DNA from: Sphingopyxis sp. YR583
Lineage (GTDB): Bacteria > Pseudomonadota > Alphaproteobacteria > Sphingomonadales > Sphingomonadaceae
Assembly: GCF_900108295.1 (NCBI RefSeq)
Contig: NZ_FNWK01000001.1
Location: 1,240,001 to 1,304,000 of the forward strand
Length of the DNA stretch: 64,000 nucleotides
Direction of reading: 5' to 3'
Shown: one piece after another, positions 1 through 64,000 of the stretch
Layout: each line of letters starts with the position of its first letter
Position numbering within the stretch: position 1 is the stretch's first letter
Translations under genes and position numbers: made by a program
Notes under the pieces: model-generated
What the model saw: the letters and a program-made list of their open reading frames with translations, nothing else
Told to the model about the DNA's origin: nothing
Databases searched by the model: none

Positions 1-145
1 ATATCATAGGCGACGGGTTTTCACTTGCAACCGGCCGGGCGACGGAACCGAAGCGGCACGAAATTAACTTGCTATCAGTCCGTTCGCGTGAAAGATCGGT
101 GACGGAGGGGGCGCTGCTGCGGCAGCCATCAGCGGGATATTAACA

Positions 146-1748
146 ATGCGCCCTTCAACCTGGGCAGATCGGCTGTTAGCGCTGCTGGTCCGCTTCGTCG
201 GGCTGGTCATCCTGCTGGCGACCATCGTCGCGGCGAGTGCCAGTTTTCTTTATAATCAGGCCGAAGAAGCCGATCAGGCCGAACGCGTCGCGGCGCAGTT
301 CAACATGCGGCTGCGCGACCATGTCGCGATCCTCGAGGGCGTTCGCGCGCTCTACCAGTCCGATAGCGGCGCGAGCGGGCCCGGCATCCGTTCCTATCTC
401 GCCGCGCTCCAGCCGCAGGTCCAGGCACCCGGCATGGAAGGCATCGGGATCGCCGCCGCGATGCGCGCCGGCACCCCCGACGCTCTCGAAGCGCGGCTCA
501 GGGAAAATTACGGCGAGGATATCAAGGTGTGGCCGGCGACCGACCAGCAGGTCGGATTTCCCGTCGTCCTGGTCGAACCCTATACGCCGCGTCGGCACGT
601 CGCGCTCGGCTTCGACATGTATAGCGAGCCGGTACGGCGTGAGGCGATGCGCCGCGCGTGGCAGACGGGCCGCCCCGCGGCGAGCGGTATCGTCCACCTC
701 GCGCAGGAAAAGGCCGCTACGGTCAAGCAGCCCGGCTTTCTCATCTACCTTCCCGTCTATACCCGCGGTTCGGAGCCCAGCGTGACCGACGAGGCGGCAA
801 AAACGACCGGCACCCGCCCCGTCGAAGCCTTTGTGTATGCCCCCTTCCGCGTCAACGACATGATGAAGGCCATCCTCGGGCCGCAGCTCGGCCAGATCGA
901 CGGGCTCGAAATCCGCGCCGGAGCCGGCCCCTCGGCGCCCGTCGTTTTCCGCCATGGCAAGATGGGCTGGGACGCGCAGGAACAGGTGCTGCGGATCGCC
1001 GACCGCCAGTGGACGATGCGCATTTCCTATGGCCGCCTGCTCGAACGGCTCGGCCGCCCGCTCGGTATCTTCCTCTTCGGCCTCGCGCTCGCCGCGCTCG
1101 CGACGCAGCTCCACCGCGTCCAGCAACGCCGCGTTGGAGAGGCACAGGCGCTCGCCGAGGAAAAGGCCCGCCACGCCGAAGACCGCGAGCTGATGATCGG
1201 CGAAATGGCGCACCGGATGAAAAACGCCTTCGCCCGTATCGGCGCGCTTGCCCGCATCACACTGCGCGAATCTGCCACGCTCGAAGAGTTCGAGGCGAAA
1301 TTCGACGGCCGCATGCGTGCCCTGTCCGACGCCAAGCAGATGCTCGTCACCGGCGCGGTCGACAGCGTCGAACTCGGCCGCATCGTTCGCCGCGAACTCG
1401 AGCTCGCCGGCGTGTCGCCGGACCAGCTCGCAGCCATCGCAGGCCCCGAAGTCCGCCTCGACGACGAGGGCGCTCAGGCCATTTCGCTCGCGCTCCACGA
1501 ATTCGTCACGAACAGCATCAAATATGGCGCACTGGCGGGCAAGGGGCACCTTGCCGTCGGCTGGCACCGAGACGATGGCGACATCGAGCTCGACTGGGTC
1601 GAAAGCGATCTTGCCGAAACGCCGCATATCGAAAGCGAAAGCTTCGGTACCCGGTTCATCCGCACGATGATCGAGCGGCAACTCAAGGGCAGCTGGAAAC
1701 GCAGCGCGGTTGACAACCGCCTCGCCATCGTCATTCGATGGCCGGATA

Positions 1749-1765
<17 letters not shown>
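146..1765 (+). CDS. CHASE-domain HWE/HisKA_2 sensor histidine kinase
   Basis: A 539-residue inner-membrane sensor kinase. A transmembrane segment at about 10-36 and a second at about 304-321 bracket an extracytoplasmic CHASE-like sensor region. The cytoplasmic part has the HisKA_2-type H-box EMAHRMKN (His 356), the N-box HEFVTNSIKYGAL (about 451-463, with its conserved His) and a W-x-E motif (WVE, about 484-486); the last two mark the HWE subfamily. Its 3' end overlaps the next gene by 17 bp, so the two are probably co-transcribed. No response regulator lies nearby. The ligand is unknown; a link to the oxoproline genes is inferred from position only. Confidence 0.85.
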
Positions 1766-5366
<3,601 letters not shown>

Positions 5367-6038
5367 ATGCTCGTCCTGATCGGCATCCTGATCATCATCG
5401 CGGGCTTCCTGCTCCGCTTCAACCCGCTGCTCGTCATCATGGCCTCGGCGCTCGCGACGGGCCTCGCCGCGGGGCTCGATATCACTGCGATCATCGCCGC
5501 CTTCGGCAAGGCGTTCAACGACACGCGCTACGTCTCTATCATCTGGATCGTCCTCCCCGTTATCGGCCTTCTCGAAGCCTATGGCCTCCAGCAGCACGCC
5601 CGCAGCCTGATCGACCGGATGAAGGGCGCGACGCTCGGCCGCCTGCTAACCGGCTATCTCCTGCTCCGGCAGGCGATGGCGGCGGTCGGGCTGACCTCGG
5701 TCGCGGGCCATGCCCAGACCGTCCGCCCGCTCGTTGCCCCGATGGCTGAGGCCGCTGCCGAAGCAGGGAATGAAGCGCTCACCGACGCACAGCGCGAAGA
5801 GGTCAAGGCCTTCTCGGCCGCGACGGACAATATCGGCCTTTTCTTCGGCGAGGATATCTTCCTCGCGATCGGCTCGATCCTGCTGATGAAGGGCCTGCTC
5901 GACGGCTACGGTTATCAGATCGAGCCTTTGCACTTCTCGCTCTGGGCGATCCCGACCGCGATCGCCGCCTTCCTGATCCACGGCCTGCGTCTCCGCCGCC
6001 TCGAAAAACGGATGCAGAAGCGGGAGGCGGGCGCATGA
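5367..6038 (+). CDS. 5-oxoproline transporter subunit, DUF969 family
   Basis: A 223-residue integral membrane protein with several hydrophobic segments, starting LIGILIIIAGFLLRFNPLLV. It matches the DUF969 family, which occurs with DUF979 and oxoprolinase genes and is regarded as one half of a 5-oxoproline permease. It starts immediately after the oxoprolinase stop codon and its end overlaps the next gene by 4 bp (ATGA), so translation is probably coupled. The family assignment rests on sequence recall plus context; transport itself is inferred from the family. Confidence 0.8.
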   Translation: MLVLIGILIIIAGFLLRFNPLLVIMASALATGLAAGLDITAIIAAFGKAFNDTRYVSIIWIVLPVIGLLEAYGLQQHARSLIDRMKGATLGRLLTGYLLLRQAMAAVGLTSVAGHAQTVRPLVAPMAEAAAEAGNEALTDAQREEVKAFSAATDNIGLFFGEDIFLAIGSILLMKGLLDGYGYQIEPLHFSLWAIPTAIAAFLIHGLRLRRLEKRMQKREAGA

Positions 6039-6973
6039 TCACGCTCGGCTTCGTCTATGTCTTCGCGGGACTGACCTTCGCCGCTTTCGCCGCGCTTGGT
6101 TTGCAGGATCGGACCAACCCCAAACGCTTCGGCAACGCCGCCTTCTGGGGCCTGCTCGCGCTTTCGATGCTCGCGGGCGATTATCTCGGCGATTTCGGCA
6201 ACGGACTGCTCGTCCTCGCGCTCGTCGCGATCGCCGGAACGGGCCAGATCGGCCGCGCGCCTGGCGGCGATATCCCGGTCGAGGCGCAAGCCGAACGCGC
6301 CGCGAAACACGGCAATTTCCTTCTCCTCGTCGCGTTGATCATCCCCGCCGCCGCGCTCGCGGGCACCTTCCTGTTCAAATGGGTTCCCGGCCTCGCCGAC
6401 CCCAAGCAGGCGACCTTGATCTCGCTTGCGCTCGGCGTGCTGATCGCGCTCGCTGTCGGCATGGCGCGCCTCAAGCCACCAGCCTTGCTCCCGCTGCAGC
6501 AGGGCCGGCGCCTGCTCGATTCGGTCGGCTGGGCCGCGATCCTGCCCCAAATGCTCGCCAGCCTCGGCGCGGTCTTCGCGCTTGCCGGCGTCGGCGAGGT
6601 CGTCGGGGGCCTCATCGGCACCGCGATCCCGGAGGGCAGCCTGTTCGGCGCGACGCTCGCCTTCGGGCTCGGCATGGCGCTCTTCACGATGGTGATGGGC
6701 AACGCCTTCGCCGCCTTTCCGGTGATGATGGCCGCGGTCGGGCTGCCCCTGCTCATCAAGCAATATGACGGCGACCCCGCCGTGGTCGCGGCGATCGGCA
6801 TGCTCGCGGGCTTCTGCGGCACGCTGATGACGCCGATGGCGGCGAACTTCAACCTCGTCCCCGCCGCGCTGCTCGAACTCAAAAACCCCTATGGCGTGAT
6901 CCGCGCGCAGATCGGCACCGCGCTGCCGCTGCTGGCGGTCAACATCGTCTTCATCTGGCTCTTTGCTTTCTAG
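6035..6973 (+). CDS. 5-oxoproline transporter subunit, DUF979 family
   Basis: A 312-residue polytopic membrane protein, rich in long hydrophobic stretches, for example around FVYVFAGLTFAAFAAL and PVMMAAVGLPLLI. It is the DUF979 partner of the preceding DUF969 gene and overlaps it by 4 bp. The pair probably forms one permease bringing pyroglutamate to the cytoplasmic oxoprolinase encoded upstream. The next gene follows after 6 bp. Confidence 0.8.
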   Translation: MITLGFVYVFAGLTFAAFAALGLQDRTNPKRFGNAAFWGLLALSMLAGDYLGDFGNGLLVLALVAIAGTGQIGRAPGGDIPVEAQAERAAKHGNFLLLVALIIPAAALAGTFLFKWVPGLADPKQATLISLALGVLIALAVGMARLKPPALLPLQQGRRLLDSVGWAAILPQMLASLGAVFALAGVGEVVGGLIGTAIPEGSLFGATLAFGLGMALFTMVMGNAFAAFPVMMAAVGLPLLIKQYDGDPAVVAAIGMLAGFCGTLMTPMAANFNLVPAALLELKNPYGVIRAQIGTALPLLAVNIVFIWLFAF

Positions 6974-6979
6974 GTTCCC

Positions 6980-7969
6980 ATGCATCTCACCCCCGACCAC
7001 GCCGCCCGCTTCGCGACCGCCACGCTCGCCCATCTCGGCCGCGAATATCCGTACAAGATGGACCTCGTCCTCCTCGGCCCCGAGGACGCAAAGCCCCCGC
7101 GCGAGCATCACCCGATTTTCCACGGCAGCTTCGACTGGCACAGCTGCGTCCACGGCTGGTGGCAGATCCTCCGCCTCGCGCGCCGCTTTCCGGGCCTCCC
7201 CGTCGCCGCCGATATCGTCGCCCGCGCCGATGCGATGCTCGTCCCCGAAAAGGTTGCCGGCGAACTCGCCTTCCTCGATCGTCCCTATTCGGCCGCCTTC
7301 GAGCGACCCTATGGCTGGGCGTGGCTCCTCGCGCTCCATGCCGAGGCCGAGCGCCACGACGCGCCATGGGCCGCCGCGCTCGAACCGCTGGCGCTCGCCT
7401 TCGCCGCGCGCTTCCACGCCTTCCTGCCAAAGCTCACCTATCCGCTGCGCGTCGGCACTCATTTCAATATCAGCTTCGCGCTCCTCCTCGCGCGCCATTG
7501 GGCCGAGAGCCGCGATCCTGCGTTGGTGGCGTTGATCGACACGCGCGCCCGCGACTGGTTCGGGCAAGACCGCGACTGTCAGGCGTGGGAACCGGGCGGC
7601 GACGAATTTCTTTCGTCCGCGCTGACCGAGGCGCATCTGATGGCGGTCGTCCTCGGCAACGATTTCACGCCATGGTTCGATGCCTTCCTTCCCCGCGCCG
7701 CGCAGGAACAACCCGCCACCCTCTTCACCCCCGCCACCGTGTCCGACCGCAGCGACGGCAAGATCGCCCACCTCGACGGCCTGGGCCTCAGCCGCGCATG
7801 GAACTGGCGCGCGATCGCTTCGGCGCTCGGTGCCACGCATCCGGTCGCGCCCGTCGCCGAAGCCGCAGCGCAGCGCCACATCGCCGCCGCGCTCCCTCAC
7901 GTCACCGGCGACTATATGGGCGAGCATTGGCTCGCAAGCTTCGCGCTGCTTGCGCTCGACGGCCTTTAG
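6980..7969 (+). CDS. DUF2891 family protein
   Basis: A 329-residue soluble protein with no signal peptide or membrane segment. It resembles the DUF2891 family: HPIFHGSFDWHSCVHGWWQ at about 48-66, followed by many Trp/His-rich helices, as in alpha/alpha-toroid enzymes. It starts 6 bp after the DUF979 transporter gene and is therefore almost certainly in the oxoproline operon. Its biochemical role is unknown; the conserved His/Trp/Asp pattern suggests a hydrolase or carbohydrate-type fold, which is only an inference. Confidence 0.75.
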   Translation: MHLTPDHAARFATATLAHLGREYPYKMDLVLLGPEDAKPPREHHPIFHGSFDWHSCVHGWWQILRLARRFPGLPVAADIVARADAMLVPEKVAGELAFLDRPYSAAFERPYGWAWLLALHAEAERHDAPWAAALEPLALAFAARFHAFLPKLTYPLRVGTHFNISFALLLARHWAESRDPALVALIDTRARDWFGQDRDCQAWEPGGDEFLSSALTEAHLMAVVLGNDFTPWFDAFLPRAAQEQPATLFTPATVSDRSDGKIAHLDGLGLSRAWNWRAIASALGATHPVAPVAEAAAQRHIAAALPHVTGDYMGEHWLASFALLALDGL

Positions 7970-8058
7970 GCCGTCGTTCCGGAAATGAGCGCGGCCTCGC
8001 CGATTGACAAGCCTCCCCCGCGCGGCGAGAGACGGCGCAAAGGGATGAAGGACTGCCA

Positions 8059-9069
8059 ATGAAGACGCTGCGCCCGACCTCGTTCGACGTCGCCGAACGC
8101 GCCGGGGTCTCGCAATCGACCGTGTCGCGCGCGCTCCGCAACTCGCCGGGCGTCAATGCCGAAACCCGCGCGCGTGTTTCCGCCGCCGCGCGCGAGCTTG
8201 GCTATGTCGTCGATCGCCACGCCTCTTCGCTACGCCTGAAAAGCAGCGAGACGATCGCTCTCGTCACCATCTGCCGCCCCGGCGAGGACCGCAGCGCGAT
8301 CAACCCCTTCTATTTCGCGCTTCTCGGCAGCATCGCCGCCGCGACATCGGCGCGGGGATTCAACCTGCTCGTCTCGTTCCAGGAAAATGCCGACAATTTC
8401 CGCGCCGATTTCGTCGCCTCGGGGCTTGCCGACGCGATGATCGTCATCGGCACGACCAGCAATCGCGAGGCGTGGAAATATTTCGCCGATGCGCAAGCGT
8501 CGGGGCTCGATTTCGTCTGCTGGGGCAGCCCGGGCAGCCCCTTCCACTGGATGCGCAGCGAAAACGACATCGGCGGGCAGCAGGCGGCCGAACATTTCAT
8601 CAAGACGGGCCGCCGCCACATCGCCTTCGTCGGGCCGCAGCAATCGCCGCAACGCCAGTTCGACGAGCGCCGCGATGGCTTTACCGCCGCGCTCGCCGCA
8701 GAGGGCATCACCCCCTTCGTCGCCGAGCCGCCCGCCGCCGCCGACCGTCACGCGCAGGGCGTCGCCGCCGTGCAGGCGCTGCTCGAGGCGCATCCCGAAA
8801 CCGACGCGATCTTCGCGGCATCGGACATGCTCGCACTGGGGGTCTTGCAGGGGCTCAAGGACGCGGGGCGCCGTGTGCCGCAGGACGTCGCGCTGATCGG
8901 TTTCGACGGCATCCGCGCGGGCACGCTCGCCGACCCCGCGCTCACCACGCTCGAACCCGATCTCGACGCCGCGGGCGAGGCGCTCGTCGCGATGGCGCTC
9001 GAGGATGACGAGCATACGCGCAGCGGCACCCGCATCCCTGTCCATCTCGTCGTGCGCGGGACCGCGTAA
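8059..9069 (+). CDS. LacI-family transcriptional regulator
   Basis: A 336-residue repressor-type regulator. The N-terminal helix-turn-helix and hinge (FDVAERAGVSQSTVSRALRN, about 6-25) is typical LacI/GalR, followed by a periplasmic-binding-protein-like effector domain (VALIGFDGIRAGTLADPALT near 280-299). It lies 89 bp downstream of DUF2891 on the same strand. It is the natural candidate to control the 5-oxoproline genes, with oxoproline or a related compound as effector; that role is inferred from position only. Confidence 0.85.
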   Translation: MKTLRPTSFDVAERAGVSQSTVSRALRNSPGVNAETRARVSAAARELGYVVDRHASSLRLKSSETIALVTICRPGEDRSAINPFYFALLGSIAAATSARGFNLLVSFQENADNFRADFVASGLADAMIVIGTTSNREAWKYFADAQASGLDFVCWGSPGSPFHWMRSENDIGGQQAAEHFIKTGRRHIAFVGPQQSPQRQFDERRDGFTAALAAEGITPFVAEPPAAADRHAQGVAAVQALLEAHPETDAIFAASDMLALGVLQGLKDAGRRVPQDVALIGFDGIRAGTLADPALTTLEPDLDAAGEALVAMALEDDEHTRSGTRIPVHLVVRGTA

Positions 9070-9139
9070 AAGCCGCGTTACCGTGACTTAACTCCCCGAA
9101 AAGTAACACTTCATTATCTACATCCTTGCTACCCATGGG

Positions 9140-10342
9140 GTGGGGGCAGAAAGCGGTAGTGTGAACGGTCAATTTTTCATCTCGCTGCTCAACCCGGGCA
9201 TCGGCTTCCTGTTCGCCATCGCCTTTTTCCTGCTGTGGCTGAACCGGCGCGAACGCTATGTCGCCTATGCCGCCGGCGCCTATACCGCCTCCGCCCTCGC
9301 TTTCCTGATCCAGGACGTCGGCCCGGTGCTGCCGATGGAGCTGCAGCGCCTTCCCGCCAATGTCGGCTTCCTCCTGACGGGCGTGCTGTTCGCCGCCGCG
9401 ATCATCAAGCGTTACGACCTGCCCGTCCCCTGGCGCGCGATGGGCGTCACAACCGCCGTATCGACCGCCATCTTCATCTGGTTCCTCCTCGGCCAGCCGG
9501 GCATCGCCGCGCGCATCCTGACGATCAGCATCGGCGCGGGCATCATCGCATCCATGGTCGTCGTCGCGCTCTGGCCGGTCGAAAAGCGCCACCTGATCGA
9601 CCGGGTGCTGTTCTGGGTCGCCGCCTTCTCGGCGCTCAACCTGATCGTCCGCCCCGTCGTGCTGCTCTCGCTGCGCGGCGGCTTCGACAATTATGTCGGT
9701 TTCCAGCAGTCGATCTACTGGACGACCGTCCAGTTCACACAGGCGATGGTGTCGGTCGCCGCGGCGATCAGCCTGATGGTCGCGGTCGCGATCGACCAGA
9801 TTGCGGAGCTGCGCCGCGAGGCCGACGGCGACAATCTCTCGGGCCTGCTCAACCGCCGCGGGTTCGAGGCGCAGGCGGACGCCGCGCTCCGCCGCTGCCA
9901 CGACGAAGCGCAGCCCGTCGCGCTGCTCGTCGCCGACCTCGACCGGTTCAAGTCGATCAACGACAATCACGGCCACGCGGTCGGCGACGCGATCATCGCG
10001 GCGTTCGGCGCGCATGTCCGCCAGATCGGTCCCGCCCATATGGTCGCGGGGCGCATCGGCGGCGAGGAGTTTGCGCTGCTCGTTCCCGGCGCGGGGATCG
10101 AGGCGGCGCGCCAGCTCGCCGAGGCGGTCCGCACCGGCCTGCAAGCCGCGTGCACCGACCGCATCCCCGCCAGCCTCTGCCCCACCGCCAGCCTCGGCAT
10201 CGCGATCGCCCCCCCCGGCGCGACGCTCTCCGCGCTGATGCAGGAGGCCGATCAGGCGCTCTACGAAGCCAAGCGCACCGGCCGCAATCGCGTCCGCACC
10301 TATACGCCAAAGCCCGTGCGCCTCACCGCCAATGGCGGCTAG
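9140..10342 (+). CDS. Membrane diguanylate cyclase (GGDEF)
   Basis: About 400 residues. Six or so hydrophobic segments occupy residues 12-220, followed by a C-terminal GGDEF domain with signature GGEEF at 307-311 and the upstream DxDxFKxxND-type block (ADLDRFKSINDNHGH). The intact GGEEF predicts c-di-GMP synthesis. I see no RxxD autoinhibitory site just before the signature. The first possible start is GTG 9140; a second GTG at 9161 gives a protein 7 residues shorter and cannot be excluded, as neither has a strong ribosome-binding site. Confidence 0.85.
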   Translation: MGAESGSVNGQFFISLLNPGIGFLFAIAFFLLWLNRRERYVAYAAGAYTASALAFLIQDVGPVLPMELQRLPANVGFLLTGVLFAAAIIKRYDLPVPWRAMGVTTAVSTAIFIWFLLGQPGIAARILTISIGAGIIASMVVVALWPVEKRHLIDRVLFWVAAFSALNLIVRPVVLLSLRGGFDNYVGFQQSIYWTTVQFTQAMVSVAAAISLMVAVAIDQIAELRREADGDNLSGLLNRRGFEAQADAALRRCHDEAQPVALLVADLDRFKSINDNHGHAVGDAIIAAFGAHVRQIGPAHMVAGRIGGEEFALLVPGAGIEAARQLAEAVRTGLQAACTDRIPASLCPTASLGIAIAPPGATLSALMQEADQALYEAKRTGRNRVRTYTPKPVRLTANGG

Positions 10343-10351
10343 CCCGCGGCG

Positions 10352-10824
10352 CTATCGCTTCGGCTTCACCGCCACCACCTTGATCTCGACCACCGCGGTC
10401 GGCTCGTACAGCCGCGACACGCCGATCGCGGTCCACGCCGGAAAGGGCGCCTTACATAACGATTCTTCACCGCCGCAAAGCCGTCGATGTGCGCAGGCAA
10501 ATCGGTGTGAAAGGTCGTGATGTCGACGACATCGTCCCAGCTCGCCCCCGCGCGCGCCAGCGTCGCGGCGATATGTTTGAACGCGCGGTCATATCCCGCG
10601 TCGAGCCCGGCCTGCCCCTCACCCGCCGGCGCCGCGACCACCCCCGACAGATAGATGGTGTCGCCCGCGATCACCGCCTCGGCATAGCCCACCGCCTCCT
10701 GAAACGCCCGCGCCTCGGCATTTTCGGCCATCAGCACCTTGTCCGCCTCGCGCGCCATCGTCGGCGCCGGGGCGACCAGCCCTGCCGCCATCATCGCTAT
10801 CATCGTCCACCGCATGATCCGCAT
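10352..10824 (-). pseudogene. Secreted RidA/YjgF-family protein, frameshifted near 10453
   Basis: Reads from ATG 10824 as a RidA-like protein with an N-terminal signal peptide (MRIMRWTMIAMMAAGLVAPAP). The body is a good match to the Rid family up to AAVKNRYV. There the frame slips and continues as Arg-rich nonsense to 10366. Restoring one base at about 10451-10454 recovers KAPFPAWTAIGVSRLYEP and EIKVVAVKPKR, a perfect Rid C-terminus ending at a TAG at 10352-10354 (157 residues). The lesion looks like loss of one T from a TTT run on the plus strand. Either a recent pseudogene or a sequencing error; the otherwise intact ending favours a very recent event or an error. Confidence 0.85.
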
Positions 10825-11034
10825 CCCGTCGCCTGCCTGTGAAAGCGTCAGCCTGACAGCAGCGGCGCGCGATGGCCAGCCTCTCTTCGCCGCGACGGAC
10901 TCATGGGAATCAAGGCGGCCGCAATGATCTTCACTTATCAGCGCATTAATCCTCTTCGGCAGGGAAAGCCCCAGCGCGGCCGGCTATCCCGGCTGCGGGA
11001 CCATGGACGGAACAGCGAACAAGGGAACAGGAAC

Positions 11035-11202
11035 ATGCGGACCAAAGGAACACCGGACCTCCTTCGCGACGAGCGCGCCGCGACGGCGATCGAATATGGG
11101 CTGATCGCCGCGCTGATTTCGCTCGCGTGCATCATCGCCTTCCAGATGCTCGGGCTCAATCTGGCGAACATCTTCAACACGATCAACGATGCGCTGAACT
11201 GA
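11035..11202 (+). CDS. Flp/Fap-family type IVb pilin
   Basis: A 55-residue pilin precursor: a short basic leader, the prepilin-type junction DERAATAIEYGLIAALISL (the Glu and Tyr typical of Flp pilins) and one hydrophobic helix ending in NIFNTINDALN. ATG 11035 is preceded by a GGGAACAGGAAC purine-rich ribosome site, making a longer upstream start at 10903 unlikely. No tad/cpa assembly genes are nearby, so it would depend on a machinery encoded elsewhere. Its 3' end overlaps a tiny opposite-strand frame by 20 bp. Confidence 0.88.
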   Translation: MRTKGTPDLLRDERAATAIEYGLIAALISLACIIAFQMLGLNLANIFNTINDALN

Positions 11203-11272
11203 CCGCAGCCACCCGCGCCGCGACCAGCCCCGCCGCCAGCATCGCGCCCATCATCGCCACCCGCATCGCCAT
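11183..11272 (-). CDS. Possible 29-residue signal-peptide-like microprotein
   Basis: A 29-codon frame starting ATG 11272 after a GGAGAGAAAGC ribosome-binding-like sequence. It encodes MAMRVAMMGAMLAAGLVAAR plus nine residues, that is, almost only a signal sequence. It resembles the leader of the broken RidA-like gene about 450 bp away (M-x-AMMAAGLVA) at protein and nucleotide level. It could be a remnant of a deleted secreted-protein gene or a small peptide gene. The short length makes expression doubtful. Confidence 0.3.
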   Translation of the reverse strand: MAMRVAMMGAMLAAGLVAARVAAVSSAHR

Positions 11273-11376
11273 CGCTTTCTCTCCGCCATTCGCACGATCC
11301 GCCGCCCCCCTGTTCGGTGGGCCGAAAGCAAAGGTGACAGCGCGCGCGGACTTGCAAGCGACCCCGGCATCCGGGC

Positions 11377-12183
11377 TCAGTCCGCCGGCGGCGACAAATA
11401 GCGTTGCGTATCGGGGGCCTGCTGCACCGCCCACTCCGCGTCGAGCGTCTGCCACTCGGCGTCGGTCAGCGGCATGAGCTGGCCGCACGCCTCGCACCGC
11501 GGCTCGGCCCGGCCGGCACGCCGCTTCGCCTCCCCGACCATCTGGATGCGCTTGATCAGCGCCGCGTCGGTTTCCTCCTGCGTCGCGATATGGCGCCGCC
11601 GCTTCACCCCGCGTTCGAAGACGATGCCGCTCTCAAACTCGGTGCGGTCGATAAAGCGGTGCCGCACCGCCTCGGGCAGCACGAACGCCTCGGCCTCGGC
11701 GGGGCTCAGCGCCCGCCCCAGAGCACCCGACAGGTCACCGCGCCTGATCAGCAGCCGCAGCAGATTGTCCGACGGCATGATCCGCCGCTCATACTCCTTG
11801 CCGCCCCGGTAAATCACCGTCTCGCGCCCCACGACCGCGCGCTGATAAGCGACCGCCTCCAGCCCGCGCAGCGCATTCGCCAGCGCCTCGACGCACGCCT
11901 TGTCAAAGAGTGGAAACAGCCCCCGCGAGCGATTGACCGAAGTCGTGCTGACCCCGGCGATCCGCGCCGCATCGGCGACGCACCCCGTCTGCGCGAGCAC
12001 AGCCAGAAACACCCGCGTCCGCGCCTCCGTCCACCCATCCTCGCGAACGCGGAGGCCGGGCATCAGGGGATTGTCGCGCTTATGAACCCCGGACTTGATC
12101 CGGGGCCCAGCGGCGGGCGCCACCTCGCTTCCCTCAGAAACTCCCGATTTCCTCCGCGAACCCTGCGCCACCTTACGCCCCAT
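11377..12183 (-). CDS. Helix-turn-helix hypothetical protein (terminase-small-subunit-like)
   Basis: A 268-residue soluble protein. A helix-turn-helix-like stretch (VFLAVLAQTGCVADAARIAG then STTSVNRSR) lies at about residues 58-86 and resembles those in phage terminase small subunits. The C-terminal part is basic and contains a CEACGQ pair. ATG 12183 follows GGGAGATGGAGC; an upstream frame beginning at 12351 lacks a good ribosome site. Residues about 24-36 (AAGPRIKSGVHK) are encoded by an intergenic-type palindromic repeat lying in frame. Function unknown; widespread hypothetical in sphingomonads as far as I recall. Confidence 0.6.
   Translation of the reverse strand: MGRKVAQGSRRKSGVSEGSEVAPAAGPRIKSGVHKRDNPLMPGLRVREDGWTEARTRVFLAVLAQTGCVADAARIAGVSTTSVNRSRGLFPLFDKACVEALANALRGLEAVAYQRAVVGRETVIYRGGKEYERRIMPSDNLLRLLIRRGDLSGALGRALSPAEAEAFVLPEAVRHRFIDRTEFESGIVFERGVKRRRHIATQEETDAALIKRIQMVGEAKRRAGRAEPRCEACGQLMPLTDAEWQTLDAEWAVQQAPDTQRYLSPPAD
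12084..12111. repeat. REP-like palindrome inside a coding region
   Basis: Contains CCCCGGACTTGATCCGGGG, a 7-bp stem with a short loop, flanked by GAA and CCCAG as in the other copies of this palindrome family in the window. Such elements normally sit between genes; here it is in frame inside the HTH protein gene. Confidence 0.75.
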
Positions 12184-12347
12184 AGCTCCATCTCCCGAAT
12201 CACTTGGAATTAATCGGAATGATTTTGAACCTATTTGGATAATGTAGGAAAGCGCTTTTGTGTGGTGTGCTACGGCGAGTTTCCATTTTGCAGTGGCTGA
12301 GGCACTAAATTCCCGCTGCCTCCCGAAAGAAACCCCTAATATCCTGC

Positions 12348-13172
12348 TCAAGATGGGAAAACATTTGGTGACATCACTCGATCTCGTTGTCGATCAACGC
12401 TTTCAATAAGGGTTTTAATACCATCTAGAGCCTCGACCGCTTCCTGCCCTATTTTTTCCAAGCTGTCGAATTGCGTATCACGACGAAAATCACGAATTTT
12501 TTCAATGACATCTTGCGACATCTTAGTCTGAAGGCCGTTCGCCTCCTCGGAAAGCTCGTTAAAGTGCCTGAGAAGAAGCTCAGCAATATCGAACGTTGAT
12601 ATGGACGTGACGAAAGTGTGATCGCCATTGGACAATTTGCGTGAAACTGAAGCAAGAGCCTCTTGAAGCTCACCCTTTCCTTTCGTGGAATTAAATAGAA
12701 GGGGATTTCGGGTTCGAGCATTTTGCGTTGTCGTAAACCCGCCTTCAATTCTCCTAAATGTTGGGAAAAATAGAGACGCCCCGTGCTGAGAGAGAAAATG
12801 ATTGAATTTGTCCCGAGCGTCAAATGACTCTTCTTCATCATCGTCGTCAATAGTGTCTTCTACGTCAAATTCGTCACCATGCTCATCGACAAAAGTACCC
12901 CTGCAAGTATGTGTATACAACTTCTGTATGGATACTTGGTACTTGCTTGTCTTCATACTAAATGAAGAAAATTCTACTTCGTTCAACAAAGCGTGAGTAT
13001 TTCCGCTCACAGTATACCATATAAGCTTTAAAAGATTAGTTTTGCCGGCGCCGTTGAATCCTGTTATTATGTTAAGATCTGAATGAAAATCGATCTTTAA
13101 CTGGCTCTTTCGATCCAAGAAACCCAATATTTCAAGAGATTCTATTTTCACAGGATCACCCAATTCCCTCAT
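12348..13172 (-). pseudogene. Truncated AAA/OLD-like ATPase (N-terminal half only)
   Basis: A 274-residue frame from ATG 13172. It has an SMC/RecF/OLD-type N-terminus: IESLEILGF, then the Walker A loop ITGFNGAGKTNLLKL (about 38-52). A central acidic run (DTIDDDDEEE) and helical region follow. The chain ends at SPNVFPS before the ABC signature and Walker B blocks, so it is about half the usual length of this ATPase type and should not hydrolyse ATP normally. Base composition is much more AT-rich than all neighbours and codon use differs (TTT, AAT, TCT, AAA common), indicating recent acquisition. Families of this kind occur in defence modules, but no partner gene remains. Confidence 0.65.
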
Positions 13173-13422
13173 GCCTTTCAAAGGCCCAAAAAAATACTGG
13201 AGCTAATTCGCCGATACGAAGCGAGGCGCTACCCTATTTTTCTGAGATGCTATCCAACCAAGATTGTCGCTGCAAGTCCTTCCCCCACCCCCTTGCATTT
13301 CCCACCCCCCGGCGTAAGGCGGCGCGGACATAAACCTGCGCGTGCGACTCCGCTTGGCCCCGCTCTCCCGAACGGGCCTCGGCCGTCATTCCCCGCCGCG
13401 CCAACATGGGGACTGCAATCCT

Positions 13423-16095
<2,673 letters not shown>

Positions 16096-16120
16096 CGCGG
16101 CCACTTGCTGATGCTATGAG

Positions 16121-16150
16121 CGCCCGCCCCCTCACCGGGGCGGGCGTTTT
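16121..16150 (+). terminator. Intrinsic terminator of acnA
   Basis: A 10-bp perfect GC stem (CGCCCGCCCC with GGGGCGGGCG) with a 6-nt loop, followed by TTTT, 26 bp after the acnA stop codon. Confidence 0.88.
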
Positions 16151-16168
16151 CATTTGGAGAGGGAGCGC

Positions 16169-16444
16169 ATGAGCGCGGAGGTCATTATCATCGAGACCGT
16201 CGGCTGGACCGCGGCTGCGATCATCCTTGCCGCCTATATCCTGCTGTCGCTCGGCAAGCTCGAGGGACGCAGCTATCTTTATCAATGGATGAACGTGATC
16301 GGCGCCGGCGGCTTCGTCATCAATTCAGGCTATAATGGCGCGATCCCGTCGGCCGTCCTCAACGTCGTCTGGGCGGGCATGGGCGTCCTTACGCTGTGGA
16401 GCGTGTGGCGCGCCCGGCAAGCGGCGCGCGCCATCGTTCCCTAG
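16169..16444 (+). CDS. Small membrane protein (CBU_0592-like)
   Basis: A 91-residue protein with three predicted hydrophobic helices (TVGWTAAAIILAAYILLSL, YQWMNVIGAGGFVINSGYNG and VLNVVWAGMGVLTLWSVW). It fits the small CBU_0592-like membrane family of unknown function. The start at 16169 is set by a GGAGAGGGAGC ribosome site overlapping the acnA terminator region. It ends 10 bp before the convergent amidohydrolase. Confidence 0.7.
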   Translation: MSAEVIIIETVGWTAAAIILAAYILLSLGKLEGRSYLYQWMNVIGAGGFVINSGYNGAIPSAVLNVVWAGMGVLTLWSVWRARQAARAIVP

Positions 16445-16454
16445 CGAATATCCC

Positions 16455-17909
16455 TCAAGGCTTGGCCGCTGCGTTCCATGCCGCGACTTGCGCGCGCGTG
16501 TCAGCGAGCATCTTGTCGAGCGCGGCCCGGTCCTGCACAGTACCACGCATCACCACCGCATCGATCGCACGCGTCGCCGCGATATCCTCGAGCGGATTGG
16601 CGCGCAGCAGGACCAGATCGGCCGCCATGCCGGGCTTCACCGCGCCATAGCGATCGAGCCAGCCGAACCATGCGGGACCCGCGCGCGTCGCCGAGGCGAG
16701 CGCCTGCGCCGGGGTCAGTCCCTTTTGCTGGAACAGTTCGACCTCGTCATGCAGGCCGAAGCCGGGATAATTGAAGCTGTTGAGGAAACCCGCGTCGGTC
16801 CCCGCGATGATCGGCACGCCCGCCTCGGCCAGCATCGGCAGGATCGTCCCGACATCCTCGATCGCCTTGTGCCGCGCGGCAATCGCCGCGGCGTCGGCCT
16901 TGGCGGCGCGTTCGATCCGCCAGTCATATGTCTTGCGCAGCTTCGGCCCGATATAGGCGAGCCCCGCGTCCTTCGAATGGTCGTCGCGATCAAGATAGGC
17001 GATAATGCGGCTGCCGTTGAGCGTCGGCGTCACAAAAACGCCCTTGCTGGCGAAATGCCGATAAGCGGTCATCGCTGTTTCGCGGTCGAATCCCGCATCG
17101 AGGCGCCGGTTCGCCTCGGCGCGATCGATACGACCCGCGGCAAAATCGGCCGCAATCGCGGCTTCATCCTTCGCGCCGGCATTATAGGCATAGTCGAGAT
17201 GTTCGATCGAACTGATCCCGGCGTCGACCGCCTGCTCGGTCGTCAGCGCCATCGGGATATGGCCCGACGTGCGGAGTCCGAGCGCCTTGGCCCGCCCAAG
17301 CGCGTAGAGGAACAATTCGGGTTTCAGCGTGCTGTCGGTTATCTTGACGAAATCGACCTTGTCGCGCGTCTTCAGGCGATAGAGCGCAGCATCGACATCC
17401 GCCTCGCTACCGACTTCGATCGTCCCCTTCCACACCGGCGCAATACCCTCGATCTTGGCGCCCGAGGTCAGGAGGCGCGGACCGAAGAGGCCGCCGTTCG
17501 CGATTTCCCCGCGCCATGCGAGCACCTGCTCGGGCAGGTCGCCCGAGCAATCGCGGATCGTGGTGATCCCGTTCGCGACATAGAGCGGCAGCAACGCCCT
17601 ATTCTCTTCGATCAGGTCGGGCCCGCCGCCGAAATGGACGTGCATGTCCCACAGGCCGGGGATCAGGTAGCGCCCCTTGCCTTCGACGGTGCGGTCGGCG
17701 CGCCAGCCCTTGGCAATCGCAGCGTCGGCACCCACCGCAACGATATCGTCGCCTTTCAGCACCACGGCTTGCCCAGCCACCGTTTTTGCCGCTTCGACAT
17801 CGACGATCGTCACGTGGCGGATAATGACATCGCCCTGCGCCGGGGCGGCAAGCGCGGGCGAAGCGAAGACAACGAACGACGATGCCAGGGTAGCGAACAA
17901 TTGTTTCAT
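16455..17909 (-). CDS. Exported metal-dependent amidohydrolase
   Basis: A 484-residue amidohydrolase-superfamily enzyme with a signal peptide (MKQLFATLASSFVVFASPALA). The first metal-binding motif is GLWDMHVHFGG; conserved HIPMALT and AGTDAGF blocks follow with the expected spacing of imidazolonepropionase-like and related exported hydrolases. The substrate cannot be read from sequence; peptidic or cyclic-amide substrates are usual. A GGAAAGG ribosome site precedes ATG 17909. Confidence 0.85.
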   Translation of the reverse strand: MKQLFATLASSFVVFASPALAAPAQGDVIIRHVTIVDVEAAKTVAGQAVVLKGDDIVAVGADAAIAKGWRADRTVEGKGRYLIPGLWDMHVHFGGGPDLIEENRALLPLYVANGITTIRDCSGDLPEQVLAWRGEIANGGLFGPRLLTSGAKIEGIAPVWKGTIEVGSEADVDAALYRLKTRDKVDFVKITDSTLKPELFLYALGRAKALGLRTSGHIPMALTTEQAVDAGISSIEHLDYAYNAGAKDEAAIAADFAAGRIDRAEANRRLDAGFDRETAMTAYRHFASKGVFVTPTLNGSRIIAYLDRDDHSKDAGLAYIGPKLRKTYDWRIERAAKADAAAIAARHKAIEDVGTILPMLAEAGVPIIAGTDAGFLNSFNYPGFGLHDEVELFQQKGLTPAQALASATRAGPAWFGWLDRYGAVKPGMAADLVLLRANPLEDIAATRAIDAVVMRGTVQDRAALDKMLADTRAQVAAWNAAAKP

Positions 17910-18090
17910 GGGCGACCTTTCCAGACTCGCGAAGAGCCTTAGCCTCGTCGCGGCCGGTACAACAAGAAAAGGATGGTGGTGCGCAGAGTCACGGCCGATC
18001 CGGTCTCAAACCGGCGTTTCCTCGACGCACGCCGAGGAGGCCGCTCAATTTGAAAAGATGAGCGGTCTCCGGTGGAATATGGCAGAAATC

Positions 18091-18164
18091 TGGATGCCCC
18101 GTGAGGATTCGAACCTCAATAGACGGAATCAGAATCCGTAGTCTTACCATTAGACGACGGGGCA
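18091..18164 (-). tRNA. tRNA-Gln(CTG)
   Basis: Cloverleaf on the minus strand: acceptor TGCCCCG pairs with CGGGGCA, the D arm contains TAATGGTA, and the anticodon stem ACGGA/TCCGT holds loop TTCTGAT with anticodon CTG. The T arm contains GGTTCGAATCC. The discriminator is T and the CCA end is encoded (18091-18093). Confidence 0.95.
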
Positions 18165-18174
18165 GGAGCGGGCG

Positions 18175-18203
18175 CCAATAAGCGGCAGATTAGAGCCGGT
18201 CAA
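18175..18203 (-). promoter_or_regulatory. Sigma-70 promoter of tRNA-Gln
   Basis: On the minus strand TTGACC (-35, 18198-18203) and TATTGG (-10, 18175-18180) are separated by exactly 17 nt. The -10 box ends 11 nt before the mature tRNA 5' end. Confidence 0.7.
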
Positions 18204-18348
18204 GGGGGTTAAATTGTGACGATGTGGCGATCGAAGGCGGTGACGGCCCGCACAAGCCTGCTTGCCCTGACGCATTTCGCCGCTAGCATCACCCAATAAC
18301 AAAAGAAGGGGGCCGCGCGCCCGCGCGGATGCCCGAAGGAGTGGGTTG

Positions 18349-19641
18349 ATGCGTCATGTCGCGATCGTCGGGTCGGGCCCTGCGGGTTATTACACTGCCG
18401 AAACATTGCAGAAGGCCGACGACATAGCGGTCGACGTCATCGACCGGCTTCCTGTTCCCTATGGCCTGATCCGCACCGGGGTCGCGCCCGATCACCAGTC
18501 GATCAAGGCGGTGTCTCGCCGCTATGAGGGCACGGCGCTCACCGACAATGTCCGCTTCGTCGGCCATGTGTCGGTCGGCAGCGACATCACGATCGATGAA
18601 CTCGTCGGCCTTTACGACGCCGTGGTGCTGGCGACCGGCGCGCCGAACGACCGGCCGCTCGATATTCCGGGCGCCGACCTCCCCGGCGTGATCGGAAGCG
18701 CGGCCTTTGTCGGCTGGTACAATGGCCACCCCGATTTCGCCGACCTCAATCCGCCGCTCGACGCGCCCGGCGTCGCCGTGATCGGCAATGGCAATGTCGC
18801 GCTCGACGTCGCGCGCATCCTTGCCAAGACGCCGGCCGAGTTTGCCGGGAGCGACATCGTCGCCCACGCCCGCGATGCCTTGGCGGCGAGTGCGGTGCGC
18901 CATATCCAGATCCTCGGTCGGCGCGGCCCGCACCAGATCGCGATGACCCCGAAGGAACTCGGCGAACTCGGCCATCTCGAACGCGCCAGCCCGCGCGTCG
19001 ACCCCGCCGACCTGCCGCCCGAAGGCGACGACGCCATGCTCGAACCGGGTATGCGCAAGTCGGTGACCCATTTGCGCAGCTTCAGCGCCAATCCGGTCGC
19101 CAAGCCGGTGACGATCGATTTCGACTTCTTCGCCATGCCGATTGCGATCGAAGGCGATGGCAGGGTGCAGCGCGTGATTGTCGAGCGCACAACACTCGAC
19201 GCCGACCTCACCAGCCATGGCACGGGCGAGACCTATGCGGTCGACGCAGGCCTGATCGTCAGCTGCATCGGCTATCAAACCCCGCCGATCCCGGGCGTGC
19301 CCTACGAGCACGGCCGCGGCCGCTTTGCGAGCGATGAGGGGCGCATCCTGCCCGGCCTCTATGCCGTCGGTTGGGCACGGCGCGGACCGTCGGGAACGAT
19401 CGGCACCAACAAACCCGACGGCGCGCGTATCGGCGAGATGGTGCTGGAGGATATCGGGCGCGGCGCCGGCAAGGCGGGACGTCCGGGGCTCGACGCGTTA
19501 CTCGCGAGCCGCAACATCACGCCCGTCACCTTCCGCGACTGGCGCCGGATCGAGGAGGCCGAGGTCGCCGCCGCGCTCGAGGGACGCCCCCGCGAGAAAT
19601 TCACGAGCATCGAGGCGATGTTGCAAGCCATCGGGCGGTGA
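18349..19641 (+). CDS. Ferredoxin/adrenodoxin-type NADP reductase (FprA-like)
   Basis: A 430-residue flavoprotein of the adrenodoxin-reductase family. The FAD-binding motif is VGSGPAGYYTAE at the N-terminus, and a second Rossmann motif VIGNGNVALDVARIL is near residue 145. The C-terminal GTNKPDGA block is typical of this family. It would pass electrons from NADPH to a ferredoxin. ATG 18349 has a GAAGGAG site 8 nt upstream; the TTG just before it is less likely. Its stop overlaps the GTG start of the next gene. Confidence 0.9.
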   Translation: MRHVAIVGSGPAGYYTAETLQKADDIAVDVIDRLPVPYGLIRTGVAPDHQSIKAVSRRYEGTALTDNVRFVGHVSVGSDITIDELVGLYDAVVLATGAPNDRPLDIPGADLPGVIGSAAFVGWYNGHPDFADLNPPLDAPGVAVIGNGNVALDVARILAKTPAEFAGSDIVAHARDALAASAVRHIQILGRRGPHQIAMTPKELGELGHLERASPRVDPADLPPEGDDAMLEPGMRKSVTHLRSFSANPVAKPVTIDFDFFAMPIAIEGDGRVQRVIVERTTLDADLTSHGTGETYAVDAGLIVSCIGYQTPPIPGVPYEHGRGRFASDEGRILPGLYAVGWARRGPSGTIGTNKPDGARIGEMVLEDIGRGAGKAGRPGLDALLASRNITPVTFRDWRRIEEAEVAAALEGRPREKFTSIEAMLQAIGR

Positions 19642-20039
19642 CAGCGCGCGTCCGCACCATCCTGCGTTGGCTGCTCGCGCTCGCCTATGGCTATGCAGGC
19701 TATCGCCATCTCGCGACACCTGAGCCGTTCCGTGCAATCACCCCGCCATGGGTCCCGGAGGCCCCGCTGGTTGTCGCGGCGACCGGCATCGCCGAGATCG
19801 CAGGCGCGGTCGGGCTGATGATCCCGGCGACGCGCAAGGCCGCCGGCTGGGGCCTCGCGCTCTATGCACTGTGCGTCTGGCCCGCGAATTTCCACCACGC
19901 GCTTGCCAATATCGCGATCGGCGGCGAGACGCTCGGCTGGTGGTACCATGGCCCGCGCCTCGCCGCGCAGCCGCTGATCATCTGGTGGGCGCTGTGGGCG
20001 AGCGGCGCGACCGACTGGCCGTTTCGCCGCCGCCCCTAG
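19638..20039 (+). CDS. DoxX-like small membrane protein
   Basis: A 133-residue membrane protein with about four hydrophobic segments and the DoxX/DoxD-type pattern (RWLLALAYGYAGYRHL, then ATGIAEIAGAVGLMIPATR). The start is GTG 19638, which overlaps the TGA of the reductase gene, indicating translational coupling. It may act in a membrane redox process with the upstream reductase, but that is inference. Confidence 0.75.
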   Translation: MTARVRTILRWLLALAYGYAGYRHLATPEPFRAITPPWVPEAPLVVAATGIAEIAGAVGLMIPATRKAAGWGLALYALCVWPANFHHALANIAIGGETLGWWYHGPRLAAQPLIIWWALWASGATDWPFRRRP

Positions 20040-20055
20040 TCCTTATTTATAGTCC

Positions 20056-21312
20056 CTATTTCGCGACTGGCGTTTCGATCGGCGGCTGGCCCTTCTGGCT
20101 CGCCGCATAGGCCTCGACCGCCTTCAGCACGCGCAGCATGTTGCCGCTCGAAATCTTTTCCAGCTCAGCCTGCGTATAGCCGCGCCGCGCCAGTTCGGCG
20201 AACAGGCGCGGATAGCCTGTGACATCCTCCAGCCCGACCGGGGTCGCGTCCATCCCGTCATAATCGCCGCCGATGCCGATATGATCGACGCCGATCGTCT
20301 TCTTGATATGGTCGATATGGTCCGCCGCGATTCCGATCGGCACCTGCGGCGCCGGATTCGCCGCGTCCCATGCTTTCAGCGCCGGGGCGACGGCATCGGG
20401 ATTGCCGACATACAGCGCGTCGAGCCGCGCCTTTTCGGCCGTGCGCGAAAGCCCGTGCGCGCGCAGCTTGGGGTCGAGGAAGGCGGCATAGAGCACCACC
20501 ATGATAACGCCGCCATTGGCCTTCACCGCGGGCAGCACGCTGTCGGGCACGTTGCGCGGATGGTCGTTGACGCCGCGCACGCCCGAATGGCTGAACATCA
20601 CCGGCGCGTGCGAGACCTCGAGCGCGTCCTTCATCGTCGCTTCGCTGACATGGCTCAGATCGACGATCATGCCGATGCGGTTCATTTCGCGAACGACCTG
20701 CTTGCCGAAATCGGTGAGCCCGTCATGCTGCGGCGCGTCGGTCGCGCTGTCGGCCCAAGGCGTCGTCTTGCCATGGGTCAGCGTCATGTAGCGCACGCCC
20801 ATACCGTAAAGCTCGCGCAGGACGGCGAGCGACGAGCCGATCGACTGGCCGCCCTCGGCGCCGAGCATGCCGGCGACCTTGCCGGCCTTCATTTGGCTTT
20901 CGAGTTCGGCCGAGGTCAACGCGAAACCAAGATCGTTCGGGTAACGCGCGATCAGTCGCTTCGCGACGTCGATCTGCTCGATCGTCTGCTGCACCGCCTG
21001 CTGCTCATTCGTGTTCGACGGCACATAGACCGACCAGAATTGCGCGCCAACATGCCCCTTGCGCAGGCGCTGGATATCGGTGTGCATCACCGTTCCGTCG
21101 GGCTTGGGCTTGGTCGTGTCGCGAAAATCGAAGCTGTTGATCACATTGCCGACGCTGCCCCGCAGTTCCCACGGCACGTCATTATGCCCATCGAACACCG
21201 GCGCCTTTTTGAGCGCGGCCTCGGCGATGGCTTCAGGCGATTTCTGCGCCGTAGCGGGAGTGGAGATCAGGGCGAGAGCGGCAAGGCCGGCGAGCAGGGA
21301 GGGCTTGTTCAT
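20056..21312 (-). CDS. Exported membrane dipeptidase (peptidase family M19)
   Basis: A 418-residue zinc dipeptidase of the renal dipeptidase family with an N-terminal signal peptide (MNKPSLLAGLAALALISTP). Metal-binding motifs include FDGHNDVPW, the bridging-Glu region GAEGGQSIG and DLSHVSE, with SHSGVRGVNDHPRN and the Asp in GGDYDGMD. ATG 21312 is chosen because the signal peptide starts there. It converges on the DoxX-like gene with a 16-bp gap. A second M19 enzyme lies at 58769. Confidence 0.92.
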   Translation of the reverse strand: MNKPSLLAGLAALALISTPATAQKSPEAIAEAALKKAPVFDGHNDVPWELRGSVGNVINSFDFRDTTKPKPDGTVMHTDIQRLRKGHVGAQFWSVYVPSNTNEQQAVQQTIEQIDVAKRLIARYPNDLGFALTSAELESQMKAGKVAGMLGAEGGQSIGSSLAVLRELYGMGVRYMTLTHGKTTPWADSATDAPQHDGLTDFGKQVVREMNRIGMIVDLSHVSEATMKDALEVSHAPVMFSHSGVRGVNDHPRNVPDSVLPAVKANGGVIMVVLYAAFLDPKLRAHGLSRTAEKARLDALYVGNPDAVAPALKAWDAANPAPQVPIGIAADHIDHIKKTIGVDHIGIGGDYDGMDATPVGLEDVTGYPRLFAELARRGYTQAELEKISSGNMLRVLKAVEAYAASQKGQPPIETPVAK

Positions 21313-21390
21313 GGCGCGCGACCTTAAGTGCTTGTTGCCGCAGCGCAAGCCTCACTTGACGGGAACGTCAACGCCGCGCAGCATTGCCCG

Positions 21391-22566
21391 ATGACAGCCT
21401 TCGACGACTGGCGCGCCCGTTCGCCCTATTATGACGAAACGCACGAAGCGCTGGCGCAAAGCGTCCGCCGTTTCGTGGCGCGCGAGATCGCGCCCAACAT
21501 CGACCGATGGGAGGCTGAGGGCGAACTGCCGCGCAACCTCCACAAGAAAGCCGCCGAAGCCGGTATCCTCGGCCTGCGCTACCCCGAACAATATGGCGGG
21601 CACAGCGAGGGCTTCGACAATTTTCACGGGTTAGTGCTGACCGAGGAACTCGCGGCGGTCGGCGCGGGCGGGCTTGGCGCTTCGTTGATGACGCACGGCA
21701 TCGGCCTGCCCCCGATCCTTGCCTTGGGTTCCGAGGAATTGAAGCAACGCGTCGCGCCGCCCGTGCTCGGGGGCGACAAAATCATCGCGCTCGGCATCAC
21801 CGAGGCAGGCGGCGGCAGCGACGTCGCCAATCTCAAGACGACGGCTGTCCGCGACGGCGACAGCTACATCGTCAACGGCGGCAAGATGTTCATCACCAGC
21901 GGCATGCGCGCCGACTGGCTGACCTGCGCGGTGCGCACCGGCGGCCCCGGCGCCGCGGGCATCTCGCTGCTGCTGATCGACATGAGCAGCCCCGGGGTCG
22001 AGCGCACAAGGCTCGACAAGATGGGCTGGCGTTGCAGCGACACCGCCGCGATCCATTTCAGCGACGTCCGCGTCCCCGCCGACAATCTGATCGGTCCCGA
22101 GAATGGCGGCTTCATCGGCATCATGCGCAACTTCAATTCGGAGCGGCTCGGCATGGCGATGGGCTGCTGCGCCTACGCCCGCGTCGCGATGGCCGAGGCC
22201 GCCGAATGGGCGCAGAACCGCGAGACCTTCGGCAAACAGCTCGTCGGCCACCAGTCGATCCGTATCAAGCTCGCCGACATGGAACGCCAGATCGAGGCGA
22301 CACAAGCCTGGGTCGACCTCTGCGCCTGGCAGGTGAAAGAAGGCAAGGATCGCCCCGCCGACTTCGCGATGCTGAAGGTGCAGGCGACACGGATGCTGGA
22401 GGCCGTCGCGCGTGAGGCCGCACAGATACTCGGCGGCGCTTCCTATATCACCGGAAGCAAGGTCGAACGCATCTATCGCGAAGTTCGCGTCAATGCCATC
22501 GGGGGAGGTAGCGAGGAAATCATGCTCGACCTAGCGGGTCGGCAACTCTTCGGCGGAAAGCGCTAG
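21391..22566 (+). CDS. Acyl-CoA dehydrogenase
   Basis: A 391-residue FAD-dependent acyl-CoA dehydrogenase. ITEAGGGSDVANLKTTAVRDG and MFITSGMRADW match the FAD/substrate-binding middle domain, and ERIYREVRVNAIGGGSEEIM matches the C-terminal signature. It catalyses the first oxidation step of fatty or branched acyl-CoA breakdown; the chain length specificity is not readable. The Glu in the AIGGGSEEI region is consistent with catalysis. It converges on the ArsR gene, with stop codons overlapping. Confidence 0.93.
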   Translation: MTAFDDWRARSPYYDETHEALAQSVRRFVAREIAPNIDRWEAEGELPRNLHKKAAEAGILGLRYPEQYGGHSEGFDNFHGLVLTEELAAVGAGGLGASLMTHGIGLPPILALGSEELKQRVAPPVLGGDKIIALGITEAGGGSDVANLKTTAVRDGDSYIVNGGKMFITSGMRADWLTCAVRTGGPGAAGISLLLIDMSSPGVERTRLDKMGWRCSDTAAIHFSDVRVPADNLIGPENGGFIGIMRNFNSERLGMAMGCCAYARVAMAEAAEWAQNRETFGKQLVGHQSIRIKLADMERQIEATQAWVDLCAWQVKEGKDRPADFAMLKVQATRMLEAVAREAAQILGGASYITGSKVERIYREVRVNAIGGGSEEIMLDLAGRQLFGGKR

Positions 22567-22898
22567 CCCTCTTCGCGCTGCTTGTCGGCCAGCGCGCGCG
22601 ATTCGGCCTTGAGCGGGCGCGACACCGGACAGACTTCCTGCACATAGCCATTGAGCACATTGGTCAGCGCGTCGGGCAACAAGCGGTAGAAAACAAACTG
22701 GCCGCGCTTCTCGCTGACGATCAGTCCGGCGTTTTCCAGCACCGACAGATGTTGCGACACCGCCGGTTTGCTCATTTCGAATCGCGCGGCAATGTCACCC
22801 GCGCTCAGTTCGGCATGCGCCAGATAGGCGAGAATCTTGCGCCGCGGCGTCGATGCCAATGCCTGAAAAACCCGTTCCATGCGTCCCGAAATGGGCAT
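22563..22898 (-). CDS. ArsR-family transcriptional regulator
   Basis: A 111-residue winged-helix repressor (ALASTPRRKILAYLAHAEL, then the recognition helix MSKPAVSQHLSVLENAGL). It has no CxC or CxxC metal-binding pair in the alpha-3 helix, so it is probably not a metal sensor but closer to the SdpR-like branch. ATG 22898 is used; an in-frame TTG at 22916 gives six more residues. It is divergent from the desaturase gene and a perfect palindrome lies between them, so control of the desaturase and itself is likely. Confidence 0.85.
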   Translation of the reverse strand: MPISGRMERVFQALASTPRRKILAYLAHAELSAGDIAARFEMSKPAVSQHLSVLENAGLIVSEKRGQFVFYRLLPDALTNVLNGYVQEVCPVSRPLKAESRALADKQREEG

Positions 22899-22929
22899 CG
22901 CAGGCTGACTTGACAAGAAATAATTTATT

Positions 22930-22943
22930 TAAGTAATTACTTA
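22930..22943. promoter_or_regulatory. Palindromic operator between ArsR and desaturase genes
   Basis: TAAGTAATTACTTA is a perfect 14-bp palindrome in an AT-rich 70-bp divergent intergenic region, otherwise rare in this high-GC window. Its size and place fit an ArsR-family operator overlapping both promoters. Confidence 0.6.
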
Positions 22944-22969
22944 TATTCTTTTCAATCAGGAGTCGGGCG

Positions 22970-23929
22970 ATGCGCAATGATCAGGATCCCCATGCCGTCA
23001 ATTTTCTGATCGACGAGGACGGACCCGACCCGCGCGGGGGCCGCGTCCGCGCTGACATGCCAAGCATCGTCTGGAACGGCGGCATGGCCGTGACCGCTCT
23101 CGTCGCGGGTCCCTTCTTCGCAACCCCCTCGGCGATCCTTCTTTTTGTCGTCGCCACCGGCGCGGCGCTGCTGCTCGGCCACAGCGTCGGTTATCACCGC
23201 ATGATGATCCATGGCAGCTTTGCCGCGCCCCGCTGGCTGACACGCACGCTCGTCTGGTTCGGCGCGTTCGTCGGCATGGCGGGCCCCTATGGCATCATCC
23301 GCGCCCACGATACGCGCGACTGGGCGCAGCGTCAGGCCGACTGCCATCCGTTCCTCGCGCACAAAACGCATATCCTGCGCGACGCATGGTGGCAGATCTA
23401 CTGCCGCCTCGATCTAGACTGCCCGCCGCGTTTCGATTTTGCCGAACTCGACCGCGACCCCTTCTACCGCTGGCTCGAGGCGACATGGCGCTGGCAGCAA
23501 CTGCCCGTCGCGCTTCTTTTCTTCGCGATCGGCGGCTGGGGCTGGGTCGTCTGGGGCGTCGCGGCGCGCGTCGCGGTCGCGAACCACGGGCACTGGCTCG
23601 TCGGCCATCTCGCGCACAATCGCGGTCCGCAGCATTGGACGGTCGACGCGCACGGTGTGCAGGCGTTCGATGTCCCATGGGCCGCAGTCCCGACGATGGG
23701 CGAGGCTTGGCATAACAATCACCACGCCTATCCCGGCTCGGCGCGCATCGGATTGCATCCGGGGCAGAGCGACTGGGGGTACGCCTTCATTCGCCTGTGT
23801 AAACGGTTCGGGCTGATCTGGAACGTCCGCACGCCCGACACGATGGGCTTGCGCAATGGGCTCACCGAGGTCCCTCGACACGAGCCCGGCTTCGCGGCAC
23901 AGTCGCCACATGGACACCCTATCGCATAG
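22970..23929 (+). CDS. Membrane fatty-acid / acyl-CoA desaturase
   Basis: A 319-residue di-iron membrane desaturase. Histidine motifs are HSVGYHRMMIH, RAHDTRDWAQ (the second box in the HDxRD form seen in a bacterial subgroup rather than HxxHH) and EAWHNNHHAYP. The extra ANHGHWLVGHLAHN block is also typical. Four hydrophobic segments fit the bilayer-spanning fold. ATG 22970 has AGGAG 7 nt upstream. It is probably used to introduce double bonds into membrane acyl chains under control of the divergent ArsR protein. Confidence 0.85.
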   Translation: MRNDQDPHAVNFLIDEDGPDPRGGRVRADMPSIVWNGGMAVTALVAGPFFATPSAILLFVVATGAALLLGHSVGYHRMMIHGSFAAPRWLTRTLVWFGAFVGMAGPYGIIRAHDTRDWAQRQADCHPFLAHKTHILRDAWWQIYCRLDLDCPPRFDFAELDRDPFYRWLEATWRWQQLPVALLFFAIGGWGWVVWGVAARVAVANHGHWLVGHLAHNRGPQHWTVDAHGVQAFDVPWAAVPTMGEAWHNNHHAYPGSARIGLHPGQSDWGYAFIRLCKRFGLIWNVRTPDTMGLRNGLTEVPRHEPGFAAQSPHGHPIA

Positions 23930-25115
23930 CTGGCCCGCCGAGGCCGAGACCCTGCTCGATGATCTCGTCGACCTCCGCCGCGCGATCCACCGCGAGCCCG
24001 AACTGGGTCTCCAGAACCCGAAGACGCTCGCGAAGATCAAGGACGCGCTCGCCGGACTGCCGCTCGAATTTCGCGAAGGCCCGTCGACGACGGGGCTGGT
24101 CGCGATCCTGCGCGGCCCCGCGAACGGGCGCACCGTGCTGCTGCGCGGAGACATGGACGCCCTGCCCTTGCTCGAAGAGACCGGGCTCGACTTCACCTCT
24201 GAAATCACCGGCGCGATGCACGCATGCGGGCACGATACGCATGTCGCGATGCTCGTCGGCGCGGCGAAGCTGCTCTGCGCGGCGCGCGATCGCCTGCCCG
24301 GCACCGTGATGTTCATGTTCCAGCCCGGCGAGGAGGGGCATCATGGCGCGCGCTTCATGCTCGACGACGGGATCATCGACCCACTGCCCGACGCCGCCTT
24401 CGCGCTCCACATCATGCCCAATGCGCCGCACGGGATCTTCGCGGGGCGCGCGGGTCCGCTGCTCGCCTCGTCGGACGTGCTCTCGATCACCGTCAAGGGC
24501 GCGGGCGGGCACGCCTCGATGCCGCACGACAGCATCGACCCGATCCCCGTCGCCTGTTCGATCGTCACCGCGATCCAGACGATGGTCACGCGCCGCATCT
24601 CGGTATTTGATCCGGCAGTCATCACCATCGCGAAGATCTCCGCGGGCACGACGAACAATATCATCCCCGAAACGGCCGACATGCAGGGCACGATCCGCAC
24701 GCTTTCCCCGGAAAGGCGCGCGATGGTCGCGCGCGAGCTGAAGCGCCTCGCACCCGCGATCGCCGAGGCGCATGGCTGCACGGCGGAGGTCGAGATCGTC
24801 GAGGGCTTTCCTGTCACTATCTGCGACGCGCGCGCTGTCAGCTTCGGCCAGTCGGTCGTCGAGGAGACTTTCGGCGAGCAAGCCTGGCTGACGATGGACA
24901 ATCCGGTGATGGGCGCCGAGGATTTCTCCTATGTCCTCGAAAAAGTGCCCGGCGCGATGTTCTGGCTCGGCGCGAGCGAGGCGGGCAGCGACTGGCGCCA
25001 ATGCTGCGGGCTGCACTCGAACCATATGGTGCTCGACGAGAGCGTAATGGCGCGCGGCGCCGCGCTGCATGCGGCGCTGGCCGAACGCTTCCTCAATGAA
25101 GGATTCAACGCATGA
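23910..25115 (+). CDS. M20-family amidohydrolase/peptidase (hippurate hydrolase-like)
   Basis: A 401-residue zinc hydrolase of the M20D (amidohydrolase) group. LRGDMDALPLLEETGLDF and MHACGHDTHVAML carry the metal ligands, FQPGEEGHHGARFML the catalytic Glu, and GAEDFSYVLEKVPGAMFWLG the C-terminal ligand region. It would cleave N-acyl amino acids or related amides. The start at ATG 23910 overlaps the desaturase 3' end by 20 bp; upstream frame sequence lies inside the desaturase gene. Confidence 0.92.
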   Translation: MDTLSHSWPAEAETLLDDLVDLRRAIHREPELGLQNPKTLAKIKDALAGLPLEFREGPSTTGLVAILRGPANGRTVLLRGDMDALPLLEETGLDFTSEITGAMHACGHDTHVAMLVGAAKLLCAARDRLPGTVMFMFQPGEEGHHGARFMLDDGIIDPLPDAAFALHIMPNAPHGIFAGRAGPLLASSDVLSITVKGAGGHASMPHDSIDPIPVACSIVTAIQTMVTRRISVFDPAVITIAKISAGTTNNIIPETADMQGTIRTLSPERRAMVARELKRLAPAIAEAHGCTAEVEIVEGFPVTICDARAVSFGQSVVEETFGEQAWLTMDNPVMGAEDFSYVLEKVPGAMFWLGASEAGSDWRQCCGLHSNHMVLDESVMARGAALHAALAERFLNEGFNA

Positions 25116-25357
25116 TCAATATCATCGGCGCGATTCTCTCAGGCCTCATCATCGGGGCGCTAGCGCGCTTCTTCTATCCCGGTGCGGTCGAAATGGGGTG
25201 GGTCGCGACGATCCTGCTCGGCATCGGGGGATCGCTGCTCGCAGGTCTCGCAACCTCGCGCGGCCGCGGCGATTTTCACCGTGCGGGCTGCCTCGCGTCG
25301 GTGATCGGGGCGATCGTCCTGATTCTCGTCGGCCGGCTGCTCGGGATCGGCGGTTAG
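25112..25357 (+). CDS. GlsB/YeaQ/YmgE-family small membrane protein
   Basis: An 81-residue protein with three hydrophobic segments and Gly-rich helices (IIGAILSGLIIGALARFFYPG, then TILLGIGGSLLAGLA and VIGAIVLILVGRLLGI). It matches the transglycosylase-associated stress membrane family. It overlaps the M20 gene by 4 bp (ATGA), so it is translationally coupled to it. Confidence 0.85.
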   Translation: MINIIGAILSGLIIGALARFFYPGAVEMGWVATILLGIGGSLLAGLATSRGRGDFHRAGCLASVIGAIVLILVGRLLGIGG

Positions 25358-26940
25358 GGTACCAGCACCGTATCGACCGCCTGCGGCAGTAGGTCGGGAT
25401 AATCGAGCGTATAGTGCAGCCCGCGGCTTTCCTTGCGGTGGAGCGCGCTGCGGACGATCAATTCGGCGCATTGCAGCAAGTTGCGCAGCTCGATCAGGTC
25501 GGTCGTGACACGGAAATGGCCGTAATAATCCTCAACCTCGTGCGTCATCATGTCGATGCGGTGGCGCGCGCGCTCCAGCCTCTTGGTCGTGCGGACGATA
25601 CCGACATAATTCCACATGAAGCGGCGGATCTCGGTCCAGTTCTGCTTGATGACGACCTCTTCGTCGGAGTCGGTCACGCGGCTCGCGTCCCACGGGCGGA
25701 TCGCGGGCGGCGCATCGAGTTTGTCCCAGCACTGGATGATATGCTTTGCGGCCGCCTCGCCGAACACGAAACATTCGAGCAGCGAGTTTGACGCGAGGCG
25801 ATTGGCGCCGTGCAGCCCGCTCTCGGTGCACTCGCCCGCCGCATATAGCCCCGGCAGATCGGTGCGCCCGTCGAGGTCGATCAGCACCCCGCCGCACGTA
25901 TAATGTTGCGCGGGCACCACCGGAATCGGCTGCTTCGTCATGTCGATGCCGAGCGTCAGCAGTTTCTCATAGATGTTCGGGAAATGCCCCGCGACGAAAT
26001 CGGGATCGAGGTGACTGATGTCGAGATGGACATAATCGAGCCCCGACCGCTTGATCTGATCGTCATTCGCGCGCGCCACCACGTCGCGCGGCGCGAGTTC
26101 GGCGCGCGCGTCATAATCGGGCATATAGCGGTGGCCGGTGACCGGGTGCTTCAATATGCCCCCCTCGCCGCGCACCGCCTCGGTGATCAGGAAATTCTTG
26201 ACGTCGAGATTATAGAGGCAGGTCGGGTGGAACTGCATCATCTCCATGTTCGAGACGCGGCAGCCCGCGCGCCACGCCATCGCGATGCCGTCGCCCGTCG
26301 CGCCTCTGGGCGCGGTCGAGAATTGGTACACGCGCCCCGCGCCGCCGCTCGCGAGGATCGTCGCGCGGCCGATATGCGCGTGGACCTTGCCGCTCTTCTC
26401 GTCGAGCGCATAGACGCCCCAGACGCGCCCCGAGCCTGAGTAGCGTTCCTCGTGCCGCCCGGTGATCAGGTCGATGCACGCCTGCCCCGGCAGCAGGGTG
26501 ATGTTCGGATGCGCCTCGGCGGTCTTCAGCAGCGCCGCCTGCACCGCCCAGCCCGTCGCGTCGTCGACATGGACGATGCGGCGGTGCGAATGGCCGCCCT
26601 CACGCGTCAGGTGCAGCGCCTCGGCGTCCTTGTTGAACGGCACGCCCATTTCGACGAGCCGCTCGATCGCGTGCGGGGCGTTCTCGACGACGAACTCGAC
26701 CGTCTCGCGGCGGTTGAGGCCGCCGCCCGCGATCATCGTGTCCTCGATATGATTTTCGAACGTATCGCCTGCGTCAAGCACTGCGGCGATGCCGCCCTGT
26801 GCCCACGCGGTCGACCCGCCGGTGAGTTCGCCCTTCGCGAGCACGAGCACGCGGCAATGATCGGCGAGCGCGATCGCGGCGGTCAGCCCGGCAGCGCCCG
26901 AGCCGACGATGATGACGTCGTGAGCGAGCGCCTCAGCCAT
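25354..26940 (-). CDS. nadB: L-aspartate oxidase
   Basis: A 528-residue flavoprotein that oxidises L-aspartate to iminoaspartate, the first step of de novo NAD synthesis. The FAD motif is IIVGSGAAGLTAAIALAD; the flavin-histidyl region of the succinate dehydrogenase/NadB superfamily (GGSTAWAQGGIAAV) is present, as are AQHYTCGGVLIDLDGRT and CTESGLHGANRLASNSLLE. The C-terminal helical domain is intact. Its start overlaps the end of the ABC ATPase gene by 8 bp. nadA and nadC are not in the window. Confidence 0.95.
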   Translation of the reverse strand: MAEALAHDVIIVGSGAAGLTAAIALADHCRVLVLAKGELTGGSTAWAQGGIAAVLDAGDTFENHIEDTMIAGGGLNRRETVEFVVENAPHAIERLVEMGVPFNKDAEALHLTREGGHSHRRIVHVDDATGWAVQAALLKTAEAHPNITLLPGQACIDLITGRHEERYSGSGRVWGVYALDEKSGKVHAHIGRATILASGGAGRVYQFSTAPRGATGDGIAMAWRAGCRVSNMEMMQFHPTCLYNLDVKNFLITEAVRGEGGILKHPVTGHRYMPDYDARAELAPRDVVARANDDQIKRSGLDYVHLDISHLDPDFVAGHFPNIYEKLLTLGIDMTKQPIPVVPAQHYTCGGVLIDLDGRTDLPGLYAAGECTESGLHGANRLASNSLLECFVFGEAAAKHIIQCWDKLDAPPAIRPWDASRVTDSDEEVVIKQNWTEIRRFMWNYVGIVRTTKRLERARHRIDMMTHEVEDYYGHFRVTTDLIELRNLLQCAELIVRSALHRKESRGLHYTLDYPDLLPQAVDTVLVP

Positions 26941-27856
26941 TCGCGGCGCGCGTCAGATTGAGGAACACATCTTCGAGGTCGGCCTCGCGCGTCGACACGT
27001 CGACGATGCCATGCCCCATTGCGTTGACCGCGGCGAGCACCTCGCCCGCGTTCATCCGGTCCTTGTTGTAGCTGATCGCGAGACCGCGTGTCCCATCGCG
27101 CTCGACTTTCTCGAATGCCGGATGCGTCGGCAGCGCCGTCACATCGGCATCGAGCGTCACGACGACGATCTTCTCGCGCGCCATGTCGACCAGCTCGCGC
27201 GTCGGCTTGTTCGCGATCAGCTTGCCATGGTTGATGATCGCAATCCGGTCGCAAAGCTCCTCGGCTTCCTCCAGATAATGCGTCGTCAGCACGACGGTAA
27301 CGCCGCGGTCGTTGAGGCTCTGCACATATTCCCAGAGCTGCTGGCGCAGTTCTATGTCGACGCCGGCGGTCGGTTCGTCGAGCACGATGATCGGCGGCGA
27401 ATGCACCATCGCCTTGGCGACGAGCAAGCGCCGCTTCATGCCGCCCGACAGCGTGCGCGCATAGGCGTCGCGCTTGTCCGACAGGTGGACCGCTGCGAGC
27501 AACTCGTCCGAAATCCGCTTGTCCTTGGGCACGCCATACAGTCCCGCCTGATTTTCCAGCGTTTCATAGGGCGTGAAAAAGGGATCGAAGACAATTTCCT
27601 GGGGGACGATGCCAATCGAATATTTTGCGTTGCGCGGATCGGCGTCGATGTCGAAACCCCAGATGCTCGCCGACCCGCTCGTCTTGTTGACGAGACCTGC
27701 GAGGATGTTGATCAGCGTCGACTTGCCCGCGCCGTTGGGCCCGAGCAGTCCGAAGATCTGGCCGCGCGGCACGTCGAAACTGACATTGTCCAGCGCCTGC
27801 TTGCCGCCGGCATAAAGTTTGGAGACGGCGTCGATGCGGATGGCGGCTTCACTCAT
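26933..27856 (-). CDS. ABC-2-type transporter ATP-binding protein
   Basis: A 307-residue ABC ATPase with Walker A (LLGPNGAGKSTLIN), signature (TLSGGMKRRLLVAKA), Walker B (PPIIVLDEPTAGVDIELR) and the H-loop (TTHYLEEAEELCDR), plus the C-terminal extension common in NodI/DrrA-type exporters. The start ATG 27856 follows GGAAGCGG. No matching permease is adjacent: it lies between nadB, which it overlaps, and a divergent DUF4402 gene. The permease must be elsewhere in the genome or be lost. Confidence 0.9.
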   Translation of the reverse strand: MSEAAIRIDAVSKLYAGGKQALDNVSFDVPRGQIFGLLGPNGAGKSTLINILAGLVNKTSGSASIWGFDIDADPRNAKYSIGIVPQEIVFDPFFTPYETLENQAGLYGVPKDKRISDELLAAVHLSDKRDAYARTLSGGMKRRLLVAKAMVHSPPIIVLDEPTAGVDIELRQQLWEYVQSLNDRGVTVVLTTHYLEEAEELCDRIAIINHGKLIANKPTRELVDMAREKIVVVTLDADVTALPTHPAFEKVERDGTRGLAISYNKDRMNAGEVLAAVNAMGHGIVDVSTREADLEDVFLNLTRAANG

Positions 27857-27958
27857 GGCCGCTTCCATAGCCGCGCACCCCGGCGTGTGAAAGCCCGCTA
27901 ATTTTTCATAAGCGCCGCGTTAACGCTAAATTGGCGACTCGCCGCTAGATCGGCGGAT

Positions 27959-28513
27959 GTGAGGACCAGCCACATCATTCGCCCGCTGCGCAAGCAGTGC
28001 GGCCTAGCCATTTTTGCGCTTTTGCTTTTGCCCGCCGCTCCGGCGCTGGCACAGAATAGCGCGCAAGGCGAAGCCGAAGCCATCGTGCTTCGCCCGCTTT
28101 CCTTCTTCAAGGTCAACGACCTCGATTTCGGCAGCATCATCGCGTCGGGAACGTCGGGGACGGTCCGGCTTGCCCCTGACGGCACGCGAACCCGCACCGG
28201 CGGCGTGACACTTGCCGGCGATGGCGGCGAACCCGCGCGCTTTGCCGGGCTCGGCACGCCGAATCGCCAGGTCAATATTTCGCTCGGATCGAACACGATC
28301 TGGATCACCGGACCGGGGGTGCGCATGCGCGTGCGCGATTTCGAGATCGGCAGCACGCCGACCGCGATCCTGTCGACGACCCCGACGCGCTTCAGCATCG
28401 CGAGCGCGCTCGGCAATTATAACTTCCCGGTCGGGGGCACGCTCGAAGTCGGCGCCAACCAGACGCCGGGCGACTACAGCGGCACATTCACGATCACCTT
28501 GAATTATCTTTAA
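27959..28513 (+). CDS. DUF4402 secreted protein (first of two)
   Basis: A 184-residue exported protein with a signal peptide (GLAIFALLLLPAAPALAQ). The DUF4402 core is recognisable: KVNDLDFGSIIASGTSGTV, a beta-rich middle and GDYSGTFTITLNYL at the C-terminus. The family is thought to be fimbrial or surface-associated beta-sandwich protein. Start is GTG 27959; no better ATG exists before the signal sequence. A paralogue of identical length follows at 28953. Confidence 0.82.
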   Translation: MRTSHIIRPLRKQCGLAIFALLLLPAAPALAQNSAQGEAEAIVLRPLSFFKVNDLDFGSIIASGTSGTVRLAPDGTRTRTGGVTLAGDGGEPARFAGLGTPNRQVNISLGSNTIWITGPGVRMRVRDFEIGSTPTAILSTTPTRFSIASALGNYNFPVGGTLEVGANQTPGDYSGTFTITLNYL

Positions 28514-28647
28514 GGCTTCCTGTGGGGGGAAGACGGCACCGGGGACCACTTGCGCCCGAAAGGACGCCTGCGCCGGTGCCGTCACGGCCCCATCGCAATC
28601 GCAGAGCCGATTGCCGAGCCCTCGCGGCCTTGCTATGGGCGCGGTCG

Positions 28648-28845
28648 ATGACCCAGCCCGCACCCGAAACCATCCGCACGCCCAAGACCCGCATCGCCTG
28701 CGACGGCACCGGCGACGGCCTCGCCAATGCGGCGCTCGGCCACCCGCGCGTTTGGCTCGAAATCGACACGGACGAAGGGTTTGCCGACTGCGGCTATTGC
28801 GACCGCCGCTTCATTCTGATCGGCGGCGTTGCCGACAAAGGTTAA
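28648..28845 (+). CDS. Zinc-finger protein (zf-CHCC domain)
   Basis: A 65-residue protein with a Cys...His...CxxC metal site (ACDGTGDGLANAALGHPRVW, then DCGYCDRRF). This is the zf-CHCC domain also found in the mitochondrial complex I assembly subunit NDUFS6; in alphaproteobacteria it is linked to complex I. ATG 28648 begins the conserved part; the frame upstream is unrelated. It lies between two DUF4402 genes but its function is probably separate from theirs. Confidence 0.85.
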   Translation: MTQPAPETIRTPKTRIACDGTGDGLANAALGHPRVWLEIDTDEGFADCGYCDRRFILIGGVADKG

Positions 28846-28952
28846 ACGTCGGCGTAAACCGGCCGCCGGAAGTAAACGGCCGATTCACCAACCCCATGCA
28901 TCAGTGATGAAGACCCGGCTGGCATAAGATGTGCCAGACAGGAGCAGAATCT

Positions 28953-29507
28953 GTGGGGATTCAAGGGACCAAAAACTGTCAGGGCGCGGCTTGCGCCCTG
29001 ACCATCGCCATGACCATGGCGAGCGCGGCGCTTTGCGGACCGGCCTTTGCCGCCGACATGCCCGGCACCGCCAATGCGGCGGTCGTGCGCCCGAACACGC
29101 TGATCAAGACCGACGATCTCGATTTCGGCACGCTGATCAGCGGCGCGACCGGCGGCACGGTTACGATCAACCCCGTCACCAATGCACGCACGACCAGCGG
29201 CGGCGTGACCCCGGTGGGTTCGGCGGCGCAGCGCGCCGTATTCCAGGGCACCGGCGGCATCTTGCTGATCACCGTATCGGGAAGCACGTCGGTCTCGCTT
29301 ACCCGCGCCGGCGGCGGCGCTGCGCCGATGACTGCCAGCCTCGTCCGCGCCGCGAGCACCAGCGGCGGCGGGATCGCGCTGGTCGGCGGGACGTTATTGC
29401 CCAGCGGCGTTCAGACCTATTATATCGGCGGCACCCTCACCGTTCCCGCCAACCAGCCCGATGGCGATTACAGCGGCACCTTCACGCTGACCGTCAATTA
29501 TCTCTGA
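28953..29507 (+). CDS. DUF4402 secreted protein (second of two)
   Basis: A 184-residue paralogue of the protein at 27959, with a signal peptide (ALTIAMTMASAALCGPAFAA), the KTDDLDFGTLISGATGGTV motif and the same ending (GDYSGTFTLTVNYL). GTG 28953 is preferred because AGGAG lies 8 nt upstream and because it gives exactly the length of the first copy; ATG 28929 has no ribosome site. The two copies probably arose by tandem duplication with divergence in the middle. Confidence 0.82.
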   Translation: MGIQGTKNCQGAACALTIAMTMASAALCGPAFAADMPGTANAAVVRPNTLIKTDDLDFGTLISGATGGTVTINPVTNARTTSGGVTPVGSAAQRAVFQGTGGILLITVSGSTSVSLTRAGGGAAPMTASLVRAASTSGGGIALVGGTLLPSGVQTYYIGGTLTVPANQPDGDYSGTFTLTVNYL

Positions 29508-29546
29508 CCGCTGGCGTCGGGGGACGCGCGTGCCTATATCGGGCAA

Positions 29547-30989
29547 ATGACAAGCCCGACCGATCCCCGCCGCTTCCTCTATCGCGCCGATGCGCTCGAC
29601 CCCGATCTGGCGCAGAAACTTGCGAAAGAGGCGCTCGCGAAGGCCGACGACGGCGAGCTCTATCTGCAATATCGCGCCACCGAGAGCTTCGGCTTCGACG
29701 ACGGCCGCCTGAAGACCGCCGACTATTCGACCGACGCCGGTTTCGGGCTTCGCGCCGTGTCGGGCGAGATGACGGGCTTTGCCCATGCCAGCGACATCAG
29801 CGCCGGCGCGATCCGCCGCGCCGCCGAGACGCTTGCGCTGCTCGACCCTTCGAATCAGGCGCACGCCGCGCCGCCGCCGCGCACCAACCGCCATCTGTAT
29901 GACGAGGCCAACCCGCTCGACCTGGTCCCCTTCGCGAAGAAGGTCGCGCTCTGCCAGGAAATCGACGCCGCCGCGCGCGCGCGCGATCCGCGCATCGTCC
30001 AGGTTTCGGTTGCGCTCGCGGGTAGCTGGTCGGTGGTCGAGATCGTCCGTGCCGACGGCTTCCTTGCGACCGATATCCGCCCGCTCGTCCGCCTCAACGT
30101 CTCGATCGTCGTCGAGGAAAACGGCCGCCGCGAAACCGGCTATTTCGGCTTGGGCGGCCGCTACATGTACGACCATCTGTTCGAGCCCGCGCAGTGGAAC
30201 CGCGCGATCGACGAGGCGCTGGCGCAGGCGCTCGTCAACCTCCGCGCGGTTGATGCGCCTGCGGGCGAATTCACCGTATTGCTCGGCCCCGGCTGGCCCG
30301 GTGTGCTGCTGCATGAAGCGGTCGGCCACGGGCTCGAGGGCGATTTCAACCGCAAGGGCACCAGCGCATTTTCGGGCAGAATAGGAGAGCGCGTCGCCGC
30401 ACCCGGCGTCACCGTGGTCGACGACGGCGCGATGGACAGCCCGGTCGGCGGCGGGCGCCGCGGCTCGCTTTCGATCGACGACGAAGGCACGCCGACCGGC
30501 GAGACCGTGCTGATCGAGGACGGCATCCTCAAGGGCTATATGCAGGACCGCCTCAACGCGCGCCTGATGGGGGTCGAGCCCACCGGCAACGGCCGCCGCG
30601 AAAGCTTTGCGCACGCCCCGATGCCGCGCATGACCAACACCTTCATGAAGGGCGGCAACGACGATCCCGCCGAGCTTCTGTCGCGCGTTAAGAATGGAAT
30701 CTTCGCCAAAAGCTTTGGCGGCGGACAGGTCGACATCGTGTCGGGCAAGTTCGTTTTCAGTTGCACCGAGGCGTACAAGATCGAGAACGGCAAGCTGGGC
30801 GATTCGATCAAGGGCGCAACCTTGATCGGCGACGGGCCGAGCGTGCTCACCAAGGTCACCGGCATCGGCAATGATATGGCGATCGACGAAGGCATCGGCA
30901 TCTGCGGCAAGGGCGGCCAGAGCGTCCCCGCGGGTGTCGGCCAGCCCACCCTGCTGGTCAACGGGCTGACCGTCGGCGGCACTGCCTGA
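29547..30989 (+). CDS. tldD: TldD-type metalloprotease subunit
   Basis: A 480-residue TldD/PmbA-family protein with the zinc-binding motif HEAVGHGLEGD (His 256, Glu 257, His 261) and the conserved C-terminal KFVFSCTEAYKIENG region. TldD with TldE (PmbA) forms a heterodimeric protease acting on small modified peptides and antitoxins. The TldE partner is not in this window. Start ATG 29547 follows the DUF4402 stop by 39 bp. Confidence 0.94.
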   Translation: MTSPTDPRRFLYRADALDPDLAQKLAKEALAKADDGELYLQYRATESFGFDDGRLKTADYSTDAGFGLRAVSGEMTGFAHASDISAGAIRRAAETLALLDPSNQAHAAPPPRTNRHLYDEANPLDLVPFAKKVALCQEIDAAARARDPRIVQVSVALAGSWSVVEIVRADGFLATDIRPLVRLNVSIVVEENGRRETGYFGLGGRYMYDHLFEPAQWNRAIDEALAQALVNLRAVDAPAGEFTVLLGPGWPGVLLHEAVGHGLEGDFNRKGTSAFSGRIGERVAAPGVTVVDDGAMDSPVGGGRRGSLSIDDEGTPTGETVLIEDGILKGYMQDRLNARLMGVEPTGNGRRESFAHAPMPRMTNTFMKGGNDDPAELLSRVKNGIFAKSFGGGQVDIVSGKFVFSCTEAYKIENGKLGDSIKGATLIGDGPSVLTKVTGIGNDMAIDEGIGICGKGGQSVPAGVGQPTLLVNGLTVGGTA

Positions 30990-30994
30990 TGCGG

Positions 30995-31020
30995 TCCCCC
31001 GGCGAAAAGCCGGGGTCCAG
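30995..31020. repeat. REP-like palindrome after tldD
   Basis: CCCCCGGCGAAAAGCCGGGG followed by TCCAG, a hairpin of the same family as the repeats at 62003, 62339 and 62385 (one base longer loop). It lies just after the tldD stop codon. Confidence 0.75.
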
Positions 31021-31174
31021 TTTCGACAAACGCGGAACTGGCTTCTGCCGGCGAATTTCGTCTGTGACCGCCCTCACTTGGCGTTCGCGTCTCCCGCGCA
31101 TATAGAAAAGCCCAACAAAAGAAGAATCGGGTCGCATCATCCGCGGGGGCACTCCCTGCAACAGGGAGGATAAT

Positions 31175-32395
31175 ATGCGTTCGAGTCTGCGTTTCGTTTC
31201 CGTGGCGACCGTCGCCGCGATCCTCGCCGCCGTTCCCGGCTCGGCGCAAAAGACCACCGGCCCCAAGGAACGTTACGAGATGGACGTCGCGACGATGTCG
31301 GGCTTTGCCGCGATGGCGGGCGGCGGCAAGGGCGGGCTCGGCGGCGCGATGGGGATGATGTTCGGCGGCGACCCGTCGAGCAAGGTCGCTCACCAATTGC
31401 TGCTGCGCCTCGGCTCGAACGATGCCGCCACCGCACCGCCGCCGAAGGGCGACCATTTCTTCCTGCCGCAGGCCAAGATGGGCAAATCGGTCCCGCTTTT
31501 CTGGGAGGAAGGCAAGGAAACGCCCGGAACGGAAACCTTCGAACGCCCGAAGGGCCGCCTGCTCCTCTATTGGGGCTGCGGCGCCAAGGCGGGGCCCGGC
31601 CAGCCGGTGGTCATCGATTTCGCCAAGGTCGCCGCGGGGCAGGTCCCGCCCAACCTTTTCTCGAGCGCGGTCCCGGTGATCCGCGAAGTGAGCAAGGCGA
31701 ACAGCCGCTCCTATATCGACTGGCCGAACAAGAAGGGCGGCCGGCAGCCCGGATCGGGATCGTCGCTGCTCGGCGCGCACCGCGTTGCGAGCAATATCGG
31801 ACCCGACATCAACTTCACCCTCGCACAGGATTATATGCAGGGGCTCAGCGCCTCGACCGCGATCCAGGGCGACCAGTCGGTGATGGTCCGCTGGAATGCG
31901 GTGCCGAACGCGACGGGCTATGTCGCATGGACGATCGGCGGCATGGGCAATGGCAGCGGCAAGAATGATATGGGCGACATCGTGTGGTGGACCAGCAGCG
32001 CGTCGAAAGAATTCGGTGGCGGCCTGTGGGACTGGCTGCCGCCATCGGTCGTCGCGAACCTCATCACCAAGAAAATCGTGATGCCGCCGAGCCAGACGAG
32101 CTGCCAGATTCCGGCCGAGGTCAAGAAGGCGTCGGGCGAGATGCTGATGGGCAACCTTAACGCCTTCGGCCCCGAAGCCAATTTCTCCTATCCGCCGAAG
32201 CCCGCGGGCAATGCGGTGTGGAACATCGACTGGACCGCAAAGGTCCGCTTCCGTTCGCACACGATGCTGCTGGTCGGTGCCGATTTCGGCGGTATGGGCG
32301 GGTCGTCGACTGGCGGCAGCACCCCGGCCGAACCCGCGAAGAAAAAGAAATGCAAAGGCCCGCTCGGCATCCCGCTTCCCGACGGGGCGTGCTGA
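31175..32395 (+). CDS. Secreted hypothetical protein
   Basis: A 406-residue protein with a cleavable signal peptide (VSVATVAAILAAVPGSAQ). A Gly/Met-rich segment follows at about 40-65 (AGGGKGGLGGAMGMMFGGDP), then a Trp/Gly-rich beta-type body, and a C-terminal KKKK stretch plus CKGP...DGAC cysteines. I recognise no enzyme motif. The start has an excellent AGGGAGGATAAT ribosome site. Probably a periplasmic or outer-membrane-associated protein; family unknown to me. Confidence 0.75.
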   Translation: MRSSLRFVSVATVAAILAAVPGSAQKTTGPKERYEMDVATMSGFAAMAGGGKGGLGGAMGMMFGGDPSSKVAHQLLLRLGSNDAATAPPPKGDHFFLPQAKMGKSVPLFWEEGKETPGTETFERPKGRLLLYWGCGAKAGPGQPVVIDFAKVAAGQVPPNLFSSAVPVIREVSKANSRSYIDWPNKKGGRQPGSGSSLLGAHRVASNIGPDINFTLAQDYMQGLSASTAIQGDQSVMVRWNAVPNATGYVAWTIGGMGNGSGKNDMGDIVWWTSSASKEFGGGLWDWLPPSVVANLITKKIVMPPSQTSCQIPAEVKKASGEMLMGNLNAFGPEANFSYPPKPAGNAVWNIDWTAKVRFRSHTMLLVGADFGGMGGSSTGGSTPAEPAKKKKCKGPLGIPLPDGAC

Positions 32396-32478
32396 ATCAG
32401 CGGCGAGTCAGCCCCTGTTCACCCGCGCGCGCCTATGGGGGCCGCGGGTAGGGGATGATGAAGACAGGAGTCGAAACC

Positions 32479-32877
32479 ATGCGTCACCTCATCCCGACGC
32501 TTTTTGTCGCCGCAGCGCTTGCCGCTGCTCCCGCCACCGCCCGCGAAAAGCTGGCGCCCGAGGATCAACTCGCCAAGCTGCTCGAAGGCCGCGTCGCCGG
32601 CAAGCCGCAGGACTGCATCCCGCTTTCAACGACGCGCAGTTCGCAGATCATCGACAAGACGGCGATCGTCTATCGAGTCGGCAGCACATTGTGGGTCAAT
32701 CGCCCCAAGGGCGGAGCCGAATCGCTCGACGACGACGATATCCTCGTCCTCAAGACCTCGGGAAGCCAGCTGTGCAGCATCGACACGCTCGAACTGCACG
32801 ACCGCACGAGCCATATGTATAGCGGCTTCGTATCGCTAGGCGAATTCGTGCCCTATCGCCGTGCGAAGGGTGAATGA
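32479..32877 (+). CDS. Small secreted hypothetical protein
   Basis: A 132-residue exported protein with signal peptide (LIPTLFVAAALAAAPATA) and two Cys (QDCIPL, QLCSID) that could form a disulfide. ATG 32479 has AGGAG at an 8-nt spacing; an upstream ATG at 32455 is less likely. Conserved-looking core IVYRVGSTLWVNRPKGG. No function can be assigned. It lies 83 bp after the previous secreted-protein gene. Confidence 0.7.
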   Translation: MRHLIPTLFVAAALAAAPATAREKLAPEDQLAKLLEGRVAGKPQDCIPLSTTRSSQIIDKTAIVYRVGSTLWVNRPKGGAESLDDDDILVLKTSGSQLCSIDTLELHDRTSHMYSGFVSLGEFVPYRRAKGE

Positions 32878-32904
32878 GTCCGCAACGCTGACAGCTATAT
32901 TGTC

Positions 32905-32971
32905 TCCCGGCGAAGGTCGGATCTCCACCTGGTGACGGATCGCCACGTGGAGATTCCGGCCCTCGCCGGGA
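32905..32971. repeat. Long imperfect inverted repeat (hairpin element)
   Basis: A 67-bp element of two near-complementary arms (about 26 of 28 positions pair) beginning TCCCGGCGAAGG and ending CCCTCGCCGGGA, separated by about 10 bp. It fills the gap between the secreted-protein gene and the DUF924 gene. Confidence 0.75.
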
Positions 32972-32989
32972 CGATTCTTCAGGAAACCG

Positions 32990-33562
32990 ATGATCTTGGC
33001 CGAGAATGAAAATCCGCCTCCCGCCGACTGGGCGCAGCAATTGCTCGCATTCTGGTTCGATGCGCACGACATGGATGACTGGTATGGCGGCGGCGCTGAA
33101 TTCGACGACGCAGTCCGTGCGTTGGCGGAAGGATGGTATGAGGCGCTGCGATCGCAGCCGGCCGAGGCATTCCTGACCGACCCCGACACCGCGCTTGCTG
33201 CGACGATCCTGTTCGATCAGGTGCCGCGCAACATCTATCGCGGCCACGCCGACGCCTTTGCGACCGACGATCTGGCGCGCGCGATCGCGCACGGCATCGT
33301 CGCGCACGGCTGGCACGAAAACTGGTCCGACGCACGGCGCCAGTTCGCCTGTCTGCCCTTCCAGCACAGCGAAAATATGGACGACCAGCGCGAATCGCTA
33401 CGCCTTTTCGCGCAATTCGACGATCCGATGTTCCAGGATTATGCCCGGAAGCATTTCGACGTCGTCGATCGCTTCGGCCGCTTTCCGCATCGCAACGAAG
33501 CGCTGGGCCGTGCAACGCGGCCCGATGAGGAAGCTGCGATAGAAGAGGGCAAGAATTGGTGA
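32990..33562 (+). CDS. DUF924 family protein
   Basis: A 190-residue helical protein matching DUF924: LLAFWFDAHDMDDWYGGG, then ILFDQVPRNIYRGHADAF and the C-terminal DVVDRFGRFPHRNEALGR. The family resembles tetratricopeptide-like helical folds and has no known reaction. It precedes a flavin-type oxidase-like gene by 28 bp and may be co-transcribed. Confidence 0.88.
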   Translation: MILAENENPPPADWAQQLLAFWFDAHDMDDWYGGGAEFDDAVRALAEGWYEALRSQPAEAFLTDPDTALAATILFDQVPRNIYRGHADAFATDDLARAIAHGIVAHGWHENWSDARRQFACLPFQHSENMDDQRESLRLFAQFDDPMFQDYARKHFDVVDRFGRFPHRNEALGRATRPDEEAAIEEGKNW

Positions 33563-33590
33563 TAGGCACCGCGCGATACGGAGGACAGCC

Positions 33591-34154
33591 ATGGCCGAAT
33601 TCACCGAAACGCTGAACGACAAGCATATCGCGTTCATCGAGAAGCAGCCGGTCTATTTCACCGCAACCGCCGCCGCCGATGCGCGGATCAACCTGTCCCC
33701 CAAGGGTTATACCGACAGCTTCAAGATTCTGTCCGATACGCAGGTCGCCTATCTCGATCTCGGCGGATCGGGCAACGAAACTCACGCGCATCTCGCCGCG
33801 GACGGGCGCATCACGATCATGTTCTGCGCCTTTGACCGCACCGCGCTGATCCTGCGTATCTATGGCCGCGGCCGTCCCGTGCTGCCGCAGGATGCCGAAT
33901 GGGACGGGCTCGCCGCCAATTTCACGCTGATCCCGGGCACGCGCCAGATATTCGTGATCGACATCGAGAGCGTGCAGACGAGCTGCGGCTGGGGCGTCCC
34001 GATGATGGAACTCCAGCACGAACGCGACACGCTGCAGAAATATCACCGCCAGGCCGACCGCGACCTGTGGGTCGAAAAATTCAAGGGCCGCACGAAAAGC
34101 ATCGACGGCCTGCCAACGCGCCCGACCGACCGCTTCATCGCGGGCGACGCCTGA
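33591..34154 (+). CDS. Pyridoxamine 5'-phosphate oxidase-family protein
   Basis: A 187-residue split-barrel flavoprotein-like protein. The N-terminus KHIAFIEKQPVYFTATAAAD followed by INLSPKGYTDSFKIL is the pattern of the PNPOx-like/HugZ split-barrel superfamily, which binds FMN, heme or F420. It is not PdxH itself (the substrate residues differ). Role unknown. Its stop overlaps the next gene's start (TGATG), indicating coupling. Confidence 0.85.
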   Translation: MAEFTETLNDKHIAFIEKQPVYFTATAAADARINLSPKGYTDSFKILSDTQVAYLDLGGSGNETHAHLAADGRITIMFCAFDRTALILRIYGRGRPVLPQDAEWDGLAANFTLIPGTRQIFVIDIESVQTSCGWGVPMMELQHERDTLQKYHRQADRDLWVEKFKGRTKSIDGLPTRPTDRFIAGDA

Positions 34155-34384
34155 TGCCATTGGTCGAACTGACACGCCTTCCTAATGGCGCCGAGGCCGA
34201 GCTGTTGCGCGGCCGCCTCGAAAGCGCGGGCGTTCATGCGGTCTGCTTCGACGCGGGCATGAATATCGCCGAAAGCGTGGGATTGCTCATTCCCGTCCGC
34301 ATCATGGTGCTCGACGAGGATCTGGCCGAGGCGCAGGCCCTGATTGTCGAATTCGAAGCTGGCGGGAACGGAAACGCGGCCTGA
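34154..34384 (+). CDS. DUF2007 small signal-transducing-like protein
   Basis: A 76-residue protein with the DUF2007 pattern: VELTRLPNGAEAELLRGRLE then GVHAVCFDAG. The fold is a PII-like/ferredoxin-like alpha-beta unit whose role is unknown. It overlaps the previous gene by one base and precedes the endonuclease-family gene by 18 bp, consistent with one transcript. Confidence 0.75.
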   Translation: MPLVELTRLPNGAEAELLRGRLESAGVHAVCFDAGMNIAESVGLLIPVRIMVLDEDLAEAQALIVEFEAGGNGNAA

Positions 34385-34402
34385 GCGCTTGAAAAGCACG
34401 TT

Positions 34403-35110
34403 ATGATCAAGGTCGCCAGTTACAATATCCGCAAGGGCATCGGGCTCGACCGGCGCCGTGACCCCGGGCGGGTGCTGTCGGTGCTGCGCGAAGTCGACGC
34501 CGATATTGTCGCACTGCAGGAGGCCGACCGCCGCTTCGGCACGCGGGCAAGCGCGATCCCGCCGCACATGTTCGAAGAGCATAGCGACTATGTGCCCGTC
34601 GACCTGCTCAGCGGGCGCCCCTATGCGATCGGCTGGCACGGCAATGCGCTACTCGTGCGCAAGGGTGCCGAGGTCGAGGAAAGCCACGCGCTCCATTTGC
34701 CGACGCTCGAACCCCGCGGCGCGGTCGCGGCAACGATCCGTATCGGCGACACGCGTCTCCGCGTCGTGGGCATGCATCTCGACATTTCGGGGCTACGCCG
34801 CCGCCAGCAGGCGCGCGCTATTCTCCATCATGTGTCCGAAGGCGAGGACCTGCCGACGATCCTGATGGGCGACTGCAACGAATGGCGGGCAACGGGCGGC
34901 TGCCTCGCCGATTTCGGCGCGCAGCACCGGCTCGTCGACACCGGACACAGTTTTCACAGCCGCCGCCCGGTCGCCAAGCTCGACCGCATCTTTGCGACCC
35001 CCGACCTCGAACCGGTCGACGCCGGGGTTCACCGCAGCGCGCTTGCGGCACGCGCATCGGACCATCTCCCGATCTGGGCCCGGTTCAAGGCGGCCCGCGA
35101 TCCTGCCTAA
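34403..35110 (+). CDS. Endonuclease/exonuclease/phosphatase-family protein
   Basis: A 235-residue EEP-superfamily hydrolase. Conserved residues appear in order: KVASYNIRKGIG (Asn), DIVALQEADR (catalytic Glu), LRVVGMHLDISG (His), TILMGDCNEW (Asp/Asn) and ASDHLPIWARF (the final Asp-His). Substrate not readable; phosphodiesters of DNA, lipids or inositol phosphates are all possible for the family. A TGCCTAAAATTTAGGCA palindrome covers its stop codon. Confidence 0.9.
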   Translation: MIKVASYNIRKGIGLDRRRDPGRVLSVLREVDADIVALQEADRRFGTRASAIPPHMFEEHSDYVPVDLLSGRPYAIGWHGNALLVRKGAEVEESHALHLPTLEPRGAVAATIRIGDTRLRVVGMHLDISGLRRRQQARAILHHVSEGEDLPTILMGDCNEWRATGGCLADFGAQHRLVDTGHSFHSRRPVAKLDRIFATPDLEPVDAGVHRSALAARASDHLPIWARFKAARDPA

Positions 35111-35120
35111 AATTTAGGCA
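35104..35120. promoter_or_regulatory. 17-bp palindrome, candidate NtrC enhancer of glnK-amtB
   Basis: TGCCTAAAATTTAGGCA (8-bp arms, one central base) fits the TGC-N11-GCA layout of NtrC sites. It lies about 105 bp upstream of the sigma-54 -24 box of glnK, the usual enhancer distance. Confidence 0.55.
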
Positions 35121-35142
35121 AAGGCCTGCCTCACCTGCTTAG

Positions 35143-35604
<462 letters not shown>

Positions 35605-35621
35605 TGACGAAGGGGGAAAAT

Positions 35622-36959
35622 ATGACGTTCGCAAACAAATTTGCGGCCGGCGCCGGGGCCGTTGGCCTTTCGCTGTTCGCCGCGCTGCCCGCCTGGGCGC
35701 AGGAAGCCGCCGCCGCGGCCCCCGAAGCCGTCGTCGACAAGGGCGATACCGCCTGGATGATGACCTCGACCGTCCTCGTGCTGCTGATGATCCTGCCGGG
35801 CCTCGCGCTCTTCTACGGCGGCCTCACGCGCACCAAGAACATGCTGTCGACGATGACGCAGATCGGCGCTGCCGCCTGTCTCGCGATGCTGATCTGGGTG
35901 ATCTACGGCTATGGTCTCGCTTTCGGTCCCGAAGGCAACGCCTTCATCGCGTGGGGCAAATTCTTCCTCGCCGGCGTCACGCCCGACAGTCTCGCCGACA
36001 CGTTCAGCGACGGCTTCAAGCTGCCCGAATATGTGTTCATCAGCTTCCAGATGACCTTTGCCGCGATCACCCTCGCGCTCGTCCTCGGCTCGGTCGTTGA
36101 GCGCATGAAGTTCGCGGCGGTGATGGTGTTCGGCGCTGTCTGGCTGACCATCGTCTATTTCCCGATCGCGCACATGGTGTGGGCGGCCGGCGGCCTCTTC
36201 TTCGAAATGGGCGCGCTCGATTTCGCCGGCGGTACCGTCGTCCACATCAACGCAGGCGTCTCGGCGCTCGTTGCGGCGATGATCCTGGGCAAGCGCATCG
36301 GGTACCAGAAGGAAATCATGGCGCCGCACTCGCTGACCCTCACCATGGTCGGCACCGGCATGCTGTGGGTGGGCTGGTTCGGCTTCAACGCCGGCTCGGC
36401 GCTCGAAGCCAATGGCTCGGCCGCGCTCGCGATGATCAATACGCTCGTCGCCACCGCGTCCGCCGGCCTGTTCTGGATGCTCGCCGAAAAGCTCGCAGGC
36501 CACAAGCCTTCGGCGCTCGGCTTCTGTTCGGGCATCATCGCCGGCCTCGTCGCGGTGACTCCCGCTGCGGGCAATTCGGGACCGTTCGGTGCCATCGTCC
36601 TCGGCGCGGTTGCATCGCTGATCGCTTTCTACGCGGTGACCGTCCTCAAGCCCAAGCTCGGCTATGACGACTCGCTCGACGCCTTCGGCATCCACGGCGT
36701 CGGCGGCATCGTCGGCGCGATCGGCACCGGCATCGTCTATGCCCCCAGCCTCGGCGGCCCCGGCCCCGAAGACTTCGCCATGGGTCCGCAGCTCGTGACC
36801 CAGATCTCGGCCGTCGCCGCGACGATTGTCTGGGCCAGCATCGGCACCGTGATCGCCATCTATGTCGCCAAGCTCCTCACCGGCCTCCGCGTTTCGGAAG
36901 AGGTCGAACGCGAAGGCCTCGACCTCGGCGAGCATGGCGAGCGCGCCTACAACTACTGA
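35622..36959 (+). CDS. amtB: Ammonium transporter
   Basis: A 445-residue Amt/Rh-family ammonium channel. It has a signal-sequence-like N-terminus (GLSLFAALPAWA) and about eleven hydrophobic helices. Conserved pore features are visible: WMMTSTVLVLLMILPGLALFYGGL, AGGTVVHINAG (pore His region) and DDSLDAFGIHGVGGIVGAIGTG (second pore His). ATG 35622 has AAGGGGGA 5 nt before it, better than ATG 35604 which overlaps the glnK stop. GlnK probably closes this channel when nitrogen is plentiful. Confidence 0.95.
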   Translation: MTFANKFAAGAGAVGLSLFAALPAWAQEAAAAAPEAVVDKGDTAWMMTSTVLVLLMILPGLALFYGGLTRTKNMLSTMTQIGAAACLAMLIWVIYGYGLAFGPEGNAFIAWGKFFLAGVTPDSLADTFSDGFKLPEYVFISFQMTFAAITLALVLGSVVERMKFAAVMVFGAVWLTIVYFPIAHMVWAAGGLFFEMGALDFAGGTVVHINAGVSALVAAMILGKRIGYQKEIMAPHSLTLTMVGTGMLWVGWFGFNAGSALEANGSAALAMINTLVATASAGLFWMLAEKLAGHKPSALGFCSGIIAGLVAVTPAAGNSGPFGAIVLGAVASLIAFYAVTVLKPKLGYDDSLDAFGIHGVGGIVGAIGTGIVYAPSLGGPGPEDFAMGPQLVTQISAVAATIVWASIGTVIAIYVAKLLTGLRVSEEVEREGLDLGEHGERAYNY

Positions 36960-37049
36960 TCAACGAGACAGGATACCCGCCGCCGTTCGCTCTCTCTCCT
37001 TTCAAACGGCGACGGCGGGATCCTACCGAGGTTCCTCCTGCGAACCACT

Positions 37050-37077
37050 GGCCGGGGCTTGTCCCCGGCCTTTTTTT
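37050..37077 (+). terminator. Intrinsic terminator of amtB
   Basis: GGCCGGGG and CCCCGGCC arms with a 5-nt loop, followed by seven T, about 90 bp after the amtB stop codon. Confidence 0.88.
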
Positions 37078-37187
37078 GTTTGTGACCACACAGCCACGGG
37101 CCCGGCGCTCATCCCCGGCTTTTCTTAAAATTTCGGCGGTAACGGCTACGCGCGCCGCCTCCGTAAGGCCGCTTTTTACGCCCTGAA

Positions 37188-37212
37188 ATGCTGCACAAAT
37201 TTTGTGCAGCAT
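37188..37212. promoter_or_regulatory. NtrC-like 25-bp palindrome
   Basis: A perfect inverted repeat with 12-bp arms and one central base; its core TGCACAAATTTTGTGCA contains GCAC-N7-GTGC, the NtrC consensus. It lies between the amtB terminator and the candidate sRNA and shares its layout with the site at 35104. Confidence 0.65.
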
Positions 37213-37255
37213 TGCCGCAATTTTGCCCTTTCCAACATGACATTAATATGGCATT

Positions 37256-37329
37256 CATTGCGTCAACAGTTTCAGGAGGGGAGAGCCTGAAAGGCTGGGC
37301 CGGGACGCAAGTCCCGGCCCTCTTTTTTT
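37256..37329 (+). ncRNA. Candidate nitrogen-regulated small RNA
   Basis: About 74 nt. Upstream, a -10-like TAATAT (37244-37249) sits with a TTTGCC -35-like element 16 nt before it and the NtrC-like palindrome further up. Within it, TTTCAGG (37270-37276) and CCTGAAA (37286-37292) form a perfect stem whose loop is AGGGGAGAG. A strong intrinsic terminator (GGGCCGGGAC / GTCCCGGCCC, loop GCAA, then TCTTTTTTT, 37297-37329) ends it. No credible coding frame. The start point is inferred; the terminator and stem are directly visible. A sigma-54-like TGGCATTCATTGC is two bases too short. Confidence 0.5.
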
Positions 37330-37671
37330 GTGCGCAACACAGATACCGCAGAAAAACGACGGTTTTCCGCGACTTGTGCACGTCTGGCGCAGCATCGAAA
37401 AGGCACGCCCGCTGTCGCCACCCTGCAAAATCGAATCGCTGTCGACGAGTCTGTCTTCGGCTTCCAAGGGCATAGACCGATCGGCCGATTTCGACGTCGG
37501 CACGGCTCCAATGCGACACCATTTTGCCGCATTTACCCAGCCGATAAGGTGCGTGCCGCCATAGGCGAGCAACGGCTTCGGTGCGGCCGGCAGCCGTTCC
37601 CGATCTCCGCGTCGGCCACGCCGGGTTGGCAAGGACGGAGCATTTTGCGCCCGGATTCGACCGGCTTGACT
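37330..37671. other. Non-coding gap before the GMC oxidoreductase gene
   Basis: About 340 bp. Several frames are open on both strands but none shows a ribosome site, conserved family pattern or believable composition. No terminator for the convergent GMC gene is obvious. I see nothing else here. Confidence 0.5.
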
Positions 37672-39261
37672 TTAGCCCGCCAGAGCCGCCTTCACGAAAT
37701 CCGCCGCGCGCTCGCCGATCATGATGCTCGGCGCGTTGGTGTTGCCCGACACCAGCCGCGGCATGACGCTCGCATCGGCAACCCACAGCCCGTCTATGCC
37801 GCCCAGCCTCAGCGTCGGATCAACAACCGCATCGGCATCGCTTCCCATCCGGCACGTGCCGACGGGATGATAGACGGTATCGGCGCGGGCGCGGATCAAC
37901 GCATCGAGCGCCCCATCATCGTCGATATTCACCGGATGCCGGTCGACCCCGGCATAGTCCGAAAGCGGCGGCGCAGCAGCGATGCGATGCATCATCCGAA
38001 CGCCCGCACGCAGGGTCGCCATATCGCGCTCGTCGGTCAGGAAACCCGGGTCGATCACGGGCGCCGCCGCGGCATCGTCCGACGCCAGCCGAACCGTCCC
38101 GCGGCTTTCGGGCCGAAGCACACAGGCGTGGCACGAAAAGCCGTGGCCCTTCACCTTGGTGCGCCCGTGATCCTCCAGCATCGCGGGGACGAAATGATAC
38201 TGGATGTCGGGCGCGGGCAGGTCGGGGTGCGATTTCCAAAAGCCCCCCGCCTCGGCGAAACAGGTCGTCATGATCCCGGTACGCCGGGTGCGGTGCTCGA
38301 AAACCGCCTTCGCCATTCGCCATGTCCCGCCCAAGCTGTCACCGAACGGCTCGGTCGAGCGCGTCTCCCAGCTCGACACATAATCGATATGGTCCTGCAG
38401 ATTGTCGCCGACCCCGGCACGATCGAGCGCCACGTCGATCCCCTTGTCCTTCAGATGCGCGCCGGGCCCGATCCCGGACAGCATCAGTATCTGCGGACTG
38501 TTGAACGCACCCGCCGACAGGATCACGCCGCCCCGCGCGTGCAGCGTCTCGCGCCGTGAACCGCGACGGATCACCACGCCGGTCGCGCGCGCGTTTTCGA
38601 CGATGATCTTCTCGACCAGCGCATCGGTACGCACCGCAAAATTGCCATGCTCGCGCAGCGGTTCGACATAGGCGCGCGCCGCCGACCAACGCTCGCCGTC
38701 CTTCTGCGTCACCTGATAGAGGCCGAAACCCTCTTGGCTCGCCCCGTTGAAATCCGCCGTGCGCGGCAATTGCAGCGACGCCGCGCTTTCGATGAAGCGC
38801 CGGCTCGTCACATTGGGCCAGCGCTGGTCCATGACATTGAGCGGCCCCCCGGCGCCGTGAAATTCGTCGCCGCCGCGCTCGTTGCCCTCGCTGCGCTTGA
38901 AAAAGGGCAGCACGTCGGCATAGCTCCACCCCGTGGCGCCGAGCGCAGCCCATTGGTCGTAGTCGAAGGCATGGCCGCGGATATAAACCATCGCGTTGAT
39001 CGCGCTCGACCCGCCCAGCCCGCGCCCGCGCGGCTGGTATCCGGTACGGCCGTTCAGCCCCCTTTGCGGCACCGTCTCGTAACGATAGTTCGACGCGTCG
39101 GGGATGAAGGGCATGAAGCCCGGTGTCTTCACGCGCATGGTGTCGTTGCGCCCGCCCGCTTCGACGAGGCACACCGACCGCTTGCCATCCTCGGCAAGCC
39201 GCCCCGCCGCAGCGCTCCCCGCGCTGCCCCCGCCGATAACGATGATGTCGAACTGATCCAT
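37672..39261 (-). CDS. GMC-family FAD oxidoreductase (choline dehydrogenase-like)
   Basis: A 529-residue glucose-methanol-choline oxidoreductase. FAD-binding DIIVIGGGSAGSAAAGRLAE at the N-terminus, the first GMC signature GRGLGGSSAINAMVYIRG, the second signature near GAFNSPQILMLSGIGP, and the C-terminal active-site region VYHPVGTCRMG (His) and GNTNAPSIMIGERAADFV. It would oxidise an alcohol to an aldehyde or ketone; substrate unknown. Resembles choline/alcohol dehydrogenases without a signal peptide. Confidence 0.92.
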   Translation of the reverse strand: MDQFDIIVIGGGSAGSAAAGRLAEDGKRSVCLVEAGGRNDTMRVKTPGFMPFIPDASNYRYETVPQRGLNGRTGYQPRGRGLGGSSAINAMVYIRGHAFDYDQWAALGATGWSYADVLPFFKRSEGNERGGDEFHGAGGPLNVMDQRWPNVTSRRFIESAASLQLPRTADFNGASQEGFGLYQVTQKDGERWSAARAYVEPLREHGNFAVRTDALVEKIIVENARATGVVIRRGSRRETLHARGGVILSAGAFNSPQILMLSGIGPGAHLKDKGIDVALDRAGVGDNLQDHIDYVSSWETRSTEPFGDSLGGTWRMAKAVFEHRTRRTGIMTTCFAEAGGFWKSHPDLPAPDIQYHFVPAMLEDHGRTKVKGHGFSCHACVLRPESRGTVRLASDDAAAAPVIDPGFLTDERDMATLRAGVRMMHRIAAAPPLSDYAGVDRHPVNIDDDGALDALIRARADTVYHPVGTCRMGSDADAVVDPTLRLGGIDGLWVADASVMPRLVSGNTNAPSIMIGERAADFVKAALAG

Positions 39262-39356
39262 GTTTGCGACTCTCCCTCGCGCCGCCTGCTGGCGGTCACC
39301 CGGATGCTTACATGAATGTCATTAGCGGGAGAGGCAAGCTGCTAGATCAGGCAGCT

Positions 39357-40271
39357 TCACTCCGCCGGTTCCTCCACCGGCCGCCCCGCCGCCCAGCGTT
39401 CCTTGATCATCGCACTTGTTTGGCGGCTGCCGTCGTGGCTCCAGCCGGGTTCGCGCCACATATAGTCGAGTTTGTGCTTCCACGGCGCGGCCCACACATC
39501 TTTCGCGATCCCGACCCATTCATGGACCGCGGCCCACAATATGTTGAAGCTGCCTAGCTGCTTGACGATGCCATAGCGCACCGGCTCGTCGTCGCGTTCG
39601 GGAACGAAACTGCCGAACATCTTGTCCCAGATGATGAAGACGCCGGCATAATTGGCATCGAGATAGCGCGGGTTCACGCCATGATGGACGCGGTGGTGCG
39701 ACGGGGTGTTCATCACCGCCTCGAACCAGCGTGGCAGCCGCTTGATCGCTTCGGTATGGATCCAGAACTGGTAGATCAGGTTCAGCCCCGCGCAGAAAAA
39801 GACCATCGCGGGCGGAAAGCCGATCAGGAACAAGGGCAGGCGGAACAGGAAGGTCAGGCTGAAAAAGCCCGTCCATGTCTGCCGAAGCGCGGTCGACAGA
39901 TTATAATGCTGCGAGCTGTGATGGATGACATGGCTCGCCCAGAACCAGCGCACGCGGTGTGCGCTGCGATGAAAGGCATAATAAGCCAGATCGTCGAGGA
40001 AGAAGCAGAGTATCCACGCCCACCACCAGCTCTGGAATTCGATCCCGATGTCGAACAGGCGGTATTGGTACACCAACACCGACATGCCGACGACCGCCGC
40101 GCCAACGAGCGCGCCCGCGACCTGGCTGACCGTGCCGAGCATCAGCGAAGTCAGCGTATCGCGCGCCTCATAACGGCTTTTGTCGCGCCGCAGTGAAAAG
40201 ATCATCTCGGCGAGAAGCAACAGGATGAAGGCGGGAACGGCATAGGTTACCGGATCCGGCAGCTTATCCAC
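39357..40271 (-). CDS. Sterol desaturase/fatty acid hydroxylase-family protein
   Basis: A 304-residue membrane di-iron protein with the hydroxylase-type His boxes: FHRSAHRVRWFWASHVIHHSS...HYN and HRVHHGVNPRYLDANYAG. Several hydrophobic helices surround them. Members hydroxylate or desaturate lipids, carotenoids or sphingolipid-like chains; substrate unknown here. The start is GTG 40271, which overlaps the upstream gene by 8 bp; no better codon exists before the first membrane segment. Confidence 0.88.
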   Translation of the reverse strand: MDKLPDPVTYAVPAFILLLLAEMIFSLRRDKSRYEARDTLTSLMLGTVSQVAGALVGAAVVGMSVLVYQYRLFDIGIEFQSWWWAWILCFFLDDLAYYAFHRSAHRVRWFWASHVIHHSSQHYNLSTALRQTWTGFFSLTFLFRLPLFLIGFPPAMVFFCAGLNLIYQFWIHTEAIKRLPRWFEAVMNTPSHHRVHHGVNPRYLDANYAGVFIIWDKMFGSFVPERDDEPVRYGIVKQLGSFNILWAAVHEWVGIAKDVWAAPWKHKLDYMWREPGWSHDGSRQTSAMIKERWAAGRPVEEPAE

Positions 40272-40671
40272 GGTTGAACTCGCGCATTCGAGACGCCCAC
40301 ATCCCCGCATCCTTCCCCAATTGCAACGTCACCGCGCCGAATGTCCTCTCCGGCGTCGTCAATGTCAGGAAATCCTTGTCGAGCCGCCCGATGACGCTGG
40401 CGTCCACCGGCCGCGCAGCAAAGAAATTGCCATGCGCACGCACCAGCATCATCCGCCCCTCGGCATTGCGCACGAGCGCGGCGAATCCTGCGCGATCGCG
40501 CGCAACTTCGGTGCCGCGAAACCCCGCCTCGGCCTCTTCGGCCAGCCGGATCGCATGCTCGGCATCGGCAATCCGCGGATCGGCGCCGAGTCCGATCTTG
40601 CGGACCAGCCAGGCAACGAAAAGGACCGCGACCAGCGATGCACCCAGCTGGATCAGCTCGGCCTGATTCAT
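40264..40671 (-). CDS. Membrane-anchored hypothetical protein
   Basis: A 135-residue protein with one N-terminal hydrophobic segment (IQLGASLVAVLFVAWLVRKIG) followed by a soluble alpha/beta region (FAALVRNAEGRMMLVRAHGNFF). No family recognised. It overlaps the genes on both sides by 4-8 bp, making an operon of sulfur-transferase-like protein, this protein and the sterol-desaturase-like enzyme. Confidence 0.72.
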   Translation of the reverse strand: MNQAELIQLGASLVAVLFVAWLVRKIGLGADPRIADAEHAIRLAEEAEAGFRGTEVARDRAGFAALVRNAEGRMMLVRAHGNFFAARPVDASVIGRLDKDFLTLTTPERTFGAVTLQLGKDAGMWASRMREFNRG

Positions 40672-41102
40672 TTTTCCCCCGCGAGCGCATCCAGCATCGG
40701 CCGCAGCCCGGTCAGGTCATAACCCGCCTTTGCCGCGGCTTCGACAATGCCATCGACATCGTCGCCCGCGCGCGCGCGAGTCAGCGCCCAGAGGTGCGTC
40801 GAGCGCGTACCCGACCGGCAATAGGCGAGGATCGGCCCCGTTGCATCGGTCAGCAATTTATCCAGCGCGTCGATCTGCGCATGGCTGAAACCGGCATGAC
40901 CGATCGGGATTGCGGCGTAAGCAAGCCCTTCGGCCGCGGCGGCATGCGCAATATCGCCGCCCTGCGGCGCCGACGGCTCCTCGCCATCGGGGCGGTTGTT
41001 GATCAGCATCGCAAAGCCTGCGGCCTTCGCCTCCGCGACATCCTCGATGCTGATTTGCGGGGCGACGCTGAAGTCGGCGGACAGGGGTCTGAAATCGCTC
41101 AT
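40668..41102 (-). CDS. TIGR01244 (DUF442) sulfur-transferase/phosphatase-like protein
   Basis: A 144-residue protein of the TIGR01244 family with the Cys-x5-Arg active loop AYCRSGTRSTHLW, a dual-specificity-phosphatase/rhodanese-like fold. The family is often fused to or next to sulfide-oxidising beta-lactamase-fold proteins; neither is present here. FAMLINNRPDGEEPSAPQG is the typical N-terminal region. Overlaps the next gene by 4 bp. Confidence 0.85.
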   Translation of the reverse strand: MSDFRPLSADFSVAPQISIEDVAEAKAAGFAMLINNRPDGEEPSAPQGGDIAHAAAAEGLAYAAIPIGHAGFSHAQIDALDKLLTDATGPILAYCRSGTRSTHLWALTRARAGDDVDGIVEAAAKAGYDLTGLRPMLDALAGEK

Positions 41103-41191
41103 GGCGCCGATCTACTCCCGCCGGATAGTTGCTGACAAGCATGAAGGTGCCGGCTCGATGGGAACGTCTGCTTGGAGGGGGAAGCGGAGGA

Positions 41192-42970
41192 TCAAAACTG
41201 GCGGATCACGCCCAGGAACGCGTCGCCCCACGCGTCGAGCTTCTTGCCGCCGACTCCCGGGATGTCCGCCAGCGCGCTCCGCGTTGCCGGACGCTCGCTC
41301 GCCATCGCGCGGAGCACCGCGTCATGGAAGATGACATAGGGCGGCACACCAGCCTCGGCGGCGAGTTCGCGCCGCATCACGCGCAAGGCGTCGAACAAGG
41401 GGTCGCCGACCGGATTGGGTGTGGCGCTCGCCCCGCCGCGCCCAGCCCTTTGCGTCCGCTTCACTGGCGGTTCGGCCATCAGCACCGCGGTCTCGCCCTT
41501 CATCATCGCGCGCGCTGCGGGGCCGAGCATCAGCCCGCCATGCTCGGTGGTGTCGAGCGCCTCGCGCGCCATCAGGCTACGCACCAGCGGCTTGATCAGC
41601 CGCGCCTCCTCACCCGCGACGATCCCGAACACCGACAATTTGTCATGCCCGCGGCTCGCGATCCGTCCGTCGCTCCGCCCGCACAAGACCGCCTCGATAT
41701 GCCCGGCACCAAAGCTCTGCCCGGTACGATAGACCGCCGAGAGCAATTTCTGGGCGAGCACCGTCGCATCGACCTGGGCGGCAGGCTCAAGGCAATTGTC
41801 GCAATTGCCGCAGCGTTCGGGCGGGTTCTCGCCAAAGTGCCGCAGCAGCAGCGCGCGGCGACACTCGACCGTCTCGACCAGCGCCGCGAGCGCATTGAGG
41901 CGCACCCGCTCGCCCGCGACGCGTGCCTCGGGCAGCTCCGAAAGTCGCATCCGCGCGCGCGCGAAATCGTCGGCGCCCCACAGCATCATCGCCTCGGCCG
42001 GATCGCCGTCGCGCCCGGCGCGGCCGGTTTCCTGATAATAGCTCTCGATCGATTTCGGCAGCCCGGCGTGCGCGACAAAGCGCACATCGGGCTTGTCGAT
42101 CCCCATCCCAAAGGCGACCGTCGCGGTGACGATGCCATCCTCCGATGCGACAAAATCATGCTGCACGCGCGCGCGGAGTTCGGGATCGAGCCCGGCATGA
42201 TAGGCGGCAACGCTCCGCCCCGTCGCCGCCGCGATCTGCTCGGCGAGCCGCTCGGTGCCGTTGCGCGTCGGCGCATAGACAATCCCCGGCCCCGGATTGG
42301 CGGCGATGAAATCGACGAGTTGCTTCGCCGGGCTGACCCGCGGGCGGATCGCATAGCGAATGTTCGGCCGGTCGAAGCCGGCAAGGATCAACCCGTCGAC
42401 CGGAATCCCGAGCTGGACGAGGATATCCTCGCGCGTGTGCTTGTCGGCGGTCGCGGTGAGCGCAAGCCTCGGCACCGCCGGAAACGCATCGAGCAGTGGG
42501 CGCAACAAGCGGTAGTCCGGGCGGAAGTCATGCCCCCATTCGGACACGCAATGCGCTTCGTCGATCGCGAACAGCGCGGGCGTCTGCGCTTCGAGCAAAT
42601 TCCGGAACCCCTCGCCCGTCGCACGCTCGGGCGCGACGTAAAGCAGGTCGAGCTGTCCGTCGCGATATGCCTGCCGTGTGTCGGCCCAGTCGGCATCGAC
42701 GCTGGTCAGGCTCGCGGCGCGGATCCCCGCAGCGCGCGCGCCGCGGAGCTGATCGTGCATCAATGCGATCAGCGGCGACACGACGACGACGCAGCCGTTC
42801 AGTGCGACCGCGGGCAACTGGTACGTCAGCGACTTGCCCGCCCCGGTCGGCATCACCGCAAGCGTCCGCGCACCCGCCATCACGCGATCGACGACCTCGC
42901 CCTGACGCCCGCGAAAGGCATCGAAACCGAAGGTGGACTTGAGGAGCGGGAGAAGCGCGTCGGCAGACAT
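41192..42970 (-). CDS. recQ: ATP-dependent DNA helicase RecQ
   Basis: A 592-residue SF2 helicase acting in recombination repair. Motif I is MPTGAGKSLTYQLPA, motif II AIDEAHCVSEWGHDFRP, and motif VI YYQETGRAGRDGDPAEA. The zinc-binding module (CRRALLLRHFG then CGNCDNCL) and winged-helix region follow, with an HRDC domain at the C-terminus (DALRVMRRELAAEAGVPPYVI). ATG 42970 matches the normal N-terminus; upstream frame is not conserved. The gene follows the antiporter gene on the same strand. Confidence 0.95.
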   Translation of the reverse strand: MSADALLPLLKSTFGFDAFRGRQGEVVDRVMAGARTLAVMPTGAGKSLTYQLPAVALNGCVVVVSPLIALMHDQLRGARAAGIRAASLTSVDADWADTRQAYRDGQLDLLYVAPERATGEGFRNLLEAQTPALFAIDEAHCVSEWGHDFRPDYRLLRPLLDAFPAVPRLALTATADKHTREDILVQLGIPVDGLILAGFDRPNIRYAIRPRVSPAKQLVDFIAANPGPGIVYAPTRNGTERLAEQIAAATGRSVAAYHAGLDPELRARVQHDFVASEDGIVTATVAFGMGIDKPDVRFVAHAGLPKSIESYYQETGRAGRDGDPAEAMMLWGADDFARARMRLSELPEARVAGERVRLNALAALVETVECRRALLLRHFGENPPERCGNCDNCLEPAAQVDATVLAQKLLSAVYRTGQSFGAGHIEAVLCGRSDGRIASRGHDKLSVFGIVAGEEARLIKPLVRSLMAREALDTTEHGGLMLGPAARAMMKGETAVLMAEPPVKRTQRAGRGGASATPNPVGDPLFDALRVMRRELAAEAGVPPYVIFHDAVLRAMASERPATRSALADIPGVGGKKLDAWGDAFLGVIRQF

Positions 42971-43033
42971 TGTCGAAGGGCGATAGGGCGGATGATGAGG
43001 AGAGGGAAGCCCCGGACTCCTCCGGTTCAATGA

Positions 43034-44671
43034 TTAAGCCAGCGTCAGCATCGCCCGCTCGGCCATCCGCGACGCGGTGACGCGTTCGGCCATCACCACA
43101 TGATCGGCGCCGCGACGCACCAGATCGTCGACCTCTTCGTCCGAATGCGCGCGCGCGACGATCACCAGCTTGGGATTGATCGCGCGTGCCCGCCGCACGA
43201 TCGCTCCCGCCTCGACCCCCTCGGGAATCGCTATCAACAAGGTCGCAGCCGTATCGATTCCGGCCTGTCGCAAGACGCTTTCCTTCGTGGCATCGCCGAT
43301 AATCACGGTCGCGCCCGCCGCCGTCGCCGACGCGGCCATGTCCTTCTGGTCCTCGATCACCGTCAGCCCCTCGCCGCGGCCGCAGATCAGGCTGCCAATA
43401 TGACTGCCAACGCGGCCATAGCCGATCAGCACGACGCCGGCGTTGCACGGCGCGGGCGTGTCGACGCCTTCCGCCTCGACCTCTTCGGGCTCGTCGGAGC
43501 GCATGCGCTTGACCGCGAGCGAAAAGAGGATCGGGTTGAACAGGATCGAGAGCAACGACCCCGCAAGGATGAGGTCGCGCCCCGTCTCGGGCAGCACTTT
43601 CAGCCCCACGCCGAGCCCCGCAAGGATGAACGAAAATTCGCCGATCTGCGCCAGGCTGACCGACACCGTCAGCGCGGTTCCCGAATTATGACCGAAGGCG
43701 CGGACGAGCGCATAGGCGGCGACCGATTTGCCGACGACGATGATCGCGACCGTCGCGAGCACCGGCCCCGGCTGTTCGATCAGCACCTTGGGATCGAACA
43801 GCATCCCGACCGACACGAAGAACAGCACCGCGAACGCGTCGCGCAGCGGCAGCGTTTCCTCCGCGGCGCGCCGCGAAAGCTGCGTCTCGCCGAGGATCAT
43901 CCCGGCAAAAAAGGCACCAAGCGCGAAGCTCACATCGAAAATGATCGCTGCGCCGAACGCGACCCCGAGCGCAATCGCGAGTACGGCGAGCCGGAACAGC
44001 TCGCGCGAGCCCGAATGCGCGACCCAGTGGAGCACCCATGGCAGAACCCTCCGCGCGATCACGAACATGAAGGCGACGAAACCGACGACCTTGACCAGCA
44101 CGATGCCCGCAGACTGGAGCAGCCCCGCAGAGCCCCCCTCATCGCCGCGATCGCCGAACATCGCCGGCAGAAGCACGAGCGCGAGCACCATGACGAGATC
44201 CTCGACGATCAGCCAGCCGACCGCGATCCGCCCCTTTTCGGTCTCGACCATGTCGCGCGCCTGCAATGCGCGCAGCAGCACGACGGTCGAAGCGACCGAC
44301 AGCGCCAGCCCGAACACCGCGCTGCCCTCGACCGACCAACCGAGCCACAGCCCGAGCATCATCCCGAGCGCGGTTGCGACCGCAATCTGTGCGATCGCTC
44401 CCGGGACCGCGATCTTGCGAACCGAGAGCAGGTCTTTCAGCGAGAAATGCAGGCCGACGCCGAACATCAGCAGGATCACGCCGATCTCGGCGAGTTGCAT
44501 CGCCAGCCCGGTATCGGCGACGAATCCCGGGGTGAACGGCCCGACCAATATGCCCGCGAGCAGATAGCCCGCGATCGGCGAAATCTTGAGTCTATGTGCG
44601 AGCGCGCCCATCAAGAAGGCAACGCCCAGCCCGGCAACCACGGTGCCGATCAGGGTGGTGTCGTGCGGCAT
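43034..44671 (-). CDS. CPA2 monovalent cation:proton antiporter with RCK/TrkA-N domain
   Basis: A 545-residue protein of the KefB/YbaL type. About twelve hydrophobic helices (LIGTVVAGLGVAFLMGALA at the start) are followed by a cytosolic NAD-binding RCK domain (NAGVVLIGYGRVGSHIGSLI, near residue 405). It exchanges K+ or Na+ for H+ across the inner membrane. ATG 44671 starts the first helix; the frame goes further upstream but without a conserved segment. The start is 136 bp from the SDR gene's end. Confidence 0.9.
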   Translation of the reverse strand: MPHDTTLIGTVVAGLGVAFLMGALAHRLKISPIAGYLLAGILVGPFTPGFVADTGLAMQLAEIGVILLMFGVGLHFSLKDLLSVRKIAVPGAIAQIAVATALGMMLGLWLGWSVEGSAVFGLALSVASTVVLLRALQARDMVETEKGRIAVGWLIVEDLVMVLALVLLPAMFGDRGDEGGSAGLLQSAGIVLVKVVGFVAFMFVIARRVLPWVLHWVAHSGSRELFRLAVLAIALGVAFGAAIIFDVSFALGAFFAGMILGETQLSRRAAEETLPLRDAFAVLFFVSVGMLFDPKVLIEQPGPVLATVAIIVVGKSVAAYALVRAFGHNSGTALTVSVSLAQIGEFSFILAGLGVGLKVLPETGRDLILAGSLLSILFNPILFSLAVKRMRSDEPEEVEAEGVDTPAPCNAGVVLIGYGRVGSHIGSLICGRGEGLTVIEDQKDMAASATAAGATVIIGDATKESVLRQAGIDTAATLLIAIPEGVEAGAIVRRARAINPKLVIVARAHSDEEVDDLVRRGADHVVMAERVTASRMAERAMLTLA

Positions 44672-44754
44672 GGTCCTTGCGTAAAGGGCGCGGGCGCAAG
44701 GGGTCAACCCAAGGCAAGTAATTTAGTTGCGATTAGCGGCATCGCGACGGAATT

Positions 44755-44792
44755 CGGGCGGAGGTTCGCTTTGGAACCCCCGCCCGTTTTTT
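44755..44792 (+). terminator. Orphan intrinsic terminator (plus strand)
   Basis: A 13-bp stem with one mismatch (CGGGCGGAGGTTC / GAACCCCCGCCCG) and a 6-nt loop followed by six T on the plus strand. Both flanking genes are on the minus strand, so no known gene on this strand ends here. On the minus strand the hairpin has no T tail and can serve only weakly for the SDR gene. Confidence 0.6.
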
Positions 44793-44806
44793 GTCGCGCT
44801 TCGGGT

Positions 44807-45571
44807 TTAGCTGCGCGTGATCGATGCCCCGCCGTCGAGCAGCGAAGCCGTCCCGGTCACGAAGCTCGCATCGTCCGAGGCGAGATAGAGCACCGACTTG
44901 GCGATCTCGATCGGCTGCGCAACGCGTTTCAGCGCATGCAGGTTGGTCACGAAATCCTGCTTTTCGGCGCTGTCGTTGACCGCCTCGAACATGTCGGTCG
45001 CAACGCCGCCGGGGAGTACCGCGTTGACGCGCACATTCTGCGCCCCGAACTCGGCCGCGAGTGCCTGCGTCAGCCCGATCAGCCCCGATTTACTCGCCGA
45101 GTAAGCGGCGCTGCCCGGGAAGGAGAAACTGTAACCTACGAAGGTCGAGGTGAAGATCACCGAGCCGCCGCCATGTTTCACCATCTCGGCGATCTGGTGC
45201 TTCGCGCCGAGGAACGATCCGGTGAGGTTGACCGCGAGCGCATCGGCGAATCCGGCGCCCGACACCTCGGTGCTCGGCCCCGCTTCACCGAACACCCCGG
45301 CATTGTTGAAAGCGATGTCGAGCCGACCGTAATTTTCCACTGCGGCGCGAACCAGCGCTTCATGGAAAGCTTCGTCGCGGACGTCGCCGGCAACCGCGAC
45401 GGCTTTACCGCCAGCGGCAGTGATTTCGGCGACGAGCGCATCGAGTTCGGCCTGACGGCGCGCGCCGACGACGACCGAGGCGCCCTCGGCGGCAAAGAGT
45501 TTCGCGGTTTCGCGGCCGATGCCCGAGCTGGCGCCAGCGACGATCGCAACCTTGTTCAGCAAACGATCCAT
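44807..45571 (-). CDS. SDR-family oxidoreductase
   Basis: A 254-residue classical short-chain dehydrogenase. The NAD(P)-binding TGxxxGxG region appears as AIVAGASSGIGRETAKLF (Ala in place of Thr), NNAG is at about 89-92 and the catalytic YxxxK is AYSASKSG. The Ser of the tetrad is in VIFTSTFVG. Substrate unknown. The gene is divergent from the LysR gene with a 119-bp intergenic region containing a T-N11-A palindrome. Confidence 0.93.
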   Translation of the reverse strand: MDRLLNKVAIVAGASSGIGRETAKLFAAEGASVVVGARRQAELDALVAEITAAGGKAVAVAGDVRDEAFHEALVRAAVENYGRLDIAFNNAGVFGEAGPSTEVSGAGFADALAVNLTGSFLGAKHQIAEMVKHGGGSVIFTSTFVGYSFSFPGSAAYSASKSGLIGLTQALAAEFGAQNVRVNAVLPGGVATDMFEAVNDSAEKQDFVTNLHALKRVAQPIEIAKSVLYLASDDASFVTGTASLLDGGASITRS

Positions 45572-45673
45572 GATCTTTCTCCTGTTCGGCGGCGGGCCCG
45601 ATGCCCGTGGTCGATGAAGCGAAGATGGACTTTGCCTAGCGTTCGGAATAGGCAGCAACTCTTGGTTCTATAA

Positions 45674-45688
45674 TTCGGAATTACCGAA
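45674..45688. promoter_or_regulatory. LysR-type operator in the SDR/LysR intergenic region
   Basis: TTCGGAATTACCGAA is a TTCGG-N5-CCGAA inverted repeat containing T-N11-A. A matching half-site TTCGGAAT lies at 45642-45649, about 32 bp away (three helical turns). It sits just upstream of the LysR ATG. Confidence 0.7.
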
Positions 45689-45690
45689 CA

Positions 45691-46593
45691 ATGATCCGCA
45701 TCGAAGGCATCGCAGCATTTGTCGCCACGGTCGAACATGGTTCGATCAGCGGCGCCGCGCGCCAGCTCCGCCTGTCGAAATCGGTCGTGAGCGAACGCCT
45801 CGCCGAGCTTGAACGTTCGCTCGGAAGCGCGCTGCTCCACCGCACCACGCGCAAGCTCAGCCTGACCGAGGACGGCAGCGCCTTCCTCCCGCGTGCGCAG
45901 CGGATCACGCGCGACGTGATTGAGGCCGCCGCCGATATCGCCGAACGCCGCGGGACGCTCGCAGGCGCGCTGCGCATCGCCGCGCCCGTAACCTTCGGCC
46001 ATATGCATCTTGGTCCCGCACTCTATCCGTTCCTGAAGAGCCATCCTGAAATCCAGCTCACGCTCGACCTCGACGACCGCCGCATCGACGTCGCCTCGAG
46101 CGGCCATGATGCGATCATCCGGCAGGGCGTGATCGACGATACGCGCCTCGTCGTCTGGAAGCTGGCGAAAAGCCGGCGCATACTGGTCTCCTCCGCCGAC
46201 TATCTGGCCGAGCATGGCACACCGACCTGCTTCGAGGATCTGCGCCACCACCGCGGTATCTTCTACACCAATCGCGGCGCCAGCGACTGGCACTTCCGCA
46301 CGGCAAATGGCCCGGTCACGGTTCAGGCCAAACAGGCCTTGGGCGTCAACAACGGCGACATGATCCGCGACGCGGTCGCCGCCGGGCTCGGCATCGCGAT
46401 GCTTCCCGCCTTCATTGCTGGCCCGGCGATCCGGGCTGGCAAGCTGGTCGCGATTCCCCTCGACCTCGCTCCGGACGAAGAGTGGATCTACATGGCGCAC
46501 GCACAGGGCCGCGATCCGTCGGCGAAACTCCGCGCGCTACGCGACCATCTGAAGGCGGCGTTCCGCGATCCGCCCTATTGGGAAACGATTTAA
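45691..46593 (+). CDS. LysR-family transcriptional regulator
   Basis: A 300-residue LysR-type regulator: N-terminal winged helix (FVATVEHGSISGAARQLRLS, then KSVVSERLAELERSLGSALLHR), then the two-lobe inducer domain. It is divergent from an SDR gene and very probably controls it and itself. It converges on the MHYT-GGDEF-EAL gene with stop codons overlapping by 4 bp. Confidence 0.93.
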   Translation: MIRIEGIAAFVATVEHGSISGAARQLRLSKSVVSERLAELERSLGSALLHRTTRKLSLTEDGSAFLPRAQRITRDVIEAAADIAERRGTLAGALRIAAPVTFGHMHLGPALYPFLKSHPEIQLTLDLDDRRIDVASSGHDAIIRQGVIDDTRLVVWKLAKSRRILVSSADYLAEHGTPTCFEDLRHHRGIFYTNRGASDWHFRTANGPVTVQAKQALGVNNGDMIRDAVAAGLGIAMLPAFIAGPAIRAGKLVAIPLDLAPDEEWIYMAHAQGRDPSAKLRALRDHLKAAFRDPPYWETI

Positions 46594-48608
46594 GCGACCG
46601 CGACCTGCGGCCCCTCATCGCCCCGCGCCGCTGAGCGTCCCGGGCGCCCGATCAGGAAACCCTGCGCTTCGTCACAGCCTTCACGGCGCAGCACGTCGAG
46701 TTGTTCGGGCGTCTCGATTCCTTCGGCGAGGATCGGTATCGACAGGCTCTTACCGAGCGCGAGCACCGCGCGCAGGATCGCGGTCGACTGGATATTGCCT
46801 TCCAGTTCGGCGGCGAAGAAGCGGTCGAGCTTGATCTTGTCGAACGGAAAGGCGCGCAGCGTCTCGAGCGACGAATAGCCGGTGCCGAAATCGTCGAGCG
46901 CAACACCGATGCCAAGCGCCTTGATCTGGCGCAGCACATGCAGCGCCCGTTCGCGGTCGGCGATGATCGCGGTCTCGGTCAGCTCGATCTCCAGCCGCCG
47001 CGGCGGAAGGCCGGTATCGAGTAATATCTGGTGGAACAGTCGTGGCAGGTCGACGTGTGCGAGCTGGAGCGGCGAGACGTTGACCGCGACCTTCGATCCG
47101 TGCGGCCACGCTGCGGCATCGGCGCAAGCGCGCCGCATCACCCATTCGCCGAGCGTCAGGATGAAGCCGTTCGCCTCGGCCAGCGGGATGAAGGTCGCCG
47201 GCGGAATCGGCCCGCGCACCGGATGCGTCCAGCGCAGCAACGCTTCATAACCCGTGACTTCGCCCGTCGTGACCGAGGTCTGGACCTGATAGTGGACGTC
47301 GAGCTGGTTGCGGTCGATCGCACCGCGCAGGTCGGTGGCCAGCTCGCGCTGGTCGCGGATCGCCTCATCGAGCTGCCAGTCATAGTGGCAGGGCACGGTC
47401 GCGGCGTCGGCCTTGGCGCGGTACATCGCAAGGTCGGCATTGTTTGCCAGCATCTCGGCGGTCGCCGCATCGTCGGGGAAGACGGCGACGCCGATACTGG
47501 CGCCGAGCCGCGCCTCGAAATCGGCAAAGACGAGCGGCGCCTTGAGTTCGGCATCGAGCCGCGCCGCAAACGCCGCCAGCTGCGCACGCTCGGTGAAACG
47601 TGTGAGCGCGACAAACTCGTCGCCGCCAAGACGTGCGACGAACTCATTGTGCCCGAGTGTGTCGCGCATCCGCTGCGCAATCCGCGCAAGCACCTCGTCG
47701 CCCGCCTTATGGCCGTGGACGTCGTTGATTTCCTTGAAACGGTCGAGATCGATCGCGCACAGGCCAACGCGCTCGCCGCTCACCAGCGCGGCGCCGATCT
47801 GGCGCGACAGTTCGGCGCGAAACGCCACGCGATTGGGAAGGCCCGTCAGAGCGTCGTTCATCGCCATCCGCGTCAGTTCGCGCAACGCTTCCGAGCGTGT
47901 CTGGCGGTCGAGCATTGCCGCGAACACCCCCGCCGCGATCACGATGCCGCCGACCAAAACCGTCGCGAGCGCCAGCGCGTTGAATTCCGACGGACGCAGC
48001 GGCGTCTCGTCGAGCGCCATCGGCGTGATCCGCATCGCGGTCATCGCGAGGAAGTGGAGCGAAGCGATCGCAAGCACGATCAGCAAAGTCGCGAGCGGCA
48101 CGCGATACCGCACGGCACGACTCGTGCGCAGCACCGTCAGCGCGGCGGCTGCAAATGCCATGCCACTGATCACCGCGGCGGCGATATAATTGCCGTCCCA
48201 CGCGACGATACCGTCGACGCGGTACGCGATCATCCCGGTAAAGTGCATCGCGGCGATCGCGGCGCCGAACAGCGTGCCCCCGATCGCGCCGAAAATCTCG
48301 TTCTTGCCCCAGGCGGCAACGGCAAAGCCGGCAAAGGAGCCGACCATCGCGACCATCAGCGACGCAATGGTCAGCACCGGATCGAGTGTCACCGGGGCCT
48401 TGGCCTCAAAGGCAAGCATCGCAACGAAATGGGTACACCAGATCGTCGCACTGGCTGCAACGGCGACGAGAAAGGCCCAAGCGATACCCTGCGCGCGCTG
48501 CGCCTCGCGCGCGCGCTCGAACATCTGCACGATCGCGAAGGCCCCGATGCCGCAAATCGCAACCGCAAGCGCCACGAGCCACGGATCGTGGTCGATCGCG
48601 ATACACAT
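46590..48608 (-). CDS. MHYT-GGDEF-EAL c-di-GMP signalling protein
   Basis: A 672-residue membrane protein with seven hydrophobic helices bearing MHYT-like motifs (THFVAM, MHFTGM, LHFLAM), thought to bind metal and sense gases or redox state. GGDEF follows with an intact signature (ARLGGDEFVAL). The EAL domain also has the essential residues: GYEALLRWTHP, TETAI, LDDFGTGYSSL and AEGIET. It may make or break c-di-GMP. ATG 48608 begins MCIAIDHDP; TTG 48623 after AAGGTGGGA is an alternative. Confidence 0.92.
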   Translation of the reverse strand: MCIAIDHDPWLVALAVAICGIGAFAIVQMFERAREAQRAQGIAWAFLVAVAASATIWCTHFVAMLAFEAKAPVTLDPVLTIASLMVAMVGSFAGFAVAAWGKNEIFGAIGGTLFGAAIAAMHFTGMIAYRVDGIVAWDGNYIAAAVISGMAFAAAALTVLRTSRAVRYRVPLATLLIVLAIASLHFLAMTAMRITPMALDETPLRPSEFNALALATVLVGGIVIAAGVFAAMLDRQTRSEALRELTRMAMNDALTGLPNRVAFRAELSRQIGAALVSGERVGLCAIDLDRFKEINDVHGHKAGDEVLARIAQRMRDTLGHNEFVARLGGDEFVALTRFTERAQLAAFAARLDAELKAPLVFADFEARLGASIGVAVFPDDAATAEMLANNADLAMYRAKADAATVPCHYDWQLDEAIRDQRELATDLRGAIDRNQLDVHYQVQTSVTTGEVTGYEALLRWTHPVRGPIPPATFIPLAEANGFILTLGEWVMRRACADAAAWPHGSKVAVNVSPLQLAHVDLPRLFHQILLDTGLPPRRLEIELTETAIIADRERALHVLRQIKALGIGVALDDFGTGYSSLETLRAFPFDKIKLDRFFAAELEGNIQSTAILRAVLALGKSLSIPILAEGIETPEQLDVLRREGCDEAQGFLIGRPGRSAARGDEGPQVAVA

Positions 48609-48780
48609 CGCCAGCCTGATCAAAATCCCACCTTTCGCATCATATCTCCGGCGAGCCGGCGAACTGGTCCTGAAAGGGCAATTGGTGGAAATCACTTACA
48701 AAATTGTAAATATCGCCGGTTGCCGCAGTGCCTCGACCGGCGATATTGTTCGGCTGACACAGTGCGGCTAGACCCTGACG

Positions 48781-49173
48781 ATGGCCAACGACGCCGCCCG
48801 GGCCGCCTTCTGGCGCGATTTCATCCTTGCTCGCTGCGGTTATCCCGCACCGCGGCGGCTCGCCGCCCAGTTCGACGATTGCCGCTTCGAGGGATTTTGC
48901 CCGTGCGGTTGCAACAGCTTTGCCGTCCGCTCGCCGACCGACGTGACGCTCGTCCGCCCCGCCAAAACGGGCGGGGCCGTTTTCGGTACCGATTTCCGGA
49001 TGCACGACGGGCGCATGCTGACGGTCACGCTGTTTTCCGGCGTCGATGGCCGGCTGGACATGATCGACGTCTATTGCGACGAGAATTCCGCCCCCGTCCC
49101 GCCGATCGTCGACATCAAGGGCGAGCCGCTTGCGAGCTGGGCCTCGAAAAACCTGCTGCTCGACCTCGCCTAG
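48781..49173 (+). CDS. Hypothetical protein with a CxCGC motif
   Basis: A 130-residue soluble protein. The Cys cluster CPCGCNSF could bind a metal; the rest is alpha/beta with a GTDFRMHDGRMLTVTLF block. I know no family for it. It is divergent from the MHYT gene and convergent with the Atm1-type exporter, with a gap of 22 bp. Confidence 0.6.
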   Translation: MANDAARAAFWRDFILARCGYPAPRRLAAQFDDCRFEGFCPCGCNSFAVRSPTDVTLVRPAKTGGAVFGTDFRMHDGRMLTVTLFSGVDGRLDMIDVYCDENSAPVPPIVDIKGEPLASWASKNLLLDLA

Positions 49174-49195
49174 AATCGGGGCCCGGAATCGGGAC

Positions 49196-51010
49196 CTAGA
49201 CCGTCCCCTCTTCCTTCTCCGCCTGTTGCCGCGCCCACATATCGGCATAGAGCCCGCGCATAGCGAGCAGTTGGTCGTGCGTCCCTGTCTCGGCGACGCG
49301 CCCCCGCTCGAGCACGATGATCCTGTCGGCATTCACCACCGTCGACAGGCGGTGCGCGATCACCAGCGTGGTGCGGCGCGCGGCAATGCGTTCGAGCGTG
49401 TCCTGAATCGCCGCCTCGGTACGGCTGTCGAGCGCGCTCGTCGCTTCGTCGAGGATCAGCACCGGCGGGTTCTTGAGCAGGGTGCGCGCGATCGCGACGC
49501 GCTGCTTCTCGCCGCCCGACAGCTTCAGCCCGCGTTCGCCAACCTCGGTCTCGTAACCTTGCGGCAACAGCGCGATGAAGCCGTCGATCGCCGCCCCCTC
49601 GGCCGCGTCGGCAATCGCATCGGCGCTCGCGCCCTCGCATCCATAGGCGATATTGTAACCGATGCTGTCGTTGAACAGCACCGTGTCCTGCGGCACGATG
49701 CCGATCTCGGCGCGCAGGCTTTTCTGTGTCACCTTGGCGATATCCTGATCGTCGATCAGCACACGTCCGTCCTGCGGGTCATAAAAGCGGAAGAGCAATC
49801 GCGCGATCGTGGACTTGCCTGCCCCCGACGGACCGACGATCGCCAGCGTTTCGCCCGCGCCGACCGCGAAGCTCACGCCGTTCAGGATCGTCCGATCAGG
49901 CTCATACCCGAAAACGACATTCTCGAACGCCACCGCACCGCCGTTCACGACTAGCGCCGAGGAATCCGGGGCATCGGCGATCTCGGGCGGGGTATCGATC
50001 AGGCGGAACATCGCCTCCATGTCGATCAAACCCTGCCGGATCACGCGATAGACCATGCCGAGCATGTCAAGCGGGCGGAAGAGCTGGGCCAGCAGCGTGT
50101 TCACCAGCACGACGTCGCCGACCTTATACTCGCCAGTCGACCAGCCCCACACGGTGTAGGCCATTGCACCCGCGAGCGCGGCGTTGGTGATCAGGCTCTG
50201 CCCGATGTTGAGCCACGCGAGGCTGTTCTCGCTCTTGACCGCTGCTTTTGCATATTGGTCGGCGACGTCGCGATAGCGCGATTCCTCGCGCTCCTCAGCG
50301 CCGAAATATTTGACCGTTTCGTAATTCAGCAAGCTGTCGACACTGCGCCCGATCGTCAGCGTATCGAGGTCGTTCATTCGCGTGCGCAGCGCATTGCGCC
50401 AGTCGGTCACCTTGCGCGTGAAGATGATATAGACGACCACCATCAGCGCGGTTGCGCCGGCGAGCCCGAAACTGAACTTGGTCCAGAAAATGATCAACAC
50501 CGCGGCAAGTTCGATGATCGTCGGCGCGATGTTGAACAGCAGGAAATAGAGCATCGTATCGATGCTCTTGGTGCCGCGCTCGATCACCTTGGTGACCTCA
50601 CCCGTCCGCCGCGCCAGATGAAAGCGCAGGCTCAGCGCATGAAGGTGGCTGAACGTCGTAATCGCAAGCTCGCGCGTCGCATCCTGCCCGACGCGCTCGA
50701 ACACGACGTTGCGAAGATTATCGAACAGCACCCCTGCAAAACGCGCGCCCGCGTATGCCAGCACCAGCCCGATCGCGAGCGCGGCGCCCTCCTCCATCCC
50801 CGGGACCATCTTGTCGATCGCGGCGCCATAGAGAAAACCCATCGACAGCTGCACGCCCTTCGACGCGAGCACGATGAGCCCCGCAATGACAATGCGGACC
50901 TTCGCTTCCGCCTGCCCCGCCGGCCACAGATAGGGCAGGAAGCGCCGCAGCGTCGCAAGGACGGGCGGTTCGCGGTTGGCGTCGGCGGACGTGGAGGTAT
51001 CAGGCGGCAT
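49196..51010 (-). CDS. Atm1/HMT1-type ABC exporter (fused membrane and ATPase domains)
   Basis: A 604-residue ABC half-transporter. Six transmembrane helices in residues about 35-330 precede the ATPase with Walker A (IVGPSGAGKSTIARLLFRF), signature (GLKLSGGEKQRVAIAR) and Walker B (PPVLILDEATSALDSRTEAA). The ABCB6/7-like membrane part (RFHLARRTGEVTKVIERGTKS, ALRTRMNDLDTLTIGRSVDSLLNYETVKYF) is typical of Atm1 and NaAtm1, which export glutathione-linked compounds. It probably handles glutathione polysulfide or metal conjugates. Confidence 0.93.
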   Translation of the reverse strand: MPPDTSTSADANREPPVLATLRRFLPYLWPAGQAEAKVRIVIAGLIVLASKGVQLSMGFLYGAAIDKMVPGMEEGAALAIGLVLAYAGARFAGVLFDNLRNVVFERVGQDATRELAITTFSHLHALSLRFHLARRTGEVTKVIERGTKSIDTMLYFLLFNIAPTIIELAAVLIIFWTKFSFGLAGATALMVVVYIIFTRKVTDWRNALRTRMNDLDTLTIGRSVDSLLNYETVKYFGAEEREESRYRDVADQYAKAAVKSENSLAWLNIGQSLITNAALAGAMAYTVWGWSTGEYKVGDVVLVNTLLAQLFRPLDMLGMVYRVIRQGLIDMEAMFRLIDTPPEIADAPDSSALVVNGGAVAFENVVFGYEPDRTILNGVSFAVGAGETLAIVGPSGAGKSTIARLLFRFYDPQDGRVLIDDQDIAKVTQKSLRAEIGIVPQDTVLFNDSIGYNIAYGCEGASADAIADAAEGAAIDGFIALLPQGYETEVGERGLKLSGGEKQRVAIARTLLKNPPVLILDEATSALDSRTEAAIQDTLERIAARRTTLVIAHRLSTVVNADRIIVLERGRVAETGTHDQLLAMRGLYADMWARQQAEKEEGTV

Positions 51011-51050
51011 GCGCGCCCCATGTAGGGGCGATGCGCCGCGCGAACAACGC

Positions 51051-51200
51051 TTAGCGCGACTCGCGATACCCCGCGTGGCGGATGATGCGATCGATCAGCC
51101 GCCGTTCTTCGGATGTCGGGGTGGGCACAATCGCCGCAGGCGGTTCCTGACGCCGGCCGAACAGCGGACGTCGAGGCGGGACGATGGGGGAAAAGCGCAT
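51051..51200 (-). CDS. Possible 49-residue basic microprotein
   Basis: Frame ATG 51200 to TAA 51051 encoding MRFSPIVPPRRPLFGRRQEP, then an acidic/basic helix EERRLIDRIIRHAGYRESR. Codon use is ordinary but no good ribosome site is seen. It fills the gap between lptA and the ABC exporter where lptB might be expected. Real expression is uncertain. Confidence 0.35.
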   Translation of the reverse strand: MRFSPIVPPRRPLFGRRQEPPAAIVPTPTSEERRLIDRIIRHAGYRESR

Positions 51201-51304
51201 GGGGGCTGCTTTCACTTTATGCGGCGTCGCCCCCCGGCTCCACGATGATCTGGTCCCGCACCCTTGGTGAAGGCGCGTGGTTGCAGATCATTCAAACTAT
51301 CTGG

Positions 51305-51880
51305 TTACTGCTTTCTTTCCGGTACTGTGAAAGTGCCGGTAACGCGCCCACCGGTGCCGCCCTGCACCGGATTGCCGTCGGGCCCGCGCGCTGCGCCGCG
51401 CCCGTCGACCGTCGCGCGACCGCTGCTCAGGTCGATGACCAATCGTCCGCCGCGCAGGTTGTTGCCGCGCTGGCGCAGTTCGACATTGCCGACCATCGTG
51501 ATCAACCGCCGGTCGAGGTCATAAATGGCGACATTGCCCTTCGCGGTCTCATCGCCCTTCACCACCGTTACGCCGCCCGTCGCGTCGAGCCGGTTGACGT
51601 CGGTGCCGCCGCTCCGCGTGTAGGCGACCGTCATCCGCGGTGCGGTGACCGTCAGCCCCGCCTGCGTCACGCGAACATTGCCCGCGAGAACGACGCGGTC
51701 GGCGCGGTCCTGCACCTCAATGCTGCCTGCCGCGAAATCGACCGGCGCGTTGCTGTTATGATTGGCGAGCGCCTGCGCCTGCGCGGCGTCACCGCCGCCC
51801 GACGACAGGATCGCGAGACTGGTCAGGGCAAAGCCCACACCCGCAAGCGCCGTGCTCTTCATCGTCCAAAGCCGGTTCAT
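51305..51880 (-). CDS. lptA: LPS transport periplasmic protein LptA (OstA-like)
   Basis: A 191-residue periplasmic protein with a signal sequence (TALAGVGFALTSLAILSS) and OstA-type beta repeats: IEVQDRADRVVLAGNVRVTQAGLTVTAPRM and DVNRLDATGGVTVV. It forms the bridge carrying lipopolysaccharide between inner and outer membrane. It overlaps lptC by 4 bp. The usual next gene, lptB, is absent here. Confidence 0.9.
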   Translation of the reverse strand: MNRLWTMKSTALAGVGFALTSLAILSSGGGDAAQAQALANHNSNAPVDFAAGSIEVQDRADRVVLAGNVRVTQAGLTVTAPRMTVAYTRSGGTDVNRLDATGGVTVVKGDETAKGNVAIYDLDRRLITMVGNVELRQRGNNLRGGRLVIDLSSGRATVDGRGAARGPDGNPVQGGTGGRVTGTFTVPERKQ

Positions 51881-52515
51881 TTGAGCACTCCCTGATTGAT
51901 CCTGAGCCGCGCATTACCCTGAAGGCGCACGACGCGCTGGTCGAGGTCGGCCGAGAGCTGGCTGGCCGAAAACTGACCGATATTCAATGCGCCGTTGACG
52001 CCGCCCTGCCCGACGAGGCTGCGCGTCTTGAGGTCCACCGCGACGTTGTTTGCATCGATCCTGTAACCGTTCGCGCTGCGCACCTGGACCAGCCCCGGCA
52101 CCGCAACCTTTTCGGTGTCCATATTATAGGCACTTTCTTTTGCGACGATCGTCGCGGGACCGTCGTTCAGTCGAATCGCTCCCGACAGGTCGGTCATCCG
52201 CACGATCGGCTCGGCCGAACTTTTCTGGACTGCGCTACCCGCGAGCAGGGCGAACGGCTGCCCCTTCGCATCCTGACCGCGATATTCGGCGCGCGTCACC
52301 TTCATCCGCTCGCTCGCCATATCGACCTTGTCCTTGGCGAGCAGAAAGCTGATCTCGGTGCGCTGGGTGAAGGGCGAGAAGACCAGCACTGCGGCGACCA
52401 CGCCGATCACGAGCGGCAAGCCATAGCGCAAGATGCGCACCACCCGGTCGTGGCTCGACCCGCTGGTCGCCCACATCCGGCGCATCGTGCGATCAAGATC
52501 GGCGCGTTCGGACAT
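51877..52515 (-). CDS. lptC: LPS export inner-membrane protein LptC
   Basis: A 212-residue bitopic membrane protein with one transmembrane helix (ILRYGLPLVIGVVAAVLVF, about 28-46) and a periplasmic beta-jellyroll (ITKVTRAEYRGQDAKGQPF-like region, DLKTRSLVGQGGVNG). It hands lipopolysaccharide from LptBFG to LptA. It overlaps lptA by 4 bp and follows the RNase D-like gene by 26 bp, an order seen in related sphingomonads. Confidence 0.9.
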   Translation of the reverse strand: MSERADLDRTMRRMWATSGSSHDRVVRILRYGLPLVIGVVAAVLVFSPFTQRTEISFLLAKDKVDMASERMKVTRAEYRGQDAKGQPFALLAGSAVQKSSAEPIVRMTDLSGAIRLNDGPATIVAKESAYNMDTEKVAVPGLVQVRSANGYRIDANNVAVDLKTRSLVGQGGVNGALNIGQFSASQLSADLDQRVVRLQGNARLRINQGVLK

Positions 52516-52541
52516 TCATAGAAACCCTGTGCGAATCACTC

Positions 52542-53159
52542 TTAGCTGTGTGCGAAAATGTCGACCTCGGGCCATCCCGCAAGATCGAGCGCCGCGCGAG
52601 TCGGCAGAAAATCAAAACAGGCCTGCGCCAGTTCGGTACGCCCTTCGCGCGCCAGCCGCTTGTCGAGAATCTCTTTCATGGCGTGCAGGAAGCGCACATC
52701 GCTCGCGGCATAATCGCGCTGGGCGTCGCTGAGTTCGGCGGCACCCCAATCGCTCGATTGCTGCTGTTTCGACACTTCCTGTCCCAGCAGTTCGCGCACC
52801 AGTTCCTTGAGTCCGTGGCGGTCGGTGTAGGTACGGATCAGTTTTGACGCGATCTTGGTGCAATAGACCGGCGCCGTCACGACGCCGAGCGCCTGCTGCA
52901 TCGCCGCGATGTCGAAGCGAGCAAAATGAAATAATTTCAATCTGTTGGGATCGGTCAATATCGCTTTCAGCACCGGGGCATCATAGCTGCTCCCGGGCTT
53001 GAAACGCACGAGATGCTCGTCGCCCGACCCGTCGCTGATCTGGACCAGGCACAGCCGGTCACGCAGCGGGTTCAGACCCATGGTTTCGGTATCGATCGCG
53101 ACCGCGCCGGGGCCCAGCGCGCCCTCGGGCAGATCTTCTTCGTGGAAATAGACAGTCAT
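52542..53159 (-). CDS. RNase D-like 3'-5' exonuclease
   Basis: A 205-residue protein consisting of only the DEDDy exonuclease domain: AIDTETMGL (Exo I with the DxE pair), LFHFARFDIAAM (Exo II) and DYAASDVRFLHAM (Exo III, Tyr-Asp). The HRDC domains of full-length RNase D are missing, as is normal for the alphaproteobacterial single-domain type. It likely trims structured RNA 3' ends. Confidence 0.9.
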   Translation of the reverse strand: MTVYFHEEDLPEGALGPGAVAIDTETMGLNPLRDRLCLVQISDGSGDEHLVRFKPGSSYDAPVLKAILTDPNRLKLFHFARFDIAAMQQALGVVTAPVYCTKIASKLIRTYTDRHGLKELVRELLGQEVSKQQQSSDWGAAELSDAQRDYAASDVRFLHAMKEILDKRLAREGRTELAQACFDFLPTRAALDLAGWPEVDIFAHS

Positions 53160-53305
53160 GGCCTCGCTTTAGGCCAAGCAGCCGTGCCGCTCAATGACTG
53201 GTTTTCACGACCATGGCGGAGGGCCTGCAGCCTGCGGCAAAGCGTGCAAAATTCCGCATCATCTTTCTGAAATTTTCTGTTCGCAGCCTGTGGATTATTA
53301 GGCTA

Positions 53306-53311
53306 TATATT
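53306..53311 (+). promoter_or_regulatory. -10 box of the cold-shock gene
   Basis: TATATT within an AT-rich patch (GGATTATTAGGCTATATATT) in the divergent intergenic region. It implies a 5' leader of about 100 nt before ATG 53421, the long leader usual for cold-shock genes. Confidence 0.5.
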
Positions 53312-53420
53312 ACGCCCTTGGTGGCATGGGGCGAGTCCGTGCCTGTGGTGAACTGCGTCCCCGTCCGGCGCAATGAGCCGGTTGAATGGGGTGTGGACGA
53401 CCGAAAGCGACTAACAGACT

Positions 53421-54209
53421 ATGAGTTTCAACAAGGATCGGCGCGGCCAGCGTGGGCGCGGCAAGCGCGATGATTTCGGCAATTTCGACAGCTTCGAACC
53501 TGCACCCTATGGCGGCGACAGCTACGGCGGCGGACGCGGCGGTTTCGGCGACCGTGATCGCGGCGGCTTTGGCGGCGGCGATCGTGGTGGCTTCGGCGGC
53601 GGCGACCGCGGCGGCTTCGGCGGCGGCGATCGTGGCGGTGGCGGCTTCGGCGGCGGACGTGGCGGCGGCATGCCGGCGCAGGTCGTTGGCGAAGGCAATG
53701 GCACGGTGAAATTCTTCAACGCAGCCAAGGGCTTCGGCTTCGTCGCGCGCGACGATGGCGGCGAAGACGTGTTCGTGCACATCAGTGCGGTCGAACAGGC
53801 GGGCCTTCAGGGCCTCGCCTCGGGCCAGCCGATGGCCTTCACCCTCGTCGAACGCAACGGCAAGGTTTCGGCCATCGATCTCAAGATCGAAGGCGAACCG
53901 ATGCCGATCGAGGAATTCGCCCCGCGCCAGCGTGACGATCGCGGCCCCGGCGGCGCCCCGGGCGGCGCCCGCGGCCGTCGCCAGCTGACCGGTGAACGCA
54001 CCTCGGGCACCGTCAAATTCTTCAACACCACCAAGGGCTTCGGCTTCATCGCGCGCGATGACGGACAGGCGGATGCCTTTGTCCACATCAGCGCCGTGCA
54101 GCGCGCCGGCATGGCGGGCCTCGACGAAGGCGACCGCGTCGCGTTCGACATCGAAGTCGATGATCGCGGCAAGTTCGCGGCGGTGAACATCCAGCCGCAT
54201 CAGGACTGA
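53421..54209 (+). CDS. Double cold-shock-domain protein with Gly/Arg-rich N-terminus
   Basis: A 262-residue RNA/DNA-binding protein. Residues about 30-85 are a low-complexity DRGGFGGG repeat (about five copies). Two cold-shock domains follow, about 93-157 and 193-258, each with both RNP motifs (NGTVKFFNAAKGFGFVARDD / DVFVHIS and SGTVKFFNTTKGFGFIARDD / DAFVHIS). Tandem CSDs in one chain are typical of alphaproteobacteria; an RGG-rich head is less usual. It probably acts as an RNA chaperone. Confidence 0.9.
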   Translation: MSFNKDRRGQRGRGKRDDFGNFDSFEPAPYGGDSYGGGRGGFGDRDRGGFGGGDRGGFGGGDRGGFGGGDRGGGGFGGGRGGGMPAQVVGEGNGTVKFFNAAKGFGFVARDDGGEDVFVHISAVEQAGLQGLASGQPMAFTLVERNGKVSAIDLKIEGEPMPIEEFAPRQRDDRGPGGAPGGARGRRQLTGERTSGTVKFFNTTKGFGFIARDDGQADAFVHISAVQRAGMAGLDEGDRVAFDIEVDDRGKFAAVNIQPHQD

Positions 54210-54230
54210 TCGGCCGGACAGCTAAAACGA

Positions 54231-54258
54231 AAAGGGCGGCTCTCGAGCCGCCCTTTTT
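54231..54258. terminator. Bidirectional terminator of the cold-shock gene and dps
   Basis: AAAGGGCGGCT and AGCCGCCCTTT arms followed by TTTTT on the plus strand; on the minus strand the hairpin is followed by TTTTCGTTTT. It lies between the two convergent genes. Confidence 0.88.
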
Positions 54259-54295
54259 GTTTATACACCCTCGCGAGGGCGGGACGATGGCTGGT

Positions 54296-54757
54296 TCAAT
54301 AGCCCAGCGTCGCCTCCAGAAACCAGATCCGCTGCTGCGTCTCGTCGACCCAGCCGTCGACCAGCCCACTCGTTGCGATATCACCGCCAGCCTCGGCGGC
54401 GGCCTTCACTTCCTTCAACTGCCCGAGCAGAATCTTGTTGTCACCCGCAAGACTACGGATCATCGCCTCGGCACCGACACCCGTGGCATCGTCGTCGCGG
54501 ATCGATGCGCGGCGGCTGATGTCGCCGATCGAGCGCAATGTCGGTGCGCCATTCTTGCGCACCCGCTCCGCGATCAGGTCGGTCGTCGCAAAAATCTGCG
54601 CCGCCTGCTCGTCGAACAGCAGGTGCAGTTCACGGAACTGCGGCCCCTGCACGTGCCAGTGATAGTTTTTGGTCTTCAGATAGAGGGCGAAACTGTCGGC
54701 AAGGAGCGCGTTCAGCGCATCGGCGACGGCGGGGGCATTGTCATCTTTGTCGGACAT
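54296..54757 (-). CDS. dps: Dps ferritin-like DNA-protection protein
   Basis: A 153-residue Dps: the intersubunit ferroxidase residues are visible in KNYHWHVQGPQFRELHLLFDEQA (His, Asp, Glu), followed by DLIAERVRKNGAPTLRSIGDI. It oxidises and stores iron while protecting DNA against peroxide. ATG 54757 follows AAAGGATG; the longer frame upstream is not conserved. Confidence 0.93.
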   Translation of the reverse strand: MSDKDDNAPAVADALNALLADSFALYLKTKNYHWHVQGPQFRELHLLFDEQAAQIFATTDLIAERVRKNGAPTLRSIGDISRRASIRDDDATGVGAEAMIRSLAGDNKILLGQLKEVKAAAEAGGDIATSGLVDGWVDETQQRIWFLEATLGY

Positions 54758-54871
54758 GGGAGCATCCTTTCTGTTGCCCCGCCGATATAGCGAAGCCGCC
54801 CTCCGCTTTCCCATTGAACCTTTGGGTGAGTTTCATCGACAAAAACGATGAAACAAATTCATACCGACGGA

Positions 54872-55438
54872 CTATCCGATCAGTCCAAACGCCCCCATCG
54901 CGGTTCGAATACCCCAGAGAGTCAGAATCGCCGCCGCCAGCCAACGCAGGTTTCGAGCCATGCGGCGCTCGGCGAGCGTCGGGCCGAAGGCGAGGAAAGG
55001 CAGCATCGCGAGCACCCAGCCGACGAATCCGCCCGCGGCGGCCCATTGGCCCGCGCCACTCGTCGCAGCAAGAGCACCGATCAGAAAATGGCTGCGGTCG
55101 CCGAATTGCGCCACACACATCCGACCCGCGAGGACGACCGGCGAAGCTTCGGCAACACCCGCGTCGGCTACGGGCCTCATCCGCCATATCAAGGCAACCG
55201 CCGCCGAAAGCATCGCCAGCGCGACGAGCAAGGCTGCCACGCCCTGCCCGATCATTCCGTTCGCGACCGCTCCGGCCACGGCGGCGATGACGGCGTTAAC
55301 AAGGAAAGCTCCGAAAGCGATGACGACCGTGACACGTCGGTCGACGCGCGCGCTCAGCAATCGCGACAGCGCGATCCCGCTCCGCCCGTCGGCGTTGGCG
55401 AGCAGCACCGCCACCAGCGCAAGCATGATTGCATCCAT
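54872..55438 (-). CDS. TMEM165/GDT1 (UPF0016)-like membrane protein, divergent
   Basis: A 188-residue membrane protein with about six hydrophobic helices in two pseudo-repeats. The family's E-x-G-D-(K/R)-(S/T) cation-binding motifs appear in altered form: NADGRSG in the first half and AQFGDRSHF in the second, that is, the acidic Glu is replaced by Asn and Gln. Family members carry Mn2+ or Ca2+ with H+; the loss of both Glu residues could change function. The assignment rests on the topology and the second motif. Confidence 0.6.
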   Translation of the reverse strand: MDAIMLALVAVLLANADGRSGIALSRLLSARVDRRVTVVIAFGAFLVNAVIAAVAGAVANGMIGQGVAALLVALAMLSAAVALIWRMRPVADAGVAEASPVVLAGRMCVAQFGDRSHFLIGALAATSGAGQWAAAGGFVGWVLAMLPFLAFGPTLAERRMARNLRWLAAAILTLWGIRTAMGAFGLIG

Positions 55439-55470
55439 GTCGTCGGATCTGGCGTGTCAGGTGGGCGCGG

Positions 55471-55800
55471 TCAATGCCCCAGCCGCACTGCGACCGATGC
55501 CAGCCAGGCCTCGTGCGCCGCGGCGGAAAGCGTACCGCGCGGAACCGCCGCAGCATCGCTCATCGCGTCGAGATAGGTCAGGATCGCGGCACGATATCCG
55601 CCGCCCGCAACCGCTGATTCGAGACGGCTGGCGAGCGTTTCGACCGCAGCAAAGCCATTGTCGCGCGCGAGGCAGCGGATGTCATCGATCCCCTGCACGA
55701 TCTGCGCAAGCGCACAATGCGGCAACGCTTCGGCGAGCGCCCCGATCTGTCCGGTGATCCGGTTCTGAATATCGAGATATGGGTCGGTCTGGTTTCGCAT
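55471..55800 (-). CDS. Small helical hypothetical protein
   Basis: A 109-residue protein, entirely helical by composition (PYLDIQNRITGQIGALAEAL and IDDIRCLARDNGFAAVETLASRLE). The Hpt/chemotaxis-like appearance of the second helix is suggestive, but the phosphorylated His is missing. Located between two membrane/GGDEF genes on the same strand, possibly related to the GGDEF protein upstream. No family recognised. Confidence 0.6.
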   Translation of the reverse strand: MRNQTDPYLDIQNRITGQIGALAEALPHCALAQIVQGIDDIRCLARDNGFAAVETLASRLESAVAGGGYRAAILTYLDAMSDAAAVPRGTLSAAAHEAWLASVAVRLGH

Positions 55801-55864
55801 CGTCCACCCCCTGTTCGTATCGGGAACGATGCGCTCTTTTGGTTAACGCGCGGTTAGCAGACCG

Positions 55865-56509
55865 TCAGCGGTGCCCCGGAAGACCGCCCAGGCCCTGTTT
55901 GCTGCGATACATGTCGCGGTCGGCGGCGGCCAATATGTCCGATTCGGTCATTCCGGTCTGCAGCATCGCAATCCCGAAGCACGCCGACAGAGCGATTTCG
56001 TGCCCGTCATATTCGGCCGGCGTCGCAGTCAGCACGGCGCACAGACGATCGACCTGCGCGCGTGCGCCATCTTCGCTCGACTGGTCGAGAATCAGCCCGA
56101 ATTCGTCGCCGCCGATACGCGCGGCGACATCGGTCGCGCGGATCGAACCCGCAAGCCGCTTCGCGATTTCCATCAGTGCGAAGTCGCCCGCAGCGTGGCC
56201 GAAACTGTCGTTGATATATTTGAGCTGGTTGACGTCGATGAACACGACCGCCGCGCGTTCGGCGTGCCGTTCGAACCGCGCCATGCGATGATGGATCGCG
56301 GTCAGGAAATAGCGGCGGTTGAACAACGGCGTGAGCGTATCGCGCTCGGACACGCGTTCGAGCTCGGCGACGGCGATCTTCAATACGCGGTTTTCGCGGC
56401 GCAAGGCGTCGCGTTCCCGGCGTATTTCACGCAGCTGGTCCTCGATGGAGTCGACGGCAACGGTGCCGAAATGGTCAACCGCCAGCCGCGCCCCCCCTAC
56501 GCTATCCAT
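55865..56509 (-). CDS. Soluble diguanylate cyclase (GGDEF)
   Basis: A 214-residue protein: a short coiled-coil (SIEDQLREIRRERDALRREN, about 22-45) followed by a GGDEF domain with intact signature ARIGGDEFGLIL and the FIDVNQLKYINDSFGH block. The coiled-coil could dimerise it, which activates such enzymes. ATG 56509 follows GGGGACAAGG; the long frame upstream has no conserved content. Probably makes c-di-GMP. Confidence 0.88.
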   Translation of the reverse strand: MDSVGGARLAVDHFGTVAVDSIEDQLREIRRERDALRRENRVLKIAVAELERVSERDTLTPLFNRRYFLTAIHHRMARFERHAERAAVVFIDVNQLKYINDSFGHAAGDFALMEIAKRLAGSIRATDVAARIGGDEFGLILDQSSEDGARAQVDRLCAVLTATPAEYDGHEIALSACFGIAMLQTGMTESDILAAADRDMYRSKQGLGGLPGHR

Positions 56510-56699
56510 GCCTTGTCCCCGGCGCGCCCTCATCTTCCGCCAGCCGGATGCCGGCGGATATCGTGTGACGACCCTAGCCGCGACTTGATACCAATCGGTA
56601 AACGCGAAGGCATCAATTGCGCGGCGTTGCCCGCAGGCCAAGCAGTCGCTAGGGGGAAGGCGGCAGCGATTCATCGCGGCCCACAGGAGGGATCGGGTG

Positions 56700-57197
56700 A
56701 TGGGCGATAGCGCGCCGCAAGTCGGTGTGATCATGGGCAGCCAGTCGGACTGGCCGACGATGGCGCACGCGGTCCAGATCCTCGAAGAATTCGGGATAGC
56801 GCACGAGGTGCAGATCGTCTCGGCGCACCGCACCCCCGATCGCCTTGTCGCTTATGCCAAGAGCGCGGCGGAGCGCGGGCTCAAGGCAATCATCGCGGGC
56901 GCAGGCGGCGCCGCACATCTGCCCGGCATGGTGGCGTCAATGACGCGCGTTCCCGTGCTCGGAGTTCCCGTCCAGTCGGCGGCGCTCAGCGGGGTCGACA
57001 GCCTTTATTCGATCGTCCAGATGCCCGGCGGCATTCCCGTCGCGACCTTTGCGATCGGCAAGGCGGGTGCGACCAACGCCGGCCTGTTCGCCGCCGCACT
57101 GCTGGCGAACGAGGATGCCGGCCTCGCGGACAAGCTGGTCGCCTGGCGCGAAGCGCAGACGAACGGCGTCGCCCCCGTTCCGGTTCGCGAAGGCTGA
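56700..57197 (+). CDS. purE: N5-carboxyaminoimidazole ribonucleotide mutase
   Basis: A 165-residue class I PurE, converting N5-CAIR to CAIR in purine synthesis. [14 protein letters not shown] at the N-terminus, the active-site [10 protein letters not shown] (His) and [14 protein letters not shown] are all typical. The ATG at 56700 overlaps a GTG start (56697) and follows CAGGAGGGATC. purK follows after 5 bp. Confidence 0.95.
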
Positions 57198-57202
57198 CCG
57201 CC

Positions 57203-58276
57203 TTGCTGCCACCGGGCTCGACGATCGGCATATTGGGCGGCGGCCAGCTCGGACGCATGCTCGCGGTCGCGGCGGCGCAGCTCGGCTACAAGGTCCATAT
57301 CTATGCCCCCGACGCCGAAAGCGTCGCGGCCGAGGTCACCGCACATCACAGCCAGGCAGCGTGGGACGACGAACCGCGCCTCGCCGCCTTTGCCGCGGCG
57401 TGCGACGTCGTCACCTATGAATTCGAAAATGTTCCCGTGGACACCGTGCGCTTCCTCTCGGGCCATGTGGCGGTGCGCCCCGGGGCCGCCGGCCTCGAAA
57501 TCGCACAGGACCGCCTGACCGAGAAGAATTTCGTCGTTGGCCTCGGCGGGCGCCCCGCGCCGTTCGCGGCGGTCCCCGACCGCGCCTCGCTCGATGCAGC
57601 GCTGACCGAAATCGGCGCGCCCGCGATCCTCAAGACGGTACGCATGGGTTATGACGGCAAGGGGCAGGCGCGCATCATGGCGCCCGCTGACGCCGACGCG
57701 GCGTGGGACGGCATCGATCGCCATTCCGCCGTGCTCGAAGGCTTTGTGACCTTCGCGCACGAATTTTCGGTGATCCTTGTCCGCGGAATCGATGGCGAAG
57801 TGCGTTTCTGGGACAGCCCCGTGAACGTCCACGAAGCCGGCATTCTCGCAACATCCAGCCTGCCGCCGCCGCAGGTCGTCGCCGACCAACAGGACGAGGC
57901 GCGCACGCTGATGGCGCGGATCGCCGAGGAACTCGGCTATGTCGGTGTGCTCACCGGGGAGTTTTTCGCGACCGAAAACGGGCCGGTGTTCAACGAAATG
58001 GCGCCGCGCGTCCACAATAGCGGCCACTGGACGATCGAGGGTGCGGTCGCCAGCCAGTTCGAAAACCATATTCGCGCGGTCGCCGGCCTGCCGCTCGGCA
58101 GCACCGCGACGCGCACCCTGCCCGTCACGATGCGCAACCTGCTTGGTACCGATATCGCGGACATCCCGGCACTGCTCGCCGACGAAAACTGCCACGTCCA
58201 TCATTACAGCAAGACCGGGGTGCGTGAGGGGCGCAAGCTCGGACACGCCACATGGTCCGGAGCCAGCCCCGCATGA
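57203..58276 (+). CDS. purK: 5-(carboxyamino)imidazole ribonucleotide synthase
   Basis: A 357-residue ATP-grasp enzyme making N5-CAIR from AIR and bicarbonate. GSTIGILGGGQLGRML is the family N-terminus, with LKTVRMGYDGKGQARI and FFATENGPVFNEMAPRVHNSGHWT in the ATP-grasp. The start appears to be TTG 57203 because the N-terminal GILGGGQLGRM begins nine residues later and no ATG or GTG precedes it in frame. Coupled with purE. Confidence 0.93.
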   Translation: MLPPGSTIGILGGGQLGRMLAVAAAQLGYKVHIYAPDAESVAAEVTAHHSQAAWDDEPRLAAFAAACDVVTYEFENVPVDTVRFLSGHVAVRPGAAGLEIAQDRLTEKNFVVGLGGRPAPFAAVPDRASLDAALTEIGAPAILKTVRMGYDGKGQARIMAPADADAAWDGIDRHSAVLEGFVTFAHEFSVILVRGIDGEVRFWDSPVNVHEAGILATSSLPPPQVVADQQDEARTLMARIAEELGYVGVLTGEFFATENGPVFNEMAPRVHNSGHWTIEGAVASQFENHIRAVAGLPLGSTATRTLPVTMRNLLGTDIADIPALLADENCHVHHYSKTGVREGRKLGHATWSGASPA

Positions 58277-58764
58277 ACCGTCCGGAAATCACGCTGGTCC
58301 TCGCGCGCGCCGCCAACGGCGTGATCGGCGCCGGCGGGAAGATGCCCTGGCACCTGCCCGCCGACCTCCGCCGTTTCAAGCAGTTGACGATGGGGCGCCC
58401 GATGATCATGGGTCGCAAGACCTTCGACAGCCTGCCCGCGATCCTCGAAGGCCGCCGCCACATCGTCCTCACCCGCGACCCCGAATGGCAGGACGAGGGT
58501 GCCGAACCCGTTGCAACGATCGAGGAAGCGCTCAAACTCGCCAATGCGCCGCACGTGATGGTGATCGGCGGCGCCGAAATCTATCGCCTATTCCTTCCCC
58601 TCGCCGACCGCATCGAACTGACCGAGGTCGCGCTCGAACCGAAAGGTGACGCGGTGATCGATTATCCCGCCGCTGCGGACTGGCAGGAAATTGCGCGCGA
58701 GGATCATCCCGCCGACGAGGCCGGCCGCCCGGCGTACAGCTTCGTCACGCTGACAAGGACATAG
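58273..58764 (+). CDS. folA: Dihydrofolate reductase
   Basis: A 163-residue chromosomal-type DHFR. LVLARAANGVIGAGGKMPWHL contains the substrate loop and the Trp; GRPMIMGRKTFDSLP and VIGGAEIYRLFLPLADRIEL give the NADPH region. ATG 58273 overlaps the purK stop (ATGA). An upstream start inside purK is less likely. Confidence 0.93.
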   Translation: MNRPEITLVLARAANGVIGAGGKMPWHLPADLRRFKQLTMGRPMIMGRKTFDSLPAILEGRRHIVLTRDPEWQDEGAEPVATIEEALKLANAPHVMVIGGAEIYRLFLPLADRIELTEVALEPKGDAVIDYPAAADWQEIAREDHPADEAGRPAYSFVTLTRT

Positions 58765-58768
58765 GCCC

Positions 58769-59965
58769 ATGCGTCGCTGGCTGATCGGCATATTGCTCGC
58801 TGTCGCGGTTGCGGCGCTGGCTTTCTTCACCCTCGCCCCCGGCATGCTCGAGCGCGGGATGAACAAGGTTGACGGCAAACCGCTGCCGACGGTCAGCGAA
58901 CGCGCGAAAGCGCTGCACCGGACGCTGACGATCGTCGACCTCCACAGCGACACCTTGCTTTGGAAGCGGAACATCCTCGATCGCGCCGACCGCGGCCATA
59001 TGGACCTGCCGCGGCTCGAGGACGGCAATGTCGCGCTGCAGGTGCTCGCGAGCACAACCAAGTCGCCCAAGGGTCAGAATTACGACGCCAACGGCGCCGA
59101 CACCGACAATATCACCGCGCTCGTGATCGCGCAGCAACAGCCGGTGCGGACGTGGAACTCGCTGCTCGAACGCTCGCTCTGGCATGCCGAAAAGCTGCAC
59201 CGCGCGGTCGCCGCATCGGCGGGCCAGTTGCGCGCGGTCGATACGCCCAAGGATATCGACACGCTGCTCGCCGCGCGCCGCGGCAAGGTGCCGCCGGTCG
59301 GTGCGATGCTCAGCATCGAGGGGCTGCACGGGCTCGAGGGCGAGCTCGCCAACCTCGACAAGCTATACGCCGCGGGCTTCCGGATGGCGGGACTGACCCA
59401 TTTCTTCGACAATGACCTCGCGGGATCGATGCACGGGCTGAAGAAGGGCGGGCTGACCCCAATCGGACGGCAGGTTGTCGAAACGATGGAAGCGAAGGGC
59501 ATGATCGTCGACGTCGCACATTGCTCGAAGGCCTGCGTCGCCGACATCCTCAAGATCGCGCGCCGCCCTGTCGTATCGAGCCACGGCGGCGTACAGGCGA
59601 CGTGCAAGGTCAACCGTAACCTCGACGATACGCAAATCAGGGGCGTCGCCGCGACGGGCGGGCTGATCGGCATCGGATACTGGGACGCCGCAGTCTGCGA
59701 CACGTCGCCAGCGAGCATCGCGAAAGCGATGAAGCATGTCCGCGACCTCGTCGGCATCCAATATGTCGCGCTCGGCAGCGACTATGATGGTGCGACGACC
59801 GTGCGTTTCGACACGTCGAAGCTGGTGCAGGTAACGCAGGCGCTGATCGACGCGGACTTTTCCGACGATGAAATCCGCGCAGCGATGGGCGACAATGCGA
59901 TCCGCGTGCTCAAGGCGGGGCTCGTTCCGCTGACGCCGCCCCCGTCCAGCACGTCGGCCCCATGA
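58769..59965 (+). CDS. Membrane dipeptidase, M19 family (second copy)
   Basis: A 398-residue zinc dipeptidase with an N-terminal anchor or signal segment (LIGILLAVAVAALAFFTLAP). VDLHSDTLLW, SIEGLHGLEG and DVAHCSK give the metal and active-site regions, with SHGGVQATCKVNRNLDD and YVALGSDYDGAT at the C-terminal half. The gene starts 4 bp after folA and overlaps ribF by 4 bp. It is clearly different in sequence from the M19 copy at 20056. Confidence 0.92.
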   Translation: MRRWLIGILLAVAVAALAFFTLAPGMLERGMNKVDGKPLPTVSERAKALHRTLTIVDLHSDTLLWKRNILDRADRGHMDLPRLEDGNVALQVLASTTKSPKGQNYDANGADTDNITALVIAQQQPVRTWNSLLERSLWHAEKLHRAVAASAGQLRAVDTPKDIDTLLAARRGKVPPVGAMLSIEGLHGLEGELANLDKLYAAGFRMAGLTHFFDNDLAGSMHGLKKGGLTPIGRQVVETMEAKGMIVDVAHCSKACVADILKIARRPVVSSHGGVQATCKVNRNLDDTQIRGVAATGGLIGIGYWDAAVCDTSPASIAKAMKHVRDLVGIQYVALGSDYDGATTVRFDTSKLVQVTQALIDADFSDDEIRAAMGDNAIRVLKAGLVPLTPPPSSTSAP

Positions 59966-60891
59966 TCCGCCTCGACGGCCACCAGCGCATCGAAGGCGAT
60001 CTGCGCGGCGGGGTGATCGCGCTCGGCAATTTCGACGGCTTTCACGCGGGGCATCAGGCGGTCGTCGGCCGCGCGGTGCGCCATGCCCGCGACGAGGGTC
60101 GCCCCGCGATCGTGGCGACCTTCGACCCGCATCCGGTGCGCTTCTTCAAGCCCGACGTCCCGCCCTTTCGTTTGACCACGCTCGCGCAGCGGCTCGAATT
60201 GTTCGCCGACGCCGGCGCCGACGCGATGCTCGTCCTGCCCTTCGACGCAACGCTCGCCGCGACGACCGCCGAGGATTTCATCACCGGGCTTTTGCTCGAT
60301 CGCTACGGCGCAGCCGGCGTCGTCACCGGCGCTGACTTCGTCTTCGGCAAGGGCCGCGGCGGCGATGTCGTCACCCTCGCCGACCATGCCCGTCGCCTCG
60401 GCTTCTTCACCGAGATGGTCTCCCCGGTCGACGATAGCGAAGAGGTGATCTCGTCGAGCCGCATTCGCGAGGCACTGCAGGCGGGTGACTGCGCCGCCGC
60501 GACGCGTCTCCTGACCCGCCCCTTCACCGTGCGCAATGTGGTGCAGCACGGCGACAAGAACGGCCGCCTGCTCGGCTTTCCCACTGCGAACCTCGAAATG
60601 GGGCAATATCTGCGCCCGCGCTACGGCATTTATGCCGTTACCGGAAAGCTGCCCGACGGACGCATCCTCAAAGGCGCCGCGAACCTCGGCATCCGCCCGA
60701 GTTTCGACCCGCCCAAGGAATTGCTCGAACCGCATTTCTTCGACTTTGCCGAAGACTTTTACGGGCAGGAAATCGACGTCGCCTTTCATGCCTTCATCCG
60801 GCCCGAGGCGAAGTTCGACAGCATGGACGCCTTGATGGTTCAAATCGCTGTGGATTGCGACGCGGCAAAGGCGCTACTGACGGACATCTGA
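59962..60891 (+). CDS. ribF: Bifunctional riboflavin kinase/FAD synthetase
   Basis: A 309-residue RibF making FMN and FAD. The nucleotidyltransferase domain carries ALGNFDGFHAGHQAVV and the ISSSRIREAL motif; the flavokinase part has GRLLGFPTANLEM and GIYAVTGKL. ATG 59962 overlaps the dipeptidase stop (ATGA). Its co-transcription with folA and purEK makes a cofactor/nucleotide operon. Confidence 0.95.
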   Translation: MIRLDGHQRIEGDLRGGVIALGNFDGFHAGHQAVVGRAVRHARDEGRPAIVATFDPHPVRFFKPDVPPFRLTTLAQRLELFADAGADAMLVLPFDATLAATTAEDFITGLLLDRYGAAGVVTGADFVFGKGRGGDVVTLADHARRLGFFTEMVSPVDDSEEVISSSRIREALQAGDCAAATRLLTRPFTVRNVVQHGDKNGRLLGFPTANLEMGQYLRPRYGIYAVTGKLPDGRILKGAANLGIRPSFDPPKELLEPHFFDFAEDFYGQEIDVAFHAFIRPEAKFDSMDALMVQIAVDCDAAKALLTDI

Positions 60892-60921
60892 TCCCTCGCC
60901 GCAAGAGGGGCGACAGGGGGG

Positions 60922-61971
60922 ATGATGACAGATAGCGAAGACTGGGCCAGCGCGCTCGAAGGCCCGAAGAAAAAGCCGATGAAGCGCCGCACGAAGATCC
61001 TGCTCTGGATTTTCGCCGCGATCGTCGCGTGGCTCACCCTCTCGAACGCCAGTTTCCTTGCCCCCGATCCGCAGGGCAAGCCCAAGCTCATCGCGCACCG
61101 CGGCGTCTATCATCTCTACGACAAGCGCGCCGCCGCCGGCCGCGACACCTGCACCGCGGCACACGCGCTGCCGCCAAGCCATGAGGTGTTCGAAAACACC
61201 CCCGAATCGATGCGCTGGGCGGTTGGGCTCGGCGCCAATATGGTCGAGGTCGACGTCGCCCCGACGAAGGATGGCCGCATGGTCCTCTTCCATGACTGGA
61301 CCGTCGACTGCCGTACGAACGGCAAGGGCGAGACGCGGGACCTGACGCTCGGCGAATTGAGGGCGCTCGACATCGGCTATGGCTATACCGCCGACGGCGG
61401 CCAGACCTTCCCGCTGCGCGGCAAGGGTATCGGCAAGATGCCGACGGTCGAGGAAGGGCTCGCCGCGCTCCCCGTCCACCCCATTCTCTTCAACTTCAAA
61501 TCAAAGAACCCGCGCGAGGCTGATCAGCTGTTCGCGATCCTCAAGGACGCAGGCCGCGACAGCGCGAAGATCGGCGATGCTTTCTACGGCGCAGAACGCC
61601 CGGTTAAGCGGATGCGCGAATTGCTGCCAGACAACTGGTCCTTCGACCTCCGGCGCGAGGCGCTGCGCTGCAGCAAGGATTATATCACCTATGGCTGGAC
61701 GGGCATCGTCCCCGAAAGCTGCCGGGGCGGCGTGATGGCGATCCCGGTCAACTATCAATGGGCCTTCTGGGGCTGGCCCGACCGGCTGATCCAGCGGATG
61801 GACAGCGTCGGCGCGCGCGTTATCGTCTTTGGCCCCTATGAAAGCGGCAAATCGAACGAAGGCCTGACGACGCCGCAGCAACTCGCGAAGGTGCCCGCCA
61901 GCTTCAACGGCTATATCTGGGTCGAGGATATCCGCGAGGTCGGCCCCGCGCTCAGGCCGCGGCAGAAATAG
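60922..61971 (+). CDS. Glycerophosphodiester phosphodiesterase-family protein
   Basis: A 349-residue protein with a single N-terminal membrane anchor (RRTKILLWIFAAIVAWLTLS) and a GDPD-like TIM barrel: KLIAHRGVYHL (catalytic His-Arg), FENTPESMRWAVGLGANMVE then VDVAPTKDGRMVLFHDWTVD (acidic residues and second His). An unusual insert (DKRAAAGRDTCTAAHALPPS) lies between the His and Glu motifs. Probably a periplasmic phosphodiesterase; substrate not known. Confidence 0.88.
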   Translation: MMTDSEDWASALEGPKKKPMKRRTKILLWIFAAIVAWLTLSNASFLAPDPQGKPKLIAHRGVYHLYDKRAAAGRDTCTAAHALPPSHEVFENTPESMRWAVGLGANMVEVDVAPTKDGRMVLFHDWTVDCRTNGKGETRDLTLGELRALDIGYGYTADGGQTFPLRGKGIGKMPTVEEGLAALPVHPILFNFKSKNPREADQLFAILKDAGRDSAKIGDAFYGAERPVKRMRELLPDNWSFDLRREALRCSKDYITYGWTGIVPESCRGGVMAIPVNYQWAFWGWPDRLIQRMDSVGARVIVFGPYESGKSNEGLTTPQQLAKVPASFNGYIWVEDIREVGPALRPRQK

Positions 61972-62002
61972 CCCGCGGGAAATTGCTCCGGAGCGGACCA
62001 AG

Positions 62003-62030
62003 GTGAACCCCGGCGAAAGCCGGGGCCCAG
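62003..62030. repeat. Left 28-bp terminal repeat of the GIY-YIG cassette
   Basis: Contains CCCCGGCGAAAGCCGGGG (7-bp stem, GAAA tetraloop) with GTGAA before and CCCAG after. Identical to the copies at 62385 and, inverted, 62339. Lies 13 bp before the nuclease ATG. Confidence 0.9.
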
Positions 62031-62043
62031 TATACCTTGCATC

Positions 62044-62334
62044 ATGAAGCAAGGCTGGATTTACATTCTCACCAACAAGTGCAACGGGACACTCTACATC
62101 GGCGTCACCAGCGACCTCCCGCAGCGCATTGGGCAACATCGCCAAGGGATAATCGGAGGCTTTACGAAGAAATATGGCCTCAAAATGCTCGTCTGGCACC
62201 AGCATTTCGACAATCTCCACGATGCCCGCCGCCGCGAGGTCCAGATGAAGGAGTGGAAACGCGCGTGGAAGATCGAGCTGATCGAGGCGGTGAACCCAGA
62301 CTGGCGCGATCTCTATTTCGAGCTTCTGCGCTGA
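62044..62334 (+). CDS. GIY-YIG nuclease-domain protein
   Basis: A 96-residue protein consisting of the UPF0213/YhbQ-type GIY-YIG domain: WIYILTNKCNGTLYIGVTSD contains the two Tyr-rich motifs (YIL and YIG), followed by RIGQHRQGIIGGFTKKYG (Arg, His), the catalytic Glu in ARRREVQMKEWKR and a conserved NPDW. The reading frame is intact. It is boxed between perfect 28-bp inverted repeats (62003-62030 and 62339-62366) with only 13 and 4 bp to spare. No ribosome site is visible. Confidence 0.9.
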   Translation: MKQGWIYILTNKCNGTLYIGVTSDLPQRIGQHRQGIIGGFTKKYGLKMLVWHQHFDNLHDARRREVQMKEWKRAWKIELIEAVNPDWRDLYFELLR

Positions 62335-62338
62335 CCGT

Positions 62339-62366
62339 CTGGGCCCCGGCTTTCGCCGGGGTTCAC
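62339..62366. repeat. Right 28-bp inverted terminal repeat of the GIY-YIG cassette
   Basis: Exact reverse complement of the repeat at 62003-62030, beginning 4 bp after the nuclease stop codon. Confidence 0.9.
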
Positions 62367-62384
62367 AGACTACCAGCCCCTCTT

Positions 62385-62412
62385 GTGAACCCCGGCGAAA
62401 GCCGGGGCCCAG
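62385..62412. repeat. Third 28-bp repeat, direct copy
   Basis: Identical to 62003-62030 and inverted relative to 62339-62366, 18 bp away, so the last two form a head-to-head pair (BIME-like) between the nuclease gene and ileS. Confidence 0.9.
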
Positions 62413-62487
62413 CGCGACACCGAACCGTGAGCGGGAATATCAACTTAAACGTGACTATTCGGCACTACTTGCGCTAAGCGGCCGCGC

Positions 62488-64000
62488 ATGACTGATACGC
62501 CCTCCGCCGCCGAACAGCGCGATTATCGCGACACCGTCTTTCTGCCCAAGACCGACTTTCCGATGAAGGCCGGTCTGCCGCAGAAGGAGCCGGCGATTCT
62601 GGCGAAATGGATCGAGGGCAACCTCGAAGGGCAGATTCGCGAGAGCCGCAAGGGCCGCGACCAGTTCATCCTCCACGACGGCCCGCCCTATGCCAATGGC
62701 GACATGCACATCGGCCATGCGCTCAACCATATCCTGAAGGACATGGTCGTCCGCACCCAGACGCTGAAGGGCAAGGATTCGCCCTACGTCCCCGGCTGGG
62801 ACTGCCACGGCCTGCCGATCGAGTGGAAGGTCGAGGAGCAGTATCGCAAGAAAAAGCTCAACAAGGACGAGGTTCCGGTCGAGGAATTCCGCGCCGAATG
62901 CCGCGCCTATGCACAGCATTGGGTCGACACCCAGCGCGAGCAGTTGAAGCGCCTCGGCATCGGCGGCGACTGGGACCATCCCTACCTCACGATGGATTAT
63001 GAGGCCGAGGCCACCATCGTGCGTGAGCTGCTCAAATTCGCCGCGAACGACATGCTCTATCGCGGCGCCAAGCCGGTGATGTGGTCGCCGGTCGAAAAGA
63101 CCGCGCTCGCCGAGGCCGAGATCGAATATGAGGATATCGTCTCGACGCAGATCGATGTCGCGTTCGAGATCACCAAAGCTGCGTATGTGAATTCGGGCCA
63201 CGAGAGCATCGAGGGCGGATTTGATCACGACAAGTCAGCCCGCGTTGCGGCTTGGTTGGTGGGTGCAAAAGCCGTCATCTGGACGACCACGCCTTGGACC
63301 ATTCCAGTTAACCAAGCGATCGCTTTCGGACCGATCGAATATGCCTTGGTCGAGTCTGACGGCGAAAAGCTTTTGGTAGCCAAAGAGCTGGTCGATTCTT
63401 TCCTGAATCGAATTGGTCGTTCTGGCGAGGTCGTTGAAACGATCCTCGGTCATGGCTTGGTCGGCGTCGAAGCCCGCCACCCGATGCACGCGCTCGGCGG
63501 CTTCTTCGCGCGCCCACGCCCCTTCCTGCCCGGCGATTTCGTCACCACCGACAGCGGCACCGGCCTCGTCCATATGTCGCCCGACCATGGCGAGGACGAT
63601 TTCGACCTCTGCAAGGCGAACGGCATCGACCCCGTGTTCGCGGTCGAGGGCGACGGCAAATATCGCGAGGATTGGGGCTGGCTCGCCGGCCAGGGCAGCG
63701 TCATCAACGCCAAGTTCAACGCCCCCGACGGCCCGATCTGTTCGGACCTGCGCGAAGCCGGCGCGCTGCTCGCCGCTTCGGCCGACTACAAGCACAGCTA
63801 TCCGCACAGCTGGCGCTCGAAGGCCAAGGTCATCTATCGCTGCACCCCGCAATGGTTCGTGCCGATGGACAAGGTGATGACGCATATCGAGCCCAAGACC
63901 CCGCGCGAAAAGCGCTGGGAGAATGAGGGCGGCGCGATCAACCCGCACGAAGAGGACCTCTGCGACGCGCCGACGCTGCGGCAGGCGGCGATGCAGGCGA
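62488..64000 (+). CDS. ileS: Isoleucyl-tRNA synthetase (5' part; runs off the window)
   Basis: The first 504 codons of IleS, charging tRNA-Ile. The HIGH motif is visible as HDGPPYANGDMHIGHALNHI, with PYVPGWDCHGLPIEWKVEEQ and the editing-domain start VIWTTTPWTIPVNQAIAFGP. The KMSKS part lies beyond the window. A block of about 270 bp (63170-63450) in the editing domain has AT-richer codon use (TTG, TCT, CCA, CAA, CGA) than both flanks. ATG 62488 follows GCGGCCGCGC; no clear ribosome site. Confidence 0.95.
   Translation, partial: MTDTPSAAEQRDYRDTVFLPKTDFPMKAGLPQKEPAILAKWIEGNLEGQIRESRKGRDQFILHDGPPYANGDMHIGHALNHILKDMVVRTQTLKGKDSPYVPGWDCHGLPIEWKVEEQYRKKKLNKDEVPVEEFRAECRAYAQHWVDTQREQLKRLGIGGDWDHPYLTMDYEAEATIVRELLKFAANDMLYRGAKPVMWSPVEKTALAEAEIEYEDIVSTQIDVAFEITKAAYVNSGHESIEGGFDHDKSARVAAWLVGAKAVIWTTTPWTIPVNQAIAFGPIEYALVESDGEKLLVAKELVDSFLNRIGRSGEVVETILGHGLVGVEARHPMHALGGFFARPRPFLPGDFVTTDSGTGLVHMSPDHGEDDFDLCKANGIDPVFAVEGDGKYREDWGWLAGQGSVINAKFNAPDGPICSDLREAGALLAASADYKHSYPHSWRSKAKVIYRCTPQWFVPMDKVMTHIEPKTPREKRWENEGGAINPHEEDLCDAPTLRQAAMQA

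Follow-up and report, generated by a model that had tools for sequence, protein, structure and literature searches.

Small GIY-YIG nuclease genes of one clade lie between copy-specific inverted hairpin repeats in Sphingopyxis and other Proteobacteria

Results

A small nuclease gene is enclosed by identical inverted hairpin repeats

The window, by which we mean the whole stretch of 64,000 nucleotides analysed from Sphingopyxis sp. YR583, contains a gene for a small GIY-YIG nuclease that is enclosed by two hairpin repeats and followed by a third. The features of the locus, together with one outlying repeat, are the following.

62003-62030, + strand: left flanking hairpin repeat, tail CCCAG directed towards the gene; exact inverted partner of 62339-62366
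62044-62334, + strand: GIY-YIG nuclease gene, 96 amino acids, stop codon included; open reading frame with a PF01541 match
62339-62366, - strand: right flanking hairpin repeat, inverted, tail directed towards the gene; identical to the left copy
62385-62412, + strand: third copy, also identical, facing the right flanking repeat head to head across 18 bp
30994-31020, + strand: degenerate relative of the repeat, tail TCCAG, with no adjoining nuclease; part of the repeat family, not of a cassette

The 28-bp repeat (GTGAACCCCGGCGAAAGCCGGGGCCCAG) is identical in all three copies at the nuclease locus. Gaps of 13 bp and 4 bp separate the gene from its left and right repeats, respectively, giving a unit of 364 bp, all exactly as the first-pass annotation had described it, and the head-to-head copy that it had placed 18 bp further on was confirmed. 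Direct reading also bore out the proposed stem, CCCCGGC/GCCGGGG with a GAAA loop; its 7 bp are all G-C, and the repeat begins GTGAAC. The cassette is bordered on one side by a GDPD-family gene, itself preceded by ribF (riboflavin kinase/FAD synthetase), and on the other by a gene for a class I tRNA synthetase, which we read as ileS. In addition, a TATAAC/TATACC-like motif was seen ahead of the start codon in the window (62031-62043) and in the same stretch of L033-L043, several close copies; it is perhaps the -10 box of a leaderless transcript.

The sole Pfam match of the encoded protein was PF01541 GIY-YIG (E 3.8e-16), and the nearest solved structures by sequence profile were 1zg2 (E 5e-8) and 1ywl (E 1.2e-5). 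Six residues, Y7, Y18, R28, H32, E65 and N84, were invariant in an alignment of 21 relatives, and five of them, Y7, Y18, R28, E65 and N84, are presumably the catalytic residues of GIY-YIG enzymes. The domain and the conserved Tyr, Tyr, Arg, Glu and Asn place the protein in the GIY-YIG superfamily.

The claim that related palindromes occur elsewhere in the window held only weakly. An 18-bp core with up to 3 mismatches matched the window five times where 0.49 matches were expected, a number reached by none of 100 shuffles; of the two matches beyond the three copies at the locus, each with 3 mismatches, that at 30994-31020 resembles a relative of the repeat but the other does not. Throughout the window genome there were nine exact hairpin cores in all, and 48 places matched the core with up to 3 mismatches, compared with 25 for the reversed pattern. 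The same genome gave three hits to the nuclease protein. The better of the two other hits (C5:179928) is 46% identical and is enclosed (C5:178428-181664, local 1446-1790) by a different inverted repeat, CCTGAGCTTGTCGAAGG, the right arm of which falls within the 3' end of the reading frame of this copy.

Flanking repeats accompany one clade of small GIY-YIG nucleases

A nuclease match was present in 69 of 80 Sphingopyxis genomes, with up to 12 matches per genome, and we scored the best 60 regions, comprising 66 copies, of more than 150 matches listed. For each copy, the 200-bp left flank was locally aligned with the reverse complement of the right flank, using a cut-off score of 14. Among these best-ranking copies, 58/66 had flank repeats that reached the cut-off, compared with 6/1320 random intervals, mostly coding, from the same nuclease loci. 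When other genes at these loci, delimited with a simple greedy ORF caller, were scored in the same way, the cut-off was reached by 1/484 of those not adjoining the nuclease and by 4/98 of those adjoining it. Eight of ten further loci from a named scan, seven of the ten being rhizobial, also reached a score of 14. The Sphingopyxis loci L122-L126, already in the set, were left out of the flank scoring, the comparison of flank homology and the orientation counts.

A profile built from 21 sequences extended the search, matching 187/387 genomes of the class and 227/397 genomes of the phylum, many of the latter through weak, single-copy homologues. Flank repeats were found in 21/30 of the best-scoring copies at class level (20/29 without the window's own) versus 0/600 intervals, and at 15/23 of the best-scoring loci at phylum level (13/21 without the two Sphingopyxis copies, one of which was already among the 66) versus 1/460 intervals. 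Five multi-copy genomes contributed 22 copies, three of them also counted at class level, and 10/22 had a flank repeat versus 0/440 intervals. No flank repeat above the cut-off accompanied 8/66 Sphingopyxis, 9/30 class-level, 8/23 phylum-level and 12/22 multi-copy copies, and because the fetched copies came from the top of ranked lists, all these fractions apply to the stronger matches. Distant homologues from 30 weak-match genomes, which we take to be of the UPF0213/COG2827 type, had a flank repeat in 0/30 cases. The pairing is therefore a feature of one branch of the family and not of all small GIY-YIG genes.

Automatic classing of the orientation of the repeats around the 66 copies gave 46 with tails facing inwards, 7 with heads facing inwards and 13 unclear, and 5/7 of the heads-in calls came from one cluster in which an outer repeat pair had been picked. 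At L236 (G429:C4) the repeat heads face the gene, opposite to most copies, in a genome that also has two normal copies. A further locus, L137 (2590-2950) in a Burkholderiales MAG, was read by eye, outside the scripted scoring: a CGTCATTCCGG...ATCCAG repeat pair encloses a GIY-YIG gene that looks broken, with no ORF listed, in the interval between genes read as trpG and trpD.

Each nuclease copy has its own repeat type

The repeat cores vary among the Sphingopyxis copies, with CCCCGGCGAAAGCCGGGG, CCCCTGCGAAGGCAGGGG, CCCCGCGAAGGCGGGG, TCCTGCGAACGCAGGA, TCCCGCGAAAGCGGGA, TCCCAGCGAAAGCTGGGA and CCCGGACTTGATCCGGG among them. Within the 21 genomes with at least two fetched copies, the two flanks of one and the same copy reached a score of 16 in 39/46 cases, compared with 3/58 when the left flank of one copy was paired with the right flank of another from the same genome. 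The association of nuclease and repeat is thus copy-specific as well as clade-specific, and a chance or one-off pairing is rejected by the flank counts against the interval, gene and swap controls. The first-pass annotation had made its case depend on whether paralogues of the nuclease are flanked by the repeat; they are indeed flanked by repeats, but by repeats of another sequence than that in the window.

The sucD-sucA locus (gene names by reading) holds two nuclease clades, in different genomes. The first clade has CCCCTGCGAAGGCAGGGG in 8/8 copies, and the second has CCCCGCGAAGGCGGGG in 6/6 copies, 4/6 of them at a score of at least 14. In the second-clade copies L073, L075, L076 and L077, a right-hand repeat resembling that of the first clade is kept beside sucA, and the locus reads as one cassette apparently replaced by another.

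In some lineages the outer repeat ends mark the borders of the unit, which seldom changes place in Sphingopyxis

Five Sinorhizobium/Ensifer copies lie at unrelated loci, with no homologous flanks within 2.5 kb, and align solely from the head CGTCATCCTCGGGC (GGTC in one) to ...GAGGATGAC; among the five, degeneration or rearrangement affects one left repeat and one right repeat. G429 has two copies that share 78.5% identity across 405 bp; their outer repeat ends agree, whereas the sequences around them differ. The accD-folC interval of G018 (genes named by reading) holds a unit of 367 bp, and at this site the unit is absent from 8/8 aligned relatives, among them G000, the window genome, which have a short uninterrupted gap and no repeat. 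Among the matches listed, the accD-folC junction was matched in one piece by at least 13 of 80 genomes and in two pieces, roughly 100-150 bp apart, by several others. Reading of the accD-folC site, which has diverged, revealed no target-site duplication. In these relatives of the window copy (rhizobial, G429 and accD-folC), the outer ends of the repeats are the borders of the unit, as are the terminal inverted repeats of insertion sequences and MITEs.

By their flanks, the 66 Sphingopyxis copies grouped into 10 clusters (16, 14, 11, 10, 5, 4, 3, 1, 1 and 1 copies), which led us to reject frequent hopping of the cassette as the main picture in this genus. The 11 closest relatives of the window copy form a single flank cluster, at the window's own locus. 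Of 30 GDPD-ileS loci, 25 had a readable gap, two of the others having no recognised end, and the cassette occupied 7/25 with the window included, that is, 6/24 relatives; the other 18 gaps hold different sequence, 136-341 bp up to a motif inside ileS, which in G002 includes a gene-free pair of repeats placed head to head. A search for orthologous loci lacking exactly the 364-bp unit had been suggested as a check, and no clean empty site for the window copy was found among the 25 readable GDPD-ileS gaps. Related genomes that carry the gene at this locus likewise hold it between repeats, and the refuting conditions named in the first-pass annotation, on paralogues and on this locus, together gave a divided outcome.

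The infB-rbfA interval was considered as a clean empty site for L091 and rejected, as most of the relatives read have a native hairpin there, within an interval of some 58 nt. This native GC-rich hairpin, for example TGCACCCCCGCCGGCGCGGGGGTGCA, was seen at L292, L295, L298, L300-L303, L306-L308, L311 and L312, and may or may not be a relic of a repeat.

As for the proposal of a mobile cassette, then, it is upheld by the rhizobial copies, G429 and accD-folC, but not by the window copy or most Sphingopyxis copies, which are stationary. The perfect identity of the repeats, from which recent movement had been deduced, does not lead to that conclusion, because concerted evolution or selection would also yield identical copies. 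To judge from these alignments, the unit can move as one piece, seldom doing so in Sphingopyxis, where the gene is mostly stationary while the repeats disperse.

Repeats are dispersed and more numerous in genomes with a matching nuclease

The core of the window repeat, counted as a 19-mer with at most 1 mismatch in the 80 Sphingopyxis genomes, occurred 0 to 121 times per genome, while the reversed core occurred 0 times in 79/80 genomes and once in the remaining one. With a close nuclease defined as at least 72% identity over at least 90 residues, the median was 35.5 repeats in the 12 genomes with such a nuclease versus 11 in the 68 without (p 3.3e-4, uncorrected for descent). Some genomes without a close nuclease are nonetheless repeat-rich (G042, 121; G044, 96; G061, 77; G069, 73), and for these it has to be assumed either that the enzyme was lost or that something else spreads the repeats.

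Neighbouring repeat pairs in G003 and G004 had their tails facing inwards, the orientation of the cassette, in 24/24 cases, although the two genomes are near-identical and together scarcely amount to more than one. A comparison of these two genomes for differences in repeat-pair insertion was abandoned, since they are too alike. The 16 repeat pairs fetched from G007 have cores 43-61 bp apart, and their spacers and outer parts are partly conserved. These pairs (L271-L286) appear to lie within longer composite elements, some beside a second repeat type; the idea that the free elements of G007 are simple repeat pairs was rejected on this account, and they were left out of the search for empty sites.

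The head variant of the cassette (TGTT versus GTGA) was also the commoner variant in the genome in 10/12 genomes, with the cassette's own copies counted. For G036 this agreement extends to the GTG start alone. In G076 the counts go the other way (7 to 4), and G000 tells nothing either way, since the cassette itself supplies three of the four copies there. Such agreement could be explained by concerted evolution among the repeats without any enzyme. In 692 kb of fetched sequence lying more than 1 kb away from any nuclease, 6/7 exact cores occurred, in 1 to 13 copies, with 0 for the reversed controls; the seventh core, TCCTGCGAACGCAGGA, was absent from this sequence.

Discussion

The first-pass annotation had likened the locus to REP-associated tyrosine transposases, and this likeness is sustained by flanking far above the controls, by its confinement to one nuclease clade and by copy-specific repeat types. 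As in RAYT (TnpA-REP)/REPtron/REPIN systems, the gene for a small nuclease stands between inverted short hairpin repeats, repeat pairs without a gene are scattered through the genome, inheritance for the most part leaves the gene at a fixed position, and repeat types are gene-specific. Like a REPtron, the gene lies between inverted repeats that are also dispersed, with nine exact copies in the window genome. The differences are that the enzyme is GIY-YIG (PF01541) and not an HUH/Y1 transposase of the IS200/IS605 group, and that the GTAG tag is missing from the cassette repeats. Given its enzyme, the cassette is not a RAYT, though its anatomy matches that of a REPtron.

A counterpart of the repeats themselves was described by Di Nocera et al. 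in 2013. In the portion of that survey available to us (PMC3733652), CGTC REPs are said to 'apparently lack a dedicated transposase', and GTAG REPs to have RAYT; CGTC REPs have a CGTC head (variants TGTC and CCTC), an 8-9-bp stem that opens with two A-T positions, a 4-5-nt loop and a CCA tail, and they are mostly alphaproteobacterial, with Neisseria dRS3 and Rickettsia RPE-4/RPE-6 among them; the survey reports no association of these repeats with transposase genes. GIY-YIG proteins go unmentioned in the same portion of the survey (PMC3733652), and no link between GIY-YIG and REPs was found in open-licence PMC literature on REP, dRS3 and RAYT. Many cassettes, including that of the Burkholderiales MAG, have repeats that share this head and tail, with a short stem and a loop of 4-5 nt; the CGTC head itself is present in many relatives' cassettes, for example L129-L132, but not in the window repeat. 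The latter fits in its GAAA loop and CCCA tail and departs from the type in its 7-bp stem. Its GTGA head and all-G-C stem make it a divergent relative of the CGTC REPs.

Several other explanations have to be weighed. UPF0213/COG2827 small GIY-YIG proteins (1zg2, 1ywl) likewise consist of a single GIY-YIG domain, but none of the 30 distant homologues taken as this type had flanking repeats. The gene might nevertheless encode an ordinary repair or housekeeping nuclease, with the repeats inserted alongside or acting as transcription signals, and, in the part of the source available, Caulobacter crescentus has three small COG2827 genes that are candidates for UvrC-like repair, one of them with an SOS box (PMC1839093). 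A repair role would have to contend with the finding that other genes at the nuclease loci are not so flanked (1/484), with the unflanked distant homologues (0/30), and with every copy having its own repeat, matched on both sides, and we regard it as very unlikely. A conventional transposon, in which the repeats would be the terminal inverted repeats of a very small element and the dispersed pairs would be MITEs, that is, deletion derivatives, appears to us similarly improbable. It would accommodate both the coincidence of the outer repeat ends with the unit borders and the empty site at accD-folC, but a full hairpin, complete with head and tail, forms each end, reading of the diverged accD-folC site showed no target duplication, and the gene hardly moves in Sphingopyxis. 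In addition, GIY-YIG enzymes are hydrolytic nucleases and are not known to act as strand-transferring transposases.

Homing endonucleases such as I-TevI have a GIY-YIG domain too, and a process of the homing type, in which the nuclease would cut repeat pairs or repeat-like sites elsewhere and break repair with the repeats as arms would copy the gene as the selfish unit, seems unlikely to us. Beyond the shared catalytic domain, and a gene standing at a site where relatives lack it, a group I intron endonuclease model of NCBIfam gave a weak match in 7/21 members (the window protein fell below the cut-off), and the sucD-sucA locus looks as if a nuclease of one clade had taken the place of another, leaving the old right-hand repeat behind. 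What separates the cassette from the I-TevI type is that there is neither intron nor intein, that 96 residues hold no separate DNA-binding domain and that the gene is flanked by its own hairpin repeats. Moreover, the relatives at accD-folC have no repeat at the site, and homing by itself does not explain tens of gene-free repeat pairs.

On balance, we consider it probable, though by no means assured, that the protein is a REP-dedicated nuclease that works like RAYT with an unrelated fold, and that it is one member of a widespread system of a repeat plus a dedicated nuclease; this reading is drawn from sequence comparison. The small GIY-YIG enzyme would recognise hairpin repeats of its own type and cut them, probably when replication exposes them as hairpins or cruciforms, and host repair or replication would then copy the repeat to new places, often as an inverted pair. 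The cassette, a repeat pair with the gene inside, would be the autonomous form and the short gene-free pairs the non-autonomous form. A hydrolytic GIY-YIG nuclease would here stand in for the HUH tyrosine transposase of REP/RAYT systems. GIY-YIG enzymes act by hydrolysis with no covalent intermediate, and such a reaction would leave the joining step to the host. In our view the enzyme would bind its repeat and cleave it, and the repeat would spread as a consequence.

More tentatively, with about as much to be said against the proposal as for it, the clade of small GIY-YIG nucleases may be the missing enzyme of CGTC REPs across Proteobacteria, each lineage with its own hairpin and with dRS3 and RPE as products or relics, and may thus constitute a second, independent class of REP-making enzymes.

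Taken together, our results put forward a clade of small GIY-YIG nucleases, present in many genomes, as a concrete candidate for the agent behind the spread of CGTC REPs. If this is true, an unrelated nuclease fold would have come to live with hairpin repeats in the same manner, and how CGTC-type repeats originate could be put to the test with a single protein of 96 residues and an oligonucleotide of 28 nt.
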